Of a DNA stretch of 49,525 bases, positions 1 through 49,525 are shown piece after piece; the stretch's first letter is position 1, and each line of letters begins with the position of its first letter. The translations under genes and the position numbers were made by a program. A model generated the notes under the pieces. That model was given only the letters and a program-made list of their open reading frames with translations, was not told the DNA's origin and did no database searches. Source of the DNA: Rhodospirillaceae bacterium (lineage in GTDB: Bacteria > Pseudomonadota > Alphaproteobacteria > Rhodospirillales > JABHCV01); NCBI GenBank assembly GCA_018671895.1, contig JABHGV010000054.1, positions 1 to 49,525 on the forward strand, read 5' to 3'.

Positions 1-35
1 CGACAGGTTACAGTCAAATGGGGCTGGGAGAGTAG
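1..35 (+). CDS. C-terminal end of a second DsrL-like protein (partial)
   Basis: Only the last ten codons and the TAG stop (33-35) of this gene lie in the window. Read in frame from base 3 they give TGYSQMGLGE, and the two bases before fit a Pro codon. The complete DsrL that starts 54 bases later ends in PTGYIQMGLGE, so nine of ten residues match, including the segment after the last ferredoxin-type cysteine. DsrK, the usual upstream neighbour of dsrL, is not expected to end this way. The simplest reading is a tandem dsrL paralogue directly upstream in the same operon. With so few residues visible the identity is an inference, and a partial duplication of only the 3' end cannot be excluded. 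Confidence 0.7.
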   Translation, partial: TGYSQMGLGE

Positions 36-89
36 CCGCATATCGCTTAATCTGTAACGATCTTATAGATGTCAACAGGGAGGTTAGAC

Positions 90-2021
90 ATGGCCAGAGT
101 TGATAGTTCGCTGACATTTAGGCGTTACAAGGACGGCGACACGGAGCATGTGCCTTGGGATGAGGATTTCATCCAGTCGGGTGAATCCTACAAATGTCCA
201 ACCTATGTCCATCGCACACCGCCGTGCCAGGGTTCGTGTCCTTCTGGACACGATATTCGCGGCTGGCTTTCCATCGTCCGCGGCCTTGATCGCCCGGACG
301 GAACGCCGTGGCAAGAATACGCATTTAAGCGCATGGTTTTATCGAATCCCTTCCCTGCTGTCATGGGTCGGGTATGTCCGGCCCCGTGTCAGGACGGCTG
401 TAACCGTAATGAAATCGAAGAACACGTTGGCATCAACGCCATCGAGCAGTTCATCGGCGATTATGCGTTAGATAACAAACTCGGCTTCGACAAGCCCGCG
501 AAGGAAACCGGCAAGAAGGTCGCTATCGTCGGTGGCGGACCGGCCGGACTGGCCGCCGCTTACTTCCTGCGCCAGAAAGGCCATGCCTGCACGATATTTG
601 AGTCCTATCACGAACTGGGCGGAATGATGTGCTTCGGCATTCCCGGATACCGGACGCCGCGCGATGTTCTGAACGGCGAAATCCAGCGCATCATCAACAT
701 GGGTGTCGATGTTCAATTGAACACCCGTGTCGGTACCGACGTTACCGTCGAAAAGCTTGAAAAAGACTACGACGCCATTTTCTGGGGCATTGGCGCAACA
801 TCGGGCAAGGCCCTGCCGATCCCGGGTGCCGAAGCGCCGAACTGCGTTGATGGTATCTCGTTCCTGCAAGCCTTCAACGAAGGAAGATTACAGCATTTAA
901 GCGGTAGAATCCTTGTTGTGGGAGCCGGTGATACGGCAATGGATGTAGCCGCCGTGGCGCGCCGCATCGGCCACATTGACCATGTATCGGAAAAAGACCA
1001 TCCGGAAACCGTTATTCTTGGCCACACCGCCCATGATGTCGCCACCGTCGCGGCGCGCCAGGGTGCCGATGTGTGGGTTGTCTATCGCCGTCCCATTTCG
1101 AAGGCTCCGGCGACTCAGCACGAACTTGAGTCCGTCATCAAGGAAGGTGTTGAAATTCATGAAAGTCTGGCACCGCTGGAAGTCATCGTCGGTGACGATG
1201 GCCGGGCAACGGCGCTTCGGGTGCAGCCCGTCGACTGGAAAGATGGCGAGATGACGCCGCGCGAAGGTGCCGAACATAACATCGAGTGCTCGCTGATCGT
1301 CAGCGCCACCGGTCAGGCCAGCGACTTCACCGGATTCGAGGATTTGGACAACGGCTGGGGCCAGATGGATGCCGACAAGGTTTATCAGGTCAAAGACAAG
1401 CCCGGGCATTTCGTTGGTGGCGACGCCATCAAGCCGCATCTTCTGACTACGGCCATCGGCCATGCCTCGATTGCCGTCGATGAAATCGACCTGTATATGT
1501 CGGGCAAGGATTTAAAGGACCGCCCGAAGGTCGATGCCCATCATTTCAGCTTACTCAACGAGCTGCGCCAGCATTCACTGGAACCCGCCACATACAATCA
1601 CAAGCCGTCCTGGGGCACGGACAGCGAAGACTATGCCGTCCACAACTACGAAGACCGTTCGTTCGCCGAAATCGCCACACACGACAAGTTATATATGGCC
1701 TATTTCGAACAGGAAAAAATGAACCGCCGTCAGGAAGTCGATATTTCGTCGGATTCCGTGCTTGGCAACTTCCAGGAACGGTTCGAAGGATTGAACGAGG
1801 AAACCGCTGTTACCGAGGCCGAACGCTGCATGAGCTGCGGCATGTGCTTCGAATGCGACAGTTGCGTCATTTATTGCCCGCAGGTCGCCATCTACAAGGT
1901 CAAGAAGGACAAACACGCCGTCGGCCGCTACGTCGATACCGATTACGACAAATGCGTCGGCTGTCACATATGCATGGATGTCTGCCCGACGGGCTATATC
2001 CAGATGGGGTTGGGTGAATAA
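90..2021 (+). CDS. dsrL: DsrL, iron-sulfur flavoprotein NAD(P)H oxidoreductase of the reverse Dsr pathway
   Basis: Cytoplasmic oxidoreductase related to the glutamate synthase small subunit. In sulfur oxidisers it couples sulfite formation by reverse DsrAB to NAD(P)+ reduction. In the 643-residue product the N-terminal GltD-like Fe-S region has cysteines at about 36, 46, 50, 96, 100 and 104. An FAD dinucleotide fold (VAIVGGGPAGLAAA) follows at about 144-158 and a second, NAD(P)-type fold (ILVVGAGDTAMD) at about 280. The C-terminal two-cluster ferredoxin domain has cysteines at about 580-596 and 622-632. That C-terminal domain and the dsrJOP neighbours separate DsrL from plain GltD. I chose ATG 90 because AGGGAGGTT (77-85) sits five bases upstream; an in-frame ATG at 69 has no such site. 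A DsrL-like gene ends 54 bases upstream. Confidence 0.93.
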   Translation: MARVDSSLTFRRYKDGDTEHVPWDEDFIQSGESYKCPTYVHRTPPCQGSCPSGHDIRGWLSIVRGLDRPDGTPWQEYAFKRMVLSNPFPAVMGRVCPAPCQDGCNRNEIEEHVGINAIEQFIGDYALDNKLGFDKPAKETGKKVAIVGGGPAGLAAAYFLRQKGHACTIFESYHELGGMMCFGIPGYRTPRDVLNGEIQRIINMGVDVQLNTRVGTDVTVEKLEKDYDAIFWGIGATSGKALPIPGAEAPNCVDGISFLQAFNEGRLQHLSGRILVVGAGDTAMDVAAVARRIGHIDHVSEKDHPETVILGHTAHDVATVAARQGADVWVVYRRPISKAPATQHELESVIKEGVEIHESLAPLEVIVGDDGRATALRVQPVDWKDGEMTPREGAEHNIECSLIVSATGQASDFTGFEDLDNGWGQMDADKVYQVKDKPGHFVGGDAIKPHLLTTAIGHASIAVDEIDLYMSGKDLKDRPKVDAHHFSLLNELRQHSLEPATYNHKPSWGTDSEDYAVHNYEDRSFAEIATHDKLYMAYFEQEKMNRRQEVDISSDSVLGNFQERFEGLNEETAVTEAERCMSCGMCFECDSCVIYCPQVAIYKVKKDKHAVGRYVDTDYDKCVGCHICMDVCPTGYIQMGLGE

Positions 2022-2060
2022 CCGGCCCCAGTGATTTACGACAATGGAGAAAAGTTAACA

Positions 2061-2555
2061 ATGAATACTGTGAGAGGCATTTTCGCCGCGCTGCTGCTGG
2101 CGCTGACAGCCGTTGCCGTCAGCCCTGCCGGGGCTTTGGCCGCCGATTCCGGTGTGCCGGTCCCCTCGCCCGCGAAAGCATTCAAGGGTGAGCAATGTGT
2201 CGAACCGGTCGAGACCATGCGTCGTGAGCATATGGTTTACCTGAAGCATCAGCGCGACGAGACCCTGCGCGACGGTATTCGCGGCCAAAAATACGGCCTG
2301 AATGAATGCATCGACTGTCATGCCACGGCTGACCCTTCGATTGCCGGTGGCAAAATCCGCACCCTGAAGCCGTTCTGCAAGGAATGCCACGCCTACGCCG
2401 CCGTCTCCATCGACTGCTTTGCCTGTCATTCGGGCAAGGCCCAAAATGATAAAACCGGCAGCCTGTTGCCGAACGAAAAAGAAGAAATGGCCGACGACCT
2501 GATCCGTATGGTCAAGGCGCACACCAACGCGCCCGCCATAGGAGACAAGAAATGA
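2061..2555 (+). CDS. dsrJ: DsrJ, periplasmic triheme cytochrome c
   Basis: Periplasmic electron-transfer subunit of the DsrMKJOP transmembrane complex, 164 residues. A signal peptide covers about residues 1-28 (MNTVRGIFAALLLALTAV onward, cleavage near ALA-A). Three CXXCH haem motifs lie at about 83-87 (CIDCH), 106-110 (CKECH) and 119-123 (CFACH). DsrJ is known for one haem with unusual His/Cys ligation; the single extra cysteine upstream of the haem motifs, Cys46 in FKGEQCVEPV, is the obvious candidate ligand. An upstream in-frame GTG at 2031 would put extra residues before a complete signal peptide, so ATG 2061 is preferred. The stop overlaps the dsrO start by four bases (ATGA), suggesting coupled translation. 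Confidence 0.93.
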   Translation: MNTVRGIFAALLLALTAVAVSPAGALAADSGVPVPSPAKAFKGEQCVEPVETMRREHMVYLKHQRDETLRDGIRGQKYGLNECIDCHATADPSIAGGKIRTLKPFCKECHAYAAVSIDCFACHSGKAQNDKTGSLLPNEKEEMADDLIRMVKAHTNAPAIGDKK

Positions 2556-3292
2556 GTGATACCACCTTCAACGCCGCCCGGCGGCGTTTGCTGGCTGGCA
2601 CCGCTGCGCTGGCTGGCATCTCCGTCGCACCGGGAATCCGGTTGATCTCCACCGCCGAAGCTGCCGTTAGTGGACCGGCAAGCGCCAAAAACCGCTGGGG
2701 CCTGCTGATTGATTCCAACAAGTGCGACGCCGGTTGCACGGAATGCGTCACCGCATGTAAAACCGAACAGGGCTGGACCGGAAACGACCGCCCGGAAAGT
2801 GATCCGCAGTGGATCCGCAAGGTTAACCTGAAGGACAACAAGACCGGTGCCACCGCATCGCTGCCGGTGATGTGCCAACACTGTGAACATCCGCCGTGTG
2901 TCGATGTTTGCCCGACCGGCGCATCGATGAAGCGCGAAGACGGCATCGTTCTGGTCGACAAGCACATTTGCATCGGCTGTCGTTATTGCATGATGGCGTG
3001 CCCGTACAAGGCGCGGTCCTTCGTTCACGAAGACGTCCATAATCAAAAGCAGCACATGCCGCGCGGCAAGGGTACGGTCGAGTCCTGCACCTTGTGCGTT
3101 CATCGTGTTGATGCCGGTGGCACGCCTGCCTGTGTCGAAGCCTGCACCGAAAAAGCCGGTCGCGACGCCATGGTGTTCGGCGACCTCAATGATCCGGCGA
3201 GCGAAATTTCGAAAAAGCTCGCCAAACACGTCACAACCCGACTGCGTGCCGACCTTGGGCTTGAGCCCGGCGTCCACTACAGCGGCATATAG
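2552..3292 (+). CDS. dsrO: DsrO, Tat-exported ferredoxin-like iron-sulfur subunit
   Basis: Periplasmic iron-sulfur subunit of DsrMKJOP, thought to pass electrons between DsrJ and the membrane subunit DsrP. The 246-residue product starts with a Tat-type signal (RRRLLAG at about 10-16, then a hydrophobic stretch to about residue 37). Four cysteine groups follow: CDAGCTECVTAC, CQHCEHPPCVDVC, CIGCRYCMMAC, and the split CTLC...CVEAC. That is enough for four [4Fe-4S] clusters, the layout of NrfC/PsrB-type subunits. A GGAG site lies about ten bases before the ATG, inside the 3' end of dsrJ. The partner membrane protein gene begins 18 bases downstream. Confidence 0.93.
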   Translation: MSDTTFNAARRRLLAGTAALAGISVAPGIRLISTAEAAVSGPASAKNRWGLLIDSNKCDAGCTECVTACKTEQGWTGNDRPESDPQWIRKVNLKDNKTGATASLPVMCQHCEHPPCVDVCPTGASMKREDGIVLVDKHICIGCRYCMMACPYKARSFVHEDVHNQKQHMPRGKGTVESCTLCVHRVDAGGTPACVEACTEKAGRDAMVFGDLNDPASEISKKLAKHVTTRLRADLGLEPGVHYSGI

Positions 3293-3310
3293 GAAAGAGG
3301 AACTAGACAC

Positions 3311-4588
3311 ATGAAACGGATCCTCTTTACACAGATCCAAGGCAATTCGACCGGCTATATCGCTCTGCTGGGCTGGCTTGGTGCGTTCGTTGCCGCCGCC
3401 CTTGGTGCTGTCTACTTCATGGAGCACAACGGCCACTATGTGACCGGCATGAACAACCAGATCGTCTGGGGCATGCCGCACGTCTTTGCCGTGTTCCTGA
3501 TTGTCGCGGCATCGGGTGCGCTAAACATCGCATCCATCTCGTCGGTTTTCGGGCGCGTCATGTACAAACCGCTTGGCAGACTGTCGACGCTGCTTTCCCT
3601 GGCCCTTCTGGCTGGTGGCCTGATGGTTCTGGTCCTTGATCTGGGCCGTCCAGATCGCCTCGACGTTGCCATGATGAAATATAATTTCAAATCCATTTTC
3701 GCCTGGAACATCTATCTGTACACCGGCTTCTTCGCCGTTGTCGGCGTTTACATGTGGATGATGATGGAACGGCGTATGAACCGTTATACCAAGATTGCCG
3801 GTACCGTCGCCTTTATCTGGCGACTGGCGCTGACAACCGGTACCGGTTCGATCTTCGGCTTCCTGGTTGCCCGTCAGGCTTATGACGCAGCGATCATGGC
3901 GCCGATGTTCATCATCATGTCGTTCTCGTTCGGCCTCGCCATATTTATTCTTGTCCTGATGGCCGTTAGCAACGGCACAGGTCGGCCGTTGGGTGACGTA
4001 CTGATCGCCAAGATGAAGAACCTGCTCGGCGTATTCGTTGCCGCTGTCCTGTACTTTGCCGTCGTTCAGCACCTGACCAACCTGTACGCCACCGAGCATC
4101 ACGGCGTCGAAGCCTTCATCCTCAGCGATGGCGGCATCTACACAGGCCTGTTCTGGTTCGGACAAATTCTGATTGGCGGACTGTTGCCGCTGGCGCTGCT
4201 GTATCACCCGACCACAGGCAAGGACCGGATGATGATCGCACTCGCCGCTGCCATGGTTGTTATCGGTGGCATGGCGCAAGTTTACGTCATCATCATCGGC
4301 GGTCAGGCATACCCGCTGTCGATCTTCCCCGGTTACGAGGTTTCCAGCAGCTTCTACGACGGTATCGTCGGAAGCTATTCCCCGTCCCTGCCAGAAGTCG
4401 TCCTGGGCCTAGGCGGTGTCGCAACAACGTTATTGATCGTCGCCATTGCCATCAAGGCGCTGCCGTTCCTGCCCGCGACATTGGCCGATGCCGATATCGA
4501 CCCCCACTATGTGGAACCGGAACCGGAACCAGAGCCAGAAGAAGCAGACTCTGACGACGAAGGCGAAGAGGCCGCCGAAGCAGCATGA
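3311..4588 (+). CDS. dsrP: DsrP, NrfD/PsrC-like integral membrane subunit with acidic C-terminal tail
   Basis: Quinone-interacting membrane anchor of DsrMKJOP, 425 residues. The protein is strongly hydrophobic with about ten predicted membrane segments from residue 18 to about 390, as in the NrfD/PsrC/HybB family. It follows dsrO with an AGAGGAA ribosome site and overlaps the next gene by four bases (ATGA, 4585-4588). The last 28 or so residues form a polyanionic tail (EPEPEPEPEEADSDDEGEE) that is hydrophilic and likely disordered. I do not associate such a tail with the family as a whole; it could be a lineage feature or a docking segment. Family assignment rests on hydropathy, order and neighbours. 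Confidence 0.9.
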   Translation: MKRILFTQIQGNSTGYIALLGWLGAFVAAALGAVYFMEHNGHYVTGMNNQIVWGMPHVFAVFLIVAASGALNIASISSVFGRVMYKPLGRLSTLLSLALLAGGLMVLVLDLGRPDRLDVAMMKYNFKSIFAWNIYLYTGFFAVVGVYMWMMMERRMNRYTKIAGTVAFIWRLALTTGTGSIFGFLVARQAYDAAIMAPMFIIMSFSFGLAIFILVLMAVSNGTGRPLGDVLIAKMKNLLGVFVAAVLYFAVVQHLTNLYATEHHGVEAFILSDGGIYTGLFWFGQILIGGLLPLALLYHPTTGKDRMMIALAAAMVVIGGMAQVYVIIIGGQAYPLSIFPGYEVSSSFYDGIVGSYSPSLPEVVLGLGGVATTLLIVAIAIKALPFLPATLADADIDPHYVEPEPEPEPEEADSDDEGEEAAEAA

Positions 4589-5577
4589 CCGAGGAGCATC
4601 CGTTCGCTCAGTACGTCCGGATCATCGGCAAGGGGCCCAACTTGTCCCGACCAATGACCGAGGACGAAATGCACGCCGCTGCGACCATGATCATGAATGA
4701 TCAGGTCGAGCCGCTGCAACTGGGAGCATTCCTGTGTATTTTGCGTATGCGTACGGAAGAGCCCGTTGAGGGTGCCGGGTTTGTGCGCGCTGCACGTGAG
4801 TCACTGCATCTGCCAGACGACATTCCCGAGGTCGACCTGGACTGGTCGTCCTATTCCGGAAAAAAGCGTCAGCTTCCGTGGTACCTGCTGGCCGCCCAAT
4901 TACTCAGCACCAATGGCGTCAGCATTTTCATGCAGGGTGCCGAAGGTCACACCCCAGGGCGCGTCTACAGCAGTCAGTCCCTGAAAAGCCTGGGCATCGC
5001 CATTGCCAGCTCGCTGGAAGAGGCCGCAGACCATATCCGCGAAAACAACTTCGCCTATCTGACGCTTGGCGACATATCGCCAAAGCTTCAGGAAATCATC
5101 GACCTGAAACCGCTGCTTGGGCTGCGCTCGCCTGTCAATACGTTTGGGCGAATGATTAATCCGTTTTCGGCACCTTATGAATTCCAGACTGTCTTCCACC
5201 CCAATTACCGTGACGTTCACCGCGATACCGCGAACCTGCTGGACCAGCCGCACATGGCGGTCTTTAAGGGTGAAGGCGGCGAGGCCGAACGGCGCCCGCA
5301 AAAACCGGTACAGGTCCAGTACCTGCACGACGGCGAATACAGCGAAATCGAATGGCCGGCGATGTTGGGGGAAGAAAGCGTCAAGGTCGACGAAGAGATG
5401 AACCTGGAACGCCTGAAAACCGTCTGGCGCGGCGAAGAGGACGATTCCTACGCCATTGCTGCTGTTACCGGCACCGTCGCGCTGGCATTGCACCTGATGG
5501 GTCGCGCCGCGACGCCCCAAGAAGCACTGGCGCAAGCCGCAACCATGTGGGACAGTCGCGACAAAGACAGGTTCTAG
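4585..5577 (+). CDS. TrpD2/YbiB-like protein (anthranilate phosphoribosyltransferase fold)
   Basis: A 330-residue protein of the glycosyltransferase a/b family related to E. coli YbiB (TrpD2). The N-terminal helical domain (FAQYVRIIGKGPNLSRPMTE to about residue 60) matches the small TrpD domain. The core has GVSIFMQGAEGHTPGRVY at about 110-127 and LGLRSPVNTFGRMINPF at about 176-192. True TrpD enzymes make phosphoribosyl-anthranilate, but TrpD2 proteins lack that activity, and YbiB has been described as a nucleic-acid-binding protein. The start codon overlaps the dsrP stop and dsrN follows 20 bases later, so it is fully embedded in the dsr operon. Its role there is unknown. There are no other trp genes nearby, which argues against a tryptophan function. 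Confidence 0.8.
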   Translation: MTEEHPFAQYVRIIGKGPNLSRPMTEDEMHAAATMIMNDQVEPLQLGAFLCILRMRTEEPVEGAGFVRAARESLHLPDDIPEVDLDWSSYSGKKRQLPWYLLAAQLLSTNGVSIFMQGAEGHTPGRVYSSQSLKSLGIAIASSLEEAADHIRENNFAYLTLGDISPKLQEIIDLKPLLGLRSPVNTFGRMINPFSAPYEFQTVFHPNYRDVHRDTANLLDQPHMAVFKGEGGEAERRPQKPVQVQYLHDGEYSEIEWPAMLGEESVKVDEEMNLERLKTVWRGEEDDSYAIAAVTGTVALALHLMGRAATPQEALAQAATMWDSRDKDRF

Positions 5578-5597
5578 GTTCCCCATCAGAGGCCGTC

Positions 5598-7019
5598 ATG
5601 TCGCACATTCTTATCTCAGCCGCCCATAAGTCGTCGGGAAAGACCACCATTTCCATTGGTCTGGCCGCAGCCCTGCGTCGTCGCGACATGAAGGTGCAGA
5701 CCTTCAAGAAAGGGCCCGACTATATCGACCCCATGTGGCTGGCCCGCGCCAGTTGGCGGACGTGCCATAACCTTGATTATTACACCATGGATAAGGACGA
5801 GATCCTGTCGACCTTCGCACGCTTCTCGCGGGGATCTGATATCGCCATAATCGAAGGCAACAAGGGTCTTTATGACGGCCTTGATCTGGATGGCGGCAAT
5901 TCCAACGCCGCCCTGGCAATCCTGGTCGGTGCGCCGGTGGTTCTGGTTATTGATGCCCGCGGCATGACCCGTGGTGTTGCACCGTTGATTCTGGGCTATC
6001 AGGCCTTCAACAAGGACCTCAACATCGCCGGGATTATTCTCAACAAGGTCGGCGGCAGCCGCCACGAGGAAAAACTGCGTACGATCATCGAACACTTCAC
6101 CGACGTTCCCGTAGTCGGCATTGTTCACCGCGACGAAAGACTGGTCATTACCGAACGGCATCTTGGGTTGACGCCAAGCAACGAAGACAGTCATGCCGAC
6201 GACAAAATCGACGCTATCGTCGACCTGATTGAAGCCCAGGTCGATATTGATAAAATCATCGAAATCGCCGAGAAGGCAAGCAAGCAAACCCCGCCCGCCC
6301 GCCCGCGCAGGCCGCAAACCAGCGCCGATATCTCCATCGGTGTGGCGCGGGACAGCGCCTTCGGGTTCTATTATCCGGGTGATCTGGAAGCGCTGGAGGC
6401 GGCAGGCGCCAAGCTGATCCCTATCGATATGACCAAAGATATCGAACTGCCCGAAATCGATGGCTTGTTCATTGGTGGCGGTTTCCCGGAAACCCGCATG
6501 AAGGCGCTTCAGGACAACACCAGAATGCGGAAATCGGTTCGGGCGACCATCGAAAACGGCCTGCCGGTTTATGCGGAATGCGGCGGCCTGATGTATCTGG
6601 CCCGCAGCCTGACCTGGAAGGACGAGACCTGCGATATGGTCGGCGTCATCCCGGCCGATGTGGTCCTGCACGACAAGCCGCAAGGGCGTGGTTACGTGCG
6701 CCTGAAGGAAACCGGCAACGGCCCATGGCCACTGCTTGATGACGATGGAAATCCGGGCGAGATTCCGGCCCATGAATTCCATTATTCCAGCCTTGAAAAT
6801 CTTGATGGTGACCCCGTCTTCGCTTATCAAGTGTTGCGCGGACACGGCATAGACGGCGAACATGACGGTCTGATCTACAAGAACTTGCTGGCCAACTACA
6901 CGCACCTGAGAGATGTATCTGCCAACCGTTGGGCGCAACGGTTTGTTGGTTTCGTGCGGCGCCACATGAACGATGAATCAATGACGACAAGCCACGGAAA
7001 AAGACAATCATGGACATAA
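5598..7019 (+). CDS. dsrN: DsrN, CobB/CbiA-type siroheme amidase
   Basis: Glutamine-dependent amidotransferase related to cobyrinate a,c-diamide synthase, 473 residues. In sulfur oxidisers DsrN is held to amidate siroheme to the siroheme amide used by DsrAB. The N-terminal ATP-binding domain starts with ILISAAHKSSGKTTISIG (residues 4-21) and contains KKGPDYIDPMWL and EGNKGLYDG. The C-terminal class I-like glutaminase domain has GLFIGGGFPETRM and the nucleophile region YAECGGLMYL, and the HEFHYS motif follows. Position after dsrP, as in other dsr clusters, separates it from cobalamin-pathway CobB. I chose ATG 5598 because the alignable protein begins there; the reading frame is open far upstream inside the preceding gene but without homology. 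Confidence 0.92.
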   Translation: MSHILISAAHKSSGKTTISIGLAAALRRRDMKVQTFKKGPDYIDPMWLARASWRTCHNLDYYTMDKDEILSTFARFSRGSDIAIIEGNKGLYDGLDLDGGNSNAALAILVGAPVVLVIDARGMTRGVAPLILGYQAFNKDLNIAGIILNKVGGSRHEEKLRTIIEHFTDVPVVGIVHRDERLVITERHLGLTPSNEDSHADDKIDAIVDLIEAQVDIDKIIEIAEKASKQTPPARPRRPQTSADISIGVARDSAFGFYYPGDLEALEAAGAKLIPIDMTKDIELPEIDGLFIGGGFPETRMKALQDNTRMRKSVRATIENGLPVYAECGGLMYLARSLTWKDETCDMVGVIPADVVLHDKPQGRGYVRLKETGNGPWPLLDDDGNPGEIPAHEFHYSSLENLDGDPVFAYQVLRGHGIDGEHDGLIYKNLLANYTHLRDVSANRWAQRFVGFVRRHMNDESMTTSHGKRQSWT

Positions 7020-7023
7020 TCTT

Positions 7024-7800
7024 ATGACGATAAATCCGGTTTACATCGTCGGCGCTGGACCGGGTGATCCGGAACTGATGACCGTCAAGGCCATGCGTGT
7101 GCTCAAGGAATGCGATGTCGTCGTCTATGACCGGTTGGTATCGGATAAAATCCTCGACCTGCTAGGTGAAAAAACCGAGAAGATTTTTGCGGGCAAGGCG
7201 GCGCGTGATCACCACATGCTGCAAGAAGAAATCAACGCGTTGCTGGTCAAACTTGCCAAGGATGGTCGCAAGGCGGTCCGCCTGAAAGGGGGCGACCCGT
7301 TCATATTCGGTCGCGGCAGTGAAGAAGCCCTGCACCTCGCCGATAACAATGTCGCCTTTGAAATTGTTCCCGGCATTACCGCCTCGGCCGGTTGCGGTGC
7401 CTATGGCGGCATTCCACTGACCCACCGGGGTATGGCGACCGGCGTTCGCTTTGTCACCGGCCATTGCCGCGACGGTGTTCATCTGGACCTGAACTGGAAA
7501 AGTCTGGCCGACCCAGATACCACCTTGGTTATCTATATGGGGCTGATTAACATCGCCAAAATCCGCGACGAATTGATCAAGGCCGGATTGCCCGCTGACA
7601 CCCCGGCCGGTGCCATCGAACGGGGTACGACGGAGGACCAGCGGACCATCCTGACGACTCTTAAGGAACTGCCCGATTGCATTGAGGCGGCCGACCTGAA
7701 GGCCCCCAGCCTGTTGATTATCGGTCGCGTTGTTGGCCTTGCACCCGACCTTGGATGGTACATCCCGCCGATGGATTGCGATGTCGAAGCCGGACAGTAA
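7024..7800 (+). CDS. cobA: Uroporphyrinogen-III C-methyltransferase (SUMT)
   Basis: S-adenosylmethionine-dependent methylation of uroporphyrinogen III at C2 and C7 to precorrin-2, the entry point to siroheme and cobalamin. The 258-residue protein has the SUMT glycine motif VYIVGAGPGDPELMTVKA at residues 5-22, VVYDRLVS, VRLKGGDPFIFGRGSEE at about 81-97, and EIVPGITAS with GIPLTHRG. It has no N-terminal dehydrogenase/ferrochelatase domain, so it is a stand-alone SUMT rather than a fused CysG. It begins four bases after dsrN and its 3' end overlaps the chelatase gene by 20 bases. In this setting its product most likely feeds siroheme for DsrAB. Confidence 0.92.
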   Translation: MTINPVYIVGAGPGDPELMTVKAMRVLKECDVVVYDRLVSDKILDLLGEKTEKIFAGKAARDHHMLQEEINALLVKLAKDGRKAVRLKGGDPFIFGRGSEEALHLADNNVAFEIVPGITASAGCGAYGGIPLTHRGMATGVRFVTGHCRDGVHLDLNWKSLADPDTTLVIYMGLINIAKIRDELIKAGLPADTPAGAIERGTTEDQRTILTTLKELPDCIEAADLKAPSLLIIGRVVGLAPDLGWYIPPMDCDVEAGQ

Positions 7801-8566
7801 CCCCCCCAACCCGGACTGGAAAACGACGACCCTGATCGTCGCTGCCCATGGGTCGTCGCGCCACCCTGGTGCAAAGCACGTTCATCGTCACATCGAAACC
7901 TTGCGCCAGCAGAACTTGTTTGCCGACGTTCAGGCCGGATTTCTGAAAGAAACACCGCTGCTGTCCGATGTGCTCTCAGCTATTCGGACGGATCAGGCCT
8001 ACATCGTTCCCATGGTGACCGGGCGGGGTTACATTACCGATACACTGATCCCCGATATGATCTCAGGGTCCGAATGCCCGGCAGATGTGAAACTGTGCGA
8101 GCCCGTTGGAAATCACCCGATGCTGGCCTCGATCATGGCGGATCGGGTGCGCGGTGTGCTTGATGACAATGCGTTGCCGAAAAACGACAGCGCGTTTCTG
8201 CTTGCAGCCCATGGCAACAAAAGCAATCCCGACGTCGCCCGCGACGGCGTTGCCATCGCAGACCAACTGGGTCGTGATCTGAATATTTCCAGCGCCGCTG
8301 CGTTTATCGAGCATGCACCGTTGATCACCGACTGGTCGAAATTGCTGCATGAAACAAACATCATCGTGATGCCGTTCCTTGTAGGTGGCGGCTTTCATGG
8401 CCTCAAGGACGTGCCAGACATGCTTGGACTTGGCACTGTCGATGAAAGTGCCGGTGTCACCGGTCCATACGAATTGCAGGGACGCAGCCTGTGGTGTTGT
8501 CCACCCGTCGGCAACGAAACAGCAATTGCCGATATCATCATTCAGCGGGTAGACTCCGCATCATGA
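7781..8566 (+). CDS. cbiX: CbiX/SirB-type sirohydrochlorin chelatase, two-domain form
   Basis: Class II chelatase that inserts Co or Fe into sirohydrochlorin. The 261-residue product has two homologous halves: LIVAAHGSSRHPGAKH near residue 18 and FLLAAHGNKSNPDVARDG near residue 140, each carrying the metal-binding His of the AHG motif. It is therefore the long, fused form rather than the short archaeal CbiXS. Metal specificity cannot be read from sequence, but the SUMT, DsrN and Dsr context favours iron and siroheme. ATG 7781 overlaps the SUMT gene by 20 bases; the stop overlaps the next start by four bases. A precorrin-2 dehydrogenase, needed between SUMT and this step, is not in the window. 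Confidence 0.88.
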   Translation: MSKPDSNPPNPDWKTTTLIVAAHGSSRHPGAKHVHRHIETLRQQNLFADVQAGFLKETPLLSDVLSAIRTDQAYIVPMVTGRGYITDTLIPDMISGSECPADVKLCEPVGNHPMLASIMADRVRGVLDDNALPKNDSAFLLAAHGNKSNPDVARDGVAIADQLGRDLNISSAAAFIEHAPLITDWSKLLHETNIIVMPFLVGGGFHGLKDVPDMLGLGTVDESAGVTGPYELQGRSLWCCPPVGNETAIADIIIQRVDSAS

Positions 8567-8991
8567 AAGACAGCCTGAAACCAGGTCTTGAATATCGGCA
8601 CGAATTTACCGTGTCTGAAAGCAAGATCGTCCGCAATCTGTATCCGGAATCCGAGCCGTTCCAGAGTTTTCCCGAGGTCTTCGCCACCGGTTTTCTGGTC
8701 GGCCTGATGGAATGGGCCTGTGTCGAATTAATGGCACCGCACATGGACGATGGCGAAGGGTCGTTGGGCATTCACGTCGATATTTCCCACGAGGCCCCAA
8801 CCCCGCCCGGCATGACCATCACCGTCAGTGCGCGTCTGGATTCAGTCGACGGGCGCAAGCTGGGATTCAGCATCGAGGCCCATGACGGCGTTGATATGAT
8901 CGGACGCGGCCATCATGAGCGCGCGGTCATCCTGTTGGAAAAATTCAACAGCAAGGTTGCCGAAAAATCGGCTGCCAGCAGCAACAAATAG
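8563..8991 (+). CDS. FlK-family (fluoroacetyl-CoA-type) hot-dog thioesterase
   Basis: A 142-residue hot-dog fold protein resembling the Streptomyces fluoroacetyl-CoA thioesterase FlK. Counting from ATG 8563, Thr42, Glu50 (GLMEWAC), Gly69, His76 (ISHEAPTP) and Arg120 fall at the positions I recall for the functional residues of FlK. The catalytic set therefore looks complete. Fluoroacetate detoxification is not implied; most relatives act on unknown acyl-CoAs. The start overlaps the chelatase stop (ATGA), making this the last gene of the dsr operon, since the next gene is on the other strand 20 bases away. A thioester role in sulfur metabolism is an open inference. Confidence 0.8.
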   Translation: MKDSLKPGLEYRHEFTVSESKIVRNLYPESEPFQSFPEVFATGFLVGLMEWACVELMAPHMDDGEGSLGIHVDISHEAPTPPGMTITVSARLDSVDGRKLGFSIEAHDGVDMIGRGHHERAVILLEKFNSKVAEKSAASSNK

Positions 8992-9011
8992 TCAGCTGCC
9001 GCCGCAGGAAA

Positions 9012-12000
9012 TTAATCAGACGACAGCAATTCGCGCCCAAGCGCCTGGGTCAGGACCATGAACAGTTTGCCCATGTCTGATGACAGGAAGATGGTGCTGA
9101 GAACGCCCTGCTTGTCGCGTTTGCGCGCCTCGTCCAGGAAGCCCTTGAATTCCGACATATAACGCTGCACGTATTCGCGGAATTCGTCGTTCTCCTGGAA
9201 CCGTTGACGGATCGACTGCAACCGCGACTTTTCGCGGAAGCCGAGCATCTTGCGAACAAAGACGCCCTTTTCGCCCCGGTTGAAGCGCCGCCAGTCGTCC
9301 TCGCTGATGGTCGTTTCCATCAGGCGACTCATGTCGACGGCAAGGGATTGGAGACGTTCCGAAATAAACGTCGCACGTTTGAGGAAGTCGTCGATACCGG
9401 CTTCTTTGGTGTGTTCCTTCAGAGTCTCGACAAGACCCTTTGCGTCTTTCACCGTGGATTGCAGGACCGCCGTCTTCTTGCCCAGCGTCGCGCCGATGGC
9501 ATCGGCCTGCTTTTCCGCCTTGTCGCTGGCATCGCCGAGAATCTTACTGCTTTCGCGAACGATGCTGTCCCAATGATCAAGCTTGCCAAGCGCCGTTTCG
9601 GTAACTGCATCGACTTCTTTGGCCCGCATGCCGAGTGCCGTGGTCAGGCTGCCAATACCGGTCTGAGCCTTTTCATAGGCCCCGGACAAATCCTGCAACT
9701 GCTTACGCAACGAGTCGTACGCACCGTCCATACGCGCCGATATCTGTTCGGTGCGGCTGGTCGCTTCCTGTGAATGACGGCGCAAGACTTCACCGATCTT
9801 TTGCAGTTTGGCGACCCCCATGTCCGAAGCGCGAGATGTTTCATCAGACCGCTGGGCGATGGACATGCCGACCCTGGCGAGGCGAGAGGTCGCCTCCTCG
9901 GCCGTGGTGTTCATTTCCTTGGAGCGCTCGTGCAGGCTATCAGCAGCACTGGAAATATCGGCCAGTGCACTTTTTGTCGCTCCGCTGACCTCTCCCGAAC
10001 GCTGACCGAGAATCTTGCCGATCGCCTCGATTTCGGTCACGGCGCGTTCGTTGGCATCATCCAGATCATGCAGCCGTTCACCCAACACATCGGAAACTTC
10101 CTCAATGTCGATTCTGGCTTTGGCGGAGGAAGCCGTCAGATCTTCGGAACTGCGATGCAGGGCCGAGGTAATCAGGTTCATCAGCTTGGCCGAACGATCA
10201 ACGTTAATGCTGACATCATGGGTGCGTTCATGCAGCTCATCGCCAACCTTACCGATCTTGATGATCGCATCGTTGGTAATGCCCGACATTCCCGCCGCCT
10301 GGCTGTGCAGTTCGTCGCCAAAGGACTTGATGTGGTCACTGGCCTCGCTATAGGCCGCGTTAAGGTCCTGTGTGCGTTGACGCAGCAGTCCACCGACGCC
10401 TTCCAATCGACCCGCCGCATTATCCAGCGAAGTATTGATTTCCTGAGTATGGGCCTGCAAGGAACCTGAAATTCCTTCAAGACGGCTCGACGCTCGGTCC
10501 GTCGCTTCAGTCGCATCGTTCAAATTTTCGCGCAGCCAATCACCGACTTTCTGCAGATTGTCCGCTGCCGCCTGAGACGTCACACCAAGCGAGCTCTCGC
10601 TTTCCTTCAGTGCGCCGCTGACATCTTGAAGATGCCCAACAGCACCGGCCGACACATCGCCCAGAGCATCCGCCTGAACGATAATGGCTTGCTTGGCATC
10701 GCTCAACTGGCTGACCGTATCATCGCCAATCTGCCCCAATGAACGGGTCCTCTCGTCCAGTTCGCCGCCGGTGGTCTGAATGCGTTCGACGGCCTGATCG
10801 GCGGCCTCGGTCAGATCGGTGGCCTGACGATTGAGCGCACCGGTTACAAGGGCGATCAGCTTCGCCGCCTTTTCAGATGTCGCCGAGATATCACGCGAGC
10901 GTTCCTGCAAGGCACCCCCGACTTTGCCAATATCATCCATTGCCTGCCCCGACGTGCTGCCAAGGCCATCGGAATGCCTCTGCAAAACCTCACCGGCCGA
11001 CATCATCCGCGCTGCGGCCTCGTCCGAAGCCGAAGACATATTCAATAGCGCCCGGCGAATTTCCTCGCCGACATCGCGCAGACGACCGTTCGCCTTGTCA
11101 GACAGATTCTCAAGATTATCAGAGCGCTGCTTCAACAGATCTCCAGCCTGATTGAGCATCTGCGTTGCATGAACCGAAACCCGTCCCAGTTTATCGCTTT
11201 CTTCACCGATCATGGTCGACACCGACGAGACTTTCGACTCGGCCAAATCCGAAGCGCCGGTAATTTTCTCTGCCGCCAGATTAGATGTTTTATGGATATT
11301 CTCGGACGCCTGAACGGAAGCCTCGAGCACGTCTCTGGCGCGCGCATCAACAACCTTGCCAAGTTCGTTCAGGCTGTCTGTGGCTGATTCCGAATGGTCG
11401 CGCACCGCATACAGACGCTCGCTCAGTGCATCCAACACCGAGCCGGTTTTCCCGGTTGCCTGATTAACCTGTCCTGCACTATCAAGGAAAGCCTGACTTG
11501 CCCTGTCGACACCGGCGACACTCTTTTCTGCGCTTGCCGTCAGAACGTTGGCGTTGTTGCGCAGTTTCTCGTTCATGTCATCAAGCAGGTCCGTCGCCGC
11601 ATCCGATGCAGTGCTCATTTCAAGCGAGCCCTCGCGCACCGCATCACCAGCCGTCTTGATCATCGCGACGGCATGATCGGACATATCGGAGACTTCTGAA
11701 GAACGTCGAAGCAAAACATCCCCAACCTCGCCAACCTTGGTCGTGGCGGCATCCGATGCATCTGACAATTCGAGCGAGCGAAGCTGCAGGTCATCACCGA
11801 CCCTCTCGACGCCCTTCAACACCTTGGATGACACCATGGTCAGGTCGTGGGCCGTCTGGCGCAGCATCTCGCTGATGTCTCCGGTTTTCTTGTTGGTGCG
11901 ATCGGAAATATCGTTCAATTCGCTGGCCTGTTGACGGAACACATCACCACTGGTTTTGACGTTTTGGGATACGTGTTCCGATGTGCTGACAAGCTCGCGC

Positions 12001-13214
12001 GCCTGTTCGGCCAGTTCGACGCCAATTCCCTGAACGTCAGCCGTAACCTTGTCCGATGTGTTCATTAATTGGCGCGTCTGTTGATTTAGGTTGGCCTCGA
12101 TCTCTGACGTTTGCGCCGCGACAAGTCGCCCGGCATCGGACAATTCGCCGGTTTGACGCTGCAATGAATCTTCAATCAGCCCGGTTTGAGCAACAACACG
12201 GTCGGAACGCTGGCTCAAATCCAGGGCGTAGCTGTGCAACAATTCCGCCCCGTCGTGAACTTTACCGGCTGCGTGTTCCGATGATTTCAACAACGCTTCG
12301 AGGTGCTTGCTCAAATCATCACCGACACGACCGGCAAGGCCGACGGTATCATCGGACATGCTGCTCAGTTCCCTGACCCGCTCGCGAAAGGTATCAGCGG
12401 CGGCGCGTGTCATGTCGGCAACATCTTCAGATGTCTGGGATAGTTCTTCGTTCCGGCGGCGCAGAATTTCGGACATATCCTCGGCCCGAGTCGAGGCGCG
12501 ATCCGATGTCGTGACCAATTCATGGGAATAACCGTACAGGGCCTCGCCAGCACGACGCGCCCGTTCCGTCGCCTTTTCCGTGACGCCTTGCAAATCTTCC
12601 GATTGACGTTTCAGTGAGTCCGCAATGGCCTGGGCACGTAAATCGGCGTCTTCCGATACTCTGGACAGATCGAGTGTCCGTTTTCGAACCTCTTCGGCGA
12701 CTTTCTCGGCCCGAGTTGTCGCTTCGTCAGATACCTTGCTCAGGTCACGCGCCTGTCGGCGCAAGGCCTCGGTAATTTCATGCATGCGGGCTTCCGCCAC
12801 ATCGGACGGATAGGCCAACTGGCGCAAGTTCCGATTCAGGGCTTCTGATTCCTGACGCAGGAAACGGCCCCGCTCGAAAAACGCAACGACCATCCACAAC
12901 AGCGCCAGCGGCGTTAACAAGCCAGCGGCCATACCACCCACTTCGTGGGGCAGCAGCGAGCCGATATCCGAAAACGCCATCTGATCATTGACGAAAGACA
13001 ACCCCGCCCACAGCCACAGCACGCTCAGGACTGCCCCGGTAACACTGGCGATGGGGTAACGGATATAAAACGGCATCGCGAGGTCCGGCAGGCTGAACCC
13101 ATTGGTGCCCCCTGCAGCGGCATTTTCAGCCTCTGAAGTCGGTGAAATATTGTCTTTATCCTGGGGGGTGTCTTTGCCTTTCCCCTTAGGCTGCGTCGTC
13201 GGTGCCTTAACCAT
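9012..13214 (-). CDS. Giant membrane-anchored coiled-coil protein with an exact 25-residue repeat
   Basis: A 1400-residue protein of unknown function. Residues 1-45 are polar and Pro/Thr/Gly-rich. Two membrane segments lie at about 52-76 and 92-113. From about residue 126 the chain is entirely helix-compatible: I see no proline after residue 136 and no cysteine anywhere. By eye it divides into 19 consecutive 25-residue units (126-600), one 68-residue interruption (601-668), and 24 more 25-residue units (669-1268), followed by a 132-residue C-terminal domain. A typical unit is LRRQARDLSKVSDEA; hydrophobic residues recur at unit positions 1, 8, 19 and 22 with Ser/Thr-Asp/Glu at 12-13. The period equals 7+7+11, so an undecad-containing coiled coil is likely. 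Architecture (two N-terminal TM helices plus a long coiled coil) recalls polarity factors such as TipN, but no homology is claimed. Confidence 0.85.
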   Translation of the reverse strand: MVKAPTTQPKGKGKDTPQDKDNISPTSEAENAAAGGTNGFSLPDLAMPFYIRYPIASVTGAVLSVLWLWAGLSFVNDQMAFSDIGSLLPHEVGGMAAGLLTPLALLWMVVAFFERGRFLRQESEALNRNLRQLAYPSDVAEARMHEITEALRRQARDLSKVSDEATTRAEKVAEEVRKRTLDLSRVSEDADLRAQAIADSLKRQSEDLQGVTEKATERARRAGEALYGYSHELVTTSDRASTRAEDMSEILRRRNEELSQTSEDVADMTRAAADTFRERVRELSSMSDDTVGLAGRVGDDLSKHLEALLKSSEHAAGKVHDGAELLHSYALDLSQRSDRVVAQTGLIEDSLQRQTGELSDAGRLVAAQTSEIEANLNQQTRQLMNTSDKVTADVQGIGVELAEQARELVSTSEHVSQNVKTSGDVFRQQASELNDISDRTNKKTGDISEMLRQTAHDLTMVSSKVLKGVERVGDDLQLRSLELSDASDAATTKVGEVGDVLLRRSSEVSDMSDHAVAMIKTAGDAVREGSLEMSTASDAATDLLDDMNEKLRNNANVLTASAEKSVAGVDRASQAFLDSAGQVNQATGKTGSVLDALSERLYAVRDHSESATDSLNELGKVVDARARDVLEASVQASENIHKTSNLAAEKITGASDLAESKVSSVSTMIGEESDKLGRVSVHATQMLNQAGDLLKQRSDNLENLSDKANGRLRDVGEEIRRALLNMSSASDEAAARMMSAGEVLQRHSDGLGSTSGQAMDDIGKVGGALQERSRDISATSEKAAKLIALVTGALNRQATDLTEAADQAVERIQTTGGELDERTRSLGQIGDDTVSQLSDAKQAIIVQADALGDVSAGAVGHLQDVSGALKESESSLGVTSQAAADNLQKVGDWLRENLNDATEATDRASSRLEGISGSLQAHTQEINTSLDNAAGRLEGVGGLLRQRTQDLNAAYSEASDHIKSFGDELHSQAAGMSGITNDAIIKIGKVGDELHERTHDVSINVDRSAKLMNLITSALHRSSEDLTASSAKARIDIEEVSDVLGERLHDLDDANERAVTEIEAIGKILGQRSGEVSGATKSALADISSAADSLHERSKEMNTTAEEATSRLARVGMSIAQRSDETSRASDMGVAKLQKIGEVLRRHSQEATSRTEQISARMDGAYDSLRKQLQDLSGAYEKAQTGIGSLTTALGMRAKEVDAVTETALGKLDHWDSIVRESSKILGDASDKAEKQADAIGATLGKKTAVLQSTVKDAKGLVETLKEHTKEAGIDDFLKRATFISERLQSLAVDMSRLMETTISEDDWRRFNRGEKGVFVRKMLGFREKSRLQSIRQRFQENDEFREYVQRYMSEFKGFLDEARKRDKQGVLSTIFLSSDMGKLFMVLTQALGRELLSSD

Positions 13215-13336
13215 GGCCTGTTCCCTGATCCCACTATCCCGGTAGCCCGCTATAAACGGTTATATAGTGTACACGCACAGCATATAGGTGGTAAACGGGC
13301 AAATAGCCCTAAATGTTGTGGATAAGTCGGGATAAG

Positions 13337-14089
13337 TCAGAACAGATGCTGACCACCGGTAATCCAGATTTCACTACCGGTGACATAGTTGGAATCGTCG
13401 GAACACAGGTAATAAATGGTCGTCGCAACATCCCGGGGCGAGCCCATGCGATCAAGCGGAATGCGTGGAATCAGCGCTTCATATTCCGGCTGGATCATCT
13501 CGGTCTCGATCTCGCCGGGAGCAACGGCATTGACGCGCACCCCCAACGCCGCGAATTCATTGGCCAGTTCCCGGGTCAGCGCCGACAAGGCTGCCTTGGA
13601 TATGGAATAGGCCGACCCTGCAAAGGGATGAATCTTGTGACCGGCAATGGAGGTAATATTAACAATCGCCCCCTCGCCCGCATGCAAGGGCGAAGCAAAC
13701 CCGCGCGCCAGTTTCAGTCCGGCGAAGAAATTGATCTCGAACACCTCGCGCCAGGCATCCAGATCGCCGTTCAGACAACCAAGTCGCTCCTTGAACGGGG
13801 TTTTCGGTGACAGGCCCGCGTTATTGATCAACCCGTGCAGAGGCTGACCGTCCAGTTCCTCGTTGGCCCGAACGATAAATTCTTCAAGGCTGTCGGCATC
13901 ACCAAGATCGGTCGGAATATGACACGTCCAGTTGGGGTCGCGCTTGCATTCCGGCGGCGTCTCCTCGCGCGAACAGGTAATGATGCGCCAGCCCCTTTCC
14001 AGAAAGCAGGTGGCCGTGGCATGACCAATGCCGCGGCTGGCCCCGGTAATGATGACAGTCTTGCGCTGTTCAGACGGCTCGTCGTTCAT
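13337..14089 (-). CDS. Short-chain dehydrogenase/reductase (SDR) family oxidoreductase
   Basis: Classical SDR of 250 residues. The Rossmann motif TGASRGIGHATA is near residues 15-26, the structural LINNAG at about 87, the catalytic serine in ITSIAGHK at about 145 and the active pair in YSISKAA at about 160. The C-terminal LCSDDSNYVTGSEIWITGGQ is typical of FabG-like SDRs. The substrate cannot be deduced. It is followed by the giant coiled-coil gene on the same strand after 122 bases and precedes nothing that suggests a pathway. The universal stress protein gene lies 32 bases upstream, so the pair may share a transcript. Confidence 0.85.
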   Translation of the reverse strand: MNDEPSEQRKTVIITGASRGIGHATATCFLERGWRIITCSREETPPECKRDPNWTCHIPTDLGDADSLEEFIVRANEELDGQPLHGLINNAGLSPKTPFKERLGCLNGDLDAWREVFEINFFAGLKLARGFASPLHAGEGAIVNITSIAGHKIHPFAGSAYSISKAALSALTRELANEFAALGVRVNAVAPGEIETEMIQPEYEALIPRIPLDRMGSPRDVATTIYYLCSDDSNYVTGSEIWITGGQHLF

Positions 14090-14121
14090 GCCAGAAGATT
14101 AGGGCATATCGCCGATGGTTG

Positions 14122-14988
14122 CTAGTGAGCCATCAAAACCGGCAAGGTCGCCTCAGCCAGAATATGGCGGGTCACCCCGCCCAAAATCAACTGCCGCATG
14201 CGGGAATGGGTATAGGCCCCCATGACCAGCATATCGGCACCGACGACGGCGGATTCCGCCAACAGGGCGGCGCCGATCTGGGCCCCGGATTCCTTCATGC
14301 TGCGGATTTCCGCCGTGACCCCGTGCCAGTTGAAATAATCGGCCAGTTTCGGCGCAATATCCGATGACGTCTTGTCGCTGTCAGCCGACAGGATCACCAC
14401 TCCTTCAGAGCGCTGAATAAGCGGAATGGCGGCGGCAACGGCGCGCGAAGCCTCGGCGCTGCCATTCCAGGAAATGGCGATCTTGCGACCGAATTCACCG
14501 ACCTGCGTCGGCGGCGCAACCAATACCGGGCGACCGGTCTCGAACAGCGCCGCATTGAGAATTTGACCGAGATTTGGCGGGCTGTCTTCTGTCGGGCGGG
14601 AAACAACGATCAGGTCGGCCAGCCGTCCCATTTCCGCCGTTACTTCATCACCGTGCCCGGTGGCCGATATCAGGGATGCTGAACATGCGGCATCGCATGG
14701 CGGGGCGGCGCAAACTTCAAGGCCGTAGCGGTCGCGGTAATCCTCGAACAAGGCGGTAACGGCAGCGGTCTTTTCCGCCGCATCCTTTTCCGCCAGCAGA
14801 ATCATTTCTTCGATAATCGCCGCCGACATGCCTTCGCCAAGCAACGGTACGGCTTCTTTGACATCGGGCGAAATGTGAACGACACCGGCGTGTGCCCCGA
14901 TATTCCGGGCCAACATGAATGCCGCCTGCAAGGCGGGTGGCGCAGCTTTGTCGCTGTCCAGGGGAACCATGATTGATCTGATCGACAT
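14122..14988 (-). CDS. Tandem-domain universal stress protein (UspA family)
   Basis: A 288-residue protein with two Usp domains. The first starts at MSIRSIMVPLDSDKAAPPAL, and the second is centred on RKIAISWNGSAEASRAVAAA (about residue 165). The second domain ends with an ATP-binding-type loop, LVMGAYTHSRMRQLILGG, so at least that domain may bind ATP. Tandem UspA proteins with this layout are common in alphaproteobacteria and respond to starvation or respiratory stress. The ribosome site GAAGGAGGATAAC is read from the last codons of the upstream gene, which stops one base before this ATG, so the two genes are almost certainly co-transcribed. Confidence 0.9.
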   Translation of the reverse strand: MSIRSIMVPLDSDKAAPPALQAAFMLARNIGAHAGVVHISPDVKEAVPLLGEGMSAAIIEEMILLAEKDAAEKTAAVTALFEDYRDRYGLEVCAAPPCDAACSASLISATGHGDEVTAEMGRLADLIVVSRPTEDSPPNLGQILNAALFETGRPVLVAPPTQVGEFGRKIAISWNGSAEASRAVAAAIPLIQRSEGVVILSADSDKTSSDIAPKLADYFNWHGVTAEIRSMKESGAQIGAALLAESAVVGADMLVMGAYTHSRMRQLILGGVTRHILAEATLPVLMAH

Positions 14989-14989
14989 G

Positions 14990-16540
14990 TTATCCTCCTT
15001 CGTCTGAAGTAGGTTTGAAACGGGCTTGATTCAATACATCCAGCACATCCAGCGCATCGGACAATGTCTTCTCGCGGCTGCCCGAGCTGTCAACAACGGT
15101 CCAGTCCATATCCCCCAGATGATACCCCATTTGCAGCTTCAGCACATCAGCGTCGGCATCCGACGGGTTATTGGTCCGTTTCGTCACCCGCGCCTGCATA
15201 ATTTCTGGGGCCGCCTCTAGCCACAGGCCATCAAAGGGAACACCCATTTCATCGGCAACGGCAGCGATGGCATGGCGCTGTTCAGGCTTGGCGAAGACGG
15301 TGTCGGCAATCACCGATTGTCCCGCTGCCAATGCGATGCGGGTTTGTTGGTAAACGGCTTCGAACGTGCGTTCGGTCATTTCCGGGGTATAGCCTTCGTC
15401 ACCCAGACGGGTCAGCGACGTGACACCAGCCAGCCGCTTGCGAGTGATGTCGCTGCGAATGACCCGCGCGCCGGGCGCCATTCCGATGTGCGGCCCGAGA
15501 ACGCGCGCCAGCCGTGACTTGCCGCTGCCCGACAGGCCGCCGACGGCAATCAGTCGGGGCGGCGAGGGTTTAAGATATTTCCGCGCCAGCGCCAGATAGG
15601 ATTGGGCGTCGCCCCCTTGACCCAGGGTCGCCGCGATATGCGCACGAATGGCGGCCCTGAGGCTCAAATAAAGCCCCAGACAGGCGAGCCCGGTATCATC
15701 GCCCGTGGCATCGAGATATCGGTTCAGGACGATATTTGCATAGCCGCCAAGGCTTCGATGTTCGAGGTCCATCAACAGGAATGCCAAATCATACAGAACA
15801 TCAATCCGGGAAAATGTGTCATTGAATTCGATGCCATCGAACAGGGTCGGGTGGCCATCCCACAGGCAGATATTTCGCAGGTGCAAATCGCCATGGCAGC
15901 TTTTAACAAAGCCGTTTTCTCGTCTGTCTTGCAGGATCACGCTTAAAGACGCCAAAACCGTCGTCTGCATTTGTGTCAGCTCATCGACCGCTGCCATATC
16001 CAGCAGCCCGGGGCCGAATTCCGCAAAGGTCTCCGCATTGCCGATGATGGTCGTTTGTAATCCGGCAAGGACATCCATGTCGGGACAAGCTTCCGCCTGC
16101 TGGTGAAATCCGGCTATGACGTCGGCCAGTTCGGCAATATGGGTTTCTTCCAGCCTGCCCTCAATCGCCATCCGATCGAACAGGCCCGCTTCGTCGAAGC
16201 GTGCCATTTCGACCAACCAGTCGATAGCCTCGCCATCGCCGCCGAGCGCCAGTTCGCCGTCGTCATTCCGGGTGACGGCGACAATGCCTTTGTACAGGTC
16301 CGGCGCGGTTCGCCGGTTAACGTCAACCTCGGCCTCGCAATAGCGTTTCCTCAATTGGGGCGTCGAGAAATCCAGATAGGGATAGGTGACGGCGCGTTTC
16401 AGCTTGAACACCCGGCCCGGAAGTAAAAAAACCTTGGAAATATGAGTCTCAATGATCTCGACCTGTGCCGTTTCGCCATAAGCCTCGGGACGCGACAGGA
16501 AGTCGATGATGTAAGACTGGTCGGTAGCAATCATCTGCAC
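14990..16540 (-). CDS. APH-like kinase fused to a P-loop nucleoside-kinase-like domain
   Basis: A 516-residue two-domain protein. The N-terminal part resembles aminoglycoside phosphotransferase-type kinases, with the catalytic-loop motif CHGDLHLRNICLWDG at about 216-230 followed by the metal-binding IEFND. The C-terminal part is a gluconate/shikimate kinase-like NTPase with the Walker A motif GGLSGSGKSRLARVLG at about 339-354. Proteins of this fusion are annotated as bifunctional aminoglycoside phosphotransferase/ATP-binding proteins, but no resistance role is established. It is the first gene of a two-gene unit with the universal stress protein gene. A second in-frame ATG lies two codons after the chosen start. 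Confidence 0.85.
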   Translation of the reverse strand: MQMIATDQSYIIDFLSRPEAYGETAQVEIIETHISKVFLLPGRVFKLKRAVTYPYLDFSTPQLRKRYCEAEVDVNRRTAPDLYKGIVAVTRNDDGELALGGDGEAIDWLVEMARFDEAGLFDRMAIEGRLEETHIAELADVIAGFHQQAEACPDMDVLAGLQTTIIGNAETFAEFGPGLLDMAAVDELTQMQTTVLASLSVILQDRRENGFVKSCHGDLHLRNICLWDGHPTLFDGIEFNDTFSRIDVLYDLAFLLMDLEHRSLGGYANIVLNRYLDATGDDTGLACLGLYLSLRAAIRAHIAATLGQGGDAQSYLALARKYLKPSPPRLIAVGGLSGSGKSRLARVLGPHIGMAPGARVIRSDITRKRLAGVTSLTRLGDEGYTPEMTERTFEAVYQQTRIALAAGQSVIADTVFAKPEQRHAIAAVADEMGVPFDGLWLEAAPEIMQARVTKRTNNPSDADADVLKLQMGYHLGDMDWTVVDSSGSREKTLSDALDVLDVLNQARFKPTSDEGG

Positions 16541-16593
16541 ATTCTAGCGCGTCACGGGCGGGCAGAGTATGGCTCAAGTCAAGCGCAACAAAC

Positions 16594-17061
16594 TCAATCG
16601 ACCAGATTGGCAACGACCGTCGCGCCATCTGCACCAACGGCAAACACGGCATCTTCATATTTGGGCGGGGCGAGCATCACACGGGCATCGTTAGAAAACC
16701 CGTAAGGTTCCTGAGGCAAGCCGAAAAAGTAATCCATTTCGCCGTCGCCGTCTTCATCATGGTGGGCCGACGCCGTGTAGTCGCCGGGCGTCAGCCCTTC
16801 GAACACAAGGGCCATCCGGCCCGGCGATGCTGGCTGTATCATCGTCACAAGACCGTCTTCCAGGAAATCTTCTTCGGTCGCATAAATGGTAACGACGATG
16901 TTTCCGCGGTTGCTGGTGATATTGCCGACATCGACGGTCAGGTCGGCGGCAACGGCATTCGTTGCGACGAACAGGAGGGTAAAAATGCAGAGCAGACGGC
17001 TCAAACGACTTTCCTTAATCAAAATCGAGTCGGCGTTCCTGAACCCCTTCCGGGTCTTCAT
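16594..17061 (-). CDS. Exported DUF2141-like protein
   Basis: A small secreted protein of 155 residues or fewer. After a signal sequence (LSRLLCIFTLLFVATNAVAA, residues 20-39) comes a single compact domain, ADLTVDVGNITSNRGNIVVT to ARVMLAPPKY, with the Asp-rich AHHDEDGDGEMDYFFGLP that marks the DUF2141 family. Function is unknown. The ATG at 17061 has GAGGTGA upstream but gives a long, charged leader before the hydrophobic segment; a TTG about 14 codons downstream would give a cleaner signal peptide, so the true start is uncertain. With the ATG start the gene overlaps the 3' end of the CDF transporter gene by 47 bases in another frame. Confidence 0.78.
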   Translation of the reverse strand: MKTRKGFRNADSILIKESRLSRLLCIFTLLFVATNAVAADLTVDVGNITSNRGNIVVTIYATEEDFLEDGLVTMIQPASPGRMALVFEGLTPGDYTASAHHDEDGDGEMDYFFGLPQEPYGFSNDARVMLAPPKYEDAVFAVGADGATVVANLVD

Positions 17062-17923
17062 GAATCATCACCTCGGCATCGGGGAAGGCTTTTTCGATGC
17101 TGTACATGACCGCTTCGGCGATGACGTGAGCGTCCCTGAGGGCTAAGTCCGGGTCCATTTCCAGATGCAGTTGAATGAATGTTTTATTGCCTGATGACCG
17201 GGTCCTCAGGTCATGCATACCGCGAACATCGGGGTGCGCATTGGCGATTTCAACAATCCGCTCGCGGTCTTCATTCGGCAGTTCACGGTCCATCAGCAAA
17301 TGCAGCGACTGCGAGCCAACTTCCCACGCGCCATGGAAAATATAGGCAGCGATGGCAAGCGCGAAAAGCGGGTCTGCCAGCAACCAGCCAAATTGCGATG
17401 CCAGAAATAACGATCCGATAACGCTGATGTTGACCAGCACATCCATCCTGTAGTGCATGGAATCTGCCTGAATGGCAACGGAACCGGTCTTCTTGACGAC
17501 ATAACGCTGGAAGATGACAAGCGCCAGCGTCACTGCCACCGACAGGGCCATCACCGCGTAGCCAATGTCGGCATTCACGACCTGGCGCGGATTGAACAGG
17601 CGTTCGCCCGCTTCCAGCAACAGGAACACGGCAGAGCCGCTGATAAACGCCGCCTGCGCGAGCCCGGCCAGCGGTTCCGCCTTGCCATGGCCGAAACGGT
17701 GTTCTTCATCAGCCGGTTGCAATGCGTGACGGACGGCCAGCAGATTGATAAACGAGGCCCCCACATCAAGCAGTGAATCGAGCAAAGTCGACAGCAGGCT
17801 GACCGCGCCGGTGGCCTGCCAGGCAAAGAACTTGACCAGAACCAGTCCCGACGCCGTGGCAACAGCGACATAGGTGGCCAATGTTAACAGCCGTACGTTG
17901 CCTGAACTGGTTTCTGTCGTCAC
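17015..17923 (-). CDS. Cation diffusion facilitator transporter, FieF-like
   Basis: Inner-membrane divalent-metal/proton antiporter of 302 residues with about six membrane segments and a C-terminal cytoplasmic domain. The metal-site sequences of the FieF/YiiP type are visible: DSLLDVGAS in TM2 (about 45-53) and [12 protein letters not shown] in TM5 (about 153-164), plus the loop motif [14 protein letters not shown]. The CTD carries [14 protein letters not shown] and ends near MIHEDPEG. Zn or Fe is the usual substrate; specificity cannot be decided here. The start overlaps the pdxH stop by four bases, and the exported DUF2141-like gene follows. Confidence 0.9.
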
Positions 17924-18510
17924 GGGAAAAGGGTTTCCGTTGTCCAGCCGTCATCGCTGCGGGTAAAGACAATCCGTTCATGCAGACGGAACGGCTTGTC
18001 AGTCCAGAACTCGATTCGGTCCGGAATAATCCGGAACCCGGACCAGAAATCAGGCCGGGGAATATCGCCGACATGAAATTTGGCGGTGTATTCGGCGACT
18101 CTTTTTTCCAGTTCGAAGCGACCTTCAAGCGGCTGCGACTGCTTCGACGCCCAGGCACCAATGCGGCTGGGCCGGGCTCGGGACGCATAATAGGCATCGG
18201 CCTCGGCATCCGATACCGGCTCTACCTTGCCCGTCACGCGGACCTGTTTTTTCAACGATTTCCAATGAAAACACAGCGCCGCCACAGGGTTGTCATCCAG
18301 TTCGCGGGCCTTGTCGCTGCCCAGATTAGTGTAAAAAGTGAAGCCTTGTTCATCGAGGCCTTTCAAAAGCACCATTCGCGCCGACGGCACGCCGTCGGGC
18401 GACGCTGTCGCCAGTGTCATGGCATTGGCATCGGAAGGTTCCGTCTTTTCGGCCTCGGCCATCCAGTCGGAAAACATCTCGAACGGGTTACGGTCCGTGG
18501 TGACAGTCAT
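17920..18510 (-). CDS. pdxH: Pyridoxamine/pyridoxine 5'-phosphate oxidase
   Basis: FMN enzyme that oxidises PNP or PMP to pyridoxal phosphate in the last step of vitamin B6 formation. The 196-residue protein is slightly shorter than E. coli PdxH but has the FMN-site stretches [20 protein letters not shown] and [19 protein letters not shown]. The C-terminal substrate region is [10 protein letters not shown] with [15 protein letters not shown] and RLHERI. It is translated with an ATGA overlap into the CDF transporter gene. Its start lies about 45 bases from the duplicated segment upstream of the divergent lipoprotein gene, so both promoters must sit in a short, partly duplicated spacer. Confidence 0.93.
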
Positions 18511-18555
18511 GGTCTGGTTGCTTTACTATCCGTTTTATCCGATTTGCCTGTTTAT

Positions 18556-18617
18556 CATCTTGAGACCCCGAATATGAAACCAAAAACATCTTGAGACCCC
18601 GAATATGAAACCAAAAA
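18556..18617 (+). repeat. Perfect 31-bp tandem duplication of a gene start region
   Basis: Two identical 31-bp copies (18556-18586 and 18587-18617) beginning CATCTTGAGACCCCGAATATG and ending AAACCAAAAA. Each copy contains an upstream region, an ATG and the first codons of the lipoprotein gene. The second copy is the one in frame with the gene (ATG 18605). Identity between copies is complete, so the event is recent or maintained. Confidence 0.95.
18574..18594 (+). CDS. Six-codon upstream mini-ORF created by the tandem duplication
   Basis: The ATG in the first copy of the duplication reads MKPKTS and stops at TGA 18592-18594, ten bases before the lipoprotein ATG at 18605. Because 31 is not a multiple of three, it is out of frame with the gene. 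It has the same upstream bases as the genuine start, so it could be translated as a leader peptide that tunes the gene through reinitiation. It may equally be a neutral by-product. Confidence 0.3.
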   Translation: MKPKTS

Positions 18618-19063
18618 CGCTCGCCCTTTGCCTTTCCTGCTCGTTGTTGCTGGCTGCCTGTTCCGGCGATGGCGAAAAAATTGGCACCGCCAGCGGCGCC
18701 GTAATCGGCGGAATCGTTGGCTCCCAGCTGGGCTCGAAAATGGGCGACGGCACCGGCAGTGCGCTGGGAACCGGCCTGGGTGCTATCTTTGGGGCGTGGC
18801 TGGGCAAAGAAATCGGGCGTGCACTTGATGAAGCTGACTTGGCGGCCGCCACCCAGACCACACAGGAAACCCTGGAAACTGCAGACCGGGGCGAAACCAA
18901 ATCCTGGAGCAATCCCGACAGTGGTAATTCCGGCACGACGACGGCGAAAAGCGATGGCGAATGCCGCGATTTCGAATCCACCGTTACCATCGACGGTGAA
19001 GAAGAAATGGCAATCGGACGTGCCTGTCGACAATCGGACGGCAGCTGGAAAATTATCGAATGA
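18605..19063 (+). CDS. Glycine-zipper outer-membrane lipoprotein (17 kDa surface antigen-like)
   Basis: A 152-residue lipoprotein. The signal peptide ends in the lipobox LLAAC (Cys19). A glycine-zipper 2TM-type segment follows, [20 protein letters not shown] to [17 protein letters not shown] (about 27-66). A polar region and a short C-terminal domain with two cysteines, [19 protein letters not shown] to ACRQSDGSW, complete it; this resembles RT0821/Lpp0805-type surface antigens. It is probably anchored in the outer membrane. The last four bases overlap the DnaJ-like gene start. The start region is duplicated, and a mini-ORF precedes the gene. Confidence 0.88.
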
Positions 19064-19980
19064 AGGATCCTTATGATGTTCTTGGTGTCGCGCGTGACGC
19101 CACTGCGGCGGCCATTAAAAAGGCCTACCGAAATCTGGCGCGCAAACATCATCCGGACACGGCTGGTAAAAACAAGAAATCCGAAGACCTGTTCAAGCAG
19201 ATATCTACGGCCTATGAAATCCTGTCCGATAAAAAGAAAAAACGGTCTTACGACGCTGGCGACATAGACGCTCAGGGCAACCCTGTACACCGTCGGCCCG
19301 GCGGCCCCGGCAGTCATGGTGGACCGTTCGGCGGCGGCGGCCCTTTCGGTGGCGGCAGACGCAACCCCTTCGATGACTTTTTCAAACGCCGTGACACGCA
19401 TCGGGCATCAAGCCTGAAAGTCGATGGCAGTGACGTCTCGTACACACTGAAAGTCGACTTTCTGGACGCCGCGCGCGGCGCCAATCAGCATGTATCGATC
19501 GCCAACGGAAAGCGCCTCGCGGTGAGCATCCCGGCGGGTACCACGGACGGCCAGGTCCTGCGCCTGAAAGGTCAGGGCATGGAAGGCATCGGCGGCGGCA
19601 AGAACGGCGATGCACACGTCGAGATTTCTGTAAAGGACGACCCCTTGTTCAGGGCTGATGGCAACAATATTCGCCTTGAAGTTCCGGTAAGTCTGCCCGA
19701 AGCGGTACTGGGGTGCTCAATGGAAGTGCCGACCATTCATGGCGCGTTGAAGGTCACCGTGCCGAAGGGATCCAACACCGGCACCGTGCTACGGCTCAAG
19801 GGCAAGGGCATCAAAGGCAAGAAGGGCAAGGCCGACGGCAACCAGTTCGTCACCCTGAAGGTCGTGCTACCGAAAAAGCCAGATAAGGAACTGGTTGAGT
19901 TCATCGATAAATGGTCAGAAAAGAACGATTACGAGGTGCGTGACAGCGGCCAGAAATCGAACAAACAGAAGGCCGATTAA
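19060..19980 (+). CDS. CbpA-type DnaJ-class co-chaperone without zinc finger
   Basis: A 306-residue J-domain protein. The J domain occupies residues 1-67 ([20 protein letters not shown]), with the HPD motif in [10 protein letters not shown] Gly/Phe-rich linker (about 75-110) follows, and then the two C-terminal substrate-binding domains ([20 protein letters not shown] onward), including [17 protein letters not shown]. There is no CXXCXGXG zinc-binding domain, so it belongs with CbpA-like proteins rather than DnaJ proper. It stimulates DnaK-type chaperones by family inference. It overlaps the lipoprotein gene (ATGA), and its 3' end overlaps the converging YihY-like gene by four bases. Confidence 0.9.
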
Positions 19981-20810
19981 GGGTCACTATCGTGTTCCCG
20001 CCAATCGGGAAATGAGGCCGCGACGACGGCACCGAACAGCACCACCGCCCACGACAGGAACATCCACAACATAAACACCGGCACTGCAGACAGCGCCCCG
20101 TATAACGCCTTGTAGGTTGGGAAATAGACCAGATAAATACCGAACAGCCAGCGCAGGCCTGAAAACATGACCCCGGCCAGCAGGCCGCCCAGAAATGCGT
20201 CACGCCAACGCACATGACGGTTCGGTACGACCTTGTAAAAACCGGCAAAACCGACAATCAGGATAAAGGCCGGCATCAACCGGGTCAGCCTGCCCATGAC
20301 TCCGGTAAACACTTCCAGTTCCAACCCCTTGGTCAGGGCGAATATGTATGTCGCCATGGAAAAGCTGACCGCCAGCACCAACGGCCCGCCGACCAGCACG
20401 CCGACATAGACAATCAGCCGCAACATGATTGGGCGCGGCCTGTCGACGCGGAAAATCAAATTAATATTCTTGAATATGGTGTTAATCAGCATCATCGCCG
20501 CGATCACCAGACCGACGATACCAAAACCAGTCATTTTTCCGGCATTGGCGATAAAGGCCTCGAACGATGCGGCTACCTTGTCGCCACTGTCAGGCAACAG
20601 GTTGGCGAAGGCAAAATTCATCAACTCGATACGAAAGCTTTCCAGCGCCGGCACCTGTGCCAGAACCGCAAAAACAATCGCCAGCAAGGGCACCATGGCA
20701 AGCAATGACGTGTAGCTGAGGGCGGCTGCAACCGTTTGACACTGGTCTTCGCCGTACCGTTTTAATGCGTATAGCGTAAACGATTTCAACTCTGACAGTC
20801 TGTGACGCAC
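19977..20810 (-). CDS. YihY/BrkB family inner-membrane protein
   Basis: A polytopic membrane protein of 277 residues with about six membrane segments. The family N-terminus is clear: [20 protein letters not shown] at about 22-41. Later motifs are [19 protein letters not shown] and the C-terminal [19 protein letters not shown]. The family was once called ribonuclease BN or BrkB by mistake, and its actual function is unsettled. It stands alone on the minus strand, divergent from fabI (143 bases between starts) and convergent with the DnaJ-like gene. Confidence 0.88.
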
Positions 20811-20953
20811 CGAGAGCCCCCTGATATTGACGTTGTTGATATCATCCTATAACAGAACCTTCATATGAACCCGTGTCGTCTTGACTTTTTCCGGAACGGG
20901 CTTTCGTGTACGATCTGATAAGGAATCGCAAACGCGATAAATAAGGGAAATTC

Positions 20954-21766
20954 ATGACCACAGCCGATGCGTTAATGAAGGGCAAAAAAGGCCTGATTAT
21001 GGGAGTTGCCAACGAGCGATCCATCGCTTGGGGCATTGCCACCGCTGCCGCTGCCCAAGGGGCCGAGCTCGCGTTCACTTATCAGGGGGAGGCGCTGCTG
21101 AAACGAATCACCCCGCTGGCCGAAAAAGTCGGCTCTGACATGGTGATGGAATGCGATGTCACCAACATGGGCAGCCTTGATGCAGTGTTCGAGGAATTGC
21201 AGTCCCAATGGGGCAAAATCGATTTCATTGTCCATGCCATCGCTTATTCTGACAAAGAAGAGCTAAAAGGCGGATACGTCGATACCAGCCGCGAGAATTT
21301 CGCCATGACGATGGATATCTCGTGTTACTCGTTCACCGCTGTATGCCAGCGCGCCCAGCCATTGATGACCGACGGCGGTTCTATTATCACGCTGACCTAT
21401 TACGGTGCCGAGCGCGTGATCCCGCACTACAACGTCATGGGCGTGGCCAAGGCAGCGCTTGAAGCCAGCGTGCGATATCTGGCCGAAGACATGGGCAAAC
21501 AGGGCATTCGCGTCAACGGACTTTCTGCAGGACCTATGAAAACACTGGCCGCGTCGGGTATTGGTGACTTTCGTTATATTCTGAAATGGAACGAATTGAA
21601 TTCGCCGCTCAGGCGCAACGTCACGCTTGATGATATCGGCGGGGCCGGGCTGTATTTGCTCAGCGATTTGTCCAGCGGCGTTACCGGCGAAATTCACCAC
21701 GTCGATTGCGGTTATCACACCGTCGGCATGAAGGCCGTCGACGCACCCGATATATCAACGGTCTGA
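20954..21766 (+). CDS. fabI: Enoyl-[acyl-carrier-protein] reductase (NADH)
   Basis: Final reductive step of the type II fatty-acid elongation cycle. The 270-residue atypical SDR shows the FabI nucleotide motif [17 protein letters not shown] at about 14-30 and the catalytic YxxxxxxK (Y of [10 protein letters not shown], with the tyrosine of YYGAERV nearby). The family segment [14 protein letters not shown] follows at about 193-206. The ATG at 20954 is preceded by AAGGGAAA. aroC starts one base after its stop, so the two genes are almost certainly one transcript, a pairing seen elsewhere in alphaproteobacteria. Confidence 0.95.
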
Positions 21767-21767
21767 C

Positions 21768-22844
21768 ATGTCAGGAAACACCTTCGGCACACTATTCAAG
21801 GTTACCAGCTTTGGTGAAAGCCACGGCCCGGCAATCGGCTGCGTTGTCGACGGCGTGCCGCCTGGTATCAAGTTGAGCGAAGCCGACATTCAGGTATTTG
21901 TCGACAAGCGCCGGCCCGGCCAATCAAAATTCACCACCCAGCGCAAAGAGCCTGACACGGTCGAAATCCTGTCCGGCGTGTTTGAAGGCCGCACCACGGG
22001 TGCATCCATCGGTTTGATGATTGCCAATACCGACCAGCGCTCGAAGGACTATTCCGACATCAAGAACAAGTTCCGTCCCGGCCATGCCGATTTCACCTAT
22101 CAGCAAAAATACGGCACCCGTGATTATCGTGGTGGTGGACGATCAAGCGCACGCGAAACCGCCATGCGGGTCGCGGCAGGTGCCATCGCCCGCAAGGTAT
22201 TGGGCAAGGGTGTTAAAATCCGCGGCGCCTTGGTCCAGATGGGCCCGCACGCCATCGACCGCGACAAATGGAGCTGGCCGCAAATATCGAAAAACCCGTT
22301 CTGGTGCCCGGACAAGGCGGCAGCGGCTGAATGGGAGACCTATTTGAAAGCCATCCGCAAGCAGGGATCGTCGACCGGTGCCGTTATCGAGATCGTCGTC
22401 GAGGGTCTGCCGGTCGGACTGGGGGCGCCGGTATTTGACCGGCTGGATGCCGACATCGCCAAGGCATTGATGAGCATCCCCGCCGTCAAGGGTGTAGAAA
22501 TTGGCGACGGTTTCGCCGCCGCCGCCCTGACTGGTCCTGAAAACGCCGACGAGATGCGGGCCGGGAAAAACGGTGCGGTCGAGTTTTCATCGAACCACGC
22601 CGGGGGCACACTGGGCGGGATTTCCAGCGGACAGGATATCGTCGCCCGCTTCGCCGTGAAACCAACAAGCAGCATCTCTATCGACCAGAAAACCGTATCT
22701 GTTCGGGGCAAGAACACCAATATCGCGACCAAGGGGCGTCATGATCCGTGCGTCGGCATCCGGGCGGTGCCCGTCGGCGAGGCGATGATGGCGTGCGCGC
22801 TGGCCGACCATTTACTGCGTCACAAGGCGCAATGCGGCAACTAA
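21768..22844 (+). CDS. aroC: Chorismate synthase
   Basis: FMN-dependent last step of the shikimate pathway, EPSP to chorismate. The 358-residue protein has the three family signatures: [15 protein letters not shown] at residues 13-27, the [10 protein letters not shown] and [14 protein letters not shown] region to [16 protein letters not shown], and [17 protein letters not shown] near residue 318. Length and motifs are normal. It lies one base downstream of fabI and ends three bases from the converging tlyA gene. Confidence 0.96.
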
Positions 22845-22847
22845 AGC

Positions 22848-23609
22848 CTAGCTTCCAGAATTGTTGCCCCGCAGGCCACTAATAAGGAATTCCTTGTTGC
22901 CTTCGGGACCCTTGATCGGGCTTTCGCATATTCCCAATACGGTCCAGTCCGGCAACCCATAAAGCCAGCCCGAGATATCGGCGCAGACTTCTTCGTGCAG
23001 GGCCGCATCGCGCACCACGCCGCCCTTGCCGACCCGTCCCTTGCCGACCTCGAACTGCGGCTTGATCAGCGCCACCAGATGACCGCCCGGACGGACTAGC
23101 CCCAGCGATGCCGGAAGCAGCGTCTTCAGGCTGATAAAACTGGCGTCGCAGACAATCAGATCGATGACATCGGGGACCTGTTCGGCGGTTAAATGCCGGG
23201 CGTTGGTTTTTTCCAGCACCTGAACGCGGGGGTCCTGACGCAGTTTCCACGCCAGTTGCCCATGGCCGACATCGACGGCAAAAACCTTGGCCGCACCGTT
23301 TTCCAAAAGCACATCGGTAAAGCCGCCGGTCGAGGCACCAACATCAAGGCAGGTCTTGCCCATCGCATCGATTGCGAAGTGGTCCAGACCGCGCGCCAGT
23401 TTCATGCCGCCGCGCGACACCCACGGGTGTTCCGCGCCCTTGATCGTCAGATTAATATCGGGACTGACCTGCTGACCGGCCTTTTCCATGCGACGGGTCT
23501 CGCTGAGAACCAGCCCGGCCATGATCATGGCTTGAGCCTTCGAACGGTTCTCGGCCAAACCCCGCTCGACCAGCAATTGATCAAGCCGACATTTACCGTT
23601 CTTTGACAT
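22848..23609 (-). CDS. tlyA: TlyA-family rRNA 2'-O-methyltransferase / hemolysin-like protein
   Basis: A 253-residue protein with an N-terminal S4 RNA-binding domain (CRLDQLLVERGLAENRSKAQ at 7-26) and an FtsJ-like SAM domain. Motif I is CLDVGASTGGFTDVLLENG at about 89-107, and VICDASFISLKTLLP comes later. Relatives methylate ribose in 16S and 23S rRNA and determine capreomycin sensitivity in mycobacteria; the hemolysin name is historical. It lies six bases downstream of dxs on the same strand, at the end of the HDAC-xseB-ispA-dxs-tlyA unit. Confidence 0.92.
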   Translation of the reverse strand: MSKNGKCRLDQLLVERGLAENRSKAQAMIMAGLVLSETRRMEKAGQQVSPDINLTIKGAEHPWVSRGGMKLARGLDHFAIDAMGKTCLDVGASTGGFTDVLLENGAAKVFAVDVGHGQLAWKLRQDPRVQVLEKTNARHLTAEQVPDVIDLIVCDASFISLKTLLPASLGLVRPGGHLVALIKPQFEVGKGRVGKGGVVRDAALHEEVCADISGWLYGLPDWTVLGICESPIKGPEGNKEFLISGLRGNNSGS

Positions 23610-23615
23610 TGGGGA

Positions 23616-25550
23616 TCAGGCGCTAACAGGCTTGGCCGTGGAACCTTCAGCAGTTTTAGTGCCCAACACATCGAGCGCCAATTCGACAATATGCGGTGCC
23701 GTCAGGCATGAGTAATCATACTGCTTGTCCTGAGTGTCGTGTTTGATGCGTTCATCGGGCAGAGTCATGCTGCGTACCTTCAGACCACTATCGAGCAGAC
23801 CATCTGCGGCGAGGAATTGCAGAACATGCGCGCCGAAGCCGCCGGGACCGCCCTCTTCGATCGTAATCAACGCATCGTGCGAGGTCGCCAGATCGCGGAT
23901 CATGGCGTTGTCCAGCGGTTTGGCGAAGCGCGCGTCGGCAACCGTGACGGAAAAGCCCTTGGCCGAAAGTTCGTCCGCTGCTTTCAGGCTTTCCTGCAAT
24001 CGACAACCGAGGCTGAGGATGGCCAACGCAGAGCCCTCGCGAACGATACGACCGCGTCCGATTTCCAGGACCTCGCCTTTTTCAGGCAATTCCACCCCGA
24101 CACCCTCGCCGCGCGGATAACGCACGCAACTGGGCATATCGTCGATGGCCGCTGCCGTCGCCGTCATATGCATCAGTTCGGCCTCATCAGAAGGTGACAT
24201 AACGATAATGTCGGGCAGGCAACACAGGAAGGCCAGGTCATAGGCCCCGGCATGGGTGGCACCATCGGCACCAACCAGTCCGGCCCGGTCGATGGCGAAA
24301 CGCACCGGCAGTTTTTGCAACACGGCATCGTGGACCAACTGGTCATACCCCCGTTGCAGGAACGTCGAATACAGGGCGCAGAACGGCTTAAAGCCTTCCG
24401 ACGCCATCCCGGCGGCAAAGGTAACCGCATGCTGTTCGGCAATACCGACATCGAAACAGCGGTCCTCAAAAGCGTCGGCGAACTTGTCCAGCCCGGTGCC
24501 AGATGGCATCGCCGCCGTAATCGCCATGATTTTGTCGTCGACTTCGGCCTCGGCAATCAGGGCCTTGGCAAAAACGTTCGTGTAGGACGGCGCATTGCTC
24601 TTGGTCTTGACCTGCTTGCCGGTGACCACATCAAACTTGCCGACGCCATGGTATTTGTCCGCCGACTCCTCGGCCGGAACGTAACCGTGGCCCTTTTGGG
24701 TGACCACATGCAGCAGCACCGGCCCCGGTTCGGTATCGTCTCGCAGATTCTTCAGGACCGGCAACAGGTGCTCAAGGTTATGTCCGTCGATAGGCCCGAC
24801 ATAAAAGAAACCCAGTTCTTCGAACAGGGTGCCGCCGGTAACGATGCCGCGGGCATACTCTTCGGCCCGGCGGGCCACTTCTTCGATCTGGCGCGGGAAC
24901 TTCTTGGTCATTTCCTTGGCGAAGTGACGCAATGAACGGAACGACTTCGACGAAATCAGGCGCGACAGATAGGCGCTCATGGCGCCGACCGGCGGCGCGA
25001 TGGACATGTCGTTATCATTGAGAATAACAATCAGGCGGGAGTCCATGGAACCAGCGTTGTTCATGGCTTCGTATGCCATACCGGCGCTCATCGCACCGTC
25101 GCCGATAACGGCAATGACGTTGTTATCATTGCCCAGGAAATCCCGCGCCACGGCCATGCCGAGGCCGGCGGAAATTGAGGTCGAACTATGACCGGCACCG
25201 AACGGGTCGTATTCGCTTTCCGAACGTTTGGTGAAGCCCGACAGGCCACCGGCTTGGCGCAGGGTCAGCATTTGGTCGCGCCGTCCGGTCAGTATCTTGT
25301 GCGGATAGCACTGATGACCGACATCCCAGATCAAACGGTCATCGGGCGTATCAAATATATGATGCAGCGCAACCGTCAGTTCAACGACGCCAAGACTGGC
25401 ACCAAGATGGCCGCCGGTAATGGAAACCGTGCGCACGGTTTCCTGACGCACTTCGTCGGCGAGCTGTTGTAATTGCTCGACCGTAAAGTCCCGCGTGTCT
25501 GCAGGTGTCTGAACCGTGTCCAGCAACGGTGTTTTATGTTCTTCGCTCAC
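23616..25550 (-). CDS. dxs: 1-deoxy-D-xylulose-5-phosphate synthase
   Basis: Thiamine-diphosphate enzyme that starts the MEP isoprenoid pathway from pyruvate and glyceraldehyde 3-phosphate. The 644-residue protein is complete. It has [20 protein letters not shown] at about 45-64, the ThDP motif [20 protein letters not shown] with [17 protein letters not shown], and in the pyrimidine domain [17 protein letters not shown] and [15 protein letters not shown]. The C-terminal transketolase domain contains [14 protein letters not shown]. It sits 28 bases downstream of ispA in an isoprenoid operon. Confidence 0.97.
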
Positions 25551-25578
25551 AAATATCGTCCCTAAGCGATCGCGATCT

Positions 25579-26466
25579 TCAAGCGCTGCGTTTTATCACG
25601 AAATGCGCAAGATCTTTCAGAGAGTCCGCTTTTTCCGCAAAAAAATCAAGGTGTTCTGCGGCTTGATCGGCCAACAGCAGAGCCTGAGCGCGGGCCGCCT
25701 CGACGCCTAACAGGGAAACGAAGGTCGCCTTCCCGGCTTCTGCGTCCTTGCCGGTTGCCTTGCCAACGGTTTCAACATCGCCTTCGACGTCGAGCAAATC
25801 ATCGACAATCTGGAACGCCAGCCCCAGATCGTGGGCATAGGCCCGTAGTGCATGACGTGCCGGTCCAGCCGCCTTGCCGAGGATTCCCCCAGCCTCGCAC
25901 GAGACCGCAATCAGCATTCCGGTTTTCATCCGTTGCAAACGGGTTATTTCCGGCATTTTCAGGGAATGTTGTTCGGCCACCAGATCGAGCATCTGTCCGC
26001 CGACCATACCCTCGGCCCCGGCGGCGCGGGCCAGCGCCAGCACCAGTTCGGAACGCACCATCGGATCGCCATGGGTCTCGACCTCGGCCAGCACCTCGAA
26101 CGCCTTGGTCAACAAGGCGTCGCCTGCGAGGATCGCCGTCGCCTCGTCGTATTTTTTGTGGCATGTCGGCTGACCGCGGCGCAGGTCATCGTCGTCCATG
26201 GCTGGCAGGTCATCATGGACCAGCGAATAACAATGGACCATTTCAACAGCAGCCGCTGCACGCAGGGAACTGGTGCGGTCGACGTTGAACAAATCGGCGC
26301 TGGCAACAACCATGAACGGCCTGATCCGCTTGCCGCCATCGAGCGCTGAATAGCGCATCGCTTCGATCAGCTGCGCTTCCGGATCGTCATCCATTTCAAG
26401 CAGACCATCGAGGGTCTCGTTAACATCGTCTGCGATGTCGCTTAGTTGTGTCTGAAAATCGCTCAT
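25579..26466 (-). CDS. ispA: Farnesyl diphosphate synthase (short-chain polyprenyl synthase)
   Basis: Condenses IPP with DMAPP and GPP. The 295-residue protein has both aspartate-rich metal motifs: the first in [20 protein letters not shown] at about 81-100, the second in [14 protein letters not shown] at about 217-230. GGKRIRPFM precedes the first. Placement between xseB and dxs is the standard bacterial arrangement. Chain length (farnesyl versus geranylgeranyl) is inferred from context rather than from a diagnostic residue. Confidence 0.95.
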
Positions 26467-26469
26467 TTT

Positions 26470-26721
26470 CTAATCAAGGTCGGCGTCTTCCAGCCCGACC
26501 GCGCTGTCATTGCCAATGACAACCTTTTCTACACGCTGGCGCGCTTCTGTCAGCTTCGCCTCGCAGTGCTGTTTCAGGTGCGCGCCTCTTTCATACGCCT
26601 TGATCGATGAATCGAGCGCCCCATCCCCGTCTTCAAGTTCGCGGACAATATCTTCCAGTTGTTCGAGGGCATCCTCGAAACTCAACTTGGCAATGTCCGC
26701 CGGAATTTTATTTTTCGCCAT
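26470..26721 (-). CDS. xseB: Exodeoxyribonuclease VII small subunit
   Basis: An 83-residue helical protein, the small subunit of the single-strand-specific nuclease. The family core LSFEDALEQLEDIVRELEDG (residues 13-32) and SIKAYERGAHLKQHCEAKL (39-57) are present. It ends three bases before the ispA start, the usual xseB-ispA arrangement. The large subunit gene xseA is not in this window. Confidence 0.94.
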   Translation of the reverse strand: MAKNKIPADIAKLSFEDALEQLEDIVRELEDGDGALDSSIKAYERGAHLKQHCEAKLTEARQRVEKVVIGNDSAVGLEDADLD

Positions 26722-26752
26722 TCTTTATATGATCCCTTCAAGAGACGCGATT

Positions 26753-27703
26753 TTATGCAGACGCGTTGCCGGGAGCAACAGCCAATAATGCCCTGACGTG
26801 GGAAGCTGTCGACGACGCCAATGCGTCCAGGTCGTAGCCGCCTTCAAGCACAGAGACCACCCGTCCGCCGCAACATTCATGGGCAACGTCCAGCAATTGT
26901 TCCGTGACCCAGGCGAAATCGTCATCTTGCAGTTCCAGCATTGCCAGCGGATCGCGGGCATGGGCGTCGAAACCGGCGGAAATCAGCAGCAATTGGGGGG
27001 CGAACGCCCGCAAGTGCGGCAGAATCCTGTCCGTATAGGCATTCCGGAAAAGCCGCGATCCGGACCCCGGCGGCAATTCGACATTGACGACGTTTTCGAA
27101 CTCGCCGCATTCGCTTTCCCTGCCGCTGCCGGGATAGGCCGGTGATTGGTGCGACGAGGCATAGAACAAACGGGCGTCACTTTGACATGCCGACTGGCTG
27201 CCGTTGCCGTGGTGGACATCGAAATCGACAATTGCAACACGCTCCAGCCCATGCTTGGCCAGCCCATGCATGGCGGCGATTGCAATGTTGTTAAACAGAC
27301 AAAACCCCATGGCGCGTCCCGCCTCGGCATGATGGCCGGGTGGCCGCAGGGCACAAAAGGCATTGTCGGCATCACCACCGATGACCGCATCAACGGCGGC
27401 ACAGACCCCGCCGACGGCCCTGAATGCGGCTTCACCGCTTTCGGGCGAAACCCCGGTGTCGGGATCAAGGGACACATGGCCGCTGGCAGGAATGGCCGCC
27501 AGCACCGCATCAACGTACTCTGAAAGATGCACCCGCTCGATCTGGGACTTGCTGCCCTTCGGTGCTTCCCTGCGATCAAGGCCTGAAAAATCATCCCCGT
27601 CGAGCGCCGTCATTATGGCGCGCAGCCGGTCTGGCGATTCCGGATGACCGCCCCCGGCATCGTGTTCGATGCATATGGGATGAGTGTAAAACAAGGTCGA
27701 CAT
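26753..27703 (-). CDS. Class II histone deacetylase-like amidohydrolase
   Basis: A zinc-dependent deacetylase-fold protein of 316 residues (HDAC/acetylpolyamine amidohydrolase/AcuC family). Visible active-site motifs are RPPGHHAEAGRAMGFCLFNN at about 117-136, the metal-binding VDFDVHHGNGSQ at about 152-163, and LLISAGFDAHARDPLA at about 241-256. The physiological substrate in bacteria is unknown. The protein homology begins at MSTLFYTHP, so ATG 27703 is preferred; a longer open frame reaches 27763 but has no ribosome site. It appears to be the first gene of the operon that continues into xseB, ispA, dxs and tlyA. Confidence 0.9.
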   Translation of the reverse strand: MSTLFYTHPICIEHDAGGGHPESPDRLRAIMTALDGDDFSGLDRREAPKGSKSQIERVHLSEYVDAVLAAIPASGHVSLDPDTGVSPESGEAAFRAVGGVCAAVDAVIGGDADNAFCALRPPGHHAEAGRAMGFCLFNNIAIAAMHGLAKHGLERVAIVDFDVHHGNGSQSACQSDARLFYASSHQSPAYPGSGRESECGEFENVVNVELPPGSGSRLFRNAYTDRILPHLRAFAPQLLLISAGFDAHARDPLAMLELQDDDFAWVTEQLLDVAHECCGGRVVSVLEGGYDLDALASSTASHVRALLAVAPGNASA

Positions 27704-27846
27704 GTCCCTATTGTCGACAAATCCGTACGACTTGCCAACGACCTTTGACAAACCGCGCCCCATAGCAGGATGTCGGGGTACAAAGAGAAGGTTGATACGG
27801 AGGTGATTTCGGCACAGACTGTCGCAAATTGCTGATAGGGACTGCC

Positions 27847-28968
27847 TTGAGAAACTTCACAAAATTCACCATCCTCGCCATTCTGACCGTCTTGTCTGTG
27901 TCTCCATCCACAGGCCTTGCCCAAAAGGCCGAGGAGAAAACGGAGGCAACGCCGGTCGGCATCGACAAAGTGCGCACCGAACCCTTGAGCCAGACCGTGC
28001 CTGTCATCGGCCGTCTGGTCCCAGCCAAGTCCGGTGTTGTCGCGTCGCTGATTGGCGGTCCGATATCTGAAATGAGGGTCAAGGTCGGCGACAGGGTTAA
28101 GCGCGCCGACATTGTCGCCGTGCTGTTGAGCGACAGCCTGTACTGGCTGTATCAACTGGCCAAGGCCGAGGAAAAAAGGGCCGGTGCTGCCCTGAAGACG
28201 GCGGAAGCGGTGCGCAATTTGCGTGACCAGGAACTGACCCGCATTAAACAGTTGAAAACATCCGCCGCCTTTAGTCAGGCCCGGCTGGAAGATAAAGCTC
28301 AGGAACTGGTGCGAGCGACAAGCGCCGTCGCCGAGGCCGAAGCGACCCGCCAGAGAACCCACGCCAATATGAAGCTGGCAGAAATCGACTTTAACAACTC
28401 GAAAATCCGGGCTCCTTTTGATGGCGTCGTTGCCAAGCGTCATACCGATGTCGGAACCTTCGTTGACACCGGATCACCGGTGCTGAGCCTGATTGACGAC
28501 CAGCACCCGGAAATCGAAGCCAGCGTCCCGGCCGCAAGAATTAACGGTCTGCCGACAGGAACCGTCGTCAATTTCCAACTGGAAACCAACAATCGGCAAT
28601 ATCCGGCGACCGTCCGCGCCGTCGTCCCCGACGAAGACCCCCTGACCCGCACCCGAACCGTCCGTTTTATCCCGGAATTTGACGGTGGCCCCGCCAGCGG
28701 CAACCTGGCTGCCAACCAGAGTGTTATTCTGAATCTGCCCGTTGGCAGCACTCGTCTGGTAGTCAGCGTTCACAAGGACGCCGTCATCAACCGCAAAGGC
28801 AAGAACATCGTCTTCATCGTCGAAGACGGTAGCGCCAATATCCGCCCGGTCAGCCTGGGCGAAGCCGTCGGCACCCGGTTTACCGTCAATAACGGACTGA
28901 AGCCCGGAGACATTGTCGTCGTGCGCGGCAACGAGCGTCTGCGCCCCGGCCAGAAAGTCCGGTTCTAG
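27847..28968 (+). CDS. RND efflux periplasmic adaptor (membrane fusion protein)
   Basis: Periplasmic adaptor linking the inner-membrane pump encoded downstream to an outer-membrane channel. Reading from TTG 27847 gives 373 residues starting with a signal peptide (RNFTKFTILAILTVLSV, cleavage near GLAQ). A first lipoyl half (VVASLIGGPISEMRVKVGDR), a coiled-coil hairpin rich in Ala/Glu/Lys (about 95-165), the second lipoyl half (KIRAPFDGVVAKRHTDVG) and a beta-barrel/membrane-proximal domain ending near RPGQKVRF follow. AGGGA lies shortly before TTG 27847; an in-frame TTG at 27829 would lengthen the signal. No TolC-like gene follows, so the outer-membrane partner is encoded elsewhere. Confidence 0.9.
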   Translation: MRNFTKFTILAILTVLSVSPSTGLAQKAEEKTEATPVGIDKVRTEPLSQTVPVIGRLVPAKSGVVASLIGGPISEMRVKVGDRVKRADIVAVLLSDSLYWLYQLAKAEEKRAGAALKTAEAVRNLRDQELTRIKQLKTSAAFSQARLEDKAQELVRATSAVAEAEATRQRTHANMKLAEIDFNNSKIRAPFDGVVAKRHTDVGTFVDTGSPVLSLIDDQHPEIEASVPAARINGLPTGTVVNFQLETNNRQYPATVRAVVPDEDPLTRTRTVRFIPEFDGGPASGNLAANQSVILNLPVGSTRLVVSVHKDAVINRKGKNIVFIVEDGSANIRPVSLGEAVGTRFTVNNGLKPGDIVVVRGNERLRPGQKVRF

Positions 28969-28977
28969 GCCCCGCAT

Positions 28978-31900
28978 ATGAACATAATCCGTGCCGCCAT
29001 TGATCGCCCCATCGCCGTTATGGCGGCCGTGTTGATGATCGTCATGTTCGGATTGGTGGCGCTTAAAACCATTCCGATCCAGTTGACCCCGGACGTTCGC
29101 AAACCGGTGATCACGGTCAAAACCAACTGGCCAGGAGCAGCGCCGGCCGAGATTGAACGCGAGATCATCAACCGTCAGGAAGAAGTCTTGCGCGGCCTGG
29201 AAGGCTTGGATGAAATGTCGAGCCGGTCGCGCGATGGCCGCGGTTCCGTTTCGCTTGAATTCGCCGTTTCACAAGATATGGACAAGGCCCTGTTGCTTGT
29301 CGCCAATCGCCTCGATCGGGTCGGCGATTACCCCGACGAGGCCGACGAGCCGACCCTTGATACCGCAGGCAGTGAAGATCGCCCGATTGCCTGGTTCACC
29401 CTGACCCGAACATCGGGCAATGAGCGCGACATTCACACCTATGGCGATTTCGTCGAAGACATTATCCAGGACCGTCTTGAACGCGTTCCCGGCGTCGCCC
29501 GGGTCAATGTCTATGGCGGCACCAAACGGCAAATGGAAGTCGTCGTCGACCCGGATAAAATGGCCCGATACAGACTGACCGTGCCGCAGGTGATCAACGC
29601 CATTTCTGATGCCAATTCATCGGCCTCTGCCGGCGATGTGGACGAAGGCAAGCGGCGTTATGTGGTTCGCACCGAAGGCGAGTTAACGACCATTGATCAG
29701 GTCCGGGCCGTCGTGCTGCGCAGCATCGGTGATCCGCAGTCGGGTAGCGTCGCGCGTGTCACCGTTGGTGATATCGCTGAAGTCGGTTTCGGTTACAAGA
29801 AAGCGACGGCAACCATCCGCCGCCTTGGCGAGCCCGCCATTGCCATGAACACGGTGCGCGAAACCGGTGCCAATGTCATCGATACCATGAAAGGCATCCG
29901 CGCCGCCGTCGCCGAACTCAACTCAGGCGCGGTGGCATCGGAAAAACTGGCTCTCAATCAGGTCTATGACGAGACCGTCTACATCGATTCCGCCATCGAA
30001 CTGGTGCAGCAGAACATCTATATCGGCGGCACCCTTGCAGCACTGGTGCTGTTGCTGTTTCTGCGTTCCGGCGCGGCGACCCTGATCGTTTCGCTGGCCA
30101 TTCCGGTGTCGGTGGTCGGCTCTTTCGTCGCCATGGCCGCCATGGGTCGGTCGATCAACGTTATTTCCCTGGCTGGCATCGCCTTTGCCGTCGGCATGGT
30201 CGTCGATGCCGCGATTGTCGTGTTGGAAAACATCTATCGATTGCGACAACAAGGGGTGCCATCCAGCAAAGCCGCCTATGAGGGTGCCAGACAGGTATGG
30301 GGTGCCGTTTTGGTGTCGGTATTGACAACAATTCTGGTGTTTGCACCAATATTGGTGATGAACCTGGAAATCGGTCAGTTGTTCCGGGATATCGCCGTTG
30401 CCATTTCCGTCGCCGTGACATTGTCGTTGGTTGTTGCCATCACCCTGATCCCGGCGCTTGCCGACAAGCTTTTAAAGAAAACCCCTGAAAATGCTGAGAC
30501 CCGCCCCCTGCCCCGTATCGACGGCTTCGCGCGCGCCTTTACCGAGCGAGTTGTTGAGTTCACCCGTACAGTCGTCAACGACAAGCGACGGGCGCTGACC
30601 ATTGTCGGTGCCGTGTGCGGCACGACGGCGGTGATCAGCATGTTGTTTCTGCCGAAACTGGAATACCTGCCCGAAGGCAACCGCAACCTGATCATCGGCG
30701 TCCTGTTGCCACCGCCAGGATATAATCTGAATACCGCCACCGACATCGCCCAGGAAGTCGAGGCTGCCGTCAGGCCGTTGTGGGCATCGGAAACCGGACC
30801 GGAAGAAACCGCAGACGGACTGCCGAAAATCGAAAACTTTTTCTTTGTCGCCCGCTCGTCAACGACATTCGTCGGTGCCATGAGCGTCGATTCAAGCCGT
30901 GTTGCTGAATTAATCCCGGTCTTGCGCAAGCCCATTTTCAAGGAACCCGGTACCTTTGGTTTCATCACCCAGCCATCCTTGTTTGGGCGCGCCATCGGCA
31001 GTGGCCGGTCAATCAATCTTGATATTTCCGGCCCCGACCTTGAAAAGGTGCTAGACATCGCGCTGGAATCAACCGGCATCATCAGCAAGCTATTGCCGCG
31101 GGACGAAGGCAACCAGTTGCGTCCGAAACCGGGACTGGAACTGGGTGCACCGGAAGTCCGTGTCCATCCGGACCCGACCCGTCTGGCCGACAATGGCGTT
31201 ACAGCGCGTGAATTCAGTCAGACCGTTGATGCCTTCAACGACGACCTGCGCGTCGCTGAGATTACCGTCGAAGGCAAACGTGTCGATCTTGCCATCCGGG
31301 GGCCCCAACGCAGCATTACCGAAACCCAGGGCATCGGTAATCTGCCCGTCGTTACAAAGAATGGCATGATCGTGCCGGTCAGTTCGCTGGCCGATGTGCG
31401 AGTGACATCCGGGCCAACCGAGATCCTGCACAAGGAACGCGAGCGCACGGTGACGCTGGAAGTTCGCCCGGCCCCGAACATCCCGCTGGAATCGGCAATG
31501 GACATCATTACTGAAAAGGTCATCAGCCCCTTACAAGCCAAAGGGTTGCCGCCGGGGGTCAGCATGCGCATGTCGGGCACGGCCGATAAACTGACAGAAG
31601 CCTGGAACCACATGGTGCTGAATCTGCTGATCGCCGTGATCATCGTTTATTTGGTGATGGCGGTGCTGTTCGAAAGCTTCATCTATCCGCTGATTATCAT
31701 ACTGTCGGTGCCGCTCGCTACGGCGGGCGGTGTCGCCGGATTGGCGATCCTCAACATATTTGTGAACCACCAACTCGACATGCTGACGCTGCTGGGGTTT
31801 GTTATTCTGGTCGGCATCGTCGTAAATAACGCGATCCTGCTGGTCCATCAAACGCTGTATCACCACCGCAAGGAAGACATGAATTTCGAGGACTCACTGA

Positions 31901-32148
31901 TTGCCGCGACCCGTAACCGCATTCGACCGATTTTCATGTCGACCCTGACCAGTGTCTTCGGCATGTTGCCGCTGGTGCTGTTCCCCGGTGCCGGGTCTGA
32001 ACTATACCGGGGGCTGGGTTCCGTCGTCGTAGGCGGGCTGGCCCTTTCGGCGTTGCTGACGCTGGCCATCATTCCGCCGCTGATGTCATTGGTATCTGGA
32101 ATTTCAGAGCGCGGGTACGAACGCAAGGCAGCAGCCAAGGAAACCTGA
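28978..32148 (+). CDS. RND-family efflux pump, inner-membrane permease
   Basis: A 1056-residue trimeric proton-driven exporter with the duplicated 12-TM topology and two large periplasmic loops (about 35-330 and 545-860). It starts nine bases after the adaptor gene. The TM4 relay region reads GIAFAVGMVVDAAIVVLENI: the first acidic position of the AcrB Asp-Asp pair is kept but the second is Ala. The TM10 region reads GIVVNNAILLVHQ, with Asn where AcrB has Lys940. Variants of this kind occur in RND subgroups distant from AcrB, so the pump may use an altered relay. Substrate is unknown. Confidence 0.92.
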   Translation: MNIIRAAIDRPIAVMAAVLMIVMFGLVALKTIPIQLTPDVRKPVITVKTNWPGAAPAEIEREIINRQEEVLRGLEGLDEMSSRSRDGRGSVSLEFAVSQDMDKALLLVANRLDRVGDYPDEADEPTLDTAGSEDRPIAWFTLTRTSGNERDIHTYGDFVEDIIQDRLERVPGVARVNVYGGTKRQMEVVVDPDKMARYRLTVPQVINAISDANSSASAGDVDEGKRRYVVRTEGELTTIDQVRAVVLRSIGDPQSGSVARVTVGDIAEVGFGYKKATATIRRLGEPAIAMNTVRETGANVIDTMKGIRAAVAELNSGAVASEKLALNQVYDETVYIDSAIELVQQNIYIGGTLAALVLLLFLRSGAATLIVSLAIPVSVVGSFVAMAAMGRSINVISLAGIAFAVGMVVDAAIVVLENIYRLRQQGVPSSKAAYEGARQVWGAVLVSVLTTILVFAPILVMNLEIGQLFRDIAVAISVAVTLSLVVAITLIPALADKLLKKTPENAETRPLPRIDGFARAFTERVVEFTRTVVNDKRRALTIVGAVCGTTAVISMLFLPKLEYLPEGNRNLIIGVLLPPPGYNLNTATDIAQEVEAAVRPLWASETGPEETADGLPKIENFFFVARSSTTFVGAMSVDSSRVAELIPVLRKPIFKEPGTFGFITQPSLFGRAIGSGRSINLDISGPDLEKVLDIALESTGIISKLLPRDEGNQLRPKPGLELGAPEVRVHPDPTRLADNGVTAREFSQTVDAFNDDLRVAEITVEGKRVDLAIRGPQRSITETQGIGNLPVVTKNGMIVPVSSLADVRVTSGPTEILHKERERTVTLEVRPAPNIPLESAMDIITEKVISPLQAKGLPPGVSMRMSGTADKLTEAWNHMVLNLLIAVIIVYLVMAVLFESFIYPLIIILSVPLATAGGVAGLAILNIFVNHQLDMLTLLGFVILVGIVVNNAILLVHQTLYHHRKEDMNFEDSLIAATRNRIRPIFMSTLTSVFGMLPLVLFPGAGSELYRGLGSVVVGGLALSALLTLAIIPPLMSLVSGISERGYERKAAAKET

Positions 32149-32533
32149 AGGCCGCACGATCCCCAACTGAAACACCAAAAATCTGATGTTTGGGTGTGCG
32201 CTGCACAATATTATCACCGTCCGGGACCCCTATTTTGCCGATGGCAAGACCAGCTTTTGATAAATAAGGCGTGCGGTACCCCGATCAAAACATCGACCGC
32301 AGAGTTCCTGACCAATCCACTTATCCTTGTTTTTCAGAGGCTTTGAAGATTTTTTGCGATAATGAATTCTTTGCATAATGCAAAAGGTTACGCATTCATT
32401 GTATTGCTGCGACGCACAACAAGCCTCTTTTTTTATACTGGTCGCATGGTCGTATATTATGTACTCTTAAATTAGATGTTTTAGATTCTGTAGTGGAATC
32501 AGTGTGATCGTTAAAAAGCGGAGGACCTTACAC
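32149..32533. other. AT-rich intergenic region between the RND pair and the ArsR-family gene
   Basis: This 385-base stretch holds no convincing gene. The first part has only a weak hairpin after the pump stop codon (ACACC...GGTGT near 32173-32200) and no clear U-tract. From about 32340 it is unusually AT-rich and contains nested inverted repeats (annotated separately) and a repeated TTAGAT (near 32473 and 32481). It is the likely promoter and operator region of the downstream regulator gene. Confidence 0.6.
32361..32400. promoter_or_regulatory. Nested inverted repeats, putative operator upstream of the ArsR-family gene
   Basis: An inner perfect palindrome TTTGCATAATGCAAA (32370-32384, 7-bp arms around one base) lies inside an outer pair AATGAAT (32361-32367) and ATTCATT (32394-32400). 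This symmetry suits a dimeric winged-helix repressor. It lies about 135 bases before the regulator start, so autoregulation is possible but unproven. Confidence 0.45.
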
Positions 32534-32905
32534 GTGGGGGATATGCCTGAAATCGTCATTGATCTGGAGCGAATCCAGAATAACGCCAGACGCGCCAGCA
32601 CGTTGCTAAAGGCCATGAGCAACCAGCACCGTCTGATGATCCTGTGCCAACTGGTGCCCGGCGAGAAGTGCGTCAGCGAACTGGAAAAAGTCGTTGGACT
32701 AAGCCAGTCGGCTCTGTCGCAACACCTAGCACGGCTGCGTCGCGACAACCTTGTCAACACGCGGCGGGAAGCCCAAACCATTCATTATTCCCTTTCCGGT
32801 GATGAAGCCAGTGCGGTCATTGAAACCCTGTACGGACTGTACTGCGGCACCGACGCCTCGCTGACCTATGACGACGGGGAAGAGCAGAAAACTGTCGCCG
32901 TGTAA
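32534..32905 (+). CDS. ArsR-family repressor of the SqrR/BigR persulfide-sensor type
   Basis: A winged-helix transcription factor of about 120 residues. The helix-turn-helix core VGLSQSALSQHLARLRRDNL and wing TRREAQTIHYSL match the SqrR/BigR branch of ArsR regulators. Those proteins sense sulfide through two cysteines that form a tetrasulfide or disulfide. Counting from the Met at 32543, cysteines fall at 35 (LMILCQL) and 101 (GLYCG), 66 residues apart, the same spacing as the Cys41/107 and Cys42/108 pairs I recall for SqrR and BigR. An additional cysteine is at 43. GTG 32534 is chosen because GGAGGA (32520-32525) is eight bases upstream; ATG 32543 is the alternative. Regulation of the dsr genes 24 kb away is an inference. 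Confidence 0.88.
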   Translation: MGDMPEIVIDLERIQNNARRASTLLKAMSNQHRLMILCQLVPGEKCVSELEKVVGLSQSALSQHLARLRRDNLVNTRREAQTIHYSLSGDEASAVIETLYGLYCGTDASLTYDDGEEQKTVAV

Positions 32906-32969
32906 TTGGCCCGCCAAGTTAAGCTTGGCTTCCAGAGACCGTGCCACCCGAAGGGTACACACAAAAAAA

Positions 32970-32990
32970 GGGCGCCAGTGGCGCCCTTTT
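32970..32990 (+). terminator. Strong bidirectional intrinsic terminator
   Basis: A perfect 7-bp stem GGGCGCC (32970-32976) and GGCGCCC (32980-32986) with an AGT loop, flanked by seven A bases upstream and TTTT downstream. It lies 65 bases after the ArsR-family gene stop and 40 bases before the end of the converging unknown gene, so it can serve both strands. Confidence 0.93.
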
Positions 32991-33030
32991 CTCTCCCCCG
33001 CTTACTCCCCCTCATAATCTCAAACAGTCG

Positions 33031-33933
33031 TCAGTGCCACGGCATTTCGCTCGACACGACCGCCTTTGGAACCGCACCCTCGCCCGGTCGCCACGGACGC
33101 GGAGTTATCTTTGGCTTCGGGCCAAGCGGCTCTACATTCACAACCGGTGATGCAACAACCGCAGAAGGCTTCTTTTCAGGTTTCTTCTGCATATCGGCAG
33201 GCAGTTTTTCCTGCGCGGTAATCCACTTCATTTCTTCCTTAATCATCCGCGTGTGATGGCTGGACTCGGCATCGCGCACCGAGGTTATGATCTCGCTGCG
33301 CACAGATTTCGGAAACCGCTCGAGGTTTTCAAGGAAAAGAAACTTGATCGACGGTCGAATGCTTTCCGACAGCAGCAGGCTGGAAACCAGTTTCCTGCGA
33401 ATTTCACTGCGCATGTTCCCGGCCTCGGTCAATTCGAAGAACTGTTTGACGAATTCCCTAGGCGCTATGGTGCCATCAAGCAACGTTTGTAAGTTACGGC
33501 GCAGGGCAACAGAATATTCCCTACGGCTGTGGTCGATAAAGCTTGATGCCTTTGATCGAACAGAGGCGATGGCTTCGGGGTCGAAAGCGTTTTCAGTAAC
33601 CAGCGATATGCACTTTTTGACCAACGGGTGCTTCGAGGTGTCACCGACAATATCGTATATACCCCCCAGCAACTTGCTGGACGCGCCCAGCGGACTAAGC
33701 CGCGTCGCCGCCGCAAGCGCCATCGGTGCCTCCGGGTCCCGGGTCGCCATCATCGCCAGAGCCAGCGGGTCATCGATCACTTGCAGGTCCAGATGATGGT
33801 TCATCAGATATTCCGGCATCAGAATCCGTGTTCCCTCGCCAGGGACGCAAATAGGCTCACCATTCTCGTAGTCGTCCTTGATCTTCAAGGCCGTCTTCAA
33901 TCCGTCATGGGTAATGCCTTCGAGCTGGCTCAT
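33031..33933 (-). CDS. Uncharacterised, mainly helical protein
   Basis: A 300-residue protein that I do not recognise. No signal peptide or membrane segment is visible. Residues 50-230 are predicted helical with a repeat-like feel (IDDPLALAMMATRDPEAPMA, KLLGGIYDIVGDTSKHPLVK, RRKLVSSLLLSES). The last 50 residues are Pro/Lys-rich and probably disordered (QKKPEKKPSAVVASPVV, PKPKITPRPWRPGEG). Its start codon overlaps the stop of the upstream HTH gene by four bases (ATGA), so both are co-translated, and a regulator-effector pairing is possible. It ends near the strong bidirectional terminator. Confidence 0.8.
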   Translation of the reverse strand: MSQLEGITHDGLKTALKIKDDYENGEPICVPGEGTRILMPEYLMNHHLDLQVIDDPLALAMMATRDPEAPMALAAATRLSPLGASSKLLGGIYDIVGDTSKHPLVKKCISLVTENAFDPEAIASVRSKASSFIDHSRREYSVALRRNLQTLLDGTIAPREFVKQFFELTEAGNMRSEIRRKLVSSLLLSESIRPSIKFLFLENLERFPKSVRSEIITSVRDAESSHHTRMIKEEMKWITAQEKLPADMQKKPEKKPSAVVASPVVNVEPLGPKPKITPRPWRPGEGAVPKAVVSSEMPWH

Positions 33934-34355
33934 AAGCTCAATTCCCCGACCGCCATGTCTTTATTGGATGCAACGCTGACCTGATCGGCGTTGTTGTTCA
34001 TCCACCATCTGCGAAACAGGCGAGATCCTTCCTGAACATCTTCAGGGGCCAGCTTCCTGTTCAGGCTTTCCTGATAGTCGAGGCTGCGCCGAAGGGTCTT
34101 CAGATGGGCCATGAAGCGCGGGTCCGTACGCCGCGGTGCAGTTTCCAGCGTTTCCAGCCGTTCTGCCAGCACCAGCGTCAGCAGAACCAGCCTGCTGGCC
34201 GGGATGCGCATATGCCCGGAACGCCATTTACTGTATGTCGATGGTGTTACGCCCAAAGCCGCGGCAAGTTTACGTCCTGGAACGCCTGCGTCTTCTAGTC
34301 CCCTGAATACTGTGTATCCATTTTCAGCCCCGGATACGGTCTGCCTACCCGTCAT
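33930..34355 (-). CDS. Small helix-turn-helix protein of unknown role
   Basis: A 141-residue protein with an XRE/Cro-like helix-turn-helix near residues 26-52 (GRKLAAALGVTPSTYSKWRS). A helix follows (RLVLLTLVLAERLETLE), and then an uncharacterised C-terminal half, RSLDYQESLNRKLAPEDVQE to FRRWWMNN. GGGGGCAG precedes ATG 34355. It is the first gene of a two-gene unit with the unknown gene downstream (ATGA overlap). Its upstream region contains a perfect CtrA-type box about 100 bases from the start and then a dense group of GANTC sites, which suggests cell-cycle control. Confidence 0.82.
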   Translation of the reverse strand: MTGRQTVSGAENGYTVFRGLEDAGVPGRKLAAALGVTPSTYSKWRSGHMRIPASRLVLLTLVLAERLETLETAPRRTDPRFMAHLKTLRRSLDYQESLNRKLAPEDVQEGSRLFRRWWMNNNADQVSVASNKDMAVGELSL

Positions 34356-34454
34356 TGTCTGCCCCCAATTTAACCCAGAAGTATAAAATTCCCGTTGTGT
34401 CGGTACGATATTATGAACACAACATCTTGTAGGTCGTTATTAGGCGAAATATGG

Positions 34455-34470
34455 TTAAGAAGACATTAAC
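34455..34470 (+). promoter_or_regulatory. Perfect CtrA-type box
   Basis: TTAAGAAGACATTAAC fits the full CtrA consensus TTAA-N7-TTAAC. It lies 100 bases upstream of the HTH gene start on the minus strand and at the edge of the GANTC cluster. The match is exact, but CtrA itself is not in the window and binding is an inference. Confidence 0.6.
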
Positions 34471-34490
34471 AAGATGAATTCAAAGGAACA

Positions 34491-34892
34491 GACTCGGTGC
34501 GAATCATGGCCGAATCAGTACTCATCAAGACTAGATTTTTAGTCGATTGGCTGAGTCCTTTGGAAAAAACTGAAAAAAATTATTGAGTCCTTTCATCGCA
34601 CTAGAGAGTCCTTCTCGGAAACTGATTCAAGACAAGTAACGCCGATACACGAACAGCAAAAACTGATTCAATGCATTGAAAAGAATCTACTTTTTCTTTT
34701 AACGATGACAGAGCACGGCAAAAAACTAGTCCGATCATGGTTAATACCGGGCCGTTACAGAGTCACTTTGTGAACAGATGAAATGAACAAATCGTACCAG
34801 ATGATGTGTTCTGAGCATTGACACTACCCCGCATATATAATAATCCGGTTGTAGTTTGAATGCGCAAAAGACTCTAATGATTCCAACGAGTC
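34491..34892. promoter_or_regulatory. Dense cluster of 13 GANTC (CcrM-type methylation) sites
   Basis: GANTC pentamers start at 34491, 34501, 34512, 34553, 34585, 34606, 34624, 34665, 34683, 34760, 34870, 34879 and 34888. Chance would give one or two in 402 bases. All four N variants occur, so this is not one repeated unit, although three sites lie in GAGTCCTT copies. In alphaproteobacteria GANTC is methylated by CcrM and read by GcrA. A methylation-timed control region is the natural hypothesis. Confidence 0.7.
34812..34841 (+). promoter_or_regulatory. Possible sigma-70-type promoter
   Basis: A perfect TATAAT (34836-34841) is preceded by TGAGCA (34812-34817) at 18-base spacing, a weak -35. 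A perfect TTGACA (34818-34823) also lies upstream but only 12 bases away, which is too close. It would drive the small unknown gene at 35025 and the fructokinase gene with a leader of about 175 bases. Confidence 0.35.
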
Positions 34893-35024
34893 GCATGAAA
34901 AACAGGATAAAGAATTCGTTTTGATATCCAGATACGTTCCAATGATGCTGGGGGCATTTTCCAAGGGACGGGATAGCAAAACATAAAAATAAAAATCCCA
35001 GCCAGGCACGAAGAAGGGGACAAC

Positions 35025-35354
35025 ATGCCTAGCAAGGAACCGGCCAAAGGGCTCAAGCCATACACCATCTTCCATGTCGCTTTGGCGGCACCAGAAGACA
35101 TTCACGTAGACACCGTTCTGGCACGCAGTGCCGAAGCGGCACGCGCCATCGCCATCGACCAGCATTCCGACAGCAAGATTCTGCATGTGCGCGGCGTCGG
35201 CGACAGCACAAGCGAGGCTGAAGCCGATACCCTGCAATGTCATTCGGAAACCATCGCCAGCAGCATTCCCCTGCCCGGTGCCCGCTTCATCAAGGGGCGT
35301 TTTCTGGCGACCAGCATTTCCGACGATCCGATCCTCGACAGCGTCAGCGAATAA
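35025..35354 (+). CDS. Small hypothetical protein
   Basis: A 109-residue soluble protein of unknown function. It is rich in Ala, Ser and acidic residues, starts MPSKEPAKGLKPYTIFHVAL and ends SDDPILDSVSE; one cysteine is present (TLQCHSE). There is no signal peptide or membrane segment. AAGAAGGGGA precedes the ATG, and codon use matches the neighbours, so it is probably a genuine gene. The fructokinase gene begins 42 bases downstream on the same strand. The region upstream is the GANTC-rich spacer. Confidence 0.7.
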   Translation: MPSKEPAKGLKPYTIFHVALAAPEDIHVDTVLARSAEAARAIAIDQHSDSKILHVRGVGDSTSEAEADTLQCHSETIASSIPLPGARFIKGRFLATSISDDPILDSVSE

Positions 35355-35396
35355 GGTATCGTAATCCCGACCCTGCCACAGGGAGTGGGAGCAACC

Positions 35397-36314
35397 ATGC
35401 GCATCGGCATTGATCTGGGCGGCACCAAAATCGAAGGCATTGTGCTGTCCGACACGGGCGAGGAAATCTCGCGCCGCCGCTTGCCAACACCGTCCGGCGA
35501 TTATCAGGCAATCCTGCAAGTCATTAATGAACTGGTCACCGCCCTGGAATCAGAGGCAACCATTGAAACCCTGCGCACGCCCGTCGGCGTCGGCATTCCG
35601 GGAACCCTGTCACCGGCAACCGGCCTGATAAAAAACGCCAACTCCACCTGCCTGATCGGCAAGCCGCTGGATGATGATCTAAGCGGTCTGCTTGGGCGTC
35701 CGGTGCGACTGGCCAACGATGCCAACTGCTTTACCATTTCAGAGGCGACCGATGGCGCCGCAGCCGGGGCTGATGTTGTCTTCGGCGTTATTCTTGGCAC
35801 CGGTGTCGGTGGCGGCATCGTCGCCAATGGCGATGCCATTACCGGCATCAACGCCATCGGCGGTGAGTGGGGACACAATCCCCTACCCTGGCCGCAGATG
35901 TTGCCGGGTGGCAATGATGAAAGACCGGGGCCAGAGTGTTATTGCGGGCTGTGTGGCTGCATCGAGACGTTTCTGTCAGGACCAGCACTGACGGCCGACT
36001 ATCGAGCCCATGGCGGTGGTGACGAGACGCCCGAGCAGATCGCAACAATGGACACCGCCGAGGCAAATGCCGCGCTGGAACGATACGAGCACCGTCTGGC
36101 GCGGGCTCTTGCATCGGTGATCAACGTCATCGACCCTGACGTCATCGTCCTTGGCGGTGGCCTGTCCAACATGACGCGGTTGTACGACAGAGTTCCCGAG
36201 CAGTGGCAACAATGGGTATTTTCCGACCGCGTTGATACGTCTCTGGTGCGCAATCGTTTCGGCGATTCAAGTGGCGTCCGGGGCGCCGCATGGCTGTGGG
36301 ATAGCCCCCGTTAA
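35397..36314 (+). CDS. mak: ROK-family sugar kinase, probable fructokinase
   Basis: Cytosolic sugar kinase of 305 residues closely resembling E. coli Mak. The ATP motif MRIGIDLGGTKIEGIVL is at 1-17. GVGIPGTLSP, IKNANSTCLIG and RLANDANCFTISEATDGAAA follow. The ROK signature region is GTGVGGGIVANG with GEWGHNPLPWP, and the zinc motif is CYCGLCGCIETFLSGPAL. The Mak-like NANST and PLPW elements favour fructose over glucose or GlcNAc, but substrate is inferred. ATG 35397 is preceded by GGGAGTGGGAGC; an in-frame ATG four codons upstream is less well placed. Confidence 0.88.
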   Translation: MRIGIDLGGTKIEGIVLSDTGEEISRRRLPTPSGDYQAILQVINELVTALESEATIETLRTPVGVGIPGTLSPATGLIKNANSTCLIGKPLDDDLSGLLGRPVRLANDANCFTISEATDGAAAGADVVFGVILGTGVGGGIVANGDAITGINAIGGEWGHNPLPWPQMLPGGNDERPGPECYCGLCGCIETFLSGPALTADYRAHGGGDETPEQIATMDTAEANAALERYEHRLARALASVINVIDPDVIVLGGGLSNMTRLYDRVPEQWQQWVFSDRVDTSLVRNRFGDSSGVRGAAWLWDSPR

Positions 36315-36423
36315 GGCCACAACCCGGAATCTTTTCCCCTCCAAAGGCCGGATTTACGCAATACCCGGCAATATCTGCCCAGATGCAACTCCCCTAACAT
36401 ATTGAAATACTGCAAATATACGC

Positions 36424-36438
36424 TGGCACACCCATTGC
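36424..36438 (+). promoter_or_regulatory. Sigma-54 (RpoN) -24/-12 promoter
   Basis: TGGCACACCCATTGC gives the -24 element TGGCAC and the -12 element TTGC, with ten bases between the invariant GG and GC. It matches the consensus except for A in place of G after TGGCAC. Transcription would begin near 36450, about 65 bases before the GGDEF gene start. Confidence 0.8.
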
Positions 36439-36513
36439 ATTAATTCTTGGGAAACATGCGAAGGCTTTGTTAACTATTTCGCGTGAAGATAAAAAATGCG
36501 AAGGGAAAAGACC

Positions 36514-37257
36514 GTGACCATTTCAAATCTTGCCACCTGCCTGCGAACACCGGATCTAACCAGCCGGGGCTCTCTCGTCGACAAGGTCTCGACGCTGATC
36601 GAATGTCTGTGCAAACCGAGCGATGGAACAGACAAACGCATCGAAGCATCGCACGCTGCGGAACGCGCCTTCGATGCCTCTATCGAAGCAGAAAAGATCA
36701 TCGCCGATTTGCTGACCCGTGTTGTTGATCTGGAACACCTTGTGCAGACCGACGAGTTGACCGGGTTGCTCAACCGTCGCGGTTTCGAAGATGAATTCAA
36801 CCGCGCCCTGTCCAGCGCCGAGCGCCACCATGAACAGGGCGTCCTGATCTATATTGATCTCGACGGCTTCAAGCCCGTCAACGACACCTTCGGCCATGCC
36901 GCCGGCGACGAGGTGTTGCGCCGGGTCGCCGAAACTCTCAACAACAATGTCCGCGACACGGACTATGTCGGACGCATCGGTGGCGATGAATTCGTCATTC
37001 TGATGTCACGCACCCGCTGGCAGGATGGCTTGAGCCGTTGCGAGCTCATCAACGAACACCTGAACGAAGCGGTCATCGACTGGCAGGGTCGCCAGATCGC
37101 TATCAAGGCAAGTGTCGGCATCCAGAATTATGGTGCGAACGACGATGGCCATGACATTTTAAAGCGCGCCGACGAGGCCATGTACAAGACCAAGCGCCTG
37201 CGTTCCGACCTGAAACATTCGACCGACACCAGAATTGTCGCCAACGCGAATATGTAA
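36514..37257 (+). CDS. GGDEF-domain diguanylate cyclase
   Basis: Makes cyclic di-GMP from two GTP. The 247-residue protein has a short helical N-terminal part (coiled-coil-like, about 40-80) and a complete GGDEF domain: DELTGLLNRRGFEDEF at about 80-95, IYIDLDGFKPVNDTFGHAAG, and the active-site loop RIGGDEFVILM (GGDEF at 156-160). The inhibitory I-site RxxD (RDTD, 147-150) sits five residues before it, so product inhibition is expected. No PAS or membrane sensor is present. GTG 36514 has AAGGGA seven bases upstream and is preferred; ATG 36496 would add six residues. The sigma-54 promoter upstream suggests control with motility or nitrogen genes. Confidence 0.9.
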   Translation: MTISNLATCLRTPDLTSRGSLVDKVSTLIECLCKPSDGTDKRIEASHAAERAFDASIEAEKIIADLLTRVVDLEHLVQTDELTGLLNRRGFEDEFNRALSSAERHHEQGVLIYIDLDGFKPVNDTFGHAAGDEVLRRVAETLNNNVRDTDYVGRIGGDEFVILMSRTRWQDGLSRCELINEHLNEAVIDWQGRQIAIKASVGIQNYGANDDGHDILKRADEAMYKTKRLRSDLKHSTDTRIVANANM

Positions 37258-37328
37258 TCGTGGGCACGGAAGCCCAAGAGGACGGTATAGCCCCCTCTCT
37301 CCCGCCTCTCTGCTTTCGTGAAAAACCG

Positions 37329-37358
37329 CGCCCCGTACCGCAGAACGCGGACGGGGCG
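37329..37358. repeat. GC-rich inverted repeat between the GGDEF gene and the next gene
   Basis: Arms CGCCCCGTaCCGC (37329-37341) and GCGGACGGGGCG (37347-37358) pair over 12 bp with one bulged A and an AGAAC loop. Read on the plus strand it has no U-tract and sits 20 bases before ATG 37378. On the minus strand it is followed by CGGTTTTT, so it could terminate minus-strand transcription. Confidence 0.6.
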
Positions 37359-37377
37359 ACTGATTCAGGCCTGATAG

Positions 37378-37863
37378 ATGAGCATTAAAATTGAGCCGCA
37401 AGCACCTTTGCCGTCGCCACCCCCTGAGACAAGTCGGGCGCTGGTGCCGTACCGTGAGCCGCCAACACCGGTTATAACAGGGCCGCTTGTCGAACACGAA
37501 GCAACGCCTGATGCCATTCAGGCGACTGGAAAGTCCATCCGCACGGCCGACGTCCGTCACGTCAGCCCGCGTCAGATGACGACCATCAGTATGGATTTAT
37601 ACGTCAACGGCATCATTGGCTGGGATGAATACGCCATGCTCGCCTTTCAGCCCGAACTGCACCCCGATTTTGACAAGACCATCGGTGCACTAACCGGCGA
37701 GAAGGCACAACCGGACCGACCCCGGGATTTTATTGAAACATGGGAAAAGCACCTGTCGTACAAACGGAAGTACAATCCCGGAGACGCGCGCCAAATTCGT
37801 CAGGTCGAGCATCTTGTGAACGTGCTAAGACAGCTTGGCTCGCCGATAAGCATGTTGGTATAG
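37378..37863 (+). CDS. Hypothetical protein with proline-rich N-terminus
   Basis: A 161-residue protein I cannot assign. Residues 1-45 are Pro-rich and probably disordered (PQAPLPSPPPETSRALVPYR). The remainder looks folded: ISMDLYVNGIIGWDEYAMLA at about 70-89, FQPELHPDFDKTIGALTGEK, then a basic helix region (YKRKYNPGDARQIRQVEHLV). No signal or membrane segment is seen. It follows the GGDEF gene by 120 bases on the same strand and may share the sigma-54 transcript, although the inverted repeat between them could separate expression. The stop codon is the first base triplet of a 20-bp direct repeat. Confidence 0.75.
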   Translation: MSIKIEPQAPLPSPPPETSRALVPYREPPTPVITGPLVEHEATPDAIQATGKSIRTADVRHVSPRQMTTISMDLYVNGIIGWDEYAMLAFQPELHPDFDKTIGALTGEKAQPDRPRDFIETWEKHLSYKRKYNPGDARQIRQVEHLVNVLRQLGSPISMLV

Positions 37864-37908
37864 CGCACGCTTCACGTGGCCTTTTGGATAGCGCACGCTT
37901 CGCGTGGC
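37861..37908 (+). repeat. 20-bp direct repeat starting at a stop codon
   Basis: TAGCGCACGCTTCACGTGGC (37861-37880) recurs as TAGCGCACGCTTCGCGTGGC (37889-37908), one mismatch in 20, offset by 28 bases. The first TAG is the stop codon of the unknown gene, so this looks like a local duplication of its 3' end. Confidence 0.85.
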
Positions 37909-37971
37909 ACGACTTCTGGAAGCCAGGTTTTAATTGGGACCAGGAACGTATTTCACAAGACAATCAAATGG

Positions 37972-39258
37972 TTAGCCGGAGCCGGGGAGGTCCTCGTTGG
38001 CACCGGCAATCTGCGGTGCGGACGGAGTCGTCGCGTCGATGCGATAGACAACTGGCGTATTCAGCACCTGATTCTTGGACAGGCGGATAGACCACGGCGC
38101 GCCGATTCCGGCCTTTGCAAGATCGTTCCGTACCGTTCCTTGTTCAGCATCACTAAACGGCCCAACAACGACGCGGTGACGCCATTTATCATCGGACTTG
38201 TACGAGACCACGGCGGGTACAAGGGCCGCCCGGCTGGTATCTGCCTTGCTGGAGATCAGCGTTTCGGTAGCAAAGCTGCGGGCGTTATCGGCAACATCAA
38301 AGCTTCCAATCACGAAAAACATTTTACCGGTTGTCGTTCCAGTTTCAAGCTGGGCAAGTTCATCGGTGGCGTCAGGTGCGTCGACCTTCGGTGCTTTCGA
38401 CGGCACCGGCGCGGCTTCGGCGATCGGCGCGGATGCCTTCGGTGTCGGGCGCACGGCAATCATCCAGTCGGCATGCTTGACACGAATGGCCCAGGCATCA
38501 TCCAGCCCGGCCTTTCTGATATGGCTGTTAACGCCGGACTTTTGACTATCGACGAACGGGCCAACGGCGACGCGATACACTTCGTTGCCATCAAGACGCG
38601 ATGCCATCACGGCTGGCCCCAAATCGCGGTGACTGCGCACGAATGAACGAGCGTTATTGCGTTTCGAGAAACTGCCAACGACGTAGTACAGGTCTGCATT
38701 CCGGTCATTCGACCAGATGCGGTGTCCGGGAATCAAAAGGCGCTCGGACCTTCCATCGACATCCAGCTTGGCAACTTCGGGTTCTGGTGCGGCAGCCTGT
38801 TCAGGTGCGGGTTCGACCGCGGCCAATTTTTCGACGCTGACGACCGGATCAACAACCGGCGCGCTTGACGTTTCGATCACCGCCAGTTCTTCGACGCTCA
38901 CCACTGGTTCAGGCGTCCGAGCGACGGGCATCGTGGTTACAGGCTGACGGTTCACGATGGATGTGATTAGAACAGGTTCAGGTGAAGACTGGTGTGAAGT
39001 TTGGGGCTCGGCGGCAGCGACCAGGACGGCACCGGAATCGTCCACATTATCGGAACAGATTTCCTTACCTGCAACACCGCGCCACAGGGCACAGTCCTTC
39101 TGCGTAACCATGGAAATACCGTGATCGGATATGGATTTCTCGGTCGCCAGCAGGGAAATGCCATCAAGCGCCCATGAGGCAATTTGAATGGGCACCGGCA
39201 GCGCACAACCACCGAGTAATGCCGTACATACGACGATTATTAAACCCCTGCCCATCAT
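37972..39258 (-). CDS. Lipoprotein with two SPOR-like repeats
   Basis: A 428-residue exported lipoprotein. The signal MMGRGLIIVVCTALLGGC ends in a lipobox. A Pro/Val/Glu-rich, probably disordered linker occupies about 80-175. Two SPOR-like domains follow: ADLYYVVGSFSKRNNARSFV to VAVGPFVDSQKSGVNSHIRK, and KMFFVIGSFDVADNARSFAT to HRVVVGPFSDAEQGTVRNDL. SPOR domains bind denuded peptidoglycan at division sites, so a septal role is likely. GGGGAAGGA precedes ATG 39258; earlier in-frame starts (39351, 39441) lack a fitting signal peptide. Two 12-bp direct repeats and a CtrA-type box lie upstream. Confidence 0.85.
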   Translation of the reverse strand: MMGRGLIIVVCTALLGGCALPVPIQIASWALDGISLLATEKSISDHGISMVTQKDCALWRGVAGKEICSDNVDDSGAVLVAAAEPQTSHQSSPEPVLITSIVNRQPVTTMPVARTPEPVVSVEELAVIETSSAPVVDPVVSVEKLAAVEPAPEQAAAPEPEVAKLDVDGRSERLLIPGHRIWSNDRNADLYYVVGSFSKRNNARSFVRSHRDLGPAVMASRLDGNEVYRVAVGPFVDSQKSGVNSHIRKAGLDDAWAIRVKHADWMIAVRPTPKASAPIAEAAPVPSKAPKVDAPDATDELAQLETGTTTGKMFFVIGSFDVADNARSFATETLISSKADTSRAALVPAVVSYKSDDKWRHRVVVGPFSDAEQGTVRNDLAKAGIGAPWSIRLSKNQVLNTPVVYRIDATTPSAPQIAGANEDLPGSG

Positions 39259-39383
39259 TCCTTCCCCAGCATTTTCTAATTGTATTGACCGTTTTATCGG
39301 TGTCGGTCTTTTGGCCGTTAATCTTATGGTGGCGCGTTTTGATTTATTCATTGCCTTCAAGGCTCCTGTGGTCCCTTCGGTTG

Positions 39384-39415
39384 TCCCCACCACAGTTGGA
39401 CTTTCCCCACCACAG
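39384..39415. repeat. 12-bp direct repeats 20 bp apart upstream of the SPOR lipoprotein gene
   Basis: TCCCCACCACAG occurs at 39384-39395 and 39404-39415, a 20-base offset that places both on the same face of the helix. The first copy also pairs with CTGTGGT (39366-39372) as an inverted repeat. It lies about 130-160 bases upstream of the minus-strand lipoprotein start. A regulator site is plausible; none is recognised. Confidence 0.5.
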
Positions 39416-39519
39416 ATGGGGACAAGTATGAACGGGTACAACGCGAATCGCCAGAAAATAAGCGATTCCGGGATGTTAGGGTTATTTTCGGGTGTTATTC
39501 TAACTGTCTAAATGACTGC

Positions 39520-39535
39520 GTTAACAATTTGTTAA
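39520..39535 (-). promoter_or_regulatory. Second CtrA-type box
   Basis: On the minus strand this reads TTAACAAATTGTTAAC, an exact TTAA-N7-TTAAC, and the core is also palindromic. It sits just after the aspS stop codon and about 260 bases upstream of the SPOR lipoprotein start on the same strand. Confidence 0.5.
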
Positions 39536-39540
39536 GCTGT

Positions 39541-41364
39541 CTAACCTATATCGCCGTCGGATTCGCTTTTTGCCGGCTTCGGCAGGTTCAACTTCAAGCT
39601 GAGCTCTTTCAAATGCGCATTATCGACTGCCGCCGGAGCCCCCATCAGCAAGTCTTCGGCCTGCTGATTCATCGGAAACGCGATGACTTCGCGGATATTC
39701 GGCTCGTCGGCCAGCATCATGACAATGCGGTCGATGCCCGGTGCGGAACCGCCATGAGGCGGGGCCCCATAACGGAAAGCCTGCAGCATGCCGCCGAATT
39801 CCTTTTCGACCACATCGGCACCGTAACCGGCGATTCCGAACGCTTTTAACATGATGTCTGGGCGATGGTTTCTGATCGCTCCGCTGGAAAGTTCGATGCC
39901 GTTACAGACGATGTCATATTGATAAGCGAGGATGTCGAGAGGGTTGTCTGCCGCCAGCGCATCCATGCCGCCCTGGGGCATCGAAAACGGATTGTGACTG
40001 AATTCGATCTTGCCGCTGTCTTCATCCATTTCGTACATCGGATAATCGACAATCCAGCAGAAGCGGAAAGCATTTTTCTCGATCAGATCCAACTCCTCGG
40101 CGATACGGGTCCGGGCCAGTCCTGCGAACTTCTCCGCCATCGACTGCTGACCGCAGACGAAGAACACGGCGTCGCCGTCACCGACATTATCGTTGACCTC
40201 GTTCAGGGCCGTCTTGATGGCTTCGATACGATCGGGCTCAAGATTCTTGCCGATCGGGCCCTTGGCTTCGCCGTCGGCGAAAATAATATAACCAAGACCG
40301 CCTGCCCCTTCATCGTCCCGGGCCCAAGCGTTCAGCTTGTCGAAGAAGCTGCGCGGTTTGTCCGCCGCACCGGTCGCCGGAATGGCGCGCACGACGGCAC
40401 CCTTCTCGACATTTTTGGCGAACAGCCCGAAGCCAGAATCGCGGAAGGCTTCGGTAACATCGGCCATGATCAGCGGATTGCGCAGGTCGGGCTTGTCGTT
40501 GCCGTATTTCAGCATCGATTCTGCGAATGGGATCTGCGGGAACGGCAGCGGGGTAATGTTGCGGTCCGCAGCAAACTCCTCGAAAACGCCATGCAGGACG
40601 GGCTCAATGGCTTCGAACACATCTTCCTGGGTGACGTAAGCCATCTCGAAGTCGAGTTGGTAAAATTCACCGGGGCTGCGGTCGGCGCGCGCGTCTTCAT
40701 CGCGGAAGCACGGCGCAATCTGGAAATATTTATCGAAGCCAGACACCATCAGCAGTTGCTTGAATTGCTGCGGAGCCTGCGGCAGGGCGTAGAACTTTCC
40801 AGGGTGCATGCGGCTGGGCACCAGAAAGTCACGCGCCCCTTCCGGCGAAGACGCCGTCAGGATCGGCGTCTGCATTTCAAGGAAGCCCTGGTCGGTCATG
40901 CGCTTGCGGATCGACGAGATGACGTTGCTGCGCAACACCATGTTGGCGTGGACCTTTTCGCGCCTGAGGTCGATAAACCGGTGCGAAAGCCGCATTTCGT
41001 CTGAATATTCGGCCTCGCCGGCGACCTGCATGGGCAGGACCTCGGCGGTGTTCTCGACGATGATCTCTTCGACCTTCAATTCCACCTGCCCCGTCGGCAG
41101 CGATGCATTTACGGTTTCTTCTGAGCGCTCGACAACCGCCCCGGTCACCGTCAATACGCTTTCCGGACGCGCCGCCTCGGCGGTTTCAAACAACGGGCTG
41201 GAAACGTCGATAACGCACTGGGTCAGGCCATAATGGTCACGCAGATCAATGAACAGCAGATTGCCGTGATCACGCTTGCGATGGACCCAGCCCGACAGGC
41301 GAACCTGGGTACCGGCATCATCCAGTTTCAGTGCGCCACACGTGTGAGTGCGATAAGGGTGCAT
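39541..41364 (-). CDS. aspS: Aspartyl-tRNA synthetase
   Basis: Class II synthetase of 607 residues, the usual bacterial length. The N-terminal OB-fold ([21 protein letters not shown]) is at about 5-25. Class II motif 2 is [20 protein letters not shown] at about 221-240. A GAD-type insertion domain lies in the middle, and motif 3 is [20 protein letters not shown] near residue 545. In alphaproteobacteria such enzymes are often non-discriminating and also charge tRNA-Asn; nothing visible here decides that. It is divergent from rnd across 161 bases. Confidence 0.97.
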
Positions 41365-41470
41365 AAGACGTCTCTCTAAATATTAATTAAGTGCTCTTCG
41401 GGCGGGCAAAAGCACACCGAAGCGGCCCCAATGTCAAGGCCCGATTAACAGTGCATGGCTTTCAGTGCCT

Positions 41471-41488
41471 CCCAAGGTACGCCTTGGG
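41471..41488 (+). repeat. Stem-loop with UACG tetraloop upstream of rnd
   Basis: CCCAAGG (41471-41477), TACG, CCTTGGG (41482-41488): a perfect 7-bp stem with a UNCG-class tetraloop, 37 bases before the rnd start and without a U-tract. If transcribed it would be a stable 5' leader hairpin. A role in rnd expression is speculative. Confidence 0.55.
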
Positions 41489-41525
41489 GTTTCCATAGGC
41501 CGCGTTTCCCTATATACGTCTGGCC

Positions 41526-42686
41526 ATGCCAATGATCACAGACACCGCCACGCTCGCCGCTTTTTGCGACCGTCTGGCCGATACGCCCTACATTACCGTC
41601 GATACGGAATTCATGCGCGAAAGCACCTACTGGCCTGTGCTTTGCCTCGTACAGGTCGCTGGCCCCGACGAGGCCAAGGCCATTGATGCGCTGGCCCCGG
41701 GCATTGATCTGGCGCCGTTGCTGAAGCTGCTCGACAACCCGAAAACCCTCAAGGTTTTCCATGCAGCGCGTCAGGATCTGGAAATCTTTCACAAACTGAT
41801 GGGCCATGTTCCGGCCCCCTTGTTCGACACCCAGGTCGCAGCCATGGTCTGCGGCTTTGGTGATTCGGTCGGTTATCAGGCACTGGCTCTGAAACTGGCC
41901 AAGGCCCACATCGACAAATCCTCGCGCTTTACCGACTGGTCCCTGCGCCCGTTGAGCGACAAACAGGTCGATTACGCACTGTCCGACGTCACCCACCTGC
42001 GCGTCATCTATGAAAAACTGCAACGCACCCTGCACGATAACGGACGCGAGGCATGGCTGGATGAGGAAATGGCGATCCTGAACGATCCCGCTACCTATGA
42101 CCCGGACCCACACAGCACCTTTCGCAGGATCAAGTCCAAGGGCGCGAAACCGCATATGCTGGCGGTGTTGCGTGAAGTTGCAGCTTGGCGCGAGATCGAA
42201 GCCCGCAAGCGCAATCAGCCACGCAACCGGATCCTGCGCGATGAATCGCTGGTCGAAGTCGCCCATCACAAACCGAAAACCGTCAACGATCTAGCCAAGA
42301 CCCGGGGGCTGGGCCGACGTCTTGCCGAAGGTCAGGCCGGTGAAGCCTTGTTGGCGGCGGTCGAACGCGGCATGGCCGTGCCGACGGACGAATGCCCTAA
42401 ACCGGTGTTCAAACCGGAACTGCCGCGCGGCCTGGGCCCTGTTATCGATTTGCTGAAAGTTCTGCTGAAATTCAAATGCGACGAGTCAGACGTCGCCCAG
42501 AAATTGCTGGCATCAAGTCGCGATATCGAACTGATCGCCGGACTTGGTGAAAAAGCCGATGTCCGCGCCCTCAACGGGTGGCGGCGGGAGTTGTTCGGCG
42601 AAGACGCGCTGAAGCTTCGCGACGGCAAGATCGGCTTCGCTATCGAAGGCAAGAAACTGGTTATTTTCGAAACGGACGGTTCCTAG
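41526..42686 (+). CDS. rnd: Ribonuclease D
   Basis: 3'-5' exoribonuclease of the DEDD family acting in tRNA 3' maturation, 386 residues. The exonuclease domain has ITVDTEFMRESTYWPVLCLV (Exo I, about 24-43), KVFHAARQDLEIFHKLMG (Exo II, about 76-93) and YALSDVTHLRVIYEKL (Exo III). Two HRDC-like domains occupy the C-terminal half (ILRDESLVEVAHHKPKTVND near 236 and a second near 300). The final four bases overlap the converging ppx gene. Confidence 0.95.
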   Translation: MPMITDTATLAAFCDRLADTPYITVDTEFMRESTYWPVLCLVQVAGPDEAKAIDALAPGIDLAPLLKLLDNPKTLKVFHAARQDLEIFHKLMGHVPAPLFDTQVAAMVCGFGDSVGYQALALKLAKAHIDKSSRFTDWSLRPLSDKQVDYALSDVTHLRVIYEKLQRTLHDNGREAWLDEEMAILNDPATYDPDPHSTFRRIKSKGAKPHMLAVLREVAAWREIEARKRNQPRNRILRDESLVEVAHHKPKTVNDLAKTRGLGRRLAEGQAGEALLAAVERGMAVPTDECPKPVFKPELPRGLGPVIDLLKVLLKFKCDESDVAQKLLASSRDIELIAGLGEKADVRALNGWRRELFGEDALKLRDGKIGFAIEGKKLVIFETDGS

Positions 42687-44149
42687 ATATTCCCGAATTT
42701 GCCCTTCAGGCCGAAGATCTTGGCCAGGGTTTTCAGCCTGCGTTCGACCGTCTCCCCTACATAAATAGAACTTTTAGACGGTAAATCCAGGAACAGCTTC
42801 TTGCCTTTTATTCGCAAGCTTGTTCCCGACAACACGTCGGGCGCACCGCCTGATATGGTGTGGGCCAGTCTGAGCGCCAACCCGACGGCCCGAACCCAGG
42901 CCAACTGGCCTTCATCAAGAAGATTGCGCACCGGCTTAACAAGCTTCGAGTCAGCCTCGCCGTTGTAACGCACATAGACCGCATCGGCGATCAACACCCG
43001 CTCGCGATGGGTCAGCCCGGCGAACGGCACCCTGAGCACCCGGTGAAAGGCATGTTCAGCCCGATAGTCAGGATGTTCGCTCCAACCTATATCAGCGAGC
43101 AGACAGGCGGCCAGTCGCAAGCGGTGTTCCGCCTCGCTTTCATCAGAAAACAAAGGCGCCATCCAATCGGCTACCTCGTCGCCGCGAATGGCGAAGCGGC
43201 CAATCCGTTCGGCCATGCTGGCGCACGCGCTGATCAGTGGGTCCTGTTTGCGCAGTTCATCGGGCAGGCTTTTCAGCATCCGGCCCTCGCGCATGCCAAA
43301 ACCGGAAAACACCACCTTTTCCGGTTCGACCGCCTTCAGCAATTCCTGCATCATCAATGCCGCAAAGGGCAGCGTTTCCATTCGCTTATGGGGAACGCCC
43401 GATATCCTTTCCATACTGTCGTGACTCAAATGGGACAGAACCTTCGTTAAGGACCGTGCCTTCTTGGCGCGAATGGTGAAATTATCGATGACATGCAATG
43501 GATGATGGGTCTGGTCGATCAGAATACGCGCCAGTGACCGCCATGAGCCGCCGATGGCGTAAAATGTCCGGCCCTTTGCCTGTCGGACCCAGTCAACATT
43601 TTCCAAATGCTCCCGGATCGTATGACGCAATGCCTTGGACCCAGCTTCGGCAATTTCAGCGAGACGAAGATGGCCCAGCGGCAACGTCCCCTGATCGCCG
43701 AACTGCCCGTTGTTCAGAACCACCAGATCAAGACTGCCGCCGCCAAGGTCGCCGACCAGTCCGTCGGCATCTTGAACGCCACACAGCAACCCGGTTGCCG
43801 CCATGCGGGCTTCTTCGTCACCGCTGAGCACCTCAACATCAAGATCGAAGCGTCGTTTGACCTCGGCGACGAATTTAACGCCGTCAGTCGCATCGCGCAC
43901 CGCTGCGGTGGCGACCACATCCAAATGTTTGACGCCCATCGCCCGGCTAAGATTGATAAATCGGGACAGACTTTCCAACGCCAGCGGAACGCCCTGGGGG
44001 TAGAGGCGTCCGGTTTTTTCCATGCCGCGGCCCAGTTCACACTGGGCTTTTTCGTTGAAGATGGGAATCGGCAGGCGCATCGGTGTGTCGTAAACAACAA
44101 GGCGCACCGTGTTCGAGCCAATGTCGACAATGGCGACCTTACCCGGCAT
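42683..44149 (-). CDS. ppx: Ppx/GppA family exopolyphosphatase
   Basis: Hydrolyses terminal phosphate from polyphosphate and/or pppGpp. The 488-residue protein has the actin-like ATPase phosphate motifs VAIVDIGSNTVRLVVYD at 4-20 and VGDLGGGSLDLVVLNNG at about 135-151. A C-terminal HD-like helical domain follows (ACLLADIGWSEHPDYRAEHA). The start lies inside the end of ppk1 (11-base overlap), so synthesis and breakdown of polyphosphate are translationally coupled. Discrimination between Ppx and GppA activity is not possible from sequence alone; the ppk1 neighbour favours Ppx. Confidence 0.93.
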   Translation of the reverse strand: MPGKVAIVDIGSNTVRLVVYDTPMRLPIPIFNEKAQCELGRGMEKTGRLYPQGVPLALESLSRFINLSRAMGVKHLDVVATAAVRDATDGVKFVAEVKRRFDLDVEVLSGDEEARMAATGLLCGVQDADGLVGDLGGGSLDLVVLNNGQFGDQGTLPLGHLRLAEIAEAGSKALRHTIREHLENVDWVRQAKGRTFYAIGGSWRSLARILIDQTHHPLHVIDNFTIRAKKARSLTKVLSHLSHDSMERISGVPHKRMETLPFAALMMQELLKAVEPEKVVFSGFGMREGRMLKSLPDELRKQDPLISACASMAERIGRFAIRGDEVADWMAPLFSDESEAEHRLRLAACLLADIGWSEHPDYRAEHAFHRVLRVPFAGLTHRERVLIADAVYVRYNGEADSKLVKPVRNLLDEGQLAWVRAVGLALRLAHTISGGAPDVLSGTSLRIKGKKLFLDLPSKSSIYVGETVERRLKTLAKIFGLKGKFGNI

Positions 44150-46340
44150 CGGTCACCAGTTGCGGCGTCTTCGTTGCCTGTTCTTCGCGCGCACTTCCCT
44201 GACCAGACAGGCTGGGGTTGGTGATGAAATAACTGTGGGCGCAATGCTTGCCAGCATCCGCATCCGCATCGTCATCTGCGCCAATACGCGTATAGACGCC
44301 ATTGCCATCAAGCCGCCAGCTTTGCGTTGTGTCATTCAGGCTGGTCACCATGATCTGGTCGAGGACCTGTTCATGAACAGTCGCATCTTCGACCGGCACC
44401 ATCACCTCAACCCGCCAGTCGAGATTGCGCTGCATCCAGTCAGCGGACGATATAAAGACCTTGGCTTGTCGTGATGGCAACGTCTGCCCATCGCCAAAGA
44501 CGATAATGCGGGAATGTTCGAGAAAACGCCCGACGATGCTCTTCACCCGAATGTTTTCGGACAGCCCCGGCACACCCGGCCTGAGACAACAAATCCCCCG
44601 AATGATCAAATCGATCTCGACCCCGGCGGCAGATGCCCGGTACAGGGCGTCGATGACGGTTGAATCCACCAGCGAGTTCATCTTCGCCCAGATGGCGGCG
44701 GGACGGCCTGCCTCGGCGTGATCAATTTCACGGTCGATACACCGGAGCAACGTCGCGCGCATTTCCAGCGGCGAGGCGATGATTTTTTCCAGTTTTTCCG
44801 GCCACGCCGTTCCGGTCATGAAATTGAACATCCGGGCCGCGTCGCGGCACAGGGCGTCGTCGTTGGTAAAAAATGACAGGTCCGTATAAACCTTGGCCGT
44901 TACCGGATGATAATTACCGGTGCCGAAATGGGCATAGGCACGCATCCCCTTGTCGCTTGATGAACGACGAACGACAAGGCTGATTTTAGCATGCACTTTT
45001 TTATCGGGCAGCCCGTAGACAACCTGCACACCGGCACGTTCCAGATCGCGCGACCAACGAATATTGGCTTCTTCGTCAAACCGGGCCTTTAGCTCGACCA
45101 TGGCGGTAACCGACTTGCCGGCTTCGGCCGCCGTGATCAGGGCCTTGATGATTGGTGAATCGTCGCTGGTTCGGTACAGGGTCTGTTTGATCGCCACCAC
45201 CATGGGATCGTTTGCCGCCTGCCTGAGGAACTGAACGACGACATCGAAACTTTCATAAGGATGGTGAACGATGAAATCCTTTTTGCGGATGGCGGTGAAG
45301 CAATCGCCGTTAAAATCCCGGACACGTTCAGGAAAGCGTGCATTAAAAGGCTCGAACAGCAAGTCCGGGCGATCATCGACGATCAACTGACTTGTCTCGG
45401 CCAGCCCTAACAGACCGTCGCGATAAACCACATCGTCGGCGCCCAATTCCATATTTTCAATGACCAGTTCGCGCAATTCATCGGGCGTGTCGGAATGCAT
45501 CCCCAGCAGAATGGTGACGCCGCGCCGCCGCCGCTTCAGGGCTGACTCGAACGTCCTGACGAGGTCTTCGGCCTCTTCATCGATTTCGACGACACTGTCC
45601 CGGATCAGCCTGAAGCGACCCTTCATCAGCAACTTGAAATCCGGGAACAGTTTGTCGAGAAACATCTCGATCAGGTCTTCCAGCGAAATGAAACGAATGT
45701 CATCCCCCGGCAGCCGGATAAAGCGATTAAGAAGATGTGGAATCGGCAACAGGGCGCGTAGATCATCGGCGTCGCCCGGCGCTTCCAGCTTCAACACCAG
45801 GGCGAAGCCGAAATTAGGAATGAACGGGAACGGATGCGCCGGATCGACCGCCAGCGGGGTCAGAACCGGGAACACCTGATCCATGAAGTAGGTTTCCAGC
45901 CACTGCATATCATCGTCGGAAAGCTCGTCGGGTTTGATCAGCGAGACCCCTTCGTCCCGCATTTCCTGAATCAGCGAGTGAAAAAGCGACTGCTGATCCT
46001 GCATCAGTTTCTCGACAGCCGTATGAATGGCGCGTAATTGCTGGGACGGACTTAAGCCATCCTGACTGATCGACTGAACGCCTGCTCGTACCTGCCCCTT
46101 CAGACCAGCGACGCGAACCATGTAGAACTCATCCAGGTTGGTCGCCGATATGGACAGAAACCGCAGCCTCTCGAGAAGCGGATGATTTGGATTTCCAGCC
46201 TCTTCCATGACCCGGGTGTTAAACAACAACCACGACAGTTCACGATTGAAGAACCGCTTTTCCGATGTCGCGTCGATGTCCTGGAAATTTCCTCCGTCAC
46301 CCGCCGCCGTATTATCCGTGTCGCTGTGAATATCACTCAT
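44139..46340 (-). CDS. ppk1: Polyphosphate kinase 1
   Basis: Reversible transfer of ATP gamma-phosphate onto polyphosphate. The 733-residue protein has the N domain (RFFNRELSWLLFNTRVMEEA at about 29-48), the head domain (LSISATNLDEFYMVRVAGLK), and the two phospholipase-D-like C domains. The phosphorylated histidine lies in KVHAKISLVVRR, and the second conserved histidine in EHSRIIVFGDG. The upstream gap of 134 bases to hdaA includes an imperfect palindrome (ACATT...AATGT, 46359-46373) of unknown meaning. ppx overlaps its 3' end. Confidence 0.96.
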   Translation of the reverse strand: MSDIHSDTDNTAAGDGGNFQDIDATSEKRFFNRELSWLLFNTRVMEEAGNPNHPLLERLRFLSISATNLDEFYMVRVAGLKGQVRAGVQSISQDGLSPSQQLRAIHTAVEKLMQDQQSLFHSLIQEMRDEGVSLIKPDELSDDDMQWLETYFMDQVFPVLTPLAVDPAHPFPFIPNFGFALVLKLEAPGDADDLRALLPIPHLLNRFIRLPGDDIRFISLEDLIEMFLDKLFPDFKLLMKGRFRLIRDSVVEIDEEAEDLVRTFESALKRRRRGVTILLGMHSDTPDELRELVIENMELGADDVVYRDGLLGLAETSQLIVDDRPDLLFEPFNARFPERVRDFNGDCFTAIRKKDFIVHHPYESFDVVVQFLRQAANDPMVVAIKQTLYRTSDDSPIIKALITAAEAGKSVTAMVELKARFDEEANIRWSRDLERAGVQVVYGLPDKKVHAKISLVVRRSSSDKGMRAYAHFGTGNYHPVTAKVYTDLSFFTNDDALCRDAARMFNFMTGTAWPEKLEKIIASPLEMRATLLRCIDREIDHAEAGRPAAIWAKMNSLVDSTVIDALYRASAAGVEIDLIIRGICCLRPGVPGLSENIRVKSIVGRFLEHSRIIVFGDGQTLPSRQAKVFISSADWMQRNLDWRVEVMVPVEDATVHEQVLDQIMVTSLNDTTQSWRLDGNGVYTRIGADDDADADAGKHCAHSYFITNPSLSGQGSAREEQATKTPQLVTDAG

Positions 46341-46474
46341 GTGACTGATTCTACACGTACATTACATAAATGTCATGTGCCGCATCGTTCATCGGCGGAA
46401 GTTAGATGTCGGCGATCAGTCTGGCATTGAAACAACTCACCTTTCGCCTTCTGTTACGTTTCAAAAAAAAACGC

Positions 46475-47176
46475 TCAGGCCTTGCGGCTTTCAATGTCTT
46501 CCAACACCTTGGCCAACAATGGCCGGGTGATACGGCGGCGTTCTGACAGCGCCAGCCGGTCGGCGGCCTCGACCAGTTCACTAACCGCATCGAAGGAACG
46601 TTCCATGCGCGCCTGAACAAAAGTAATGGCATCGCTGTCGACCTTTAACTGACGGTCCGCAAACTGCTTCACCAGTACCGCGGCGATCAGGGCATCATCA
46701 GGAGTACCAATTTCGACAACACCGGAAGACTTCATCCGCGACGCCAGATCGGCCAGCTGGAATTGCCATCTCGATGGTGCCGTGGCAGCAGTCAACAAAA
46801 TGTGCCGACCGTCTTCCCGCGCCGTGTTGTACAGGTGGAAAAGGTTTTCCTCCAACCTGTCGCTTGCATCACTGGCAAGCAGCGCATCCACATCTTCGAT
46901 GACGCAAGCCCGGAATTCATCCCACGGGTGGGGTGGAGCCTCGCCAAACAGTTCTTCCCGGCTCAGGCGAACGCCTCCGCTGGTGCCCAAAAAGACTTCT
47001 GCAAGATGGCTTTTACCGCACCCGGCAGGGCCGGAAACAACAAGTGTCGGGCCCGGCCAGTCAGGCCAGCGATCAAGCCATGCGACGGCGTCTGAATTGC
47101 AAGGCGCGACAAGAAAGTCTGCGCCGTCCAAAGACGGGCGATGGTCAAATTCAAGAACCAGTTGCGACGGGGGCAT
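46475..47176 (-). CDS. hdaA: HdaA, DnaA-related regulatory inactivator of replication initiation
   Basis: A 233-residue AAA+ protein that promotes hydrolysis of DnaA-bound ATP after initiation. The N-terminal QLVLEFDH (residues 5-12) is a beta-clamp-binding motif as in Hda. Walker A is SGPAGCGKSHLAEVFL at about 48-63 and Walker B is CVIEDVDALLASDASD. It lacks the DNA-binding domain IV of DnaA. The AI-2E family gene ends six bases upstream. This is the DnaA/Hda-like gene commonly found near ppk in alphaproteobacteria. Confidence 0.92.
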   Translation of the reverse strand: MPPSQLVLEFDHRPSLDGADFLVAPCNSDAVAWLDRWPDWPGPTLVVSGPAGCGKSHLAEVFLGTSGGVRLSREELFGEAPPHPWDEFRACVIEDVDALLASDASDRLEENLFHLYNTAREDGRHILLTAATAPSRWQFQLADLASRMKSSGVVEIGTPDDALIAAVLVKQFADRQLKVDSDAITFVQARMERSFDAVSELVEAADRLALSERRRITRPLLAKVLEDIESRKA

Positions 47177-47182
47177 CGAACG

Positions 47183-48262
47183 TTACTTGCCTGTAACGTC
47201 ACCGCCATAAAGCGGGCTGGCAAGGTAACGCGAAATGAAAAACCGGATCAGTACTCCGACAATGGCGACCACCGGAACCGCCAGCAGCACGCCGGTGAAG
47301 CCAAACAAGGCACCCCCGGCCAACAGCGCAAATATGATCCACACCGGATGCAGGCCGACCCGTTCGCCGACCAGTCGGGGTGTCAGGACGTAACTTTCCG
47401 CTGTTTGCCCAACCAGGAAAATAGCAACGACGATGGCAACGCTGGTCGGGTCTGAATACTGCATAACGGCGATGCCAAAACCGGTCAGCAATCCGATTGC
47501 CGCCCCGACGTAGGGGATAAACGACAACAACCCGGTTCCCAGACCGACCAGCAGGCCGAAATCAAGACCGACAACCGTCAAGCCGATGGCGTAATACACA
47601 CCCAGCGTCAAACAGACCAATGACTGGCCACGAATGAATGCGGCAATGGTGCCATCGATTTCTTTGACCTGTTCGCGGATTGTCGATGCCGACGGACGCG
47701 GCAACAATTCATCGAAACGGTGAACCATCTTGTCCCAGTCACGCAGCAGATAAAACGCCACCAGCGGTGTTATAACGACCAAAGACAACAGGTTGAAAAA
47801 TGCCAGACCGCCGCTCCACAGGTCCTGCAGCAGACTACCAAGCCAGCCCAGAGCCTTTCCTGCATAGGATTCCGCCGCCCCTTTCAGGTCCGACATTTCA
47901 CCGGACGACAGACTTTCCGATAACATTTCGAGTATCGGTGCGGCCTGCACCTGTGCGGCATCTATCAATTCAGGAATGTGCGAAATCAAGCCAAGAACCT
48001 GAGCCTGCAGCAGTGGATACAGAAGCATCAATATCGCTGTCATCAGAGCCAGGAAAAATCCGACGATCAATCCGGCGGCAGCCCCACGCGACAGTCCGGA
48101 TTCTTCGAGACGATCTGCAACCGGGTCGAAGAAATAAGCCACACCCAGTCCGGCGACAAACGGCAACAGCACCCCGCTCAGCATATAGAGCAGGCCGCAA
48201 AAGACGGCCAGGCCGAACAGCCAGATCATCGCACGCTGTTCGCGGCTGATAGAATTACTCAT
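47183..48262 (-). CDS. AI-2E/PerM family transporter
   Basis: A 359-residue polytopic membrane protein with about seven to eight membrane segments. Family features are the N-terminal LLYMLSGVLLPFVAGLGVAY at about 20-39, the central region VVITPLVAFYLLRDWDKMVH, and the C-terminal FIPYVGAAIGLLTGFGIAVM with HPVWIIFALLAGGALFGFTG. Members export autoinducer-2 or act as ion/proton antiporters, so the substrate is open. The start overlaps the phosphatidyltransferase gene stop by four bases, and hdaA follows within six bases. Confidence 0.9.
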   Translation of the reverse strand: MSNSISREQRAMIWLFGLAVFCGLLYMLSGVLLPFVAGLGVAYFFDPVADRLEESGLSRGAAAGLIVGFFLALMTAILMLLYPLLQAQVLGLISHIPELIDAAQVQAAPILEMLSESLSSGEMSDLKGAAESYAGKALGWLGSLLQDLWSGGLAFFNLLSLVVITPLVAFYLLRDWDKMVHRFDELLPRPSASTIREQVKEIDGTIAAFIRGQSLVCLTLGVYYAIGLTVVGLDFGLLVGLGTGLLSFIPYVGAAIGLLTGFGIAVMQYSDPTSVAIVVAIFLVGQTAESYVLTPRLVGERVGLHPVWIIFALLAGGALFGFTGVLLAVPVVAIVGVLIRFFISRYLASPLYGGDVTGK

Positions 48263-48804
48263 TCATCGTCCTCCATGGCGGCAGCCATATTCGTCCATTT
48301 AACGACATAAATCATACCGGAAAAGAACGTCGTTACAGTGACAACACCCACCATCATGTTGAAGAAAAGACCTGTGTCCATGTTAAATCCAACGCTAGCC
48401 AGAGCCAGCCCGGCCAAAATAATCTGCGCCAGAGTATTCACCTTGCTGATAAACAGCGGCTCCATGGACAACGATTGGGTGACGGTTTGAAACAACAGAG
48501 CACCCCCGACAATCAGGGCATCGCGAAACACAACCAACACAACCAGCCAACCGGCAAGATGGCCCTCCAGCCCCAGACAGATGTATGTGGTGACCAACAG
48601 CGCCTTGTCGGCCAACGGGTCCAGGTATCCACCCAGTTCCGTCACCTGATCGAAGCGCTTGGCTATAAAACCATCGATGGCATCGCTGATCCCGGCGGCC
48701 GCAAACACCCAGAACGCAGCTTGCAGGCGATCATCAAAGATCAGCCATGCGGCAATGGGAACTGCCATCAATCTGGCGATACTGATGATGTTAGGAATAT
48801 TCAT
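48259..48804 (-). CDS. CDP-alcohol phosphatidyltransferase (PgsA-like)
   Basis: A 181-residue inner-membrane phospholipid synthase. The CDP-alcohol motif is SDAIDGFIAKRFDQVTELGG followed by YLDPLADKALL (about 41-71): the Asp residues D..DG..A..........G...D...D are all present, with Lys-Arg after the Ala. About five to six membrane segments are seen. Size and N-terminus (MNIPNIISIARLMAVPIAAW) fit phosphatidylglycerophosphate synthase or a cardiolipin-synthase-like relative; the product is not certain. It is coupled to the AI-2E family gene and follows the DUF2066 gene by 16 bases. Confidence 0.88.
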   Translation of the reverse strand: MNIPNIISIARLMAVPIAAWLIFDDRLQAAFWVFAAAGISDAIDGFIAKRFDQVTELGGYLDPLADKALLVTTYICLGLEGHLAGWLVVLVVFRDALIVGGALLFQTVTQSLSMEPLFISKVNTLAQIILAGLALASVGFNMDTGLFFNMMVGVVTVTTFFSGMIYVVKWTNMAAAMEDDE

Positions 48805-48820
48805 GAGGGTCCAAGCTCAC

Positions 48821-49525
48821 CTATTTCCCGGGCTTCATCTGCAACAACCATCCATCACCATCGCTGACAATACTTAAATCAGCCTGTTTCAGCGCCAGTG
48901 ACAATTGATCCGGCTCGCCCAGATAGTGAAGGTTAACGCGGACTTCATCCAAAGACAGGATCACCAGATCGGTGCGTCGAATAACGGCGACGTCAGCCAG
49001 ACGTTGGCGAATCCGCAACCATTCATGCAGCCCGTCAATCTTGATGGTGACGGCGACAACAGCACGGCGTCCAAACTGCAACAGATTATCGCGCTTCCAA
49101 TTGTCTTCTATCTGGCGGGTCAGTTCAGCCGCCGCCCGGCTTAGCAATTGCTCGACGCTTTCGCCGTCCTGGGAAGCGAAGCTTTTAACCACCGTCTGTT
49201 CGACCTGGGCTGTGCCATATCGAGTGACGTAGACCTCCAGGTCGGGGCGGCCTCGGTCCAGAATCAGGATCGCCTGAGCAACAACCGTATCACCTGCATC
49301 ATAGCGCCCGGCAATCGCCGACAGTCGCGCGCTGTCTCCATTCACTGCCTGTTCGGGACCAATGGTCGCGATATCCGACAGGTCCCCCTTCGGCAACATG
49401 GTCGGGACCAACGAGAACAGTTCTTCCCGATCCCTCCAGGCATCACGCCAGGGATTCGGCTCGTCCCACAGCAACAACGTTCCGGCGGCCTGATAGACGG
49501 GCAGGACGAGAACCGGTTTCGACGA
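48821..49525 (-). CDS. DUF2066-domain protein (5' end outside the window)
   Basis: The C-terminal 234 residues of a protein whose start lies beyond base 49525. The frame is open to the window edge and reads SSKPVLVLPVYQAAGTLLLW before DEPNPWRDAW, the conserved start of the DUF2066 core. The next part, DLSDIATIGPEQAVNG with YDAGDTVVAQAILIL, also fits. The function is unknown; members are usually exported and lie next to the phosphatidyltransferase and hdaA genes, as here. The signal peptide, if any, is not visible. Confidence 0.85.
   Translation of the reverse strand, partial: SSKPVLVLPVYQAAGTLLLWDEPNPWRDAWRDREELFSLVPTMLPKGDLSDIATIGPEQAVNGDSARLSAIAGRYDAGDTVVAQAILILDRGRPDLEVYVTRYGTAQVEQTVVKSFASQDGESVEQLLSRAAAELTRQIEDNWKRDNLLQFGRRAVVAVTIKIDGLHEWLRIRQRLADVAVIRRTDLVILSLDEVRVNLHYLGEPDQLSLALKQADLSIVSDGDGWLLQMKPGK

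Follow-up and report, generated by a model that had tools for sequence, protein, structure and literature searches.

Within the window, by which we mean the whole stretch of 49,525 nt that was analysed, an AT-rich gap separates a gene for a small uncharacterised protein from the divergently oriented gene for an XRE-type helix-turn-helix (HTH) regulator, behind which an uncharacterised helical-repeat protein is encoded (Table 1). Across the order, the small protein is around 100 amino acids long and is usually encoded opposite the helical-repeat protein. The latter shares 39-65% sequence identity with the 51 relatives that were aligned, and its AlphaFold model (mean pLDDT 85) matched only common repeat folds, with a best Z score of 7.8. 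A plasmid search returned 18 records with partial matches, which are mostly named ROK or fructokinase and none of which covers 80% of the query. At a distance from the gap, positions 46475-47176 appear to encode an HdaA-like DnaA regulatory inactivator, whose NCBIfam matches lie below the cut-offs, and the first genes of the window (69-4588) resemble, as judged by eye, the dsrL-J-O-P run of a reverse sulphite reductase cluster for sulphur oxidation.

Table 1. Genes, GANTC sites and further features in and around the gap (positions in the window)
Feature	Position	Strand	Remark
Uncharacterised helical-repeat protein "up2", 300 aa	33031..33933	-	no Pfam or NCBIfam match
XRE-type HTH regulator, 141 aa, divergent from small gene	33930..34355	-	
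AT-rich intergenic gap between divergent genes	34356..35024	.	669 bp, 40% G+C, contains all 13 GANTC
TTAA-N7-TTAA, CtrA-type box	34455..34469	+	one of two in window, 0.16 expected
Non-kept GANTC	34491..34495, also 34553, 34585, 34606, 34624, 34760	.	kept in 0 or 1 of 5 relatives
Conserved GAATC pair, starts 11 bp apart	34501..34516	.	kept in 4/5 relatives
GATTC-N13-GAATC around palindrome TTCAATGCATTGAA	34665..34687	.	both sites kept in 5/5 relatives
Conserved block ACCAGATGATGTG, upstream of TTGACA	34796..34808	+	candidate activator or operator site
Promoter-like core TTGACA...TATATAATA, facing small gene	34818..34842	+	also present in 16 genomes from other families of the order
Triplet GACTC-N4-GATTC-N4-GAGTC, 9-bp steps	34870..34892	.	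kept in 5/5 relatives
Uncharacterised small protein, 109 aa, C-terminal P-x-ARFI-x-G-x-F conserved	35025..35354	+	no family match
ROK-family protein, downstream of small gene	35385..36314	+	

Density and conservation of the GANTC sites

The original prediction had described thirteen GANTC sites in about 400 bp of intergenic DNA, and all thirteen are indeed found between positions 34491 and 34892, inside this one gap. When compared with 20,000 dinucleotide-preserving shuffles, the whole gap contains 13 sites where 3.2 are expected (shuffle maximum 12), and the stretch from 34476 to 34900 contains 13 where 2.5 are expected (shuffle maximum 9); 13 sites were thus reached by none of the 20,000 shuffles in either case. 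Since the excess is measured here against shuffles of the same DNA, it amounts to around four- to fivefold; the earlier figure of eight times random holds against equal base composition, but not against this stricter background. The entire window carries 125 GANTC compared with 231 in shuffles, i.e. about half, which agrees with the at least twofold GANTC deficit of alphaproteobacterial genomes described in a previous study (PMC3973325). The genome itself was sampled through the window and 20 further stretches, together 338,043 bases or approximately 13.5% of the 2.5-Mb assembly. In this sample, the cluster ranks first, which the original prediction had named as support: its 12 sites per 400 bp are followed by places with 8, 7, 6 and 6, and the second-densest 400 bp within the window carries 5.

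The gap is conserved in all five family relatives examined, and its neighbours are largely the same; in G005, no HTH gene was found adjoining the orthologous gap. The cluster is also present at the orthologous place in each of them, another outcome that the original prediction had named as support; this place is the GANTC maximum of its stretch in all five (9, 9, 10, 10 and 7 sites per 400 bp), although a second place in G001 has 7 sites per 400 bp. The orthologous place likewise comes first on the 170-kb contig of G004 (10 sites, the next place having 5) and on the 176-kb contig of G005 (8 sites, no other 400 bp having 5 or more). In the alignment, seven of the thirteen sites recur at the same position in four or all five relatives, namely those at 34501, 34512, 34665, 34683, 34870, 34879 and 34888. 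Equal conservation is seen at only 8.3% of the other positions, and none of 20,000 random sets of thirteen sites was as good. Blocks of the form GATTC...GACTC that resemble positions 34665-34687 occur at one locus each in families f7, f17 and f26.

Chance or base composition could account for part of this pattern, as the sites outside the conserved columns are close to expectation (22 compared with 18.2 in six genomes, using whole-gap shuffles), and the non-conserved sites of the window number 6 where 3.2 are expected. As an explanation of the cluster itself, however, chance is very improbable: besides the shuffles, none of which reached 13 sites, the conservation of seven sites in the relatives already contradicts it, and the small gene is preceded by dense clusters in seven families. 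Since seven sites are kept and the remainder occur at about the frequency expected by chance, the idea that all thirteen form one element is not supported; it is restated here as seven sites that appear to be under selection, arranged in three blocks, and six bystanders.

The kept sites might also be parts of ordinary transcription factor binding sites, for instance for the divergently encoded XRE-type regulator, and their methylation would then be incidental. Conservation does extend into the flanks, as GATTCCAACGAGTC is found in all six family genomes and a conserved block surrounds TTCAATGCATTGAA. We nevertheless regard this explanation as unlikely. GANTC is the commonest palindromic XYNY'X' pattern of the gap (13 occurrences, followed by ATNAT with 9), and among the five XYNZW patterns represented by at least 40 pairs, it also shows the strongest phasing. 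The site at 34870 reads GACTC, GAATC or GAGTC in the family; its middle base changes while GA.TC stays, and the CcrM pattern is therefore kept despite the change of the free base. The remaining six kept sites show no variation of the middle base wherever they are retained. Dense arrays at other loci furthermore share little beyond GANTC when compared by eye, save one block in locus L122.

A 24/25 copy of the GANTC triplet was seen elsewhere in the window's own genome (L002:1501-1525, contig C96), where it lies, as judged by eye, between predicted ftsB and eno genes and is preceded by a CtrA-like TTAA-N7-TTAG. The triplet was considered as the mark of a regulon and this was rejected. A second exact copy of GATTCCAACGAGTC was found in none of the five other family genomes. 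An eno match was obtained in four relatives. By eye, ftsB follows eno in G005 alone among them, and the 420 bases read there contain no GANTC. A triplet regulon is therefore not generalised to the family.

The promoter-like core and dense arrays across the order

Between the second and the third conserved GANTC block lies a stretch that resembles a promoter facing the small gene. A model built from the sequence of this core alone was matched, with E values of at most 0.001, in 22 of 297 genomes from the order, six of them in the family and 16 outside. The 16 outside genomes all share one or more neighbour genes with the window; in G012, this evidence is a short small-protein match, which was also found by the later profile search. 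The sole further match in 385 genomes of the class, the window's own genome aside, is a weak one in G444 (E 9e-4), which is not accompanied by the neighbour genes and was taken as chance. A canonical sigma-70 scan of the gap found no promoter and the spacing between TTGACA and TATAAT is non-canonical; for these reasons, "promoter" is used here as a prediction from conservation and position. In 19 of the 22 loci, among them 13 of the 16 outside the family, a GANTC lies 25 to 75 bases downstream of TTGACA, compared with 9.8% of random places; three of the 16 outside loci have none in this interval. Conserved GANTC thus occur in the predicted promoter region, both as the seven kept sites of the family and as sites at +25 to +75 beyond it.

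Which of the flanking genes the core belongs to was addressed with 79 loci found via the helical-repeat protein, for which the best 80 of 81 relatives were taken. The core was matched in 18 of these loci (E values up to 5 were accepted; the weakest match had 0.12), although some of the absences may reflect that 10 of the 79 loci have fewer than 900 bases upstream. The small gene is present in all 18 core-positive loci and in only three of the 61 others, and the core therefore most likely belongs to the small gene. Two other explanations of the conserved stretch were discarded. An RNA element is not supported: at gathering thresholds, no Rfam family matched the window, the one match to the gap when searched by itself scored far below its cut-off, and the core contains no base pair that is changed on both sides. 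Minus-strand reading frames that overlap the gap were rejected as genes, as the core alignment contains gaps of one and two bases.

The gap also contains a TTAA-N7-TTAA box, which we take to be the CtrA consensus. A full box of this type was found in none of the gaps of the five family relatives. In family f21, a CtrA-type TTAA-N7-TT(A/T)A starts at +26 from TTGACA in ten of ten loci, which are, however, related to one another, and the pattern was chosen after they had been viewed. The only other TTAA-N7-TTAA of the window, at 39521-39535, lies between the genes at 37972-39441 and 39541-41364.

A profile of the small protein detected it in 50 of 317 genomes of the order, and the helical-repeat gene lies within the examined stretch in 39 of these 50 loci. 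One cultured relative with the locus is Magnetovibrio blakemorei MV-1 (L137). In 18 of the 50 genomes, the small gene is preceded by at least seven GANTC per 400 bp (counted over up to 1000 bp, which is shorter at contig ends and partly coding sequence). These dense arrays belong to seven families, f1, f3, f5, f7, f15, f19 and f25, with six genomes in f1, the family of the window, and seven in f19; the highest density is 15 GANTC in 400 bp. The other 32 small-gene loci are without a dense array, and density is therefore not essential to the locus. When the helical-repeat protein is taken as the starting point, at least seven sites per 400 bp upstream are found in seven of the 79 loci, all of which are among the 21 loci with the small gene, and four of which are from the window's family.

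A further dense place was noticed in locus L197 (genome G162, family f21) at approximately 1412-1687, where 10 GANTC per 400 bp lie upstream of a gene that was recognised by eye as ftsZ; its steps include 9, 12, 12, 18 and 24 bp, and it resembles the array of locus L125 over 51 bases. Arrays are not common to ftsZ promoters: 27 of 30 ftsZ loci could be placed (three were dropped as they had no recognisable start), of which 24 have between zero and four sites from -400 to +50 and three have five. The ftsZ locus of the window's genome has one GANTC in this interval.

Helical phasing and chromosomal position

In two dense arrays, runs of steps between GANTC sites are close to one or two turns of the DNA helix, with 11, 11, 21, 10 and 11 bp in G019 (L100) and 12, 10, 12, 10, 11 and 22 bp in G009 (L125). 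For the window, L100, L122 and L125 taken together, pair distances of up to 45 bp give a mean cosine of 0.55 at 10.5 bp with a phase near zero, a value that was reached by none of 3000 jittered sets, in which each site was moved by up to 8 bp. Taken singly, L100 (4/3000) and L125 (1/3000) are strongly phased, the window moderately (30/3000) and L122 weakly (192/3000). Background GANTC pairs from the own-genome sample and parts of the G004 and G005 contigs have an R of 0.13 at 10.5 bp. In the same four gaps, A- plus T-tracts reach 0.18, TTTT alone 0.40 and TTNAA 0.41, so that the periodicity is partly shared by patterns other than GANTC.

As the spacing had been noticed by eye before the first test, a replication set was used, made up of nine additional genomes with dense arrays, none of them among the first four or in the window's family. 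Here, the mean cosine was 0.33 (1/2000) and, with distances up to 65 bp, 0.28 (0/2000), with a period peak at 10.0-10.5 bp; the phasing was thus replicated, but is weaker than in the first set. The jitter null allows for the dependence among pairs from one array. The replication set includes seven f19 genomes, however, which are interrelated; when each family was represented by a single genome, 5 and 9 of 2000 jittered sets were as good, and G007 alone gave 29 and 55 of 2000. The five family relatives alone are weakly phased (56 and 11/2000), the dense arrays of G188, G048 and G099 are unphased, and loci with few sites showed no phasing (221 and 240/2000). The GANTC sites of dense arrays, taken as a set, therefore lie on one face of the helix. 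In the literature collection searched, no description of helical phasing of GANTC was found, which does not prove that it is unpublished.

Phasing of this kind would be expected of an array that resembles the binding sites of SeqA, in which a cooperative reader contacts GANTC sites on one face of the helix, prefers hemimethylated DNA and holds or silences the locus after passage of the replication fork; the divergently encoded HTH protein, multimers of GcrA or another protein might be this reader. The phasing of the first set and its replication, together with the low background phasing, argue for such an array. However, the conserved spacings of the window (18 and 9 bp) match the helical period only in part, phasing is weak in the five f1 relatives taken by themselves, some dense arrays lack it altogether, and TTNAA and TTTT are somewhat phased in the same four gaps. 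We consider this reading rather unlikely.

A role as chromosomal replication origin with methylation-controlled firing is extremely improbable. The gap is AT-rich, has many methylation sites and a CtrA-type box, and the Caulobacter origin contains several GANTC (PMC3973325). However, no sign change of the G+C skew was seen at the locus, whether in the window, on the 170-kb contig of G004 or on the 176-kb contig of G005. The gap contains a single DnaA box match with one mismatch, although the E. coli-type consensus used may not be that of this group. Chromosomal position could be read from three near-complete genomes of other families, in which the skew was sampled every 0.1-0.2 Mb: the distance of the locus to the skew maximum, i.e. 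the terminus, is 0.2-0.4 Mb in G029, 0.16-0.30 Mb in G071 and 0.21-0.29 Mb in G107, the last of which is one contig of 1.09 Mb. The helical-repeat gene lies beside the small gene in all three, and all three are below the measure for dense arrays (4, 3 and 5 sites compared with 7). Since it lies near the skew maximum, the locus is not an origin in these genomes; it may be biased to the terminus, though three genomes are few.

It is tempting to go further and to propose an alphaproteobacterial counterpart of SeqA for GANTC: a protein that recognises hemimethylated DNA would bind cooperatively to phased arrays that lie upstream of the small gene and close to the terminus, and the locus would sense that replication is nearly complete, with the small protein and the regulator pair timed accordingly to late S phase or to division. 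This bolder idea is raised because a single complex of GcrA and RNA polymerase should not need phasing, as we infer, and SeqA uses helical phasing of its sites (PMC493266); it is distinctly unlikely in our view. The GATC clusters of oriC and the dnaA promoter in E. coli, which are bound by SeqA, likewise consist of clustered sites of an orphan adenine methylase; however, the methylase and the motif are different, and the array described here is not at an origin.

A putative CcrM-sensed divergent promoter

The genome encodes a CcrM orthologue, of which the C-terminal 247 residues are present before the contig end cuts the gene (best PDB match 6pbd, E 2.5e-95), and an apparently complete GcrA. 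The CcrM-type methyltransferase that the original prediction depended on is thus present, together with a candidate reader. In Caulobacter, GANTC sites made by replication remain hemimethylated until CcrM methylates them late in the cell cycle, and GcrA reads methylated sites at promoters (PMC7987155, PMC8116508). According to the same studies, P1 of Caulobacter ctrA needs hemimethylation (PMC8116508), a YGAKTCG form of the site has been proposed for activation by GcrA, and no such extension was found in B. subvibrioides (both PMC7987155). The last site of the triplet (34888) reads C-GAGTC-G and fits YGAKTCG in all six family genomes. This is the one site of the family at which the extended motif is kept, and the exact sequence TGATTCG is found in only five of ten f21 loci. 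Methylation lowers the activity of the gcrA promoter of A. tumefaciens, which has six GANTC in 250 bp (PMC11514494); upstream of gcrA in the window's genome, no GANTC was seen in approximately 400 bases read by eye.

Our favoured reading, which we hold with moderate confidence, is that the gap is a divergent promoter that senses methylation by CcrM, is read by GcrA and receives input from CtrA. The roles of GcrA as reader and of CtrA at the putative promoter are probable; promoter function of the core, methylation, the binding proteins, the direction of regulation and its timing are what we infer. Late in the cell cycle, CcrM would methylate the GANTC of the gap, and passage of the fork would leave them hemimethylated. 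The seven kept sites, which flank the core of the small gene upstream and just downstream and precede the pair of regulator and helical-repeat genes, would be read by GcrA bound to RNA polymerase, and CtrA would act via TTAA-N7-TTAA boxes. By analogy with the gcrA and ctrA promoters, fork passage would then alter how strongly the small gene and the regulator pair are expressed. If the locus lies near the terminus as in the three genomes of other families, its sites would pass from full to hemimethylation towards the end of replication, and expression could thereby be timed to late S phase. The idea of a methylation-sensed element proposed at the outset is supported in part, with CcrM and GcrA, the top rank of the cluster in the sample, its conservation in five of five relatives and the promoter-like core in its favour; its thirteen-site extent is not supported, nor is an origin at this locus.

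Several known systems are similar to the putative promoter described here. The gcrA promoter of A. tumefaciens (PG) shares a GANTC cluster upstream of an open reading frame and CcrM-dependent activity (PMC11514494); however, it drives a different gene and has fewer sites, and the part of the publication available mentions neither phasing nor conservation across families. The ctrA promoter of Caulobacter and its relatives depends on hemimethylation, is read by GcrA and receives CtrA input, with at most five to six GANTC in 300 bp upstream (PMC8116508), whereas the arrays described here have up to 12-15 sites per 400 bp and lie at uncharacterised genes. Caulobacter ctrA is, according to the same study, also proximal to the origin, in contrast to the terminus-proximal place of the locus in three genomes. 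Promoters and origins of alphaproteobacterial repABC loci contain more GANTC than expected (PMC11514494); however, no rep gene is among the identified neighbours here, and the locus is chromosomal and near the terminus in three relatives.

The locus would be a novel form of CcrM-sensed promoter: those of which we found descriptions have up to around six GANTC, whereas here a single uncharacterised gene is preceded, across seven families, by arrays of up to 15 sites per 400 bp that as a set are phased along the helix. It offers a concrete target for the question of whether GANTC is read cooperatively in alphaproteobacteria, in the way that SeqA reads GATC in gammaproteobacteria. Taken together, the putative promoter would tie the small protein, the XRE-type regulator and the helical-repeat protein to the cell cycle, and its place near the terminus in three genomes suggests that it may serve as a gauge of the completion of replication.
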